Shown: piece by piece, positions 1 to 35,952 of the stretch
How the letters are laid out: each line of letters starts with the position of its first letter
Position numbering within the stretch: the stretch's first letter is position 1
IMG/VR virus record: IMGVR_UViG_3300008450_000175
Location: 1 to 35,952 of that record
Reading direction: 5' to 3' (one strand)
From: a virus
Length of the DNA stretch: 35,952 nt
Position numbers and translations under genes: made by a program
Notes under the pieces: generated by a model
Databases searched by the model: none
Seen by the model: the letters and a program-made list of their open reading frames with translations, nothing else
What the model was told of the DNA's origin: nothing

Positions 1-116
1 CCGTTGCCGGAGCCGGAACCGGAGCCGGAGCCGGCGCCGTAGCCGTAGCCGGAGCCGGAGCCGTAGCCGTAGCCGTCGCCGGCGCCGTAGCCGGAGCCGT
101 CGCCGGAGCCGTAGCC
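1..116. repeat. GCCGGA/GCCGTA hexanucleotide microsatellite
   Basis: The first 116 bases are an uninterrupted run of GCC-G(G/T)(A/C) hexamers on the plus strand. Copies alternate GCCGGA, GCCGTA, GCCGTC and GCCGGC without any break of register, so the repeat stays in frame with the minus-strand Gly-X reading. Copy-number change by slippage would lengthen or shorten the protein in dipeptide steps without frameshift. Confidence 0.9.
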
Positions 117-128
117 AATTGGCCTCAT
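1..128 (-). CDS. Gly-X dipeptide-repeat protein, 3' end cut by window edge
   Basis: Reading leftward from an ATG at 128-126 the frame is open to the window edge. After a short MRPIG start, every second residue is Gly: G alternates with Y, S, D, A and once N (for example GYGSGDGSGY). This is seen directly; it is encoded by a GCC-GNN hexanucleotide repeat. I do not recognise the protein. Gly-X low-complexity stretches occur in secreted, adhesive and filament-forming proteins, but no function follows from the visible part. The start lies 11 bases after the stop of the upstream gene, and a hairpin with a GGGGGC/GCCCCC stem sits in that gap, where it could mask the ribosome-binding G-run. The gene is the last seen in the leftward early operon. 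Confidence 0.55.
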   Translation of the reverse strand, partial: MRPIGYGSGDGSGYGAGDGYGYGSGSGYGYGAGSGSGSGSGN

Positions 129-131
129 GGC

Positions 132-150
132 GGGGGCCATCAAAGCCCCC
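132..150. other. hairpin between two leftward genes
   Basis: The plus strand reads GGGGGC, a seven-base loop, then GCCCCC, giving a six-pair GC stem. It overlaps the last codons of the 140-436 gene and the upstream side of the ATG at 128. There is no T-run on either side, so it is not a standard terminator. It may instead mask the translation start of the Gly-X gene; that role is inferred. Confidence 0.5.
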
Positions 151-436
151 ACTCAGCAGATACAGGCACGCAAAAAACTTCCGCGCCTTCGGGAATGTCC
201 ACATCAGCAACCGGGCGCAGATCAGCCTTTGCCTTTTTCGGGTTGTCAATCATTCCGGCGAACCCGATGGATTCCCACTTGAACACATGCAGCGCGCGGG
301 AAAGCCGGATGCGTCCGTTCTCACGGGTAACATCGCCTGCAAAAATCCAGCCACGGTCCACCACGACAACAGCGCGATTACCGCCCGCTTTGTTGATTGG
401 AGCATATTCCACGCCGTCAATAATCACGTTTGCCAT
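140..436 (-). CDS. conserved-type phage hypothetical protein, 98 aa
   Basis: The ORF starts MANVIIDGVEYAP and has a central VVVVDRGWIFAGDV stretch followed by a LHVFKWESIGFAGM segment. This pattern (short beta strands, then a conserved Trp in a segment about gene-regulation-sized) resembles a family of small phage proteins annotated only as DUF (I think of DUF6948, not certain). No enzyme motif or membrane segment is visible. It lies one base downstream of the stop of the 438-737 gene in the leftward operon, so it is most likely co-translated with the recombination genes. Function unknown. Confidence 0.7.
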   Translation of the reverse strand: MANVIIDGVEYAPINKAGGNRAVVVVDRGWIFAGDVTRENGRIRLSRALHVFKWESIGFAGMIDNPKKAKADLRPVADVDIPEGAEVFCVPVSAEWGL

Positions 437-437
437 T

Positions 438-737
438 TTACTTTCCTTTGTTCGGGTTGAATTTCATAATCGGCTCAACAAACTTGTATCCGGCATCGTC
501 CCGCGCCAGCCATCCGCGCTCAACCAGCGCCGTGACGCGGGCGTGAATGTTGCCCTTGCCCGTCAGCATCAATTTCGCCAACTGGTGAAAGCTGACGGCA
601 AAGGGCCGATCATGTGGGCGATGCTGAACTAGCCAATTGTAGACGTGCGCCTGTTCCGGCGTCATGCCGTAGCGGTCACGGTCTGCGGGCTTGCCCAACG
701 GATAGCCGGGGCGTGTGGCAAGGGCTAGGGCGGTCAT
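438..737 (-). CDS. small winged-helix-like DNA-binding protein
   Basis: The 99-residue product has a MTPEQAHVYNWLVQH segment (about residues 25-39) followed by SFHQLAKLM and GNIHARVTALVERGWL, which is the helix pattern of a LexA-like or MarR-like winged helix: helix 1, a recognition helix near residues 50-70 and a wing with GWLARDDAGYKF. This is a fold inference from pattern, not a match I could test. The ATG overlaps the stop of the upstream gene as ATGA. Likely an early regulator or a helper of recombination. Confidence 0.7.
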   Translation of the reverse strand: MTALALATRPGYPLGKPADRDRYGMTPEQAHVYNWLVQHRPHDRPFAVSFHQLAKLMLTGKGNIHARVTALVERGWLARDDAGYKFVEPIMKFNPNKGK

Positions 738-1159
738 GCTGCTTCCCTTTCTATTTCTGCGAGGGGGTCAAACCCGTAGGTTCCAGCCAGCAGCCTTGCG
801 GCTTCATCAAAGAACGTCTTGAACTGAGCCGCGTCCATCTTGGCTAGCGCAACAGAGTCAGGAATCCACACCACCTCACCATCTAGCCGCTTCATCGGCG
901 TGGTGAATCCAAGGTGAATTTTCACTGCATCGTGGAGGTGTTCGGCTGTGGGGTAAGCCCCTGTTGCCTCCACTACATTTTGCAGCATTCGCCAATACAG
1001 CCGAAGCTGGGGCAACGAACGCCGCTTCTTGATGCTGACTTCTACATCACTATGCAAAGCGTATCCGGCCAGCAGATCGCTTGCCTGACGGGTGCGGGGT
1101 TCTAGCCCCCGCTCCGTCCTTCGCAATATCAGCGGTATTCGTTCCCTGTCGGGCTTCAT
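734..1159 (-). CDS. DUF1367/NinB-like early protein
   Basis: A 141-residue protein. The centre KKRRSLPQLRLYWRMLQNVVEATG followed by EHLHDAVKIHLGF and a C-terminal MDAAQFKTFFDEAARLLAGTYG has the order seen in DUF1367 proteins and in the lambda NinB (recombination) group: a basic RS-PQ-RLYW segment, then a helix pair ending in a short acidic tail. The residues are visible; the family assignment is from memory. It sits between the ERF annealing gene and the winged-helix gene with ATGA overlaps at both ends, which fits a recombination role. Confidence 0.65.
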   Translation of the reverse strand: MKPDRERIPLILRRTERGLEPRTRQASDLLAGYALHSDVEVSIKKRRSLPQLRLYWRMLQNVVEATGAYPTAEHLHDAVKIHLGFTTPMKRLDGEVVWIPDSVALAKMDAAQFKTFFDEAARLLAGTYGFDPLAEIEREAA

Positions 1160-1839
1160 ACGGCCACACCCGCAAGGTTGTCTTTATGAAGAAAGTAGGC
1201 GTTTTCAAAATCCCCCATCCACTTTTCGGGGAGTTTGTCTACGTCAGGGCGGCGCAACTTGAGCCATTCCTTTAGCCCGTCAACGGTCTTGGCCTGTTCC
1301 ATTTCCCGCACAAGCGTTGCAAAAAGTTCCTTTGCTGCGGCGTTGGACGGGGCTCCGGGCGTTCCGGTCAGATCGGCTGTGTCCGGTCCCTGGTATGTGC
1401 GGTCTGTTGCAACGGACAGCGGTTTAGCCTTCTGCGGCGGCGCAACGGGCTTGTCGTTTGCGGCATTGCCATCGTCATCAGGTTCAGCCGGGCCGATGCA
1501 GCCGATTGCCGCCAACGAATAGCGACGGGCATAGGTGTAGCTGCTCCCCATAGATTGTGGCTTGTCATAAGAAATTGGGAAAATGCTTTCTATCCACTGA
1601 CCAGAAGAATGCATCAGGCGAGTGACCACAAGCAGCCCATCGCCCGCCGTTTCCATGCCCTGCACCACCGAAAGGCCCTGTGCCGCAAGGTATGGAAGGA
1701 CAGCATCGCGGACCTCGGCAAGGTCGGCATACTTGTTTTTGAAGTGGGGATTTACCGAATGCTTGGAGGCATTCTTCATTTCCGCCTGCGCCTTGGCAAG
1801 TGCCGCCGCCAGTTCGTTGATCTGCTCACTTGTTCTCAT
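1156..1839 (-). CDS. erf: ERF-family single-strand annealing recombinase
   Basis: A 227-residue protein with the ERF core: NPHFKNKYADLAEVRDAVLPYL near residues 30-51, then GLSVVQG, a TRLMHSSGQWIES strand pair and SYTYARRYSLAAIGCIG with a following DDDGN. These are the hallmarks of the P22 ERF superfamily, ring-forming proteins that anneal complementary single strands during phage recombination and genome circularisation. The C-terminal third is Pro/Ala-rich linker and then a helical tail. GAGGAAG about five bases upstream of the ATG is the ribosome-binding site, located inside the upstream small gene, with a 14-base overlap. A RusA resolvase in the opposite operon completes a recombination set. 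Confidence 0.92.
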   Translation of the reverse strand: MRTSEQINELAAALAKAQAEMKNASKHSVNPHFKNKYADLAEVRDAVLPYLAAQGLSVVQGMETAGDGLLVVTRLMHSSGQWIESIFPISYDKPQSMGSSYTYARRYSLAAIGCIGPAEPDDDGNAANDKPVAPPQKAKPLSVATDRTYQGPDTADLTGTPGAPSNAAAKELFATLVREMEQAKTVDGLKEWLKLRRPDVDKLPEKWMGDFENAYFLHKDNLAGVAV

Positions 1840-1966
1840 CGTCTTCCTCCATGCCCCACACTAGGGCTTCAATTGCATCGTCCAAATTGCATTCGGGATG
1901 TTCGGCCAGGTACGCCGTGACCCGGTCATCAAGGCACGGCCATTCGGCGGGGGGGTCATCGTCCAT
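1826..1966 (-). CDS. small acidic protein, 46 aa
   Basis: A longer frame exists, but the start chosen is the ATG at 1966-1964 because it overlaps the preceding stop as TGATG and has GGAG ten bases upstream. The product is short and acidic (MDDDPPAEWPC at the start, EEDDENK at the end) with one amphipathic helix, LDDAIEALVWGM. No family recognised. Its last 14 bases overlap the ERF gene and supply the ERF ribosome-binding site, so translation of the two is coupled. Confidence 0.6.
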   Translation of the reverse strand: MDDDPPAEWPCLDDRVTAYLAEHPECNLDDAIEALVWGMEEDDENK

Positions 1967-2031
1967 CACAGTCCGGCTCCTATGCACATGAAGATGAACA
2001 GCGCGGTGCAGATCAGGTAATCGCGGATCAT
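1966..2031 (-). CDS. 21-residue single-pass membrane peptide
   Basis: Between the stop of the 2028-2237 gene and the start of the 46-aa gene lies a complete ORF of 21 codons. It starts with ATG overlapping the previous stop (ATGA) and stops in TGATG with the next gene. The peptide is MIRDYL followed by a stretch of hydrophobic residues (ICTALFIFMCIGAGL), i.e. a charged N-terminus and one short membrane segment. It is not a shadow of another gene, as no other coding frame covers 1967-2027. Function unknown; small hydrophobic early peptides can act on host membrane enzymes. Confidence 0.6.
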   Translation of the reverse strand: MIRDYLICTALFIFMCIGAGL

Positions 2032-2237
2032 TGCGCGGGCTCCTCATGAGGAGGGACCAGTGACATGACGCGCTCTGCGGCTTCCTTGAGCCCGCTATGA
2101 GCAATCATCGCCCGGTTCGGTGTCGGTTGAGAGTCGTATGGATCGTCTTCAACGTCCTGATAGTTGTCCAGAACGTCGAGGGCGTATGCTGCCTGATCCA
2201 GCAGTTCCATGATGGCGGTCCACAGGCGCTTGTCCAT
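2028..2237 (-). CDS. small hypothetical helical protein, 69 aa
   Basis: The internal ATG at 2237-2235 is preferred to an upstream in-frame start: it follows the preceding stop by one base and has AGGA about eight bases upstream. The product begins MDKRLWTAIMELLDQAAYALDVLDNYQD, an amphipathic helix, followed by an acidic loop and a second helix, SGLKEAAERVMSLV. No family recognised. It is the second gene of the leftward operon and ends in ATGA with the membrane peptide. Confidence 0.65.
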   Translation of the reverse strand: MDKRLWTAIMELLDQAAYALDVLDNYQDVEDDPYDSQPTPNRAMIAHSGLKEAAERVMSLVPPHEEPAQ

Positions 2238-2238
2238 G

Positions 2239-2571
2239 TCAGCGGTCCTGTGCCATATCGCGGAGGTAGTCGCCCCGGTCACTGTCCATGTCGGCTAGCC
2301 GTTCGCGGATCTGTTCTTCCATCCATTCGCGGGCAACATATTGGTCAAAGACCTCGGCCAAGTTGTCGGGAACGGTGATGCTGACAGCTTGGAGCGAACT
2401 GGTACCGTCCTTGGCCCATACACGCTGTTCGCCTTCAACGCGGTACTCATCAACCCACCACTCAAGTTCGCCGTAACGACGGTCAACTTTGTAGTCGATG
2501 ACGGCGGTCACATCGGTTTCGAACAGACAGACGCCGCCAATGATGCAGCTAATGGTCGTTTCGATTTTCAT
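2239..2571 (-). CDS. first gene of leftward operon, hypothetical 110 aa
   Basis: The start has a clear ribosome-binding site (AGGGAG about nine bases upstream). The sequence has alternating strands (ISCIIGGVCLFETDVTAVIDYKV, GELEWWVDEYRVEGEQRVWA) and then an acidic helical tail (LAEVFDQYVAREWMEEQIRERLADMD). No helix-turn-helix is visible, so this is not a CI-like repressor, which matters because a CI gene would be expected at this place in a lambdoid layout. Function unknown. It is read from the operator-controlled leftward promoter. Confidence 0.75.
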   Translation of the reverse strand: MKIETTISCIIGGVCLFETDVTAVIDYKVDRRYGELEWWVDEYRVEGEQRVWAKDGTSSLQAVSITVPDNLAEVFDQYVAREWMEEQIRERLADMDSDRGDYLRDMAQDR

Positions 2572-2598
2572 GGGGCTATCTCCCTTGTGATGGGAGTA

Positions 2599-2626
2599 TG
2601 TATATCACGTTTCGTGGGTATTGCAA
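2599..2626 (-). promoter_or_regulatory. leftward early promoter
   Basis: On the minus strand TTGCAA (2626-2621) and TATACA (2604-2599) are separated by 16 bases, a sigma-70-like arrangement with four of six matches in each box. Operator 1 lies in the spacer. It would drive the 2571-to-1 leftward operon with a short leader containing the AGGGAG site. Prediction from sequence only. Confidence 0.55.
2604..2622. promoter_or_regulatory. operator 1 (over leftward promoter)
   Basis: ATCACG-TTT-CGTGGG followed by TATT: an imperfect inverted repeat with a three-base centre. It matches operators 2 and 3 in pattern A(T/C)CACG-N3-(C/G)GTGG(G/T) and sits between the -35 and -10 of the leftward promoter, so a bound dimer would block leftward transcription. 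The likely ligand is the adjacent Cro-like protein. Confidence 0.7.
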
Positions 2627-2635
2627 GCACAAAAA

Positions 2636-2653
2636 ACCACGCACCGTGGTATT
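2636..2653. promoter_or_regulatory. operator 2 (perfect palindrome)
   Basis: ACCACG-CAC-CGTGGT is a perfect six-base inverted repeat around a three-base centre and is followed by ATT, as in operator 1. It lies between the two promoters, about 31 bases centre to centre from operator 1, roughly three helical turns. It is the best match to the shared consensus and could be the strongest site or a cooperative middle site. Confidence 0.7.
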
Positions 2654-2702
2654 AGCGGCTATCCCGCGTCAGGACGCCGCACGCAATACAACCAGCGGGG
2701 TA

Positions 2703-2731
2703 TTGACGAATACCACCAAGCGTGATAATCA
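2703..2731 (+). promoter_or_regulatory. rightward promoter of Cro-like gene
   Basis: TTGACG (2703-2708) is a five-of-six -35 box. With a 17-base spacer the -10 is TAATCA (2726-2731); GATAAT at 2724-2729 is a better -10 with a short 15-base spacer. Either places the transcription start at about 2733-2738, at or just before the ATG at 2738, so the message would be leaderless or nearly so. No ribosome-binding site is visible before that ATG, which agrees. Confidence 0.6.
2712..2726. promoter_or_regulatory. operator 3 (over rightward promoter)
   Basis: Read on the minus strand this is ATCACG-CTT-GGTGGT followed by ATT, the same order as operators 1 and 2 in reverse orientation. It covers the spacer and edge of the -10 of the rightward promoter, so binding would autorepress the Cro-like gene. 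Confidence 0.7.
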
Positions 2732-2737
2732 GTCGGC

Positions 2738-2950
2738 ATGTCAACAAAAGAAGCCATGCGCGACCTCATCAAATCCTTCGGCGGGCAAAAGGCTGTTGCC
2801 GATCTGGTGGGCGTCAAGCAGAGCGCGGTTTCAATGGCTCTCATCCGTGGGAACATTCCTCATCGCTGGCGCATGAAGCTCTACAGCGAGGCCACGGCAC
2901 GCAGCATCAAGTTTGATCCTGCTCTCCTCGGGTTGGAGAGCGCCCAATGA
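2738..2950 (+). CDS. Cro-like helix-turn-helix repressor
   Basis: A 70-residue protein with a Cro/YdaS-type helix-turn-helix: LIKSFGGQKAVADLVGVKQSAVSMALIRGNIPHRW at about residues 10-44, in which QKAVADLVGVKQSAVSMAL is helix-turn-helix with the recognition helix QSAVSMAL. Length and position are typical of phage Cro. It is expressed from a promoter overlapped by operator 3 and probably from a leaderless message. It is expected to bind the three operators and shut down both early operons. No partner CI gene is present on the opposite strand within the window. Confidence 0.85.
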   Translation: MSTKEAMRDLIKSFGGQKAVADLVGVKQSAVSMALIRGNIPHRWRMKLYSEATARSIKFDPALLGLESAQ

Positions 2951-3014
2951 GTTCCCCCGCCCGTTGCTGCCCTGACACAGCAACACGCGCACTCTCCCCG
3001 CGTGGCGGTAACTG

Positions 3015-3052
3015 GCCCCCGGCGTCCCTCCTCCCCGCCGGGGGCTTTTTCT
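3015..3052 (+). terminator. strong intrinsic terminator after the Cro-like gene
   Basis: GCCCCCGGCG (3015-3024), an 11-base loop, then CGCCGGGGGC (3036-3045): ten perfect GC pairs, followed directly by TTTTTCT. It lies 65 bases after the Cro-like stop and before the rest of the rightward operon. Rightward early transcription from the Cro promoter must therefore read through, be antiterminated, or restart at a promoter I could not identify in 3053-3115. Confidence 0.88.
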
Positions 3053-3115
3053 ATTCACACCAACGCGGCGTTTCACCCGCCGTTCCGTAGTCCAGCAAAT
3101 AAACATGGGGGTTTC

Positions 3116-3217
3116 ATGTTCTGGCGATTGTGGCTGATCCGCTTTCAGATTTGGCTTCTGCGGCAGCGCGTCGAGTGGTCTGCGGCGTGGCGTGAAGTGG
3201 TGCGGTGGCGCAGATGA
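3116..3217 (+). CDS. Trp/Arg-rich small peptide, 33 aa
   Basis: The start ATG at 3116 follows a GGGGG tract four bases upstream, and the TGA overlaps the next ATG (ATGA). The peptide begins MFWRLWLIRFQIWLL and continues with alternating Arg, Trp and Val, ending VVRWRR. It has the amphipathic, Trp-anchored character of a membrane-surface peptide. No family recognised. Translational coupling to RusA argues that it is real. Confidence 0.55.
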   Translation: MFWRLWLIRFQIWLLRQRVEWSAAWREVVRWRR

Positions 3218-3591
3218 AAACCAAGCTGACCCTCGCAGCCCTTCCTCCGAGCGTCAACGCGATATGGCGTCACGGCAAAGGCGGCAAGACATACCGAACA
3301 GCGGCCTACATGACGTTTATTCGAGGAGAGGAATGGAACGTCCAGCCGCAGCTTATCAAGCAGCATCGCTTTCGCGGCCCGGTTTATGTGACAATCGCCA
3401 TGAGGCGTCCGCGATCCAATGCGGACCTGGACAATCGCATCAAAGGCATTCTGGACTTTTTGCAGCACGTTGCCGCGATAGACGATGACAAAAACGTATA
3501 CGGCGTCAACGCATTTTGGACCGTTGACCTTCCTGCGGGCGTGGCTGCGGAAATATCCATTGTTCAGGCTGACGCGCTGGAGGCCGCATGA
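3214..3591 (+). CDS. rusA: RusA-family Holliday junction resolvase
   Basis: About 125 residues from ATG 3214; a GTG at 3205 is an alternative start. Visible family features are the N-terminal LPPSVNAIWR with Y.T..Y..F, and the acidic active-site cluster SNADLDNRIKGILDFLQ plus AIDDDKNV. RusA dimers cut four-way junctions using three conserved Asp residues, two in the DLDN region and one in the DDDKNV loop, all present here. Together with ERF it would resolve annealed recombination intermediates or prepare concatemers for packaging. It starts and ends in ATGA overlaps. Confidence 0.92.
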   Translation: MKTKLTLAALPPSVNAIWRHGKGGKTYRTAAYMTFIRGEEWNVQPQLIKQHRFRGPVYVTIAMRRPRSNADLDNRIKGILDFLQHVAAIDDDKNVYGVNAFWTVDLPAGVAAEISIVQADALEAA

Positions 3592-4100
3592 ACTGGACCC
3601 CCGAAACCATTGACGAACTGATCCGCCTCTGGCGTCAGGGCCTCACGTCTTACCAGCTAGCCAAACATTTCAACACAACCCGCAATAGCATCATGGGCAA
3701 ACTCCACCGCGAGAAACTGCGCCGCGCCACTCAGGGCGAACCGATAGAGCGCCGCACCATCGCCAATACCGGAACCATCACCAAACGACGCTACACACGG
3801 AGGGAAGCCATGTTGACTTTGCCTGAACGTGCCGGGTCTGTATTGCGTATTGTAGAGCCTGCTCCCGTGGTACCAGATCAGGGGCAGCTTGCTAGCATCG
3901 TGGACGTGACCGGGTGTCGCTGGCCCGTGAAGGATGACCCGGAGTTTATAGGCGGCTTTGCCTTCTGCAACCACGCCCAGCGGGACGGCTCGGCGTATTG
4001 CGAGTATCACGCCCGGATGAACGTCGCCCCGTGGAGCGCAGACGCCAAGCGGCGCACGGAAGCAACGATCAATTACATATTGAAGCGGGTGGCAGCATGA
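3588..4100 (+). CDS. gcrA: GcrA-family cell-cycle regulator
   Basis: The 170-residue protein has the GcrA layout: an N-terminal W-T-ID-L-RLWRQGLTSYQLAKHFNTTRNSIMGKLHR helix-turn-helix (residues 3-41), a variable basic linker, and a C-terminal GCRWPV (C110), FAFCNHA (C127) and AYCEYHA (C138) motif set typical of the family. In Caulobacter, GcrA binds sigma-70 holoenzyme and activates promoters with methylated GANTC sites. A phage copy could redirect host RNA polymerase to phage promoters or match phage transcription to the methylation state of DNA. Its presence is the main argument for an alphaproteobacterial host. Confidence 0.92.
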   Translation: MNWTPETIDELIRLWRQGLTSYQLAKHFNTTRNSIMGKLHREKLRRATQGEPIERRTIANTGTITKRRYTRREAMLTLPERAGSVLRIVEPAPVVPDQGQLASIVDVTGCRWPVKDDPEFIGGFAFCNHAQRDGSAYCEYHARMNVAPWSADAKRRTEATINYILKRVAA

Positions 4101-4324
4101 CGCCAGAACAGCGGATGCGAGAGAAGAAAGTCGAGGGCCGGGGCCGTATCAACAATGCCCGCTTTCCCCTGCGGTTTTTCGAGGTTGGCGAGGAAATGTT
4201 TTTCGCGGGCGCGCCAACCAACGCCATCACGAAGCGGGCTTCTGATCTGAGGCCGATGAAGTTCCGCGTTCGTCAGGTCCAGATTCGGGGCATTCCAGGC
4301 GCTTATGTGTGGAGGATCAAATGA
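4097..4324 (+). CDS. small hypothetical protein, 75 aa
   Basis: ATG 4097 overlaps the GcrA stop (ATGA); a longer in-frame reading upstream lies inside gcrA and is rejected. The protein starts MTPEQRMREKKVEGRGRINNARFPLRFFEVGEEMFF, with a basic N-terminus and then a compact beta segment (KFRVRQVQIRGIPGAYVWRI). The late part looks like a small nucleic-acid-associated fold, but I recognise no family. Confidence 0.65.
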   Translation: MTPEQRMREKKVEGRGRINNARFPLRFFEVGEEMFFAGAPTNAITKRASDLRPMKFRVRQVQIRGIPGAYVWRIK

Positions 4325-4695
4325 ACGCAGAAGAATATATGAAGTCGAAGTTGGACGGGTTTTTCTTCGTCATGGGCCAGAGCTATCTCGGCCAGTTGCG
4401 TGTCTTCACCCGCAAGGTGGGGCGGGACCAGCTGCCGCATTATCATCTGCTTCTGGACGAGACGGAGCGGGCGCAAGAAGCGGTCAAGAGGCGTGGCCCC
4501 CCGCCGCCGTCCTTCACAGCCGACCATGACGAACAGATCATCGAACTCCGCAGCGCGGGCCTGTCCTGGGAGAAAATCTCTCAGCGGATGCGCAAGCACA
4601 AGCACTCAATCCGCATTCGGTACGAAATGCTGGTGCATGAGCGGGGTTTGGTCCCGGTGACTCTGCGGCAATTCAAGCAGGGGGTGGGGGCATGA
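4321..4695 (+). CDS. HTH-containing hypothetical protein, 124 aa
   Basis: GGAGG five bases upstream favours ATG 4321 over an ATG at 4309, and the start overlaps the previous stop. The C-terminal half has DHDEQIIELRSAGLSWEKISQRMRKHKHSIRIRYEML, a SANT/GcrA-like helix-turn-helix (residues about 68-102). The N-terminal half (YMKSKLDGFFFVMGQSYLGQL) is not recognised. It may be a DNA-binding regulator related in its HTH to the nearby GcrA. Confidence 0.65.
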   Translation: MNAEEYMKSKLDGFFFVMGQSYLGQLRVFTRKVGRDQLPHYHLLLDETERAQEAVKRRGPPPPSFTADHDEQIIELRSAGLSWEKISQRMRKHKHSIRIRYEMLVHERGLVPVTLRQFKQGVGA

Positions 4696-4784
4696 GTACG
4701 GCAGCCTTTCTTCTCATAGCCGTGATTGCCGAGTGCGCCGTCCTGTGGCTGGCCTATTCAATGGGGAGGGACATGGCGCAATGA
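4692..4784 (+). CDS. 30-residue single-pass membrane protein
   Basis: Starts in ATGA with the previous gene and ends in ATGA with the replication gene. The product is mostly one hydrophobic helix (AAFLLIAVIAECAVLWLAYS) with a short MGRDMAQ tail. It has no other coding frame over most of its length. Unknown role; the exact fit between two overlaps supports that it is translated. Confidence 0.65.
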   Translation: MSTAAFLLIAVIAECAVLWLAYSMGRDMAQ

Positions 4785-5551
4785 GCAGATGGTTCCGCAT
4801 GTACTCAGACGTTCTGGACGATCCAAAGGTTCAGAAGCTCCCCGCCGATTTGTTCAAGGCATGGGTCAACCTCCTATGCCTTGCCAGCCGCAATGATGGT
4901 GTGCTTCCCGCACTGGAAGACATCGCCTTCGCGCTCCGCATGTCACAAGATGTCACTGTGACAGTCACAGCGGAGCTTGTGAAAAGGGGTTTGCTTGATG
5001 AGTGTGACGGGCTTTCGCCGCACAATTGGGCCGAACGCCAGTTCAAGAGCGACACGCCGGAAGATGCTAAAGAGCGGAAAAGAAAGCAACGGCAGCGCGA
5101 AAAACAGCAGCAAAACACCGATAATGTCACGGAATGTCACAGTGACAGTCACAACGAAGTCACGCCCCCAGAACAGAGCAGAACAGATACAGAGCAGAGC
5201 AGAGCAGAGCAGACGCCCGCGCGCACTCAAGACCCAAAGCATTGGGAAGAGGTCCAAGACTTTCTCAAACAGCCTGACAGCCTCACGGATTGGGAGGTCG
5301 ACTTCCTGCACTCGGTCAAGTGGAAGCCGTCGCTGACCGAATTGCAGCGCGAAAGCCTCAAGGGCATTCGAGACAAGCTGCGCTCAACCACCAATGGCGG
5401 GTGCATCTTGCCGTCAGTGAAGCGCGGAACCCCGGCGTATGATGCCTGGATTGCCCACTATCGCAAGACCAAGGGCAAGGCCACGTTTTACGAGAAACTG
5501 GACGCCCTCACCGTGCCATCTGAGTTCCCCCCACAGGAGCAAGCGGCGTGA
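4781..5551 (+). CDS. phage replication initiator (replisome organiser type)
   Basis: A 256-residue protein from ATG 4781. The N-terminal part, SRWFRMYSDVLDDPKVQKLPADLFKAWVNLL through LVKRGLLDE (residues 1-70), is the winged-helix domain found in phage replisome organisers and in DnaD/O-like initiators. A strongly basic coiled segment KERKRKQRQREKQ follows, then a low-complexity Glu/Gln/Ser/Arg/Thr linker, then a C-terminal helical domain (LTDWEVDFLHSVKWKPSLTELQRESLKGIRDKL) that would recruit the host helicase loader. As in lambda O, candidate origin repeats lie inside the gene. No helicase or polymerase gene is near, so the host replisome is probably used. Confidence 0.75.
   Translation: MSRWFRMYSDVLDDPKVQKLPADLFKAWVNLLCLASRNDGVLPALEDIAFALRMSQDVTVTVTAELVKRGLLDECDGLSPHNWAERQFKSDTPEDAKERKRKQRQREKQQQNTDNVTECHSDSHNEVTPPEQSRTDTEQSRAEQTPARTQDPKHWEEVQDFLKQPDSLTDWEVDFLHSVKWKPSLTELQRESLKGIRDKLRSTTNGGCILPSVKRGTPAYDAWIAHYRKTKGKATFYEKLDALTVPSEFPPQEQAA
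4940..4971. repeat. iteron-like repeat A inside replication gene
   Basis: The 32-base block contains TGTCAC twice with ten-base spacing, then GTGACA and GTCACA. Its centre is the palindrome TGTCAC-T-GTGACA. It encodes part of the winged-helix domain. Repeat B, 184 bases downstream, has the same order with five mismatches in 32 positions, in a different reading frame, so conservation is at the DNA level. Confidence 0.75.
5124..5163. repeat. iteron-like repeat B inside replication gene
   Basis: Second copy of the 32-base block (5124-5155), followed by one further AGTCAC at 5158-5163. GTCAC occurs at 5126, 5136, 5148 and 5159, i.e. every 10-12 bases, on one face of the helix. It falls in the low-complexity linker of the initiator, the position occupied by the lambda origin iterons in gene O. 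A-rich sequence (5080-5123) just upstream would suit an unwinding element. Confidence 0.72.
5170..5216. repeat. GAGCA pentamer microsatellite
   Basis: Downstream of repeat B the sequence is a run of AGAGC/AGAAC pentamers that encodes the Gln-Ser-Arg-Ala-Glu linker of the initiator. Its strand asymmetry (nearly all purine plus C) may add to easy unwinding, but it may be simple slippage sequence. Confidence 0.7.
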
Positions 5552-6228
5552 CAATTCACTATCACGGCACGCCCCTGACGCCGCGCGACCAGTTGTGGCT
5601 GATGGCGGGCAAGAGCTTTTGCGTGTCCTATGCCAACCCGCAGGATGCAGATATATGCCTGCGGATCGGGCAGTCCGTCATGTGGGATAACGGAGCGTTC
5701 AGCCTGCACACCAAGGGCAGGTCGGTAGATTGGACGGCTTATTATCGCTGGCTGGAACCACGCCTTGGTCATCCGCACTGGGCGGTCATCCCTGATGTAA
5801 TTGACGGCGACGTTGAGGCCAACGCACAACTTGTAAAGGAATGGCCGTTCCGCCGCGAACTGGCCGCGCCAGTTTGGCATCTAGCCGAACCGCTGGATGT
5901 GCTGCTGGGGTTCGCCCAAGACTTTGGCCGGGTGTGCTTCGGCTCGTCTGGTGCCTATTGGCAGGTTGGTTCCGATGCCTGGAGCCGTCGCACAGACGAG
6001 GCGTTTAACGAGATGGCCCGCCGTGGGCCGTTGCCGTGGGTCCACATGCTGCGCGGTATGGCCGTAGCCGGGAAACGCTGGCCGTTTGCCTCGGTTGATA
6101 GCGTGAACGTGGCGCGAAATTTTAACTCGTCAAACCAGTGTCCCGAAGCGATGGCACGAGTAATTGACGCCGTTCAATGCCCAATCAAGTGGAAATATCA
6201 ACCCCAGCAAATGGACCTTATTGCATGA
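5548..6228 (+). CDS. TGT/DpdA-like 7-deazaguanine transglycosylase
   Basis: A 226-residue protein starting GTG at 5548 in a GTGA overlap. Visible segments: MWDNGAFSLHTKG (the D-x-G/N-GAF motif that corresponds to the DSGGF catalytic region of tRNA-guanine transglycosylases), AVIPDVIDGDVEAN, PVWHLAEPLDVLL, GRVCFGSSGAYWQVGSDAW, and HMLRGM near residue 166. These occur in this order in the short phage TGT-like/DpdA proteins that exchange guanine in DNA for a preQ0 derivative. It is shorter than bacterial TGT. The next gene is a transporter for the same precursors, which strongly supports the assignment. Substrate (DNA or tRNA) is not decided by sequence alone. Confidence 0.72.
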   Translation: MTIHYHGTPLTPRDQLWLMAGKSFCVSYANPQDADICLRIGQSVMWDNGAFSLHTKGRSVDWTAYYRWLEPRLGHPHWAVIPDVIDGDVEANAQLVKEWPFRRELAAPVWHLAEPLDVLLGFAQDFGRVCFGSSGAYWQVGSDAWSRRTDEAFNEMARRGPLPWVHMLRGMAVAGKRWPFASVDSVNVARNFNSSNQCPEAMARVIDAVQCPIKWKYQPQQMDLIA

Positions 6229-6746
6229 AATTCTTGGTCTTCCTCGCCTATCTCGCCACGATCCCCGCCGCCAATTGGCTCATCGGCAATGTGGGCACCA
6301 TGTGCATTCCCAACGGCCCCTGCCTGATTCCGGTGGCCCCCGGCCTCATGGCCCCTTCTGGCGTCCTGATGATCGGCGCGGCGCTGGTGCTGCGGGACGC
6401 GGTGCAGCAGCTGCTTGGCATTCGATGGGCCTTCCTCGCCATCGCCTGTGGTGTGGTACTGTCCGTTCTGGTGGCCCCGCCTGCCTTGGTCATCGCCAGC
6501 GCCACAGCATTTGCAATTGCGGAATTGTTAGACCTTGGAGTCTACACACCGCTCCGCAAGCGCAATCTCAGCCTCGCCGTGCTGGCCTCGGGTGTTGTGG
6601 GGGCGGCGGCTGACTCTGCGGTGTTCCTGTGGTTGGCGTTCGGTTCGCTCGACTTCATGGCGGGCCAGCTTGTCGGCAAACTGTGGATGACGATAGTTGC
6701 GGCGGGTGTGTTGGCGCTGGTGCACAATCGCACGGTGCGCGCCTGA
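6225..6746 (+). CDS. YhhQ/VUT-family queuosine-precursor transporter
   Basis: A 173-residue membrane protein beginning at ATG 6225 (ATGA overlap). It has about six hydrophobic segments: FLVFLAYLATIPAANWLIG, MIGAALVLRDAVQQLLG, FLAIACGVVLSVLVAPP, ALVIASATAFAIAELLDLGVYTPLRKR, LASGVVGAAADSAVFLWLAFG and GKLWMTIVAAGVLALVHN. RDAVQ-x-LG, AFAIAEL-D-VY-PLR and the ADS-FL-AFGS motifs are those of the VUT family (YhhQ in E. coli), inner-membrane importers of preQ0/preQ1. A phage copy beside a DpdA-like gene would supply the base from outside or from host pools. The first segments are shorter than in YhhQ (about 220 aa). Confidence 0.85.
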   Translation: MKFLVFLAYLATIPAANWLIGNVGTMCIPNGPCLIPVAPGLMAPSGVLMIGAALVLRDAVQQLLGIRWAFLAIACGVVLSVLVAPPALVIASATAFAIAELLDLGVYTPLRKRNLSLAVLASGVVGAAADSAVFLWLAFGSLDFMAGQLVGKLWMTIVAAGVLALVHNRTVRA

Positions 6747-7204
6747 TGTGGTTAGTCATCCGCACCGACCACGGCAAGGAAGCCTATGTAGCCCGACAGG
6801 TGATGTTCCGGGGCTGGGATGCCTGGGTTCCCGCGCAGATCATCGTCTGCCGCCCCGCCATCGCGCGCCGGGTGTCGGCCAAGTCGCACCTCCAGAAGAC
6901 CAAGGAACTCGCCATCCTCCCCCGCCGAGTCTTTGCCGCCGTGCCTATGTGGGCAGTGCATCAGGCCGAACTAGACGGGCTGCGGCACATGATGGGCTTT
7001 GAACAAAATGCGGACCAGACGCTGGTCCAAATCAACGATGCGGAGATTAGCCGATTCCGGGGCGCAATCGACGCGGAGAACATGGCCGCGCTGGCGCTGG
7101 CGACCAAAGCCTCACGAAAGCAAAAACAACGCTGGCGTTCATTGCACGATGCATTGCTAGACATGATTGAGGCGGCCAAGGGGCAGATGGAGCAGGCAGC
7201 ATAA
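6746..7204 (+). CDS. NusG N-terminal-domain (NGN) transcription factor
   Basis: ATG 6746 overlaps the previous stop as TGATG; the longer in-frame reading upstream belongs to the transporter gene. Residues 1-115 match the NGN pattern: MWLVIRTDHGKEAYVARQVMFRGWDAWVPAQIIV, then KTKELAILPRRVFAAVP, then GLRHMMGFEQNADQTLVQINDAEISRFRGAI, equivalent to the start, the FPGYVFV strand and the GVxGFV-x-x-x-P-x-PI-x-DEE segment of NusG/RfaH. There is no KOW domain; the C-terminus is a helical stretch (KQKQRWRSLHDALLDMIEAAK). An NGN-only protein can bind the polymerase clamp without recruiting Rho, so antitermination of late or early operons is the likely job. Confidence 0.8.
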   Translation: MWLVIRTDHGKEAYVARQVMFRGWDAWVPAQIIVCRPAIARRVSAKSHLQKTKELAILPRRVFAAVPMWAVHQAELDGLRHMMGFEQNADQTLVQINDAEISRFRGAIDAENMAALALATKASRKQKQRWRSLHDALLDMIEAAKGQMEQAA

Positions 7205-7740
7205 TGGGTGAGCGTCCTTCCGAATATGCCCGCGACAGCAATGATTGGTACGTTGAGCCGGAATGGGCGGTTGAGGCTTTGAAAGCCCGCGTTCCGCTTA
7301 TCGGCCAAATCCATGATCCGTGTTGCGGGATGGGTACGATTCCGCGCGTCATGGGCGGCACGGGTGCTGATCTGGTGGACCGGGGATATGGCTTCCCGCA
7401 GCGGGACTTTCTCAAGGACTTCGCAGCTTACGACAACATTGTCACCAATCCGCCTTACGGCATTGCACAGCAGATCATTGAACACGCCTTGAGGACTGCC
7501 AAGTGGCGGGTTGCGGCGCTTGTCCAGGTGAAGTTTCTGGCCTCACAGCGCCGTCACGGCCTGTTCACGCGAGATGAAACAGAGAAGGTGCTGATGTTCA
7601 GCCGCCGCCCGTCCATGCCGCCCGGTGAAATTCTGGAAGAGAAGGGCGAAGACGTGCGCGGTGGAGGGTCAATAGACTTCTGTTGGATTGTGTGGTGCCG
7701 GGGCAATCTTGCGCCCACGGTTATTGATTGGGTGAAGTGA
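7204..7740 (+). CDS. N6A/N4C-type DNA methyltransferase
   Basis: A 178-residue protein starting in TAATG. Motif I is DPCCGMGTIPRVM (about residues 38-50) and motif IV is NIVTNPPYGIAQQIIEHAL, where NPPY is the catalytic tetrad of amino-methyltransferases. The N-terminus (RDSNDWYVEPEWAVEALKA) resembles phage methyltransferases of the short, single-domain type with no evident target-recognition domain, so specificity is not predictable. It lies directly after the deazaguanine genes and the NGN factor. Methylation of phage DNA against host restriction is the usual role. Confidence 0.85.
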   Translation: MGERPSEYARDSNDWYVEPEWAVEALKARVPLIGQIHDPCCGMGTIPRVMGGTGADLVDRGYGFPQRDFLKDFAAYDNIVTNPPYGIAQQIIEHALRTAKWRVAALVQVKFLASQRRHGLFTRDETEKVLMFSRRPSMPPGEILEEKGEDVRGGGSIDFCWIVWCRGNLAPTVIDWVK

Positions 7741-7826
7741 TGACCGAAGCAAACGCCCTCGTCCTGATGGTGCTAACCCCGCTTTTGATCGCGGCTATCG
7801 TCTGGTGCCTCGCCACAATTCTGTAA
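7740..7826 (+). CDS. 28-residue membrane peptide
   Basis: ATG 7740 overlaps the methyltransferase stop (TGATG). MTEANALVLMVL is followed by TPLLIAAIVWCLATIL, a single hydrophobic helix, to the stop at 7826. It closes the rightward early operon. No family recognised. Confidence 0.55.
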   Translation: MTEANALVLMVLTPLLIAAIVWCLATIL

Positions 7827-8037
7827 CAATCTAAGTGCTATATTGCGCGCTTACGTTTCGCATACGGCGCTCAAGTGGGTTAGCCCCGTGCCTGCGGTCC
7901 TCGTCTCTGGCGAGGCGACGTGAGCAATTACGCCAAATTCCCCCATTCCCGGCCAGCCCCGGCTAGCTCAACCAGCATTGCGTAACAGAGTCCGTGTGCG
8001 CCTGCGCCGGGAACCCCTTCACAGCACCAGGAGCCCA
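7827..8037 (+). other. structured 211-base leader before late operon
   Basis: No ORF of meaningful size. It holds the extended -10 candidate (7836-7844), a hairpin at 7897-7919 (GTCCTCG, loop TCTCTGG, CGAGG-C-GAC), a second hairpin at 7952-7967 (GCCAGCC-CC-GGCTAGC with one mismatch), and the AGGAG ribosome-binding site of the 8038 gene. It separates early from packaging genes, so it may hold a late promoter, an antitermination (nut/put-like) element or the packaging site. I cannot distinguish these. Confidence 0.55.
7836..7844 (+). promoter_or_regulatory. candidate extended -10 promoter before late genes
   Basis: TGC followed by TATATT (7836-7844) gives an extended -10 with the TG one base before the hexamer. 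No -35 can be seen about 17 bases upstream (CAATTC only). It would start a transcript about 185 bases before the first late gene. A GcrA or phage activator could replace a -35, but that is speculative. Confidence 0.4.
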
Positions 8038-8226
8038 ATGACCGATCACCTGACCCATTCAGGCGCTCACGCCCTTGCCCAACACATCCGAGACTATTGG
8101 GCAAAGCGAGGCAAGACGGTCAAGACAAGGGTTGTGGAGCAGCGTTCGCCCAAGAACCTCCACGATGTCCCGAACAGCTTCTACGCCGTCCGCTCCGACA
8201 TGGTGGGCGGGCTGCCCCGATCCTAA
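8038..8226 (+). CDS. first late-operon hypothetical, 62 aa
   Basis: AGGAG five bases upstream of the ATG at 8038 favours this start over one at 7978. The product MTDHLTHSGAHALAQHIRDYWAKRGKTV is an amphipathic helix followed by a basic segment and SFYAVRSDMVGGLP at the end. Proteins of this kind occur just before terminase genes in many alphaproteobacterial phages; function unknown. Confidence 0.7.
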   Translation: MTDHLTHSGAHALAQHIRDYWAKRGKTVKTRVVEQRSPKNLHDVPNSFYAVRSDMVGGLPRS

Positions 8227-8249
8227 TCAGCAACTTAAGAGGTTACGTT

Positions 8250-8414
8250 ATGTCACTGTATTCAGCAGGCAAGAAGAGCGGTTCCACCACCGCCGAAATG
8301 GGCAAGAAGCCCAACAGCGTCGGCACCAAGGTCATGCACTCATCGGGCAAGGGTTCCGGCACCGCCCGCGATGGCGATCCCAAAGGCGCTCCCGCTATGG
8401 GCAAGGGCAAGTGA
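8250..8414 (+). CDS. small basic Gly/Ser/Lys-rich protein, 54 aa
   Basis: GAGG eight bases upstream of ATG 8250. The protein is built of Lys-Gly-Ser-rich, order-poor segments (AGKKSGSTTAEMGKK, SSGKGSGTARDGD, MGKGK at the end). No hydrophobic core is visible, so it is probably disordered and nucleic-acid binding or a virion peptide. It sits immediately before the terminase genes. No family recognised. Confidence 0.7.
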   Translation: MSLYSAGKKSGSTTAEMGKKPNSVGTKVMHSSGKGSGTARDGDPKGAPAMGKGK

Positions 8415-8452
8415 CGCAAGGTCATTCCTGATAATACAGGGAAACAACAGGA

Positions 8453-8707
8453 ATGCAGTTTGAAAAGGGCAAAAGCGGAAACCCCGCAGGCCGCCCTCCT
8501 GGCGCAAAGAACAAGATAGCGGACAAGTTCATCACCGCTCTCACGGCTGACTTTGAACAGCACGGGGAAACGGTGATTGAACGGGTGCGCGCCGAGAAGC
8601 CGGATACCTATCTCAAAATTGTTGCTGATCTGGTTCCGAAAGACATGATTGTCGGGTCTGACGGAAACGGGCGTTTGGTGTTTGGATGGCTGCCGAGCAG
8701 CGAATAA
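8453..8707 (+). CDS. DUF5681-type protein, candidate small terminase
   Basis: The 84-residue product starts MQFEKGKSGNPAGRPPGAKNK, the KGxSGNPxGRPxGxxNK motif of DUF5681, and continues with a single helical domain (FITALTADFEQHGETVIERVR). In phage genomes this domain often lies directly before the large terminase and is treated as the small terminase or a DNA-recognition factor. The end overlaps the terL start by 22 bases. Confidence 0.7.
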   Translation: MQFEKGKSGNPAGRPPGAKNKIADKFITALTADFEQHGETVIERVRAEKPDTYLKIVADLVPKDMIVGSDGNGRLVFGWLPSSE

Positions 8708-9993
8708 TAATCCCTTATGCTCCGCGCCGTCATTTCCTCCCCTATCACAGCAGCGACAAGCGGTGGCGGATCATCGTGGCGCACCGAAGGGCGGGAAAGA
8801 CAGTCGCATGTGTGAATGGCCTGATCCGGTCTGCGCTAACCTGTCCACGGCCTGAACCAAGGGTCGCCTATGTCGCGCCGCTCTTCAAGCAGGCAAAAGA
8901 CGTTGCTTGGAGCTACCTCAAGGAGTTCACCCGTGAAATCCCTGGGCGATTGGTTAACGAAAGTGAGCTTCGTGTTGACCTTCCTAATGGTGGTCGTGTT
9001 CGCCTTTACGGTGCCGATAATCCTGATGCTTTACGCGGTCTGTATCTTGATGACGCCGTTCTCGACGAGTTCGCCGACATGCGGCCTCGCTTCCTTCCAG
9101 AAGTTATCCGCCCCGCTCTATCAGACAGGCGCGGAACTTTAACGCTCATCGGTACACCAAAAGGCCACAACGAGTTCTATGACCGCTGGCTGGGTGCCGA
9201 GAACGACGCGGAGTGGTTTCGCATGATGCTCAAGGCATCTGAAACCGGGATTGTAGACGCCGAAGAACTGGCATCCGCTGCCAAGATGATGTCGGAAGCG
9301 CAGTATGCTCAAGAGTACGAATGCAGTTTTGAGGCAAGTATTGAGGGCGCTTATTGGGGCCTACTCCTTGAGAAAGCTGCGCAAGAGGGCCGCATTGCCC
9401 CGCTGCCGCACAACCCTGCACTTCCCGTGTTTACAGCATGGGACCTGGGAGTCGGAGACGATACAAGCATCTGGTTCGCGCAGAGGTCTGGCGGTTGGAT
9501 TCACGTCATCGACCACTATGCAACCAATGGGCAGGCCGCAAGCCACTATCTGGATGTTCTTCGGGCCAAGCCCTATACCTATGCCCGTCACTTTCTGCCG
9601 CATGATGCCGAGAACCGCGAATGGACCAACGGCAAATCAAGGCTCGACACGCTCAAGGCGCTCGGCCTTCAGAATTGTAAAGTGATCCCCAGGATGGCGG
9701 TTGACGATGGCATCAACGCCGTTCGCTTGTTGCTTCCGACATGCCGTTTCGATGCGCAAAATTGTGCGCAAGGGCTGGAGAGCCTTCGCCAGTACCGCCG
9801 CGAATATGACGAGAACAAGCGCGTGTTCAAGCCGTCGCCGCTCCATGATTGGACAAGCCACGACGCTGACGCCTTCCGCTATCTCGCCACAGGGCTTGAG
9901 CCTGACGCAGCCGTGCCGCCAGACATTCCCCGCTATGCGGGCCGCAGACGGCGCGGTGAAGCCTTCGATGACAATTCCGGGTGGGCTGCATAA
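8686..9993 (+). CDS. terL: terminase large subunit
   Basis: A 435-residue packaging motor. ATPase domain: Walker A AHRRAGKT at residues 32-39 (the usual phage A-x-RRxGKT), a Walker B with Asp/Glu in AVLDEFAD near 124-131, and a coupling motif IGTPKGHN near 155-162. Nuclease domain: AWDLGVGDDTS near residue 251, with the first catalytic Asp, and HDADAFRY near the C-terminus for the metal-binding Asp. It cuts concatemeric DNA and translocates it into the prohead. The start overlaps the previous gene by 22 bases; no good ribosome-binding site is visible. Confidence 0.97.
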   Translation: MAAEQRIIIPYAPRRHFLPYHSSDKRWRIIVAHRRAGKTVACVNGLIRSALTCPRPEPRVAYVAPLFKQAKDVAWSYLKEFTREIPGRLVNESELRVDLPNGGRVRLYGADNPDALRGLYLDDAVLDEFADMRPRFLPEVIRPALSDRRGTLTLIGTPKGHNEFYDRWLGAENDAEWFRMMLKASETGIVDAEELASAAKMMSEAQYAQEYECSFEASIEGAYWGLLLEKAAQEGRIAPLPHNPALPVFTAWDLGVGDDTSIWFAQRSGGWIHVIDHYATNGQAASHYLDVLRAKPYTYARHFLPHDAENREWTNGKSRLDTLKALGLQNCKVIPRMAVDDGINAVRLLLPTCRFDAQNCAQGLESLRQYRREYDENKRVFKPSPLHDWTSHDADAFRYLATGLEPDAAVPPDIPRYAGRRRRGEAFDDNSGWAA

Positions 9994-10379
9994 TGGCTGA
10001 CATGAGCAACATGCCGTTTGGCTTTGCGCCATCCGAACCGATGAAACAGACGAAGCAGCCGCCGCTTCGCCCGTTTCGCCCCGGTGAACAAATCACCAAT
10101 CCTGATGGTTCCTATAGTACCGAAGTCACGACAACGGTTGAGGATGGCAGGGGCGGGTGGATGGTTATCCCACAGTTGTGGATGAGTCCGAATGGTGTCG
10201 TTGATTTGCGCGACAAGCCAGACCTTGCCGCGTCCACGGCCATTCATTTGCGGGACAATTTCGGGCTTCAGTTCCCATCGTTTAAGACAGTTTCCGAAGC
10301 CGATATGTTTGCGCGTCAGCGTTCAGACATGGGGGGCGCGGGGCAAGGCAGCATTGTGAGACCGCCTTATGGCCGATGA
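9993..10379 (+). CDS. hypothetical protein between terminase and portal, 128 aa
   Basis: ATG 9993 overlaps the terL stop (TAATG). The protein is Pro-rich at the start (MPFGFAPSEPMKQTKQPPLRPF), has a beta-like middle (YSTEVTTTVEDGRGGWMVIPQLWM) and ends near PFGR-like basic residues. A phage-position homologue is common here but unnamed. It may be a portal-associated or packaging accessory protein. No motif recognised. Confidence 0.7.
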   Translation: MADMSNMPFGFAPSEPMKQTKQPPLRPFRPGEQITNPDGSYSTEVTTTVEDGRGGWMVIPQLWMSPNGVVDLRDKPDLAASTAIHLRDNFGLQFPSFKTVSEADMFARQRSDMGGAGQGSIVRPPYGR

Positions 10380-12015
10380 AATGATGGACATGGAAGGCGA
10401 TGACTTGCTTCTGGAAATTCGCCAGAGGTACGAGGCCGCGCGTTCCCATGCGTCCAAGTGGCGTGAAGAGGCCCGCGAGGTGTTCGACTTGTACGCTGGT
10501 CGCCAATGGTCCGAACAGGACCGCCAGAAGCTGATCGAACAGCAGCGTGTCCCGGTGACGTTCAACCGCGTGGCCATCCTCATTGATGCCGTGATTGGCT
10601 ATGAGGTCAACAACCGCCAGGAAACGCGCTACATCCCGCGCACGCCCGGTGATGCCAAGGTCAACGAACTGCTGACCGAAGCGGCGAACTATTTCCGCGA
10701 CGCCTGTGATGCCGAGTTTGAGGAGTCCGACGCCTTCCGCGATATGTGCATCTGCGGCATGGGCTGGACGAATGACCGCATCACCGACGAACGCAACCCT
10801 GACTATGATCTGGTTCGGGACCGCGTTGATCCGCTGCGTATGCTGTGGGACCCGTCAAGCCGCAAGCCGAACCTTGAGGACGCGCGTTACATCTTTTACG
10901 AGACAACCTATTCCAAGGACGAAGCAAAGGCGCTGGTTCCTGAGTGGGATGGCGAATACGTCCACGCCGATTGGCTGGGCGATGACGTGGATGACACCAT
11001 CGGCAGCGAGAACCCGCGCGATAGCTACAAGGGCCAGGACGATGCCCGCTCTGCCACCCGCAATGTCCGTGTGCTTGAATACCAGTATGTCGTGGACAAG
11101 ATCGAACACGTCATAACCAACCCGAAAACGGGCGAAGTTGCGTCCATGACGGACGAGGAATGGTTCGCCCTCAAGGAAGACGAACACAAGGCATTCGCCC
11201 CCGTCCACGCCACGCGACGCACCCGCGAATGGAAGCGGTGTTTCATGATTGGCGGTGAGCATTTCCACGTCGAACACCCGTACCCCAAGGGGCCGACCTA
11301 TCACTGCATCACTGGCAAGCGTGACCGCAACACGGGCTACTGGTTCGGCCTTCTGCGTTCGCTTCGTGATCCGCAGATGTGGTCAAACAAGTTCCTCTCG
11401 CAGATCATGCACCTCATCAACACGTCGGCCAAACCCGGCTATGACATTGAGAAGGGTGCCATTGACAACGTGGCCAGCTTCGAGGCCAAGGCCGCAAGGC
11501 CGGGTGCCATCAACGTGTTCAGCGACGGCTCACTCCAGCAGGGCCGTGTTCAGCGCCGCGAGGCCGTGGGCCTGCCGCCCGATCTGGCGAACCTCATGAC
11601 TTACGCCAACGAGTCGATGCAAAACGTGAGCGGCGTCAACTCTGAACTCCTGGGCATGGCTGACCGTGAGCAGGCGGGCGTCCTCGAATACCAGCGCAAA
11701 CAGTCCGCAGTGACGTTGCTTGCACCGCTGTTTGACAGCTTCCGTCGTTACCGCAAGATGGCGGGCCGTTGTTGGTTGTATTTCATGCAGAAGTATTTGA
11801 CCGACGGGCGTCTGATCCGCATCACCACGGACGATGGCGGGCAGATGAACGTCCCGTTCCAGAAGGGGCAGATCCCCAACCCGGCCTTTGCTGGCGCTCC
11901 GCAGATGCCCCCTGGCATGATGGGCGGTCAGCCGCCGATGCCGCCGCAGGGCTTGGCCATGCCTGCCGAAACCGCGCCCATGCCCATGCCTCAATTGGGG
12001 GTGCCGAATGGATAA
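10369..12015 (+). CDS. P22-like portal protein, N-terminal and core part
   Basis: A 548-residue protein with the P22-type portal features: EIRQRYEAARSHASKWREEAREVFDLYAGRQW at the start, PVTFNRVAILIDAVIGYEVNNRQE (about residues 60-84), CGMGWTNDRITDERNPDYDLVRDRVDPLRMLWDP and a long central body. It ends with a Met/Pro-rich tail. Portals of this type normally continue with a YDVVVD-x-x-PSSPN-K segment and a helical barrel; here that part is a separate ORF starting at 12008. The 5' end overlaps the preceding gene by 11 bases. Confidence 0.9.
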   Translation: MADEMMDMEGDDLLLEIRQRYEAARSHASKWREEAREVFDLYAGRQWSEQDRQKLIEQQRVPVTFNRVAILIDAVIGYEVNNRQETRYIPRTPGDAKVNELLTEAANYFRDACDAEFEESDAFRDMCICGMGWTNDRITDERNPDYDLVRDRVDPLRMLWDPSSRKPNLEDARYIFYETTYSKDEAKALVPEWDGEYVHADWLGDDVDDTIGSENPRDSYKGQDDARSATRNVRVLEYQYVVDKIEHVITNPKTGEVASMTDEEWFALKEDEHKAFAPVHATRRTREWKRCFMIGGEHFHVEHPYPKGPTYHCITGKRDRNTGYWFGLLRSLRDPQMWSNKFLSQIMHLINTSAKPGYDIEKGAIDNVASFEAKAARPGAINVFSDGSLQQGRVQRREAVGLPPDLANLMTYANESMQNVSGVNSELLGMADREQAGVLEYQRKQSAVTLLAPLFDSFRRYRKMAGRCWLYFMQKYLTDGRLIRITTDDGGQMNVPFQKGQIPNPAFAGAPQMPPGMMGGQPPMPPQGLAMPAETAPMPMPQLGVPNG

Positions 12016-12904
12016 AGGCGCTATCTCACAGCAGCCCTATCTGACGTTCTTTCAGGACGATACGGCTGAATATGACGTGATTGTAGATCAATCCTCGTCA
12101 GCGCCGAACCTGAAAGAAGCGACTTGGGGCGCAATCCAGCCGTTGCTGCCGATTGTCGGGCCGACGATGGGACCGGAAGAAATGGCGCTGGTGCTTGAAT
12201 ATTCGCCCATGCCCGAATCGTTCCTTGAGAAGTTCAAGGCGCTTCAGGAGCAGAAGGCACAGCAGCCGCCCCCGCCCGACCCGGAAATGATGAAGGTTGA
12301 GGCGATGAAGCAGGCCAAGGCCGCCGAATTGCAGATGCGCCAGCAAGAGGCTCAGGTTGAGATGCAAGTTGAGGCGCAAAAGAACGCGCAACAGATGCAG
12401 CTCGAACAGCAGAAAGCCGCCGCACAGATTGAGCTTGAACGCATGAAAGCAGCCGCAAACATCCAGCTTGAGCGGGAAAAGGCTCAGGTCGAGTTGATGA
12501 TGGACCGTGAGCGCATGGCCTTCGATTCCGAACGGATGAAGGGCGAAATGGCGCTCAAGGCGTCTTCTGCCAAGGCTGACATGGGCATCAAGGCGTCAAT
12601 GGCCCGCCTGGACATGCAGGGCAAGGCCGCCATGGCCAAGCCTGAGAGCGAAGGCGAGGAATCCGAAGACGAAGGCCATGAAATGCCGGAAGCGGAAGAC
12701 ATGGACCTGTTCGGCAACAAGGCGCTTGCCGATTCCATGACGCAGATGGCGCAGGCGCTCACCGAAATGGCAAGGGCCAACGCCGAGAGCCAGCGCATGA
12801 TGGCTGAAGGGATTGCCGCACTCGGCAGCGAACTCAGTCAGGCAATGACCAAACCCAAGCAGATTGTTCGGGGGCCTGATGGCCGCGCAATAGGAGTCCA
12901 GTAA
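12008..12904 (+). CDS. portal C-terminal segment and helical barrel, separate ORF
   Basis: The 298-residue ORF starts ATGGATAA, overlapping the portal stop. Its first part, YLTFFQDDTAEYDVIVDQ followed by SSSAPNLKEATWGAIQPLL, is the segment that in one-piece P22-like portals follows the core. Residues about 85-200 are a long coiled coil rich in Gln, Ala, Met, Lys and Glu (MKQAKAAELQMRQQEAQ and so on), followed by an acidic region and another helix. This looks like the portal barrel helix. It is in the +1 frame relative to the portal, so it is either reinitiated at the overlap or joined by frameshift. Confidence 0.75.
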   Translation: MDKGAISQQPYLTFFQDDTAEYDVIVDQSSSAPNLKEATWGAIQPLLPIVGPTMGPEEMALVLEYSPMPESFLEKFKALQEQKAQQPPPPDPEMMKVEAMKQAKAAELQMRQQEAQVEMQVEAQKNAQQMQLEQQKAAAQIELERMKAAANIQLEREKAQVELMMDRERMAFDSERMKGEMALKASSAKADMGIKASMARLDMQGKAAMAKPESEGEESEDEGHEMPEAEDMDLFGNKALADSMTQMAQALTEMARANAESQRMMAEGIAALGSELSQAMTKPKQIVRGPDGRAIGVQ

Positions 12905-12905
12905 G

Positions 12906-13322
12906 ATGGCAACATTCGTCAAGTATGAGCCTTTCATTCAGTTTCTTATCAACGAGGAAGTGGACGCATTCGGCACCGAAGACACGTTCCGCGCCGTCAT
13001 CCATTCCGATGCGCCAGTTGTGGCCACGGATGACGAGTTGGCCGACCTGACGCAAGTCACTGGAACAGGCTATACGGCGGGCGGCGAGGATATTCAGAAC
13101 AACTCAACCCGCTCCGGTGGAACCGTGACCATGACCGCTGTCGATGTGGTGTGGACGGCAACCGCTGCCGATTGGGCCGCTGGCCGCTACGTTAGCATTC
13201 ACGATGACACGTCCACCACGGACAAGCTGATGAATTCTTACGACTATGCCGCATCCTTCACGCTCGGCAACGGAGAGACGTTTACCCTCGATTTTGCGGC
13301 CTCTCTCGCCACCTTCGCATGA
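12906..13322 (+). CDS. virion-associated beta-rich protein, 138 aa
   Basis: AGGAG lies about nine bases before the ATG. The protein has FRAVIHSDAPVVATDDELADLTQVTGTGYTAGGEDIQNNSTRSGGTVTM and a C-terminal YAASFTLGNGETFTLDFA. This pattern (two related beta segments with GTGYTAGG) is found in small structural proteins of many phages, near the portal or tail. Its exact role (head decoration or connector) is unknown. Confidence 0.7.
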   Translation: MATFVKYEPFIQFLINEEVDAFGTEDTFRAVIHSDAPVVATDDELADLTQVTGTGYTAGGEDIQNNSTRSGGTVTMTAVDVVWTATAADWAAGRYVSIHDDTSTTDKLMNSYDYAASFTLGNGETFTLDFAASLATFA

Positions 13323-13684
13323 TGCAGGACGCCATTCCGTGGGGCAACCAGCCCCGAACCCTTGCCTGGGAACCGCTGGACAGTCAGCACATTCTGGCCT
13401 GCCCGCGCATTCCGCTTGAGCGTGCCTTGCGTCTCTGCCCGTCTGTGCAGAGGTTCCATGACAAGGTTGTCAACAACGCGCCGAATGAGTGCTGCCATCA
13501 GGTGGCGAACATCGAAATAGAGGCTTGGTATTCCTGCCCCACGGATCAGGCCAAGGGGATACCGGACATATACAAGCTGCATTGCTCTTGCGGGCGCTGC
13601 CATGTGAGCTTCTGTGTCGGGGGAAGCCGCAACCCGGTGACGGGTGAAGTCACGCATCCGCGCCCCTTTTGGGAGGTTCGGTAA
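13319..13684 (+). CDS. Cys-rich hypothetical protein, 121 aa
   Basis: ATG 13319 overlaps the previous stop (ATGA). The C-terminal part contains WYSCPTDQAKGIPDIYKLHCSCGRCHVSFCVGG: four Cys in a CxC..C..C pattern that could hold Zn or form disulfides. HHxx-type motifs and a catalytic set are not seen. It is in the virion region, so a structural or assembly role is inferred. Confidence 0.6.
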   Translation: MMQDAIPWGNQPRTLAWEPLDSQHILACPRIPLERALRLCPSVQRFHDKVVNNAPNECCHQVANIEIEAWYSCPTDQAKGIPDIYKLHCSCGRCHVSFCVGGSRNPVTGEVTHPRPFWEVR

Positions 13685-14440
13685 ATGGTTGTCAGTCTTA
13701 CCCATACAACCGTTGCAGTCGGAACGGACGCCGGGAACGGCGAAATCCGAAAGAACCAGTGGAACGAGGAGCACACGCTCACACAAGCCACTGCGCGTCT
13801 GCTTGGGCGCACGACGGCGGGAACGGGTGCGACGGAGGAGATCAGCGCAGGCACAGGTTTGACGCTTAGTGGTGGTTCGCTTTCCGTTACTGGCGGCGCT
13901 TACGCAGCCGCAGGGGACATCGTCGGCCAGCAGACCATATGGGTTCCAGCGGGGGCGATGATCTCGCGTACCACGAGCGGGGCCGCGACAGGCACGGTTG
14001 AGACAGCAACCAATCGCGTCATGCTTGCGACGTTGGATTTTGACACGGCCACGCAGGAATTCGCCCAGTTCGCCGTCCAGATGCCGAAAGGTTGGAACGA
14101 GGGCACGCTGATCTGCCAGTTCGTGTGGTCGCACCCTTCGACTACCACCAACTTCGGTGTGGTGTGGGCCATTGAAGCAGTCGCTTTTGCGAATGATGAC
14201 GCCGCTGATACAGCCTTTGGTACTGCCGTGCAGGTGGCCGATACGGGCGGCACGACAAACGACATATACATTAGCGACGAGACGGGGGCGTTGACTGTGG
14301 CGGGTTCGCCGGGGGCAGAAGAGTGGGTTGTATTCCAGGTCAAGCGCGTGCCCGCTGACGGCTCTGACACGATGGCCGTGGACGCCCGCCTGCATGGCGT
14401 GAAAATACACTACACCACCGATGCCGCGAAGGACGACTGA
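13685..14440 (+). CDS. beta-rich virion protein, fibre-like, 251 aa
   Basis: The ATG directly follows the previous stop codon. The N-terminal part carries LLGRTTAGTGATEEISAGTGLTLSGGSLSVTGG, a repeat-like motif common in phage fibre or appendage proteins. The rest is a beta-sandwich-like segment with DIVGQQTIWVPAGAMISR and a C-terminal SDTMAVDARLHGVKIHYT. Likely a tail or head appendage. Which part of the virion it decorates is not evident. Confidence 0.65.
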   Translation: MVVSLTHTTVAVGTDAGNGEIRKNQWNEEHTLTQATARLLGRTTAGTGATEEISAGTGLTLSGGSLSVTGGAYAAAGDIVGQQTIWVPAGAMISRTTSGAATGTVETATNRVMLATLDFDTATQEFAQFAVQMPKGWNEGTLICQFVWSHPSTTTNFGVVWAIEAVAFANDDAADTAFGTAVQVADTGGTTNDIYISDETGALTVAGSPGAEEWVVFQVKRVPADGSDTMAVDARLHGVKIHYTTDAAKDD

Positions 14441-14443
14441 CCT

Positions 14444-15097
14444 GTGTTGATGGTCAACCAGCTGAACGGCTTTGGTGTGGGCCGCCGCCCGTTTCTTACA
14501 TACATCGGAAGCACCTATTCTCCCGACGACGCAACCACAATTACCTTTACCGGGGCGGGCATTGGGAGCGTTGCTTCGGACAGGTATGTCGCCGTTTCGG
14601 CTGTAGGCTTTAATCTGAGCAGCACATGTCAACCGACAACGCTGACTGTCGGGGGGCAGGCAACGACAAGGCTTGTCGTCTCATCGGCCATCCCCGGCGC
14701 TGGCGCTGGCATATTCGTCACCGATGCCCCAGTCCAAAGCGGCACCACGGCAAACATCGCCGTCACATTTTCCTCAGTCTCTGATGAAGCATACATAGAT
14801 GTCTACACGATAACGCGCGCACGCCCCTTCCTGGCCGATACGCTGGCCTTGCGCGGCACGTCGCTATCGGGCGGCCTCGACGTTTACGGCGGCAGTTGTG
14901 CGATTGGTATCGCGGGGTTTGACAATACGGGCAGCTATTCCTGGACCGGACTGACGGAAGATTTTGAATACACCGACTACGTCGTGTCGGCATCGCAAAA
15001 CTTTTCGGCAAGCGAAATCAACAGAACCGTTTCCGCTTCGATCACAGGGGGATCGACCGGAGCGGGTGACTTTCTTCTCGCGGCGTCTTTTTACTAG
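14444..15097 (+). CDS. beta-sandwich virion protein, paralogue of 33755 gene
   Basis: A GTG at 14444 or an ATG at 14450 can start it; neither has a clear ribosome-binding site. The product has SSDRYVAVSAVGF-like strands, TLTVGGQATTRLVV and a final FLLAASFY. The 33755-34402 product has the same order (SSDRVVIVSVVV, VTIGGVSATIIR, VFVAATF). Both look like all-beta appendage domains. It precedes a TTG-start gene by 12 bases. Confidence 0.65.
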   Translation: MLMVNQLNGFGVGRRPFLTYIGSTYSPDDATTITFTGAGIGSVASDRYVAVSAVGFNLSSTCQPTTLTVGGQATTRLVVSSAIPGAGAGIFVTDAPVQSGTTANIAVTFSSVSDEAYIDVYTITRARPFLADTLALRGTSLSGGLDVYGGSCAIGIAGFDNTGSYSWTGLTEDFEYTDYVVSASQNFSASEINRTVSASITGGSTGAGDFLLAASFY

Positions 15098-15109
15098 CGG
15101 AGAACAGCA

Positions 15110-15535
15110 TTGACCGAGTACGCCCTTCTCATCGGCGGAGAGTTTCAGGAAACCCGCCGCTTCGCGGAGAAGCCCGAGGACATCCCGCACAAGCTCGCCA
15201 CTTGGCACGATGTCTCGCGCGCGACCAAGCCTGCATCGACACTAACGCAGGACCCGGCAGAGCAATGGTCACTGATCGACGGCGTGTGGACTCAAGCATG
15301 GACGATGGTCGATGTGAGCCCGGAGGAAGCCGCAATTCGTCAGCAGCGAGCAGCGGACGCGGCGGATCGCGAAGCCGTCAAGGGTGACACCTTTGTCCAG
15401 AACTTCATCGCCATGACCCCGGATCAGGTCAGCACCTACATCAACGCCAACACAAACAACCTTGCTGAGGTCCGCGCGCTGCTGAACAAGATGGCGCTTA
15501 TGATGCTGGTTCTGGCGCGCAAGCAGTACAGGTAA
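15110..15535 (+). CDS. tail-fibre-assembly-like hypothetical, 141 aa
   Basis: GGAG eight bases upstream supports a TTG start at 15110. The protein begins MTEYALLIGGEFQETRRFAEKPEDIPHK, then a helical tail (EEAAIRQQRAADAADREAVKGDTFVQNF and a C-terminal NLAEVRALLNKMALMMLVLARKQYR). The split into a beta N-terminus and a helical C-terminus is seen in small proteins after tail fibre genes, possibly chaperones or fibre-attachment factors. Family uncertain. Confidence 0.6.
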   Translation: MTEYALLIGGEFQETRRFAEKPEDIPHKLATWHDVSRATKPASTLTQDPAEQWSLIDGVWTQAWTMVDVSPEEAAIRQQRAADAADREAVKGDTFVQNFIAMTPDQVSTYINANTNNLAEVRALLNKMALMMLVLARKQYR

Positions 15536-15545
15536 GGGCTAGCCG

Positions 15546-17450
15546 GTGGCTCAAGGTGATCTAAGAGGTAACCTTACAGCCTCAGTTGCCAGCGTAACCA
15601 ACCCGACCAACCTCACCGGATCGGTGGCCGTCTCTGTTGGCGACCTGATCTATGTTGCCTTCTCGCAACAGACCGCCCTCACCGCAACGTCTGCGTCTGA
15701 CAACCTCGGCAACACTTACTCAGCGGTAAACGCTGGCACGGACGGAGGAACGCCGACACACCGCGCGTTCTATGCCCGCGTTACGACTGCCGGAACGCTC
15801 ACGACGATTTCAGTTGCGGCGACTGCATCAACGAACGATGCAAGCGCGGTTGCCGCCGTCATTGAGGGGCCATTTATGGTTGGCCCTCTCGACGCCAATC
15901 CGGCTAATACGACAGACGGCACAACGCCGTTTACATGCCCAGCAACGGGAACACTGGCGCAGGCCGAAGAAGTCATCATGGCTTCCATCGGCATCAACTC
16001 CAACCAGACGGTTGCCGCGTCATCACCGTTTACCCTTTCAGGGACCGTTGCCCGCGCGAACATTTCAACTGGCGTCAGTCGGCAGAAGGTCAGCGCCACC
16101 ACGACGCAGACACCGGAATTTACCGGAACCACGGCGGCTGCAGTTCAGACGACGGCGAGCTTCAAGCTCGCACGGCTGGTAACCGCCGACCCCGGAAGCT
16201 TTACCGTTTCGGGAACAGCGGCAAATTTGGAACATGGCCGCGAGATAGCGGCAGACGGCGGCAGCTATAGCATCACGGGCACAGATGCCACGCTTGTGGG
16301 GCGGCCCCCCGGCATTTTCGACACCGGGATTTTTGACACCGGGATTTTCGATCACCCGAGTGTCGCCAAGACATTATCCGCAGGGGCGGGTGCGTTTGCG
16401 TTCACTGGAACGGACGCAAGTTTAGAGCGTGGGTTTGAGGTTGCCGCAGGGGCGGGTGCGTTTGCGTTCACTGGAACGGACGCCAGCCTTGAATATGGGC
16501 GTGAGGTTGCGGGCGGCGCGGGCAGTTACGCGGTCACAGGCACCGACGCCAACCTTGAATACGGGCGTGAGGTTCTGGCGGGGGCTGGCTCCTACGCAGT
16601 CACCGGAACCGATGCGAACCTTGAGTTTGGCAGGGAAGTCCTGGCGGATGCCGGGGCATTCGCTTTTACAGGAACAGACGCAAGCCTAGAGTACGGCTTT
16701 GAAGTCCTGGCGGGTGCCGGGTCGTATGCCTTCACTGGCGTTGACGCGGCGCTTGAATATGGCCGGGAATTGGCAGCGGGTGCTGGTTCCTATGCCTTCA
16801 CGGGTACGGATGCCACGCTGCTTTATTCTGGCGGGGCAAAGGTTCTTGGGGCCGATGCTGGTTCCTATGCTTTCACTGGAACGGACGCGAACCTTGAATA
16901 TGGCCGCGAGATAGCGGCAGACGCCGGGGCTTATGCCTACACGGGACAGGACGCGAACCTTGAATATGGCCGCGAGATTGCGGCAGACGCCGGGGCTTAT
17001 GCCTACACGGGACAGGACGCAACCCTTACCTATGCCGCATCGGCCAAGGCAATCGTTGCCGAACCCGGCGCGTTCACCTTCACGGGCACGGACGCAACCC
17101 TAGAATACGCCGCCGCCAACCAGAACGTACCGCCCCCGCGGCGTTATGGCAGTGGGCAGTACGGCGAACCCGCGAAACTCATCCTGTCATGGATGCCGCA
17201 AAAGAAGCGGAAAAAGGACGAAAAGGCCAAGGTTGAGATTGTCGAGGATGCAATTGAGCAGGCGCTTGAGGCCGCTCCGGTTGCCCTGCCAATCAACCCC
17301 GAACAGGTCGAACTCGCCGCAAGGCTACTTCTTGCCGAGTATGGCTTGGCAGAGCTTCGCCGGATCAAATACGCCGAAACGCTGTTGCTTCGCATTGAGC
17401 AAGTGATGGCTGAAATGGATGACGAGGAAGTGCTGCTTCTTGCAGCCTAA
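15546..17450 (+). CDS. tandem-repeat virion protein, 634 aa
   Basis: GTG start at 15546. Three zones: an N-terminal beta region (residues 1-212), a repeat region of about 13 units near 22 residues with the theme SYAFTGTDANLEYGRE, and a C-terminal helical region with a basic KKRKKDEKAK segment and a Glu/Leu-rich tail ending DDEEVLLLAA. Between the first repeats lies a separate triple repeat GIFDTGIFDTGIFDH. The repeats suggest an extended beta-solenoid or fibre shaft that can change in length. The C-terminal helices may anchor it. The exact virion location is unknown. Confidence 0.75.
   Translation: MAQGDLRGNLTASVASVTNPTNLTGSVAVSVGDLIYVAFSQQTALTATSASDNLGNTYSAVNAGTDGGTPTHRAFYARVTTAGTLTTISVAATASTNDASAVAAVIEGPFMVGPLDANPANTTDGTTPFTCPATGTLAQAEEVIMASIGINSNQTVAASSPFTLSGTVARANISTGVSRQKVSATTTQTPEFTGTTAAAVQTTASFKLARLVTADPGSFTVSGTAANLEHGREIAADGGSYSITGTDATLVGRPPGIFDTGIFDTGIFDHPSVAKTLSAGAGAFAFTGTDASLERGFEVAAGAGAFAFTGTDASLEYGREVAGGAGSYAVTGTDANLEYGREVLAGAGSYAVTGTDANLEFGREVLADAGAFAFTGTDASLEYGFEVLAGAGSYAFTGVDAALEYGRELAAGAGSYAFTGTDATLLYSGGAKVLGADAGSYAFTGTDANLEYGREIAADAGAYAYTGQDANLEYGREIAADAGAYAYTGQDATLTYAASAKAIVAEPGAFTFTGTDATLEYAAANQNVPPPRRYGSGQYGEPAKLILSWMPQKKRKKDEKAKVEIVEDAIEQALEAAPVALPINPEQVELAARLLLAEYGLAELRRIKYAETLLLRIEQVMAEMDDEEVLLLAA
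16187..17118 (+). repeat. 66-base tandem repeats in virion gene
   Basis: About 13 imperfect copies of a 66-base unit, each encoding GSYAFTGTDANLEYGREVA-type residues. The last full pair (about 16884-17017) is almost identical at DNA level, which indicates recent duplication, whereas earlier copies are more diverged. Every copy is in frame. A separate 15-base triple repeat (GGGATTTTTGACACC type) lies at about 16312-16350. Confidence 0.85.
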
Positions 17451-17462
17451 ACAGGAGTACCA

Positions 17463-18356
17463 ATGTCCGAGTTCTTGAACTCACTCAACGCGCCCGAATC
17501 CGCCCCGGCTCAGTCATGGGCCGCAGAGGTTGCCGCCGCAGAATCCACAGCGCCCGCGCCTGAGCCCGTTGCGGAAGAGGCCGCACCGGAACCAGCCCCG
17601 GCAGCGGAAGCCGCTCCAGCGCCCGCAGAGGCCGTTCCTGAGCCCGTCGAGGATGACCGCCGCGTGCCGCTCAAGGCATTGCAGGAAGAGCGGGCCAAGC
17701 GGGCCGAGTACGAGCGCAAGCTGGCCGACTATGAGCGCCGCATGGCGGAACTGGAACAGCGCACCAAGGCCCCGGAGCCGGAAGCGCCGAACGACCCCGA
17801 CCCGGAGACGGACCCTATCGGGGCGCTCAAGTCCGCTAAGGAACAGCTTCGGCGCATGGCCGAGGAAACCCAGCGCCAGCAGTACGAAACTCACCTGAAC
17901 ACCGTGGCTTATAACGCCGCCGTCCAGTTCTCACAGACCGCGCCCGACTATCGGGACGCTTATCAATACGCACTTCAGTCTCGCGCACAGGAATTGCGTG
18001 TCCTGGGGGCGGATGACACGACCATCCCACAGATTTTGAAGCGCGAGGAAATGGGCCTTATTGCAGCCGCCGTGAACAGCGGGCGCGACCCGGCGGCGGC
18101 AATCTATGAGTTTGCCAAGGCAAGGGGCTACGCTAGAAGCGCACCCGCCCCTGTGGCTCCCGCCGCCCATGCCCCGCCCGATCCGGCGCTACAGCAGGCC
18201 AAGAAGGCGGTCGCTGCATCCGCGGCAGCAGGCGGCGCACCCGCTGCCAAAGGCGAAATATCAGACGCCGAAGCCGTCAACCTCAAGGGCGCGGCCTTCG
18301 ATGCGTACTGGAACAAGAAATTTGGCGGGAATCGAAGCTCGATGTTCCGCGAATAG
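17463..18356 (+). CDS. scaffolding protein
   Basis: GGAG lies eight bases upstream of the ATG. The N-terminus is Ala/Pro/Glu-rich and disordered. Then RRVPLKALQEERAKRAEYERKLADYERRMAELEQ (residues about 65-100) is a charged coiled coil preceded by the VPLKALQEER motif common in podovirus scaffolds. The middle is helical, and a C-terminal AVNLKGAAFDAYWNKKFGG segment could bind coat protein. It lies directly before the major capsid gene, the normal scaffold position. Confidence 0.8.
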   Translation: MSEFLNSLNAPESAPAQSWAAEVAAAESTAPAPEPVAEEAAPEPAPAAEAAPAPAEAVPEPVEDDRRVPLKALQEERAKRAEYERKLADYERRMAELEQRTKAPEPEAPNDPDPETDPIGALKSAKEQLRRMAEETQRQQYETHLNTVAYNAAVQFSQTAPDYRDAYQYALQSRAQELRVLGADDTTIPQILKREEMGLIAAAVNSGRDPAAAIYEFAKARGYARSAPAPVAPAAHAPPDPALQQAKKAVAASAAAGGAPAAKGEISDAEAVNLKGAAFDAYWNKKFGGNRSSMFRE

Positions 18357-18369
18357 CAACCCCTAACCC

Positions 18370-18469
18370 GGTGCCGCCGACCTACTCACGGGCGCGTTTC
18401 GCTAGTCCAGCGTCAAGGGACACAAGGTGCCGCCAACCTGAATGGGCGCTTCGCCGCTGACCAGCGTCA
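18370..18469 (+). repeat. 45-base direct repeat in the capsid leader
   Basis: GGTGCCGCC...CCAGCGTCA occurs twice (18370-18415 and 18426-18469) with several internal differences. It lies in the 155-base gap between scaffold and capsid genes. A short hairpin (CTGACCA/TGGTCGG) overlaps the second copy's end at 18457-18477. It may be an RNA element that raises capsid expression, such as an mRNA-stabilising or translation-control leader. No promoter boxes were seen. Confidence 0.6.
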
Positions 18470-18511
18470 TTGGTCGGAAAATCATCAACACCACTTTTGG
18501 GAATTAGTGAA

Positions 18512-19588
18512 ATGGCTACAACCGATTATCCGGTTGGTCATCCGCTTGCCGTAAAGCTGTGGTCGAAGAAGATTGCGCGTGAAGCGTTGAAGGAAACGAT
18601 GGCCATGAAGTTCATGGGCACGTCCTCCAACAATCTCATTCAGGTTTTCGATGACACCAGCAAGGGCGCGGGCGACCGTATCCGAGTCCCACTCCGCATG
18701 CAGCTTTCGGGCCGTGGCGTAGGCGAAACCGAGGCTCTTGAGGGCAACGAAGAGGCTCTCTCGACCTACTACGATGACACGCTCATCAACGATCTGGCCC
18801 ACGCAGTTCGCGTGAAGACGACCATTGATGCCCAGCGCGTCCCGTTCTCCGTCCGTGAGGAAGCCCGTCTTGGTATCCAGGATTGGTATTCCGACCGTAT
18901 CGACCAGATGATTGCGAACCAGCTTGCGGGCAACACCGCACAGTCTGACACGCTTTACACTGGCAACAACGCCGCTATTGCGCCGTCTTCCGGCACGGGT
19001 GCGGATCGTCGTTGGCTCATTCGTGAGCAGGACACGGAAACCGACCACACTTCCGAAGCCTCGCTTTCCACGTCCGATACCTTCAGCCTCAAGCTGCTGG
19101 ATCGTGCCGTTGCGATTGCGAAGACCTCCTCGCCGCTTATCCGCCCGATCAAGGTGGGTTCGCAGTCCTACTATGTCGCATTCCTGCACCCCTATCAGGT
19201 GAAGGACATGCGGACCTCGACCAACACGGGCGACTGGCTTGATATCCAGAAGGCCGCGATGGGCGGGGGCGATGTGAACGACAATCCCATCTTCACGGGT
19301 GCGCTTGGCGTTTACAACGGTGTCGTGCTGCATGAGTGGACCCGCCTGCCGAATGGCATCGGGGCAAACTCTGCCAACACCCGCCGGGCCGTGTTCTGCG
19401 GAGCGCAGTCTGTATCTCTTGCTTGGGGCCAGGGTTATTCCGAAGCGCCCAAGTACATTGAAGACCTGTTTGACTATGACCGCCAGTTCGGCGTGTCGGT
19501 TCAGACGATCATCGGTGCCAAGAAGATGCAGTTCAACTCCAAGGACTTCGGCACCATCGTAATGTCAACCTATGCCGCAGCGCCGTAA
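18512..19588 (+). CDS. N4-gp56-family major capsid protein
   Basis: ATG 18512 is preferred to an in-frame TTG at 18470. The 358-residue sequence has the family pattern: TTDYPVGHPLAVKLWSKKIAREALKET, NNLIQVFDDTSKGAGDRIRVPLRMQLSGRGV, LEGNEEALSTYYDDTLINDLAHAVRVK and QRVPFSVREEARLGIQDWYSDRIDQMIANQLAGNT. These are diagnostic of the N4-gp56 capsid group (HK97-like fold). It forms the icosahedral shell and is placed after the scaffold as expected. The leader with the 45-base repeat lies just upstream. Confidence 0.95.
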   Translation: MATTDYPVGHPLAVKLWSKKIAREALKETMAMKFMGTSSNNLIQVFDDTSKGAGDRIRVPLRMQLSGRGVGETEALEGNEEALSTYYDDTLINDLAHAVRVKTTIDAQRVPFSVREEARLGIQDWYSDRIDQMIANQLAGNTAQSDTLYTGNNAAIAPSSGTGADRRWLIREQDTETDHTSEASLSTSDTFSLKLLDRAVAIAKTSSPLIRPIKVGSQSYYVAFLHPYQVKDMRTSTNTGDWLDIQKAAMGGGDVNDNPIFTGALGVYNGVVLHEWTRLPNGIGANSANTRRAVFCGAQSVSLAWGQGYSEAPKYIEDLFDYDRQFGVSVQTIIGAKKMQFNSKDFGTIVMSTYAAAP

Positions 19589-19603
19589 GGGAGGGAAAAC
19601 CAC

Positions 19604-20047
19604 ATGGCTTCCGTAACCTTCACGACTCAGTCGGCAATGCAGCCCACCTATAGGGGTGCAACCGTCCAGACCAAGGTGCAGACGCTCGTTTCGACTGCGA
19701 CCTTCTCCAACGGTGACGTGTACATCCTCAACAATATCAAGATTCCGCATCGCGCTGTCATCACGGCAGTCAGCTATCGCGGGTCCGTTGTTGACGGACA
19801 ATACATCATCGAAATGGGCCTTGCGGGCTCCAACGGTGTGCTTGACGTCTTCGGTTCGAAGACGTTCTCCGCTACCGCTGTTATCGCCCTCACGGCTGTT
19901 TCGCCCAACGTCCTCCCCATGACGGTTTCCGTCTCGGATGATGCCGTTGAGCGTTACCAGACCCTCGCCGTTCGCGTTGACGGCGCGGCCACCTCTGGAA
20001 CGACCTCCGTGTCGCTCCAGTTCATGGTGTCTTACTACTGCCCGTAA
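19604..20047 (+). CDS. capsid decoration-like protein, 147 aa
   Basis: GGGAGGG nine bases upstream of the ATG. All-beta sequence: SVTFTTQSAMQPTYRGATVQTK, VYILNNIKIPHRAVITAVSYRGSV, YIIEMGLAGSNGVLDVFGSKTF, ending SVSLQFMVSYYC. Its position directly after the major capsid gene, and the strong ribosome-binding site, suggest an abundant head decoration protein. No family named. Confidence 0.65.
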   Translation: MASVTFTTQSAMQPTYRGATVQTKVQTLVSTATFSNGDVYILNNIKIPHRAVITAVSYRGSVVDGQYIIEMGLAGSNGVLDVFGSKTFSATAVIALTAVSPNVLPMTVSVSDDAVERYQTLAVRVDGAATSGTTSVSLQFMVSYYCP

Positions 20048-20055
20048 CGGGCGCG

Positions 20056-20082
20056 GGGCGGGGGAGCAATCTCCCGCCCTTT
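20056..20082 (+). terminator. hairpin terminator after capsid genes
   Basis: GGGCGGGGGAG, loop CAAT, CTCCCGCCC forms a GC-rich stem with a two-base bulge, followed by a short TTT. The T-run is short, so termination may be partial; the 20108 cargo genes have their own ribosome-binding site and could be expressed by readthrough. Confidence 0.7.
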
Positions 20083-20107
20083 CATCACAGCACAACCAGG
20101 AGAGCAG

Positions 20108-21574
20108 ATGCAGTTCGCTGACGTGATCGCTTCATTGCAAGAACGACACATGACCCTCACCAAGTCGGCCTCAACCGAGCACAATGAGTGGGAAAGTCTT
20201 GAAGCGGAATATCTGCACTGGCTCAACAAGTTTCCCGACAGGCCGGAACTGCTGTTCCAGCTTGGCACCTACTACATGCAGCGCGACAAGCGCGGCCTCG
20301 CCATTGCCCTCATCGAACGGTCAGTGAATTGCGGCGCACTCGGCGCAGGGCCTTACCTCAACATCGCGGCGGCCTACAAGCAGGACCACAACGACGAAAA
20401 GGCGATGGAGTACTACAAGAAGGCGCTTGAGGAATCTGAAAAGAACCCGCCGCCGGGTTCGGTGAACAAGGACAAGGCATTCGCCCTTCACGGTATCGGA
20501 AGCATCTACGTCAATGCGGGCCAGCCCGCACTGTGCAAGCTGTGGAGCGAAAGGGCGCTTGCGGTTGATCCAGATGACCGCCACGCGATGTGGAACAAGG
20601 GCCTTGCTCACCTTGAACTCGGAGAGTGGGAAGAAGGCTTCCGCATCTATGACACGGCTGGCTTCGACCCCGGCGGCATCATGCCAACGGAACGCAAGCT
20701 GAAGACCTACGGCGGCCTGCCCAAGTGGGACGGCACACCCGGACAGACGGTTGTAACCTACGGCGAACAGGGCGTTGGCGACGAAATCATGTTCGCGTCC
20801 ATGATCCCCGACTTGATGAAGGACTGCAAGGTTATCATTGATTGCGACCATCGCATTGAAAAGATGCTGAATCGGTCATTCCCCGAACTGGAAGCGGTCT
20901 ATCCGACGAGCGATGTGAACGCGCCGTTCCCGTGGAAGGCAGACCACAAGATTGATGCTTATGTGCCGATGGGCAGCCTGGGCCGCCACTATCGCAAGAA
21001 GGCGGGGGACTTCCCGAAGGTGGCCTATCTCAAGGCGGACCCGGAGAAGATTGAGATTTGGGGCCAGCATGTGGCCTCGCTGCCAAAGGGGCTCAACGTC
21101 GGTCTTTCGTGGGCTGGGGGCCTGAAGAAAACCCGCTTCGACAAGCGGACCATCGTTCTGGACCATTTGCAGCCATTGCTTGAAACCAAGGGCGTCAATT
21201 TCATCAGCCTTCAGTATCACAAGTGGGCGGCTGACGAGGTTGCCCGCGTGGGAAGCCGGATCGGCGTTCCCATCTACCATTGGGGCGATGCGATTGCCGA
21301 CTACGAGGACACGGCGGGGCTGCTGATGAACCTCGACCTTGTGATTACGGTCAACACCTCGCTGCATCATCTGGCCGGGTCGCTCGGCGTGAAACAGTGG
21401 TGCATGACCCCCGTCATGTGCGCGTGGCGGTATGGCGTGTCCGGGCCTTCGCCTTGGTACGGCAATTGCGAAATGTACCGCCAGAAGAAAGACGGCGAAT
21501 GGAAGGGCGTTATCAAGCGCGCCGCTGACGATCTGGCGAAGATGGTGCAGGCATCAGAGAGGGTCGCGGCATGA
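20108..21574 (+). CDS. TPR-containing glycosyltransferase
   Basis: GGAG before ATG 20108. Residues about 30-190 have TPR-like helix pairs (ELLFQLGTYYMQRDKRGLAIALIERSV, AYKQDHNDEKAMEYYKKAL, LHGIGSIYVNAGQPALCKLWSERAL, AMWNKGLAHLELGEWEEGFRIYD). From about residue 210 there is a glycosyltransferase-like domain: YGEQGVGDEIMFASMIPDL, GLSWAGG, LVITVNTSLHHLAGSLGV. This combination (TPR plus heptosyltransferase-like GT fold) occurs in bacterial surface or flagellin glycosylation. Substrate unknown. First gene of the cargo block. Confidence 0.8.
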   Translation: MQFADVIASLQERHMTLTKSASTEHNEWESLEAEYLHWLNKFPDRPELLFQLGTYYMQRDKRGLAIALIERSVNCGALGAGPYLNIAAAYKQDHNDEKAMEYYKKALEESEKNPPPGSVNKDKAFALHGIGSIYVNAGQPALCKLWSERALAVDPDDRHAMWNKGLAHLELGEWEEGFRIYDTAGFDPGGIMPTERKLKTYGGLPKWDGTPGQTVVTYGEQGVGDEIMFASMIPDLMKDCKVIIDCDHRIEKMLNRSFPELEAVYPTSDVNAPFPWKADHKIDAYVPMGSLGRHYRKKAGDFPKVAYLKADPEKIEIWGQHVASLPKGLNVGLSWAGGLKKTRFDKRTIVLDHLQPLLETKGVNFISLQYHKWAADEVARVGSRIGVPIYHWGDAIADYEDTAGLLMNLDLVITVNTSLHHLAGSLGVKQWCMTPVMCAWRYGVSGPSPWYGNCEMYRQKKDGEWKGVIKRAADDLAKMVQASERVAA

Positions 21575-21789
21575 ACGGCAACGTCTTCACGTTCCCCAAC
21601 AAGGGAAAGATGACGGCAAATTCGGTCCTTGATGATGCGCGTGACAAGCTGGAGGACTGCATTGTCCTTGGCGTCACGAAGGAAGGGGATGCCTATTACA
21701 GTGTGTTCGCGCAAGACGCGGGGCAAGTCATCTTTCTACTCCGCGCACTTGAACACGTTGTACTCACACAGGAGTTGAGCGGCGAATGA
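21571..21789 (+). CDS. small hypothetical, 72 aa
   Basis: ATGA overlap with the glycosyltransferase. Contains VLGVTKEGDAYYSVFAQDAGQVIFLLRALEHVVL: a short beta hairpin followed by an amphipathic helix, as in small phage proteins of unknown function. No motif. Confidence 0.6.
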   Translation: MNGNVFTFPNKGKMTANSVLDDARDKLEDCIVLGVTKEGDAYYSVFAQDAGQVIFLLRALEHVVLTQELSGE

Positions 21790-22301
21790 TGCTGATCACG
21801 CCAGAATATCGTGAACTGAACCGCAAGTTACATGCAACCAATCCCGTTTATGGCGTCAGCGGGTTCCGTTATGTCGATGCTGCCAGGAGACTGTCTCAAT
21901 GGGGCAGGCTTGACATTCTGGACTACGGATGCGGCAAGGCCGTCCTCGCAGAGAAGTTAGGCCCCGCATACCGCGTCACCAATTACGACCCTTGCATTGA
22001 AGGGCTTGACACGCCGCCCGAACCGCATGACGTGGTGATGTGCACCGATGTCATGGAGCATGTTGAACCCGAGTTCATCATGCCCGTTCTGAAGGACATT
22101 CGGCGTCTGACGCGCGAATTTGCGTTCTTTGTCGTATCGACGGAGCCCGCGCAAAAGGTCCTAGAGGATGGCCGGAACGCCCACATTTCGCTTCATCCGC
22201 CGAAGTGGTGGCTGGAACGGATGGAAGAAGCAGGGTTTGAGGTGCTTGAGACGATTGACGATGACGGCAAGCACCTGACGTTCGGAGCCGTTTTGCGGTG
22301 A
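21786..22301 (+). CDS. SAM-dependent methyltransferase
   Basis: Start in ATGATG after the previous stop (ATG 21786 or 21789). Motif I is ILDYGCGKAVLAEKLG (about residues 42-57), followed by NYDPCIEG, the acidic end of strand 2, and HDVVMCTDVMEHVEPEFI, motif IV-like of small-molecule methyltransferases. The C-terminal PPKWWLERMEEAGFEVLETIDDDG is typical of UbiG/COQ5-like enzymes. Probable substrate is a sugar or glycan intermediate in view of the neighbours. Confidence 0.82.
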   Translation: MMLITPEYRELNRKLHATNPVYGVSGFRYVDAARRLSQWGRLDILDYGCGKAVLAEKLGPAYRVTNYDPCIEGLDTPPEPHDVVMCTDVMEHVEPEFIMPVLKDIRRLTREFAFFVVSTEPAQKVLEDGRNAHISLHPPKWWLERMEEAGFEVLETIDDDGKHLTFGAVLR

Positions 22302-22972
22302 TGGACGGCGACCTGAAAGCGGCATGGAAGCTGCTTGTTAAAAACGGATACCAGTTCTATCGCAACAAGATATGGAAGGAAGACCCGCAGTTCGTGGCCG
22401 TTCGCCAGAAGGTCAAGGACATAGGGATTAGCGGGATACCGGATGACCGTTGTTTTTTCCTTCTTGAGGCGGCGCGGAAACTGACGGTTCCCGGCGATGT
22501 GGTGGAATGCGGCGTGAGGTTCGGACGCTCAACCTACTACATCGCCAGCGGCACGGATCGCGGGATTGAGGTATTTGACTCATTTGAGGGGCTTTCGGCA
22601 CCATCTGAGGAAGATGGCGACAGTTGGAAGGCGGGCGATTGCCTCGCATCCCTTGACGAGTTTGAAGCAAACCTTGACGAGTTCGCGCACCGCATATCGG
22701 TTCACAAGGGTTGGATACCCGACACGCTGAAGGAATGCAGGGCAACGCAGATTGCGCTGCTTCACCTGGACCTTGACTTGTATGGGCCGACACTGGCGGC
22801 GCTGACCTATTTCTGGCCCCGCGTGGCAAGGGGCGGGTTTGTGATCTGCGACGATTACGGCTCGACGCTCTGCCCCGGAGCGAAGGCCGCATTTGACGAG
22901 TTCTTTGCCGGCAAAACGGAAAAACCGCTGGGGTTGCCTAGCGCACAATGCATCGTGACGAAACTCAACTGA
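22301..22972 (+). CDS. TylF/MycF-like O-methyltransferase
   Basis: ATG 22301 overlaps the previous stop as TGATG; GTG 22298 is the alternative. The 223-residue product has FFLLEAARKLTVPGDVVECGVRFGRSTYYIASG, GIEVFDSFEGLSAPSEEDGD, HRISVHKGWIPDTL, IALLHLDLDLYGPTLAALTYFWPRVARGGFVICDDYGS. DSFEGL and the LHLDLDLYxPT and GG-ICDDYG segments are family marks of TylF/MycF, metal-dependent sugar O-methyltransferases of macrolide biosynthesis and LPS decoration. Here it probably methylates a sugar. Confidence 0.85.
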   Translation: MDGDLKAAWKLLVKNGYQFYRNKIWKEDPQFVAVRQKVKDIGISGIPDDRCFFLLEAARKLTVPGDVVECGVRFGRSTYYIASGTDRGIEVFDSFEGLSAPSEEDGDSWKAGDCLASLDEFEANLDEFAHRISVHKGWIPDTLKECRATQIALLHLDLDLYGPTLAALTYFWPRVARGGFVICDDYGSTLCPGAKAAFDEFFAGKTEKPLGLPSAQCIVTKLN

Positions 22973-23757
22973 AAGGACACCACTTGTACAAGGCGCTGAC
23001 GAGAGCGGACATTCTCAACGTATGGATTGGCTATGACAGCCGTGAGCCCGAAGCCTTTGAGGTTCTGAAGGCATCCATCCTGAAGCACGCCACGATGGCA
23101 GTGAATATCCAGAAGCTTGATGAACGCGCCTTGCGCCATGCGGGCCTCTACCGCCGCACATGGCAGGCTGACGGGTGCCAGAAGGTGGACAAGATCGACG
23201 GCAAGCCCTTCAGCACGGAGTTTTCGTTCACGCGGTTCCTGGTGCCTGCGCTTCAGCAGTGGGAAGGCTGGGGGCTCTTCGTAGATTGCGACCAATTGTT
23301 CCTGACGGACATTGCCGAAATGCTGCACGAAATGGACCCGGCGAAAGCGGTTCAGGTGTGCCAACAGAACTATCAGCCGACCGAAGGGCTGAAGATGGAT
23401 GGCCAGAAACAGGAGCGTTACTACCGCAAGAACTGGTCAAGCGTGATGCTGTTCAACTGCGCGCATCCGTCAAATCGCTGGCTGACGCCGGATGTGGTGA
23501 ACGCGGAACCCGGCTCATGGCTGCATGGTTTTGGGTGGCTGCCGGATGGCGATATTGGCGAGTTAGATCATGGGTGGAATTGGATTGCGGATTGCACAAA
23601 GGTAAAGCCGAAGAACGTACATTTTACCTTGGGCGCATGTTGGTTTCCTCATCTTCGCCACGCTGATCAGCCATACTTTGAAGAATGGCGGCAAGCAGCC
23701 AAAGAGATTGGCGTGTGGCGTCATATGTGTGAAAAACAGGACAAGCAAACTGCATGA
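22948..23757 (+). CDS. second glycosyltransferase with DxD-like motif
   Basis: Starts 25 bases inside the TylF-like gene. The 269-residue product has FSFTRFLVPALQQWEGWGLFVDCDQLFLTDIAEML, where FVDCDQLF is the D-x-D metal/nucleotide-sugar site, then QERYYRKNWSSVMLFNCAHPSNRWLTPDVVN, LHGFGWLPDGDIGEL and a C-terminal helix. The pattern fits the GT8-like phage glycosyltransferases that recur in phage cargo. With the TPR-GT and two methyltransferases it forms a glycan module. Acceptor unknown. Confidence 0.75.
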   Translation: MHRDETQLKGHHLYKALTRADILNVWIGYDSREPEAFEVLKASILKHATMAVNIQKLDERALRHAGLYRRTWQADGCQKVDKIDGKPFSTEFSFTRFLVPALQQWEGWGLFVDCDQLFLTDIAEMLHEMDPAKAVQVCQQNYQPTEGLKMDGQKQERYYRKNWSSVMLFNCAHPSNRWLTPDVVNAEPGSWLHGFGWLPDGDIGELDHGWNWIADCTKVKPKNVHFTLGACWFPHLRHADQPYFEEWRQAAKEIGVWRHMCEKQDKQTA

Positions 23758-24239
23758 GTTTCAAAAAGGGCTGGGACTCAAGAACCCCAGGAACTTTAGA
23801 ACAGCATTGGTCACGATATGTAAGTGACCGCCCCGCCAATGCCTGCTGGGAATGGCAGGGAACAAAAGACAAAGACGGGTATGGAAAGTTTTGCCACGAC
23901 GGGAAGCACCTTCGTGGACATCGAGCTTCCTACATGATCAACTACGGTGAAATACCAGATGGCCTTTTGGTGTGCCACACTTGTGACAATCCATCTTGCG
24001 TGAACCCGGCGCATCTTTTCTTGGGTAATACGCGGATCAACACGATTGACATGATTCAAAAGGACCGTGGTCCAAGGCAGAAACTAACAACGCAAGACGT
24101 TCTTAAAATCCGCGAGTTACTAGCGGAAGGCTACGGAACGGAGGACCTTTCCATAAAATTCAGGGTTCATAGGTATACTATTTGCCGCATTCGAAGCGGA
24201 AGGCGCTGGGGCCATATGCTGAGTGGGGCCGCTGCATGA
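23754..24239 (+). CDS. HNH endonuclease, homing type
   Basis: ATGA overlap with the glycosyltransferase. CWEWQGTKDKDGYGKF, HRASYMINYGEIPDGLLVCHTCDNPSCVNPAHLFLGNTRINTIDMIQKDR is the HNH_3 signature with the CHTCDNPSCVNPAHL zinc/catalytic region; the C-terminal TTQDVLKIRELLAEGYGTEDLSIKFRVHRYTICRI is a DNA-binding HTH. Local base composition is visibly more A/T-rich than the neighbours, a sign of separate origin. It may mobilise the flanking glycan cassette or itself. Confidence 0.9.
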   Translation: MSFKKGWDSRTPGTLEQHWSRYVSDRPANACWEWQGTKDKDGYGKFCHDGKHLRGHRASYMINYGEIPDGLLVCHTCDNPSCVNPAHLFLGNTRINTIDMIQKDRGPRQKLTTQDVLKIRELLAEGYGTEDLSIKFRVHRYTICRIRSGRRWGHMLSGAAA

Positions 24240-24412
24240 ACTTTCCGAAGCGTGGTGAGATTGCACAGCGCGTGCTTGACCTGACCCGGCCTCAATATGC
24301 GCGGGAACCTGTTTCGAAACCATTGATTGCCGTTCCAAAGGACGAATGCCCGAAGTGCGGGAAGCGCGTGGGGCGGGGGCGGTATATGCACATCAAGAAC
24401 TGCAAGGGGTAA
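24236..24412 (+). CDS. small zinc-finger-like protein, 58 aa
   Basis: ATG 24236 overlaps the HNH stop (ATGA). The C-terminus has DECPKCGKRVGRGRYMHIKNC, a C-x2-C-x9-H-x3-C set that suits one zinc ion. The N-terminus is basic. Small zinc-ribbon proteins of this kind are common in phage genomes; a nucleic-acid or protein adaptor role is inferred. Confidence 0.7.
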   Translation: MNFPKRGEIAQRVLDLTRPQYAREPVSKPLIAVPKDECPKCGKRVGRGRYMHIKNCKG

Positions 24413-24415
24413 GGA

Positions 24416-25051
24416 ATGACCTCCACCCGGTCCGACATAGAAGCACAGATTGCCGACGATCTGGCTCGTTCCGACCTCACCAGCCAGATCACGGCGGCGG
24501 TGAACACGGCCATCCGGTCCTATCGCTTTGAGCGATTGGGCTTCAACGAGGCGTACAAGGTCACGGCCACGCTATCCACGTCAGCCGACACGATGACGCT
24601 TGCCAGCCTTTCCGTCCGCTTCCGCAAGCTGGACCGGGTTCGCATTGTCCGCGCGGCGGGGGATTATCTCGACCTCTACCACCGTGATTATGATTGGATC
24701 ATGTCTCGCCAGGATGTGCGCGTTCTGTGCCAGCCCGTGGAGTATGCCGTATATAACGCCGCTATCCATTTCGACAGCATGGCGGACCAGAACTACACGC
24801 TGCTGATGGACGGGCTGAAGGAACGCGGCAACCCGTCTGCGTCCTATTCCGCCAACGACACGGCGGCATGGTTCAATGATGCCCGCGAACTGATCCGGCA
24901 CCGTGCCAAGCGTGAGGTTTACGCCAACGTGCTGAAGGACATGGAACTCGCAGCGGCGGCGGGTGCATCCGAGAAAGACGCCCTTCGCATTCTCAAGGCC
25001 GAAATGGGCGAACAGATCAGCACGGGCTTCATTCGCCCGACAGAGTTCTAA
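24416..25051 (+). CDS. head-tail adaptor (connector) protein
   Basis: AAGG lies a few bases before the ATG. The 211-residue sequence begins IEAQIADDLARSDLTSQITAAVNTAIRSYRFERLGFNE, followed by the strand TMTLASLSVRFRKLDRVRIVRAAGDYLDLYHRDYDWI. This order, with residue spacing typical of podovirus adaptors such as P22 gp4 and the SU10 adaptor group, marks a ring protein that attaches to the portal. The next gene is a gp10-like hub, as expected. Confidence 0.75.
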   Translation: MTSTRSDIEAQIADDLARSDLTSQITAAVNTAIRSYRFERLGFNEAYKVTATLSTSADTMTLASLSVRFRKLDRVRIVRAAGDYLDLYHRDYDWIMSRQDVRVLCQPVEYAVYNAAIHFDSMADQNYTLLMDGLKERGNPSASYSANDTAAWFNDARELIRHRAKREVYANVLKDMELAAAAGASEKDALRILKAEMGEQISTGFIRPTEF

Positions 25052-25053
25052 CC

Positions 25054-26514
25054 ATGCGAGTCCTGTTCGGACGGCTACAATCTGACCAGCCCGACCTCCT
25101 CAACGGCGACCTTGAGGAAGCGGAAAACTGCGTCCCGTATATCACGTCATACGGGCCATTTCCCGAACCTGTGGCCTATTCCGCAGCCGCTCCGACCACT
25201 GTTCGCGGTGCGTACTCGACCAAAGACCTATCTGGCACCGTGTTTACCGTGCTGGCTACGGAAGGCAAGCTGTACAAGGAAAGCAGCACGGCGCTCAACG
25301 ACATATCCCGCACGGCGTCTTACACAACCGCCAACGATGGCCCGAATTGGGAATTTGAAACCTTCGGAAACACGGTCATTGCCGCGAATGGCGCTGACCC
25401 CATGCAGATTTACACCATCGGCACGTCATCGGCCTTTGTTAATCAGTCTGCTTCCGCATCCGCCCCCGTTGCGCGTCATATATCCGTGGTGCGCGACTTC
25501 CTGTTCACTGGCCATCAGCCGAACCTCGAAAACCGCGTCCAGTGGTCCCGCATCAACAACCCGCTCCGCTTCGGCGTCTCGCAGCGGTTTCAGTCCGACT
25601 TTCAGGACTTGCCTGGAACTGACCAGATCATCAAGAAAGTCACGGGCGGCGACTTCGCGGCCATCCTGACCAATACATCCGTCTGGCGTGCTACCTATGT
25701 CGGCGCACCCATCATTTTCCGCTTTGACGAGGTGGCGCGAAACGTCGGTTGTCTTGCATCCGGTTCCGCCGCCCGGTTCCAGAACCTGACCTTCTTCCTT
25801 GCCGACTCTGGCATGTATGCCTTCGACGGGCAGACGGCCAACCCCATCGGCATTGAACAGGTCGATGAAAAGATATTGGACGAAATAAACAAGGCGTACC
25901 TTTACCGCGTCACGTCCACCATCGACCCGGTAAACCGCCTCTATCTCATGGCCTATCCGTCTACGGCGTCCACGGACGGCACCTGTGACCGTATCGCGAT
26001 CTATTCATGGGCCAAGCAGCGGTGGGCGTTTGCCTCGGAAGCCATCGAAGTCCTATTCAATCACATGACGAGCGGCTACACGCTTGAGGGCCTGGACGCG
26101 CTTGGCACGCTTGAAACGCTGGCCTTCTCGCTGGACAGCAGCGCATGGCAGGGCGGGCTTTCGGCGCTTTCTTGCGTCGGAATCGACCACAAGATTGCAC
26201 GCTTTACCGGAAGCGCGAAAACGGCACGGTTCACCACGGGCGAAGCAGAACTTGTTACAGACGCTCGGGCTTTTGTGCGGTCGCTTCGGCCCTTGGTGCA
26301 GGGCAACTCCTCGACGGGTGTCAATATTGAGGTTGGCGGGCGCGACAGGCTGGTTGACAGTGTATCGTGGACGCCCGCTTCCATCATGAACGCCACGGGC
26401 ACATGCCCGGTTCGGTCCAATGCTCGGTATCATCGGCTCCGCATGGAAGTTTCCGGCGGGTTTGACCGCGTCATCGGGTCGGAGGTCGAGTTTACCAAGG
26501 AAGGCGTTCGGTGA
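25054..26514 (+). CDS. P22 gp10-like tail hub / DNA-stabilisation protein
   Basis: A 486-residue beta-propeller-like protein. The RDFLFTGHQPNLENRVQWSRINNPLRFGV, QDLPGTDQIIKKVTGGDFAAILTNTSVWRATYVG and FFLADSGMYAFDGQTANPIGIEQVDEKIL stretches are the WD-like blades seen in gp10-type podovirus tail-hub proteins, including the typical blade motif VWRATYVG and SGMYAFDG. It closes the portal channel and binds the tail fibres or needle. It starts three bases after the adaptor stop. Confidence 0.82.
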   Translation: MRVLFGRLQSDQPDLLNGDLEEAENCVPYITSYGPFPEPVAYSAAAPTTVRGAYSTKDLSGTVFTVLATEGKLYKESSTALNDISRTASYTTANDGPNWEFETFGNTVIAANGADPMQIYTIGTSSAFVNQSASASAPVARHISVVRDFLFTGHQPNLENRVQWSRINNPLRFGVSQRFQSDFQDLPGTDQIIKKVTGGDFAAILTNTSVWRATYVGAPIIFRFDEVARNVGCLASGSAARFQNLTFFLADSGMYAFDGQTANPIGIEQVDEKILDEINKAYLYRVTSTIDPVNRLYLMAYPSTASTDGTCDRIAIYSWAKQRWAFASEAIEVLFNHMTSGYTLEGLDALGTLETLAFSLDSSAWQGGLSALSCVGIDHKIARFTGSAKTARFTTGEAELVTDARAFVRSLRPLVQGNSSTGVNIEVGGRDRLVDSVSWTPASIMNATGTCPVRSNARYHRLRMEVSGGFDRVIGSEVEFTKEGVR

Positions 26515-26876
26515 GCAGGGTCTTTGAACTCAATGACCCCGGCAATGCCTTTCGCCGCACGGATGCCGCACCCGTCAAGGTGGGCGGCCTTTACAAGACG
26601 GACGGCGACGATAACCAAAACACGTTTACGGACGGCCAGGGCGGCAAGTACTGGTTTGCCGACACGACCAGCGGCAACGTGACGATAACCCTGCCGGATG
26701 CCACAACAGTCACGGCTGACACGGTATTCACGGTCAAGCGCATCAGTGCGGGGGCCAATACGCTCACAGTCACGACGGGCGGCGGAAACATCGACGGCGC
26801 GGCAACTCATCTTATCCCGACACAATATGCCAGCTACTCCTATGTGAGTGACGGCGAGAACTATTGGATCATCTGA
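26511..26876 (+). CDS. fibre-tip-like beta protein, 121 aa
   Basis: GTGA overlap with the hub gene (GTG 26511). The C-terminal domain YWFADTTSGNVTITLPDATTVTADTVFTVKRISAGANTLTVTTGGGNIDGAATHL followed by YVSDGENYWII is the common small beta domain found at the end of phage fibres or baseplate plugs. The short N-terminal part may bind the hub. Confidence 0.75.
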   Translation: MSRVFELNDPGNAFRRTDAAPVKVGGLYKTDGDDNQNTFTDGQGGKYWFADTTSGNVTITLPDATTVTADTVFTVKRISAGANTLTVTTGGGNIDGAATHLIPTQYASYSYVSDGENYWII

Positions 26877-27523
26877 TGAGTTACGAAAAGGACAAGCTAG
26901 ACAGTTACCTGACCAGTGCATCGCTATCGACGGCGCTTGCGCCCTATATCACGTCGGCCAGCGTCTCGGCGGCCATTGCTGGGCTTAACCTCGCGCCGTA
27001 CATGACGAGCAACAGCATTTCTGCCGCCGTGGTGACGGACGCACTGACAGTTCGCGGGGATGCTGCGGTGTCGGCAACCCTATCCGCTGGTGCTGTCACT
27101 ATTGCTGGCCGTCCAGTTGGGATGGTGCTTCTTCAATATCAGGTAATCGGGGACGCAACCAGCATTGGATTTTCAGGGTCATGGTCTGATTTTGGCGTCC
27201 TTGAACTAGAGGCTCTATACAGGGTCAGCGGGGCAAATACTTCTGCCATTACCCTTTTCACGGATGGCGGAACGACTCCGATGCTTCAGTTTCAACCCGC
27301 ATCAGCGATTGCCACGGGAACGATTGCTCTCAATTGCCGCGTGCTTGGCAGCGATGGACTCGCGGTTAAGCATGTTACTGCAACATGGCGTCCAGCCGGG
27401 GATGGCGGAACGGGCGGGCATACTGCAACGGTTAATTCCGGGGTAATCAATTGCATTCGGTTCAGCCATTCCAAGACCATGTCTGGCGGGATGGCCGTTT
27501 TAATGGGGCTGCGTAAAACGTGA
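26876..27523 (+). CDS. tail-fibre-like protein, 215 aa
   Basis: ATG 26876 overlaps the previous stop (TGATG). The N-terminal third (SYEKDKLDSYLTSASLSTALAPYITSASVSAAIAGLN, APYMTSNSISAAV) is a helix-rich trimerisation-type segment of fibres. The C-terminal part has beta strands (LLQYQVIGDATSIGFSGSW, TIALNCRVLGSDGLAVKHVTATW). YMTSNSISA matches YVTSNSLSA of the 32879 gene, so both use the same linker. Probable short fibre or tailspike. Confidence 0.65.
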   Translation: MSYEKDKLDSYLTSASLSTALAPYITSASVSAAIAGLNLAPYMTSNSISAAVVTDALTVRGDAAVSATLSAGAVTIAGRPVGMVLLQYQVIGDATSIGFSGSWSDFGVLELEALYRVSGANTSAITLFTDGGTTPMLQFQPASAIATGTIALNCRVLGSDGLAVKHVTATWRPAGDGGTGGHTATVNSGVINCIRFSHSKTMSGGMAVLMGLRKT

Positions 27524-27978
27524 GCCGCTACACTTCCTTCGGCGTTCCGGCTGCTGATCTTCACGGCGTATGGGAAGACGCATGGCCCTATCTGCAAAGG
27601 GCCGTGGATCGGTTTCCGAACGTGCCGCTTCCATTCACCGAAGGCGAAGTTCTCAAGAACCTGTTCGCCAAGGATATGCAATTGTGGATAGGCTGGGACA
27701 TTGATGCGGCGCGAGTTGCGGGCGCGTTGGTAACGGAGATAACGCGGGACTTTCGACACCCGGACAAGGTGTTTTTGTCCATCCCGCTTGTGGGTGCTGA
27801 CAACTGGAACTCCTGGGGTGATGACCTTTGGAACATGCTGAAGGCTTGGGGCGTCGAACACGGATGCACACATGCTCTCGGATACGGGCGGCGCGGGTGG
27901 ACGCGGCTTTATGGATTTGTAGACTGCGGCACGACGGACGGGGGGCTTCCCATGTTCGTGCGTTCTCTGAAGAGGTGA
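27520..27978 (+). CDS. GNAT-like phage protein, 152 aa
   Basis: GTGA start overlap. WEDAWPYLQRAVDRFPN, LFAKDMQLWIGWDIDAARVAGALVTEITRDFRHPDKVFLSIPLVGADNW, WGDDLWNMLKAWGVEHGCTHALGYGRRGWTRLYGF resemble the small GNAT-like proteins found beside phage tail genes (V-A-G-A strand and GxGRRGWTR region in the place of the acetyl-CoA motif A). Whether it is catalytic is unclear, because the R/Q-x-x-G-x-G/A loop is not sharp. Confidence 0.65.
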   Translation: MSRYTSFGVPAADLHGVWEDAWPYLQRAVDRFPNVPLPFTEGEVLKNLFAKDMQLWIGWDIDAARVAGALVTEITRDFRHPDKVFLSIPLVGADNWNSWGDDLWNMLKAWGVEHGCTHALGYGRRGWTRLYGFVDCGTTDGGLPMFVRSLKR

Positions 27979-28013
27979 CAGAATGGGCAAGGGCCAGAAT
28001 AACCAACACACAG

Positions 28014-28832
28014 GTGACGAAGGCAGAGCCTTGGGCACCGATTCAGCCGTATCTAAAGGGCGCGTTTGGGGATGCACAGAGCATCTACAAGCAAGGCGCT
28101 CCGGGGTTCTTTCCCGGCCAGACGGTGGCGGGACAGTCCGGGTACACCACGCAGGCTTATCAGAACATGGCCAACCGCGCCATGCAGGGAAACCCGCTCA
28201 TGGGGCAAGCGGGCGGCGAAGTCAGCAAGATGCTTTCCGGGGCCTATCTGGACCCCAACAATAACCCTGGCTTCCAAGGCGCGCTATCTGCCGCAGTAAG
28301 GCCCATCACGGATGCCTTCCGCGATGAAGTCATGCCGGGGATCGACAGTTCGTTTTCCTCGGCGGGCCGCTATGGTTCCGGTTTGCAGCGCGAGGCGTAC
28401 AGCGATGCCAACCAGGACTTGGCGCGCGGCATTGGTGACGTGTCTTCAAACATGGCGTTCAACAACTACGGCATGGAACGCGGCAACATGATGAACGCGC
28501 TCGGCATGGCACCGGGCTTCGCTGCCAACGACTACAAGGATATTTCAATGCTCGGCCTCGCGGGGCAGGGCATGGACGAATACCAGCAGCGCATCATTGA
28601 TGCCGAACGTGAGCGGTACGATTACAACGCCAACAAGGACATGAGTTGGTTGTCGAACTATGTGGGCCTGCTTGGCGGTGCGCCGCCCCCGTCCACAACC
28701 GGAACCGTAACCACGCCAGCGCCCAATCCGTGGGCAACCGCGCTTGGCCTTGGCTTGCAAGGGGCCAGCATGTTAGGCGGCTTCGGCGGCATGGGCGGCG
28801 GTGGATTCTTCCAAAGCCCGCGCATTTACTAG
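28014..28832 (+). CDS. ejection-type virion protein, 5' end frameshifted
   Basis: The main frame gives TKAEPWAPIQPYLKGAFGDAQSIYKQGAPGFFPGQTVAGQSGYTTQAYQNMANRAM and later Gly/Met/Asn-rich segments typical of podovirus internal or ejection proteins. A possible GTG start is 28014, without a ribosome-binding site. A well-placed ATG at 27983 with GAGG upstream reads MGKGQNNQH in the frame one base earlier; homologous proteins often begin with similar Gly/Asn-rich residues and then continue into TKAEPW. A single-base difference near 28005-28013 would join the two. I therefore treat the 5' end as frameshifted (a mutation, error or programmed shift). Confidence 0.6.
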   Translation: MTKAEPWAPIQPYLKGAFGDAQSIYKQGAPGFFPGQTVAGQSGYTTQAYQNMANRAMQGNPLMGQAGGEVSKMLSGAYLDPNNNPGFQGALSAAVRPITDAFRDEVMPGIDSSFSSAGRYGSGLQREAYSDANQDLARGIGDVSSNMAFNNYGMERGNMMNALGMAPGFAANDYKDISMLGLAGQGMDEYQQRIIDAERERYDYNANKDMSWLSNYVGLLGGAPPPSTTGTVTTPAPNPWATALGLGLQGASMLGGFGGMGGGGFFQSPRIY

Positions 28833-28844
28833 AGGACCGATCAC

Positions 28845-30011
28845 ATGAACCTCATCAAGAAATTCGTGACGGGCCTCGGCAACCAGACCGCGCCCTTTGG
28901 CTTCTCACCTGATGACCCGGAAGCGGGTTACAAGGCGGGCCTCGGCTACATCGGTGACATTGGCGCGAACCTCTTGGCGAACAACCAGGGGGGCGTTGAT
29001 CCGTTCGCCAACCTCGGCGCATCGATTCAGCAGGCAAAGGCATCCGGCACGCAGCGGAACAAGGAACAGTATACGGCGCAACGGCTGATGGAAGAAGCCG
29101 CGTTGAAGCGTCAGGAGCGGGAGAAGTCCGAGAAGCTTAACAGCGAGTGGCAAAAGTGGGTCGGGGCAAATTCTGACAAGTTCGGGGAATATGCTTCCAT
29201 TGCGCCATACCTTGACCCGGATCAGGGTATGCAAATTCTGGCCGGAATGAAACCGGATTGGCGACCCGCAACGCCAGAGGAAAAGACTTCTCTTGGCGTT
29301 GGCAACGATACGCCGCTTGTCATCACGGCAGACGGGCCGAAAGTTTTGGGTGGCGGCAATAGCACCACGAACAATTATGTGAATGTTGGCGGCGAAATTC
29401 CTGACAGCAAGTTAAGAGAGGAGCTTGATAAGTCAGAGGGCAAAACGTGGGATGAGTACAAGAAAGCCGGGACCATTTCGGGCCAGAATGCCCAAGATTT
29501 TGCCGTGCTTGATGAGTTGCTAAAGGTGGCTCCACAAGGGCCCATTACTGGTAGGCTTGCCGCAGCGGTTCCTGGTGTTTCGTCGGCTGGTGATGCAGTC
29601 CAATCAATCATCAAGAGAATTGCTCCAACGCTTCGTGCTCCTGGATCGGGTTCAACTTCTGACATTGAATATCAGGGCATGTTGCAATCTTTGCCTGCTT
29701 TGGCAAACCAGCCAAAAGCGAACGCAATGATTATCTCAATCATGAAGGCAAAGGCTGATTTAAACGTGCAAAGGTCTGAAATTGTCACGCGATATCAAGC
29801 TGGTGAAATTGACGTATCCACCGCACGCAAGGAAATTGCAAAACTTGACCGCTTGTCCATCATGACGCCAGAAATGAAAAAGGCTTTGCTTGGAATCTCC
29901 GGGGCCGAAAGTGAGCGGAGCGATTTGCAGATTCCGCCCCCGGATGGGTGGGACGAGGAAGACTGGAAATATTTGACGCCTGAAGAAAAGCAAAGGGCGC
30001 TAGGACAATGA
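28845..30011 (+). CDS. second ejection-type virion protein, 388 aa
   Basis: The product has long helical, Ala/Glu/Lys/Gln-rich segments (QRNKEQYTAQRLMEEAALKRQEREKSEKLNSEWQKW) and a C-terminal DDGW/EEDWKYLTPEEKQRALG tail. The order and neighbours (between a Gly-rich internal protein and a 672-residue protein) match the podovirus ejection set. About 29390-29930 has visibly more A/T-ending codons than the flanks, suggesting mosaic acquisition. Function of the individual protein is not known. Confidence 0.6.
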   Translation: MNLIKKFVTGLGNQTAPFGFSPDDPEAGYKAGLGYIGDIGANLLANNQGGVDPFANLGASIQQAKASGTQRNKEQYTAQRLMEEAALKRQEREKSEKLNSEWQKWVGANSDKFGEYASIAPYLDPDQGMQILAGMKPDWRPATPEEKTSLGVGNDTPLVITADGPKVLGGGNSTTNNYVNVGGEIPDSKLREELDKSEGKTWDEYKKAGTISGQNAQDFAVLDELLKVAPQGPITGRLAAAVPGVSSAGDAVQSIIKRIAPTLRAPGSGSTSDIEYQGMLQSLPALANQPKANAMIISIMKAKADLNVQRSEIVTRYQAGEIDVSTARKEIAKLDRLSIMTPEMKKALLGISGAESERSDLQIPPPDGWDEEDWKYLTPEEKQRALGQ

Positions 30012-32026
30012 CAGAAGCGGAAAAGCTGAAACTTAAGGCTAAGGCACGCCGCCGCCGCAAGGAAGCGGAAGGTGGAATGTCGTCTCCTGCGCTCGGCAGC
30101 ACTGCGGCTGACGTTGGTTTGTCGGCGCTATCGTCCATCCCCAAGGGCATTTCGTCTGCCATTGGCATGGCCCGCGATGTTGGCGAGGATTTGCTGGGCG
30201 GCGGCTTGACCTATGGCATTGACAGGCTTCTGGGCTATTCGCCTGAAGAAGCCAAGGCGCGGCTTGACGAAGTCAAGGCCGTCAAAAGCCGCTATGACAC
30301 GCCCATTTCTGCGCCCCGCAGCAAAGACGTGCGGGCGGGCATTGAAAGTGTCACGGGGCCGCTGTACGAGCCGAAAACCATTCCCGGTCAGTTTGCCGAC
30401 ACCACGGGCCAGATGATTACGGGGTCGGCTTTGTTCGGTTCGGGCGGGCCACTCGCCCGGTTTTTCCAGGGGTTTATCCCCGGTATGGCGACTGAAACCG
30501 CCGGGCAGACTGCAAGAAAGATTGCGCCCGAATACGAGGGGCCAATCAGAGTGGGAACGTCACTGGCAACGGGGTTCTTGGCTAACCGCGTCACCGCGCC
30601 GTCTTCTCCCAATCGCGTTATCTCTGACGCCATGCAGGGTGTGACAAAACCGCAGATGAACGCCGCCATGAGGTTGATGGAAGAAAGCCGCAAGCAGAAC
30701 GGCGTTCCGTTGACATGGGCGGAAGCAATTCAGCACGTCACGGGCGGAAGAACCACGCTTGATGATGTTGCGCGGTTTGTCGAAAACTCGCGCGTTGGTG
30801 GTCCTGTCATGCGAGAGTTTTACGCCGATAGGCCGCAACGCGTGGGATCAGCCGTCGCTGCTCAAGCAGACGCAATTGACCCCTTTCCTGGAAGACCAGA
30901 AGTAATTGGGCCAAATGTGCAACGCGCGGCGCAAGGCGCATTGGATGAGGTTACGGCTGACATAAACAATACGACCCGACCACTTTACAACGCCGCCCAT
31001 CCGGTTCGGCTTTCGCCGCCGCAGATGCAGGCCATCCGCGCCAATCCCGCATATGATGCAATTGTCGGTGAGTTGCGGAAAGACAAATATCTAGGCGCAC
31101 ACTATCGGAATGTCGCCGACGATAGCGTTGAAATGGTTGACGCTGTGCAAAAGGTCATGCGCGGTGACGCTGAGGGCTTGAAAAGGTCAACGCAGGGCGT
31201 TGATAGGTTTGCCGCGTCTGAGGCTGGCACAGTTCGCCGCCGCATGATGGATGAGGCCAAGACCGCTTCGCCAGAATATGATGCTGCACTTGCCGAACAG
31301 GCGCGGTTGCGGGGGCAGTATCTTGAACCGCTTGAGTCAGGGCCTACCGGACGCATGGCCGCGACTGCTGACGTTAAACAGCAGGTTGAAGCCATATTCC
31401 CCATGAACCCTCCCGCCAATTCCGAGAAAGGTGTTGCTCAAGCAATCATGGCCCTTTCACAGAAAGACCCCGCGTTGGCTGCGAATGTCGTGGGGCAGCA
31501 TATTGACAGAGTGTTCGCAGAGGCCGGGCAAAAACTAGCATCAGGGTCTAATCAGGCTGGCGGTGCGAAATTTGCTGCCGTCATTTCCGGCAATTCACAG
31601 CAAGCCAAAAACCTTGAAGCGGCCATTCGGGCGCTTCCCGGTGGCGACAGCAAATGGCTTGGGTTCAAGAAGCTACTTGAAAACCTAGAGGCCACTGGCA
31701 GAAGGAAAGCCGTGGGTTCACCAACTGACTTGAATCAAGGAATTCGTGGCGACCTTAAATCAGGCGGGCTTGTCGGGGAAACCTTTTCCACGGCTGGTTC
31801 TCCCGGCAAATGGATGACCAAGATCAGCGACACCTATCAGGCGTGGCGTCTTGGAAAGAACACGGAAACCCTCGCCAGAATCTTCACCGACCCCACGGCT
31901 GGGCAACTGCTGTCCCGTCTCGCCATGCTTCGCCCCGGAAGCGCCGAATATAAAGACGCTGTTGCGCGTATTGTTCTGATTACGCAGACGCCGCAGAACT
32001 CGGTCCCGACACCAAATCGGGAGTGA
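30008..32026 (+). CDS. large ejection/internal virion protein, 672 aa
   Basis: ATGA overlap with the preceding gene. A strongly basic N-terminus (KLKLKAKARRRRKEAEGG) followed by long alternating helical and Gly-containing segments, e.g. VGLSALSSIPKGISSAIGMARDVGEDLLGGGL and GFIPGMATETAGQTARKIAPEYEGP, a possible membrane-active region. The size and place fit the large ejected proteins of P22-like podoviruses (gp16/gp20). No peptidoglycan-hydrolase motif is visible. The 3' third is overlapped antisense by a membrane-type ORF at 31760-32152. Confidence 0.65.
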   Translation: MTEAEKLKLKAKARRRRKEAEGGMSSPALGSTAADVGLSALSSIPKGISSAIGMARDVGEDLLGGGLTYGIDRLLGYSPEEAKARLDEVKAVKSRYDTPISAPRSKDVRAGIESVTGPLYEPKTIPGQFADTTGQMITGSALFGSGGPLARFFQGFIPGMATETAGQTARKIAPEYEGPIRVGTSLATGFLANRVTAPSSPNRVISDAMQGVTKPQMNAAMRLMEESRKQNGVPLTWAEAIQHVTGGRTTLDDVARFVENSRVGGPVMREFYADRPQRVGSAVAAQADAIDPFPGRPEVIGPNVQRAAQGALDEVTADINNTTRPLYNAAHPVRLSPPQMQAIRANPAYDAIVGELRKDKYLGAHYRNVADDSVEMVDAVQKVMRGDAEGLKRSTQGVDRFAASEAGTVRRRMMDEAKTASPEYDAALAEQARLRGQYLEPLESGPTGRMAATADVKQQVEAIFPMNPPANSEKGVAQAIMALSQKDPALAANVVGQHIDRVFAEAGQKLASGSNQAGGAKFAAVISGNSQQAKNLEAAIRALPGGDSKWLGFKKLLENLEATGRRKAVGSPTDLNQGIRGDLKSGGLVGETFSTAGSPGKWMTKISDTYQAWRLGKNTETLARIFTDPTAGQLLSRLAMLRPGSAEYKDAVARIVLITQTPQNSVPTPNRE

Positions 32027-32152
32027 CGTTCCCCACCATGCAAAAAGAAACCCGGTAAAGGCGACCCCCAGGTTGTTATCCGTGAGTTGCAATGACTGAT
32101 TGACGGCGAACACGCCGCCGAAAATGGCGAGCTGCCAAAGTCTCCAAAGCAT
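31760..32152 (-). CDS. possible membrane protein, antisense to ejection gene
   Basis: The minus-strand frame from an ATG at 32152 begins MLWRLWQLAIFGGVFAVNQSLQLTDNNLGVAFTGFLFAWWG, two hydrophobic segments followed by LPIWCRDRVLRRLRN, like small phage membrane proteins. A G-run precedes the start with no real spacing. The first about 42 residues use DNA not covered by any other gene (32027-32152), but the remaining residues run antisense through the 30008-32026 gene. The C-terminal part is therefore doubtful: the gene may be degenerate or much shorter. Confidence 0.4.
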   Translation of the reverse strand: MLWRLWQLAIFGGVFAVNQSLQLTDNNLGVAFTGFLFAWWGTSLPIWCRDRVLRRLRNQNNTRNSVFIFGASGAKHGETGQQLPSRGVGEDSGEGFRVLSKTPRLIGVADLGHPFAGRTSRGKGFPDKPA

Positions 32153-32167
32153 CCCCCCATATACCAC

Positions 32168-32203
32168 AGGAGCCAATAGATGGCCAATCTTAGAAAGGGT
32201 GGT
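32168..32203 (+). pseudogene. start remnant of a tail-fibre gene before the HNH insert
   Basis: AGGAG (32168-32172) and, seven bases later, ATG (32180) with codons MANLRK. The intact fibre gene downstream at 32879 begins MANLRRW with its own AAGGAGG. The HNH stop is at 32204, just after the remnant. The simplest reading is that the original fibre gene began here and an HNH insertion separated the first codons; a new start was supplied downstream. Confidence 0.6.
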
Positions 32204-32845
32204 TTACATGCGGCGCTTGTGGTGGAAATGCAACGGGAGGGTTAGCGCATCTTCCGCCGTCCAGCCAAGCTGCCGATAGCGAGATGTTATGGTTTTTTCG
32301 TCAAGTCCAACAATTCTAGACCATTGCCCTGCCGTCAGTGACTTGCCGTCAAACTCAATCCTTACGTTATTCTTTAGGTTCAGTTGTTGTTGTTGCGGTG
32401 TCGCCCAGCGGCAGTTCCCTGGTTCATAGCCTTTCGTTCCGTCGATACGGTCAAGTGTGTGCCTCGGCGATGGTCTTTTGCCCATGTCTGCAAGGAATGT
32501 CTCAAATATCCGCCATCTTTCACAGACAACAATTCCACGCGCCCCATACTTGTAATAGGCAGCACTGCTGGGGCTGTAACACCTTGCCTTCATGCCAAGC
32601 CAAATCTTGTATTCTGGAGTTTGCGACAGACCGTGTGACCCGAACCGCTTTGTAGAAAGTTCGCGGTTGTAGCACCCGCAAGAAGCGATTCCGCGCCCCC
32701 TGATTGTCTTGGCCCCGCGTACCAATTCAGTTCCGCAATCACAAACACAATCCCACATCACGGGGCCATGTGGCTTTTCGTGGTTGCGCCCTTTGATCGT
32801 TAATCGGCCAATTCGGTGTCCCGTTAAGTCAACAAGTCTTGGCAT
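32204..32845 (-). CDS. HNH endonuclease inserted before the fibre gene
   Basis: A 213-residue protein on the opposite strand. N-terminal zinc-type MWDCVCDCGTELVRGAKTIRGRGIASCGC (CxC..CxC), then YKIWLGMKARCYSPSSAAYYKYGARGIVVCERW, LADMGKRPSPRHTLDRIDGTKGYEPGNCRWATPQQQQLN: the order of AP2/HNH-type phage endonucleases. C-terminal TAGQWSRIVGLDEKTITSRYRQLGW is an HTH. It is surrounded by plus-strand structural genes, and base composition is more A/T-rich, consistent with a mobile insertion. Confidence 0.88.
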   Translation of the reverse strand: MPRLVDLTGHRIGRLTIKGRNHEKPHGPVMWDCVCDCGTELVRGAKTIRGRGIASCGCYNRELSTKRFGSHGLSQTPEYKIWLGMKARCYSPSSAAYYKYGARGIVVCERWRIFETFLADMGKRPSPRHTLDRIDGTKGYEPGNCRWATPQQQQLNLKNNVRIEFDGKSLTAGQWSRIVGLDEKTITSRYRQLGWTAEDALTLPLHFHHKRRM

Positions 32846-32878
32846 CCCGAGAACTTACTAATCTAAGGAGGCGTTATT

Positions 32879-33751
32879 ATGGCTAACCTTCGTCGCTGGA
32901 GTTCCAGCGCCTCGGGCAATTCTTCCGTTGCGGGAGGTGCCAACACGATCAACTTTGCGGAAGGCCAAGCCCCCGGCTCGGTCAACAATTCCGCCCGCGA
33001 GGTGATGGCCCAAATCCGCTCCATCTATGTCCCTGAGGAATGGGGATGGGTAGAGCATAGCGCCACGGCCTCTGTAGCCTCACAGACGACGTTCAAGCTG
33101 GCCGGCAACCAGACTAGCAATTGGACTGCCAACCGCCGCTGGCGGCTCAAGAGCGGGTCCACGACCCGGTATGGCACGGTTGTCTCGTCTTCCTTCACCG
33201 CTGAAACCACCATTACCGTGACGGTTGATTCAGGCTCCCTTTCGGCCTCGCATTCCCTGGCGGCACTTTCCGCCGTTTCAGGCGACCATGTGCCAGACAA
33301 CTATATCGTCCCGGCTGACCTCACTGCCTATGTGACATCAAACAGCCTGTCTGCGGGCAAGGCTACGGCTGCGGAGTTCCGCAACAACACGGCAGACAAG
33401 TTGCTGGTGACGGACAAGGTTTGGAGCGCGGCGGGGTCCGTAGCCCTGTCCTATTCGGCAGGCGGCACGACCACGGCGGACCTTTCGGCGGGCATCAATT
33501 TTACCGTCACGACGGGCGCGGCCAATTCAACCCTAAGCATCATCAACGCGAAGACGGGCCAAAGCGGCGTCATACAGATCACGCAGGGCGCAACGCCAAG
33601 GTCTTTGACCTTCTCGGCTGAATTGGTGTTTGCGGGCGGCACCGACCCCACGCTCACGGCCTCTGCCTCGGCTAAAGACCTGTTGTTCTATCACGTACTC
33701 GACAGTACGGGGCCGATTGTCTTCGGCAACCTCATCAAGAACGTGAGTTAG
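32879..33751 (+). CDS. tail fibre protein, 290 aa
   Basis: AAGGAGG about eight bases upstream. The start MANLRRWSSSASGNSSVAGGANTINFAEGQAPGSVNNSAREVMAQIRSIY is the conserved virion-binding N-terminus of podovirus fibres and tail proteins. Later, DNYIVPADLTAYVTSNSLSAGKATAAEFRNNTADKLLVTDKVW is a trimerising linker shared with the 26876 gene. The C-terminus is beta-rich (INAKTGQSGVIQITQGATPRSLTFSAELVF) ending VFGNLIKNVS. Confidence 0.8.
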   Translation: MANLRRWSSSASGNSSVAGGANTINFAEGQAPGSVNNSAREVMAQIRSIYVPEEWGWVEHSATASVASQTTFKLAGNQTSNWTANRRWRLKSGSTTRYGTVVSSSFTAETTITVTVDSGSLSASHSLAALSAVSGDHVPDNYIVPADLTAYVTSNSLSAGKATAAEFRNNTADKLLVTDKVWSAAGSVALSYSAGGTTTADLSAGINFTVTTGAANSTLSIINAKTGQSGVIQITQGATPRSLTFSAELVFAGGTDPTLTASASAKDLLFYHVLDSTGPIVFGNLIKNVS

Positions 33752-33754
33752 CCA

Positions 33755-34402
33755 ATGCTGCCCGGTTTGAGTGGCATTGCTGGCGTGGGTGGGAGAAAGG
33801 TTGCTGCTGTCACCTATCAGACGCAAACCTTTACACAATCCGTAGGAACACAGTTCACGTTTTCCTCGCAAGCATTCGGGACTGCCTCGTCTGACCGCGT
33901 GGTTATTGTCTCAGTTGTCGTGGCTGATGGGACGGCCGGAACCGTGTCCGCTGTTACAATTGGCGGCGTTAGCGCGACCATTATTCGACAGGCCAGCGAT
34001 AGCACTTTAACGGGTGCCATCGTGGCCGCAGCCGTTCCAACCGGGACCACCGGAAGCGTTGTCGTAGACCTGTCTACTTCTCGCGGGGCGTGCGCCATCG
34101 GCATATGGAGCGCAACTGGCCAAGTGTCTGCCGCTGGCGTTGCCAGTAATTCCAACACTGACCTTGCCGAGTTGACGCTTGTTGCGGAAGACGGCGGGTT
34201 TGTCATTGGCCTGTGCTGCAACCTTGGAGCAACGCCGCGCACCACAACATGGTCTGGCGCTTCCGAAGACTTTGACGATGTGGCTGAAGAAAACACATAC
34301 CACTCTGGCGCAAGTGCGGCAACATCGGGAACGGCTGTCAGTTTGCAGCCTACTCTGAGCGGCGCAGCATCTCCGACCGTGTTTGTAGCCGCAACCTTCT
34401 AA
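33755..34402 (+). CDS. beta-sandwich virion protein, paralogue of 14444 gene
   Basis: Starts four bases after the fibre stop. QTFTQSVGTQFTFSSQAFGTASSDRVVIVSVVVADGTAGTVSAVTIGGVSATIIRQ and a C-terminal TVFVAATF follow the order of the 14444 product (SSDRYVAVSAVGF, TLTVGGQATTRL, LLAASFY). Likely a receptor-binding or appendage domain. The last gene of the tail block. Confidence 0.65.
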   Translation: MLPGLSGIAGVGGRKVAAVTYQTQTFTQSVGTQFTFSSQAFGTASSDRVVIVSVVVADGTAGTVSAVTIGGVSATIIRQASDSTLTGAIVAAAVPTGTTGSVVVDLSTSRGACAIGIWSATGQVSAAGVASNSNTDLAELTLVAEDGGFVIGLCCNLGATPRTTTWSGASEDFDDVAEENTYHSGASAATSGTAVSLQPTLSGAASPTVFVAATF

Positions 34403-34489
34403 AAGCGGCACTGCACACAATAACGTTCAGCCCACGATAATCCTGAATTACATCATCAAGACCTAATTGCGACAGTATGGGGGTTGTTC

Positions 34490-34747
34490 ATGGCACCATC
34501 GGAAGTTGATACGGCCTCGCGCATTGTCAGGCTGGAAACCAAGTTGGACTTTATCATTGAGCGCATAGACCGTCTTCCGCCGTCTCCCGTTTGCGTGGCC
34601 AAGCATAAGGAGATTGAAGACAGGCTTTTCCTTTTTGAAAACGGCTCAATCGCATGGCGCAACCGCCTTGTTGGCGGGCTGTTGATAATCAACATTGCGC
34701 TTGTGGTTGCGATGGACAAGATCAGGGCGTTTTTCTTCGGCCAATGA
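34490..34747 (+). CDS. coiled-coil protein with C-terminal TM, XhlA-like
   Basis: ATG 34490 has a GGGGG tract ten bases upstream. The 85-residue product: MAPSEVDTASRIVRLETKLDFIIERIDRL is a heptad coiled coil; the C-terminal WRNRLVGGLLIINIALVVAMDKIRAFFFGQ is one membrane segment. This architecture (coiled coil plus single TM) is seen in holin-associated XhlA and in spanin-like proteins, so it is the best lysis-related candidate in the window. Confidence 0.65.
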   Translation: MAPSEVDTASRIVRLETKLDFIIERIDRLPPSPVCVAKHKEIEDRLFLFENGSIAWRNRLVGGLLIINIALVVAMDKIRAFFFGQ

Positions 34748-34986
34748 GGAAGATACGGATTGCCCGCAAACGCAATCCAAGGGTTTGGGGCCTCGCCTTC
34801 CCTGACGAGTGGCGGATAGAACTCGACCCCGAATTGCACGACAAGACCCTCATCGACATCGCCACGCATGAAGTGGCGCATGTTGTTATTCCTGATCTGG
34901 ACGAAAGTGCAGTGGACCGCCTCGGCAAGCATGTGGCCGACGTTCTTTGGCGACTTGGCTTCCGACGCGAAGACGATGGAGAATGA
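34744..34986 (+). CDS. minimal HExxH metallopeptidase-like protein, 80 aa
   Basis: ATGA overlap with the membrane protein gene. HEVAH at residues 42-46, a zinc HExxH motif, follows an amphipathic helix (KTLIDIAT). A downstream acidic cluster VIPDLDESAVD could supply the third ligand. It is much shorter than known SprT or minor zinc peptidases, so it may bind metal but act only as a regulator or be membrane-associated with the neighbour. Confidence 0.65.
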   Translation: MRKIRIARKRNPRVWGLAFPDEWRIELDPELHDKTLIDIATHEVAHVVIPDLDESAVDRLGKHVADVLWRLGFRREDDGE

Positions 34987-35952
34987 ATGCCTAAGCGATA
35001 TTCTGATGAGGAATTTATCAGCGCATGGAAGCGGCTCGGTTCACCGAAAAGCGTTGCAGATGCGTTACAGCTTGATCTGCGCAGCGTCTACCTACGGCGG
35101 AACAGCATCGAAGCACGGCACGGCATCGTTCTTGAAACACTGACGGAAGGCTGCGGCGGAAGGCCAAAGGTCACGGTTCCCAAGCAAGGCTTTCGCGCCA
35201 TATCCGACAATATCAAGGGAACGGTCATCATCGGGTCAGACGGCCATTTCTGGCCAGGAGAGCGCAGTGTAGCCTTTGCCGCGATGGTGGAGTTAATCCG
35301 CGAACTTTCCCCGAAAATGGTCATTATGAACGGCGACAGCTTCGACGGAGCCCGCATTTCCCGGCACCTTCCCGGCGGGTGGGCCAACATGCCAGACGTT
35401 GCCGACGAACTGGACGCGGTGCGGGAACGCCACGGCGAGATTGAGGCGGTTGCCCCTGCCGGGTGTCCACTGATCTGGCCCGCCGGGAACCACGATAGCC
35501 GTTTCGGTGCGAGGCTTGCCCAAGGGGCTCCTGAATATATCCGCGTCAAGGGCTTCGACATTGCCGACCATTTCCCGGCGTGGCAATTCTGCTGGTCGAT
35601 CTGGCTGAACAATCACACGGTTGTGAAGCACCGATACCACCAAGGGCTACACGCCGGATACCAGAACACGCTCAAGAGCGGAAAGAACATCGTCACCGGG
35701 CACACTCATTCGATGGGCTCGACCATGTGGGCGGATTACAATGGCGTCCGCTGGGGCGTGCAGACCGGGACGCTCTCCGAGATGGGGCCGGAAACGGACA
35801 AGTTCGCCTATGCGGAGGATAATCCGGCAAACCACTCGCAGGGCTGTGCAATTTTGACCTTTGCAGACAACGGAATGTTGCTGGAGCCTGAGTTCTGTCG
35901 CGTCATCAACGGGACGGCATATTTCCGTGGGCAAGCCATCTGTTCCGTGGGC
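34987..35952 (+). CDS. HTH-metallophosphoesterase, 3' end cut by window edge
   Basis: No stop occurs between ATG 34987 and the window edge (322 codons). Residues 1-40 (FISAWKRLGSPKSVADALQLDLRSVYLRR) form an HTH. From residue about 80, calcineurin-like motifs are in order: SDGHFWPG (D85, H87), MNGDSFDG (D117, D120), AGNHD (N168, H169), HRYH and GHTHS (H239, H241). This is a full metallophosphoesterase active site; an N-terminal HTH fused to it suggests a DNA-targeted phosphatase or nuclease. Substrate unknown. It follows the peptidase-like gene closely. Confidence 0.85.
   Translation, partial: MPKRYSDEEFISAWKRLGSPKSVADALQLDLRSVYLRRNSIEARHGIVLETLTEGCGGRPKVTVPKQGFRAISDNIKGTVIIGSDGHFWPGERSVAFAAMVELIRELSPKMVIMNGDSFDGARISRHLPGGWANMPDVADELDAVRERHGEIEAVAPAGCPLIWPAGNHDSRFGARLAQGAPEYIRVKGFDIADHFPAWQFCWSIWLNNHTVVKHRYHQGLHAGYQNTLKSGKNIVTGHTHSMGSTMWADYNGVRWGVQTGTLSEMGPETDKFAYAEDNPANHSQGCAILTFADNGMLLEPEFCRVINGTAYFRGQAICSVG

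Follow-up and report, generated by a model that had tools for sequence, protein, structure and literature searches.

The window considered here (the whole stretch of viral DNA that was analysed, an IMG/VR record of 35,952 bases) carries two overlapping genes, one for a small enzyme predicted to resemble TGT and DpdA and the other for a short membrane protein of the VUT family. The pair and its immediate surroundings comprise the following features:

4733..5551, plus strand: DnaD-like/replication-initiation gene upstream, context outside the module (phrog_3926, E 1e-15)
5548..6228, plus strand: predicted compact TGT/DpdA-like base transglycosylase of 226 aa without the Zn-binding CxCxxC motif (GTG start; phrog_887, AF2, VIA-align, invariant D47 and D184)
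6225..6228, plus strand: ATGA stop/start overlap coupling the enzyme and VUT genes (sequence)
6225..6746, plus strand: short VUT/DUF165 (Vut_1, phrog_4899) membrane protein of 173 aa, probable 7-deazaguanine precursor importer (ATG start; PF02592, phrog_4899)
6746..7204, plus strand: NusG-like antiterminator downstream, context (phrog_6386, E 2e-7; start codon at 6746 read from the sequence)

The end of the upstream replication gene overlaps the enzyme start in a GTGA and the VUT gene passes into the antiterminator gene through a TGATG junction (both from the sequence), and because of these contacts with both flanking genes the enzyme and VUT genes are assigned to a densely packed operon. The enzyme start is supported by a good Shine-Dalgarno sequence (AGGAG at 5536-5540) ahead of the GTG and by the M(T)IHYHG beginning common to its relatives, while the 4-base overlap between the two genes recurs unchanged in related loci (L002-L016 and others). 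Purifying selection on both genes is strong, with dN/dS values of approximately 0.04-0.08 against relatives at synonymous sites that are near saturation. No Rfam elements (e.g., a preQ1 riboswitch) were found in the window or in nine related loci. Two genes downstream of the pair lies a DNA methyltransferase-like gene (7204-7740, phrog_799, E 1e-46), and in some relatives (e.g., L073, L156, and MED16) the enzyme gene likewise has methyltransferases nearby. Elsewhere in the window, a homologue of the cell-cycle regulator GcrA (3588-4100, PF07750, E 9e-22) points to an alphaproteobacterial host, and the structural region contains a row of methyltransferase, TylF-like, and unmatched genes, the last glycosyltransferase-like by eye (21786-23757).

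All the TGT-like motifs that the first-pass annotation had named in the enzyme are present (DNGAF at 47, PDVID at 82, VWH at 109, GSSG at 132, and HMLRG at 166). Residues 1-193 match phrog_887, annotated as queuine tRNA-ribosyltransferase (E 2e-41), and a tblastn search connects the enzyme with the DpdA of the Pantoea phage MED16 (E 6e-30, 38% identity), the closest relative found with measured DNA. Among 51 relatives, H4, H6, D47-N48-G49, W78, D83, W110-H111, G132-S133, H166, R169, D184-S185, and D207 are invariant. Two of these residues, D47 (in DNG) and D184, are consistent in order and spacing with the DSGG and FDC motifs, with the profile alignment (hhalign) of the family to the narrow tRNA TGT profile being not significant; judged by this order and spacing, D47 would be the general base and D184 the nucleophile. 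At position 187, three residues after D184 in the DSVN/DSTD motif, 42 of the 51 relatives have N and 9 have D, which may reflect functional divergence within the family. Searches of PDB sequences with the enzyme profile gave no match, the Pfam TGT family PF01702 produced no row for the window enzyme at E up to 1, and scanning viral sequences with the Opt-719 enzyme as query produced no match. Since the Zn motif CxCxxC of tRNA TGTs is missing (0/51 family members), we do not call the window enzyme a tRNA TGT.

An AF2 model of the enzyme (pLDDT 88.9, pTM 0.86) was compared with known structures. The top 50 displayed VIA-align entries all belonged to the TGT family (Z 13.9-15.5) and the BFVD matches were phage queuine tRNA-ribosyltransferases; plain Foldseek against PDB was not specific, ranking generic TIM barrels first with E-values above 5e-3. 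From the fold ranking, the PHROG homology, and the genomic context, the enzyme is probably TGT/DpdA-like. The VIA-align leaders were Cap10 (9ntn_B, Z 15.5) and an archaeal (archaeosine) TGT (Z 14.9), effectively a tie that does not discriminate between the two. Cap10 belongs to type IV CBASS and has as its ligand a protein whose N-terminus carries a 7-amido-7-deazaguanine base (PMC11996544), and a phage enzyme repurposed in the same way for protein conjugation, perhaps as a decoy or counter-defence, would also account for this top match. We consider such a role very improbable, as Cap10 is encoded in an operon with the QueC-like Cap9 and a CD-NTase, whereas around the window enzyme no Cap9 was found in the record, none of the scanned ORFs was recognisable as a CD-NTase, and the conserved partner is a transporter rather than a signalling enzyme.

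The assignment of the second gene product to the VUT family held as well, its match to Vut_1 (PF02592; E 5.5e-10, profile positions 61-148 of 152) reaching 40.2 bits, above the cut-off of 27.2, and the overlap with the enzyme gene was confirmed at 6225-6228. It also matches phrog_4899 (E 5e-38), and a PDB sequence search with it returned no match. In the tree, the phage-type VUTs form a clade apart from the canonical, YhhQ-type chromosomal ones (SH-aLRT 99), and against a phage VUT model the canonical chromosomal proteins score 19-62 bits, while phage-type VUTs in rhizobial islands score 200 or more. By its sequence, the window protein is thus a VUT according to Pfam that lies outside the YhhQ subfamily. 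Given that the VUT family protein YhhQ of E. coli takes part in preQ0 transport (PMC5372724), the window protein probably imports a 7-deazaguanine precursor, with the precedent coming from a different subfamily.

Bacterial dpd islands, which serve DNA 7-deazaguanine modification and restriction, are comparable with the window in that they bring together DpdA, the 7-deazaguanine enzyme, and genes for precursor supply, and a survey with GATOR-GC located YhhQ in approximately 9% of them (PMC11888242). Phage-type VUTs also lie in such islands on rhizobial chromosomes, where they adjoin queC and sit between this gene and dpdK/dpdD. Phage-type short VUTs sit inside or beside dpd islands, next to queC, at five rhizobial loci (L277, L278, L281, L282, and L303), of which L278 was confirmed by PADLOC (DpdA, B, C, D, and K plus QueC) and the others were identified visually by their similar gene content, and for this reason the phage and island transporters are joined in one clade. 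At two further loci (L279 and L283) the VUT follows queC and no dpd island was recognised. The window module differs from the islands in having neither dpdB-dpdK nor que genes and an enzyme of about half the size of bacterial DpdA.

Alternatively, the pair could serve tRNA, with enzyme and importer raising the queuosine-type modification of host or phage tRNA and thereby aiding translation of phage proteins. The nearest folds, tRNA TGTs along with Cap10, agree with this, as does an alphaproteobacterial MAG without a QueC match in which a canonical VUT adjoins tgt, resembling a queuosine salvage operon (L287, G003:C149:13000-17500). Still, it seems quite unlikely given that 48 of the 50 bacterial genomes carrying an enzyme relative have a TGT of their own, that the phage enzyme has neither the Zn motif nor a Pfam TGT match, that its partner's clade is present in islands that modify DNA, and that the DNA of the related phage MED16 is modified, containing dADG at approximately 0.13% of G (PMC8306585). 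Most restriction enzymes tested, including those with G-containing sites, still cut MED16 DNA (PMC8306585), so the protection from restriction that had been put forward in the first-pass annotation is unsupported for this branch.

The association between enzyme and transporter was assessed by searching IMG/VR from each side separately and clustering the loci at 90% identity, which yields clusters that are not phylogenetically independent. As each search selects on one partner only, the adjacency of the other partner is unbiased. With the enzyme as the only query, a VUT gene was adjacent in 37 of 39 non-redundant clusters (22 after and 15 before the enzyme); with VUT as the only query, a TGT-like gene (from the enzyme family or a phrog_15826 protein) was adjacent in all 37 non-redundant loci. 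The next neighbour families in the enzyme-query set were present in 26 and 13 records, and include examples that are ORFs antisense over the pair, and the following ones in at most 12. Mapped by parsimony onto the VUT tree, gene order requires seven changes; for the rows with a phrog_15826 partner the number of label changes is five, at least three of them forced by starred branches, on what is a quick tree with 43 open branches, many of them weak. The pairing is not due to chance and, statistically, constitutes a real module.

Further TGT-like families take part in similar arrangements. A phrog_15826 query, blind to VUT, recovered an adjacent VUT in 41 of 58 informative non-redundant loci, and in phiLM21 a VUT adjoins a third TGT-like family (phrog_1279). 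The phrog_15826 family is a distant relative of the window family (profile alignment E 2e-9) and includes the enzymes of the actinobacteriophages Bhagsy (gp54-55) and Aoka (gp38/gp40), where genes annotated as 'DpdA-like tRNA-guanine transglycosylase' and membrane protein represent a small TGT-like gene with a VUT next to or near it. An AF2 model of phrog_15826 (7 sequences, pLDDT 80) was rejected as stand-alone evidence for a TGT, its TGT matches (Z ~14) being tied with ribulose-phosphate epimerases. Phages infecting cyanobacteria, rhizobia, enterobacteria, and actinobacteria have related pairs, isolates with the pair being Rhizobium phage RHph_N3_2, Pseudanabaena phage Pam5, and Escherichia phage Opt-719, and the architecture is therefore not special to an alphaproteobacterial phage, which makes the earlier framing too narrow. 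Many relatives of the enzyme occur without VUT, namely the longer lambdoid, Vibrio, and other gammaproteobacterial forms. A survey in 2019 reported YhhQ in some phages with no correlation to any phage group (PMC6884629), whereas the compact enzyme family described here is almost always paired with a VUT.

Profile searches for QueC, QueD, and QueE had no match in the whole record and FolE was absent from the Pfam scans of 28 ORFs, so that the earlier statement that the window lacks synthesis genes stands for the first three across the record and for FolE within those scans. Genes for QueD, QueC, or QueE were found in 5/19 records without VUT and in 0/81 records with VUT (Fisher p 1.5e-4, pooled and not corrected for phylogeny), where QueE was searched in the first of the two pooled record sets and the records may be fragments, some from related phages. 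In one VUT-less locus (L069), QueE and QueD directly follow the enzyme gene, and in the Caulobacter phage DMCA, which has no VUT near the enzyme, a QueD-like gene is located just upstream of it. Among 17 records of phrog_15826 phages without VUT, QueD was identified in four (the fourth match being weak, 29 bits) and QueC in three, and in the three VUT-less phages having both (L355, L358, and L380) these genes adjoin or lie near the phrog_15826 gene. Transporter and synthesis genes are thus near-exclusive in these phages.

Most of the 50 bacterial genomes with an enzyme relative also contain QueC, including 9 of the 15 hosts of prophages with both enzyme and VUT. Since most hosts carrying such prophages have QueC, import is not always needed, and depending on the host it may be indispensable or supplementary. 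Accordingly, the earlier proposal that the base is imported rather than made is borne out as regards the coupled VUT and the missing synthesis genes, while import itself is inferred and the host could also supply the base. The enzyme might then use host-made preQ0 on DNA, with VUT as an accessory that tops up the pool or acts in export or superinfection exclusion. The QueC-containing hosts fit this explanation, as do the dpd islands with VUT, where QueC and sometimes QueD or QueE are present as well, and DpdA-only phages such as MED16, whose DNA is modified (PMC8306585). We nevertheless regard it as unlikely, because the tight, repeatedly rebuilt pairing and the exclusion with phage synthesis genes are better explained by substrate supply. 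QueC is also missing more often in hosts of VUT-bearing prophages (6/15 vs. 2/35, p 0.006, with several of the genomes being MAGs); given these MAGs and the lack of significance among isolates only (p 0.49), this loss was set aside as support for import.

Overall, the two genes likely form a module that imports a 7-deazaguanine and inserts it, probably acting on DNA. The short VUT would enter the inner membrane of the host and take up preQ0 or a closely related 7-deazaguanine as the free base, or increase the amount available, and the compact TGT-fold enzyme would then swap guanine for the imported base, most likely in phage DNA. What we infer here is in which direction and with which substrate the VUT transports, which base the enzyme inserts, that it acts on DNA, and how the phage benefits. 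This reading is favoured because of the pairing and its independent re-pairing, the exclusion with synthesis genes, the VUT clade of the dpd islands, the TGT fold, and the precedents of MED16 and YhhQ.

Phage 7-deazaguanine modification, phage preQ0 transporters (PMC8310023), and DpdA-only phages (PMC6884629) are already known, and with the latter two described before, calling the pair an undescribed system was too strong. The DpdA-only phages (group 3 of Hutinet et al. 2019, PMC6884629) and MED16 (PMC8306585) resemble the window in having a TGT-like DpdA without preQ0 synthesis genes, but MED16 has a longer enzyme and no VUT near its dpdA. Seuratvirus-type clusters, such as that of the Enterobacter phage EC151 (PMC8310023), likewise combine a phage DpdA with a predicted preQ0 transporter; EC151 differs in also encoding folE, queD, queE, and queC (PMC8310023), whereas the window has the transporter in place of the synthesis genes. 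The new elements are how tightly and repeatedly compact TGT-like enzymes are paired with a separate clade of short VUTs, together with the make-or-import pattern, and the pairing itself may already be noted in earlier literature.

The module provides a candidate answer to a question outstanding since 2019, i.e., where phages with DpdA alone obtain their base, and it suggests a probable function for phrog_4899 and phrog_15826, both listed as of unknown function. We tentatively raise the possibility that phages widely carry a self-contained cassette for DNA modification that depends on a free base from other microbes outside the infected cell, in which transporter and biosynthesis genes are interchangeable beside several compact TGT-like enzymes. 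The import reading predicts that the modification, and any protection it confers, would depend on the precursor being present in the medium, and both could thus be hidden in standard laboratory culture.

Follow-up and report, generated by a model that had tools for sequence, protein, structure and literature searches.

In phage lambda, the replication initiator O combines an N-terminal DNA-binding domain with a flexible linker and a C-terminal part that contacts the helicase loader, and an unwinding region lies in the neighbourhood, as excerpts of two reports describe it (PMC7466680, PMC6022878). In the RepA_N plasmids (pSK41, pSK1, pAD1), the origin lies inside rep and the N- and C-terminal domains of the initiator are both DnaD-like. 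The N-terminal domain and the origin of pPR9 and pSK41 differ together, over a block of about 500 bp, and the part of the pSK41 protein that is encoded at the iterons is dispensable (all according to excerpts of PMC5703833). The origin of the repABC systems lies inside repC, where silent mutations abolish replication, according to an excerpt of PMC3155836. For mycobacteriophage RepA an in-gene origin is suspected, and the excerpt of PMC7157519 states that no repeats were identified in the region examined.

Here we describe a viral initiator gene with two internal repeat blocks, A and B. The gene lies in the window, by which we mean the whole stretch of DNA that was analysed, the 35,952 nucleotides of IMG/VR record IMGVR_UViG_3300008450_000175. 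We consider the blocks to be candidate iterons of an in-gene replication origin that would be bound by the gene's own product, with a probability of roughly 0.85. An in-gene iteron origin is recognised by phased repeats that lie inside the initiator coding sequence and are conserved as DNA, and such repeats are present here.

The initiator gene and its two repeat blocks

The initial annotation had placed the repeats in a replication gene. This is borne out by profile matches of the product to phrog_3926 (replication initiation protein; residues 3-140, E = 1e-15) and phrog_10469 (DnaD-like helicase loader; residues 2-146, E = 4.3e-12). Pfam returned nothing informative for this protein, with no RepA_N among the matches up to E = 0.1, and no O-like family is found among its 12 PHROG matches (E up to 0.01). 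An AlphaFold2 model built from 50 aligned sequences predicts a winged-helix DNA-binding domain with HTH helices at residues 45-52 and 56-68 and a wing at 72-80, after which come a disordered linker and C-terminal helices. Judging from the usual layout of winged HTH domains, helix 56-68 is probably the one that reads DNA. Structural similarity to known initiators is weak. Foldseek gave E values of 0.06-0.18 for the PDB initiator entries 4pta, 4pt7 and 5kbj, the Z score of 8.0 against 4pql is level with those of many unrelated winged HTH proteins, and a PDB sequence search returned one weak match, to an unrelated protein.

No helicase or helicase-loader gene was recognised adjoining the initiator among the selected ORFs scanned with Pfam and PHROG. 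Directly 3' of it (5548-6228) lies a queuine tRNA-ribosyltransferase gene (phrog_887, E = 2.1e-41), which may possibly serve modified DNA bases. NinB/Orf-like and ERF-type recombination genes (Pfam, PHROG) occupy 734-1839 on the minus strand, opposite to the initiator. A homologue of the cell-cycle regulator GcrA is encoded at 3588-4100 (Pfam GcrA, E = 8.9e-22); GcrA is alphaproteobacterial, which gives a hint at the host. The cumulative GC skew of the window has its minimum at 3798, a position that says little because gene direction switches nearby.

Table 1. Features of the initiator gene (positions in the window)
Feature	Position	Strand	Remarks
Replication initiator gene	4781..5551	+	256 aa, ATG at 4781; profile matches to PHROG
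Predicted winged-helix DNA-binding domain	4844..5020, codons 22-80	+	AlphaFold2, pLDDT about 95-98 per ten-residue block, 21 to 80
Candidate iteron block A	4940..4971, codons 54-64	+	GTCAC at 4942, 4952, 4964; GTGAC at 4958; encodes M-S-Q-D-V-T-V-T-V-T-A
Predicted recognition helix of HTH	4946..4984, codons 56-68	+	AlphaFold2 model and winged HTH layout
Single inverted unit GTGAC	5004..5008	-	Same gene position in L016-L018, absent in L015; membership uncertain
Candidate iteron block B	5124..5163	+	GTCAC at 5126, 5136, 5148, 5159; GTGAC at 5142; linker, N-V-T-E-C-H-S-D-S-H-N...
CAGAG/CAGAAC array	5169..5213	+	Directly 3' of the candidate iterons; TRF; candidate unwinding or single-strand element

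A recount agrees that the blocks are alike at 27 of 32 positions (4940-4971 against 5124-5155), and both have the internal layout that had been described for them, with TGTCAC twice at ten-base spacing, TGTCAC-W-GTGACA and then GTCACA. Beyond this matched part block B has an extra unit up to 5163; it starts within codon 115 and covers codons 115-125. The offset of 184 bases leaves a remainder of 1 when divided by three, so that the two copies are read in different frames, A as VTVTVT and B as CHSDSH. The units had also been placed on one helix face. Same-orientation GTCAC units do follow one another at 10-12 bases, but for the inverted unit the distance is 6 bases, and therefore not all units share one face.

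The best 32-base self-match in 400 codon-order shuffles of the initiator gene was 24, compared with 27 in the real gene. Self-matches that are equal or better occur in the window only at about 1-116 and 16.2-17.1 kb, both made of tandem repeats. The first of these, where the record begins (1-116), is a tandem repeat of 6/12 bases (GCCGGA, CCGTAGCCGGAG), and 66-base repeats (22 residues) fill 16309-17024 within a long ORF (15546-17450) of the structural region. Over the whole window GTCAC/GTGAC is not clearly enriched (82 against 67 expected, a count reached by 7 of 100 shuffles). Its two densest clusters are blocks B and A. At 5126 there are five units in 60 bases, a density attained by a fraction of 0.0006 of 5000 uniform placements, and at 4942 there are four.

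Given the helix positions in the AlphaFold2 model and the codons that block A occupies, this block would span the codons for the HTH turn and for the N-terminal half of the helix predicted to read DNA. Block B lies in the linker, and the stretch it encodes is predicted to be disordered (pLDDT below 50 at 119-127). TGTCACTGTGACA is a candidate natural site of the N-terminal domain.

There is no strong AT-rich stretch by the blocks, as GC is only mildly lowered (0.42-0.54, in 50-base steps from 5100 to 5199). The CAGAG array is the window's version of an RCAGA run that is found in the wider family: on the coding strand of 70 pooled family genes RCAGA occurs 401 times where 232 are expected, its reverse complement 68 times (62 expected), and in the 70 genes counted RCAGA peaks 0-60 nt past the last linker iteron. 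By analogy with lambda, our guess is that this run may have a role in unwinding or single-strand binding.

Related words in distant relatives and in other initiators

The family set comprised 67 distinct genes and the window gene, 68 in all, taken from 79 of the best 80 of 101 relatives; L019, a 76-aa fragment, was left out. Word counts were compared with a null in which the protein is kept and synonymous codons are randomised, with p values that treat related genes as independent. GTCAC pooled over the 68 genes is not in excess (100 against 100.2 expected), because few genes use it. The other 63 genes are rich in GTTTCA (225 against 43.4) and CGTTTC (274 against 79.6). Over all 68 genes TGAAACG is raised about nine-fold (188 against 20.6), TGTAACG about six-fold (38 against 6.3), TGGAACG less so (40 against 19.8) and TGTCACG mildly (19 against 12.2). 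These counts suggest that TG-NN-ACG may be one iteron with a variable middle.

Same-orientation units are spaced at 11-12, 22-23, 34 and 44-45 bases, with little between, which are multiples of about 11.4 bases. When the units of the 63 genes are placed by codon, in a count where overlapping 6-mers may score one unit twice, equally in data and null, there is no excess at codons 1-36. The ratio is 3.0 at codons 37-53, 6.3 at 54-65 (19 of 63 genes), 2.7 at 66-80, 5.6 at 81-92, 9.6 at 93-103 (50 of 63) and 5.3 at 104-130 (61 of 63). The linker cluster is therefore general. All five genes of the window clade have the recognition-helix cluster, as do roughly one third of the others.

A general two-block rule found no support, as only 7 of 71 genes (the 68 and three named phages) contain matching copies in two regions by the criterion of at most 3 of 60 nulls. 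These are the window, L015, L017, L020, L084, L095 and L097, with L016 and L018 as near misses at 4 of 60, and in some of the seven, for example L084, the match is not made of iterons. Matching copies of A and B thus recur without being universal. L097 is gp45 of Pseudomonas phage NC_030909, a named relative. Its gene lies directly upstream of a DnaB-like helicase gene, with a CII-like activator upstream and two small genes between, a neighbourhood much like that of lambda O. In this gene GAAAC-GTAACGTTTC occurs as two modules that lie 196 apart (nt 113 and 309) and out of frame with each other. In L182, which was found by the DNA word and is 36% identical over the matched part, the helix codons contain GTCACGCGTGACGTCACGCGTGAC (nt 169-192), and more copies follow in other frames at 357-419.

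On a tree of the N-terminal domain, made from few columns and leaving out those of block A, the GTCAC-type genes need five changes, of which well supported branches impose a minimum of three, and the GTCAC type therefore seems to have been switched repeatedly. Five rows of this tree (L141, L182, L184, L208 and L212) were found via the word, and the number of GTCAC-type rows is therefore biased. No residue was found that tells the recognition helices of the GTCAC type cleanly from those of the GAAAC type; V58-T59 is frequent in the GTCAC type and is itself encoded by the repeat.

The phasing and the placement of the units also bear on the possibility, which we consider unlikely, that the blocks are operators for the initiator or another regulator and that the origin lies elsewhere. 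TGTCAC-GTGACA is palindromic, like operator sites, including CRP-like half-sites. The blocks, however, lie 160-380 bases into the gene and form two clusters, the arrays of the relatives are phased over tens of bases, and clusters of the same word are found within the initiator genes of several families.

These other families emerged from a scan of IMG/VR with ATGTCACGCGTGACA alone, without protein information, which gave at least 120 loci in 74 distinct contexts. Among the matches listed, 47 of the 74 contexts have at least three additional GTCAC/GTGAC units no more than 100 bases away, as against less than 1% predicted from the local background. ORFs were scanned at 43 of these 47 clustered sites, leaving out L113, which belongs to the window's clade, and three short ones. 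The longest ORF over the match was taken, so some are probably in the wrong frame, and an alternative ORF was scanned singly for L117, L136 and L109. Among the matches listed, 15 of the 43 ORFs belong to Pfam DUF1376, with single members of DnaB_2, Phage_rep_org_N and DnaA_N. Thirty-one clustered-site ORFs, again among the matches listed, were compared singly with PHROG; 21 matched, at E up to 1e-5, a family with a replication-type name (replication initiation, replication, primosomal, helicase loader or replisome organizer), and 10 did not. At 27 listed sites with fewer extra units, no replication family exceeded five among 26 ORFs, and PhoH, head and SbcC were present, a picture that chance matches mixed with weaker arrays would be expected to give. 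L103 and its near-copies (35 loci among the matches listed) have ATGTCACGCGTGACA with only two more units within 100 bases; the ORF there may be in the wrong frame, and this locus is probably unrelated to origins.

ATGTCACGCGTGACA is read in all three frames, as MSRVT, VTRD and CHA. L164 is, by identity and length, gp67 of Gordonia phage DumpsterDude, in which the GTCAC/GTGAC excess alone is not significant (5 units against 2.6 expected, p = 0.06). Gene 65 of Paenibacillus phage Harrison, noted as a DnaD subunit, has 8 units against 1.9 expected. Such units are not seen in the DUF1376 gene of Xanthomonas phage Rb1, so this type is not universal. We found no report of these iterons in the open-access literature, including searches for the exact words gtcacgcgtgac and tgtcacgcgtgaca.

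As a control of the method, a blind search for the densest 6-mer in lambda O returned GAGGGA from nt 349, the start of the first annotated iteron, with 0 of 100 nulls as high. Lambda P and seven window genes served as negative controls, and in these eight the score was reached by 42 to 100 of 100 nulls. The same test picks the CAGAG run, not GTCAC, in the window gene and another 6-mer in DumpsterDude gp67, and it is not tuned to one array.

Initiator genes whose N-termini differ widely share GTCACGCGTGAC, which would also fit binding of this word by a host protein rather than by the initiator. The word type, however, varies inside one protein family and the clusters are found largely in initiator-like genes, which makes a host protein more unlikely still than operators. 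Tentatively, and at somewhat less than even odds, many phage initiators of several families might share a small in-gene iteron vocabulary (TGWAACG, TGTCACG/TGTCACGCGTGACA). In a subset one cluster would fall in the recognition-helix codons, so that site and helix would share bases and could change specificity in one step.

Conservation of the blocks as DNA in close relatives

Alignment of relatives had been set as a check that could refute the initial annotation. In the four close relatives L001-L004 (the same contigs as L015-L018), whose initiators are 58-76% identical to that of the window, the blocks are kept and their synonymous positions are conserved. Each of these genes has 10-12 GTCAC/GTGAC units in changing frames and in the same two regions, with one outlier in L004. 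Over the window gene and these four, GTCAC is the most over-represented 5-mer (54 against 23.2 after synonymous randomisation of the five genes). The layout TGTCACWGTGACAGTCACA (type I) is present in both blocks of the window and L001, and TGTCACGCGTGAC (type II) in both blocks of L002-L004; blocks A and B thus switch type together between relatives. A third match to TGTCACWGTGACAGTCACA, L098, gave no tblastn match and is without a cluster of at least four units. Two scans of contigs for relatives in host genomes gave 57 and 19 pattern stretches, none of them a confirmed relative.

Among codons that give the same residue, we compared the share that is identical inside and outside the blocks. 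Between the window and L015 it is 22 of 25 inside and 105 of 166 outside (Fisher p = 0.0098). The three pairs among L016-L018 give 17/18, 16/17 and 19/20 inside against 79/130, 76/127 and 69/131 (53-61%) outside (p = 0.003, 0.003 and 0.0001), and pairs across types I and II point in the same direction with few codons (6/8 to 10/13). Since codons are better kept inside the blocks than outside, the earlier claim of selection on DNA across frames is well supported, and the DNA repeats themselves, besides the protein, are preserved in the relatives.

That blocks A and B are alike within each gene and change together could also stem from a functionless recent duplication or gene conversion, but with this synonymous conservation, and with recurrence of the arrangement with other words in distant relatives, we regard it as highly improbable. 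Protein-level repeats, such as the VTVTVT encoded by block A, have hardly any chance of accounting for the DNA, as this reading is largely refuted by the frame shift, nearly the same DNA giving CHSDSH in block B, and by units that occur in all three frames and in excess over the protein-keeping null. An RNA hairpin in the message was rejected as the selected feature and is given equally little credence, as block A is somewhat more stable when folded than its shuffles (z = -2.18), but block B is not (z = 0.62) and larger stretches give z values of -1.01 and 0.66.

Proposed mode of action and comparison with known systems

If blocks A and B are iterons of an in-gene origin, the N-terminal winged-helix domain of the initiator would most likely bind TGTCAC half-sites as dimers or arrays on the phased repeats. 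As in lambda, binding may bend or strain the DNA such that the adjacent CAGA-rich run opens, and the C-terminal part of the initiator would then recruit the helicase machinery. Since the DNA element is part of the gene for its putative binding protein, the two are passed on as one. With block A this would go further, as on the model the site lies within the codons of the very turn and helix predicted to read it.

Most phage origins are unmapped. If these words mark origins, the origins in the genes for DUF1376, DnaD-like and related initiators, many of which still carry the annotation hypothetical, could be located by sequence. Linkers with VTRD, CHA or MSRVT would then be explained as DNA signals, not protein motifs, and there would be a natural case of a binding site and its reading helix sharing codons. 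A shared vocabulary, if true, would provide a sequence rule for locating phage origins and for predicting which origins are compatible.

The comparison with lambda made in the initial annotation fits, as the four annotated O iterons lie at codons 117-145 in three frames, against codons 115-125 for block B. Mid-gene iterons (candidates in the window) that fall in three reading frames are thus common to both. A DNA-binding N-terminus (predicted in the window), a linker and a C-terminal part that would contact the helicase machinery are also shared, and the CAGA run may correspond to the unwinding region of lambda. Lambda differs in its word, which is an 18-bp ATCCC...GGGA, in having an AT-rich region where the window has the CAGA run, and in lacking a second annotated cluster within its DNA-binding domain, and the window protein is without an O-like PHROG match. 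With the RepA_N plasmids the locus would share an origin inside the initiator gene, although the window initiator has no Pfam RepA_N match and the fold similarity is weak. The repC gene of repABC differs in that it contains a large A+T-rich region and no iterons. As lambda and the RepA_N plasmids already have in-gene iterons, the window would be a case of a known kind in its proposed working. What would be new is the position of block A, in codons for the turn and the N-terminal half of the predicted recognition helix, the change of iteron type within the family, and the presence of the GTCAC type across initiator families.
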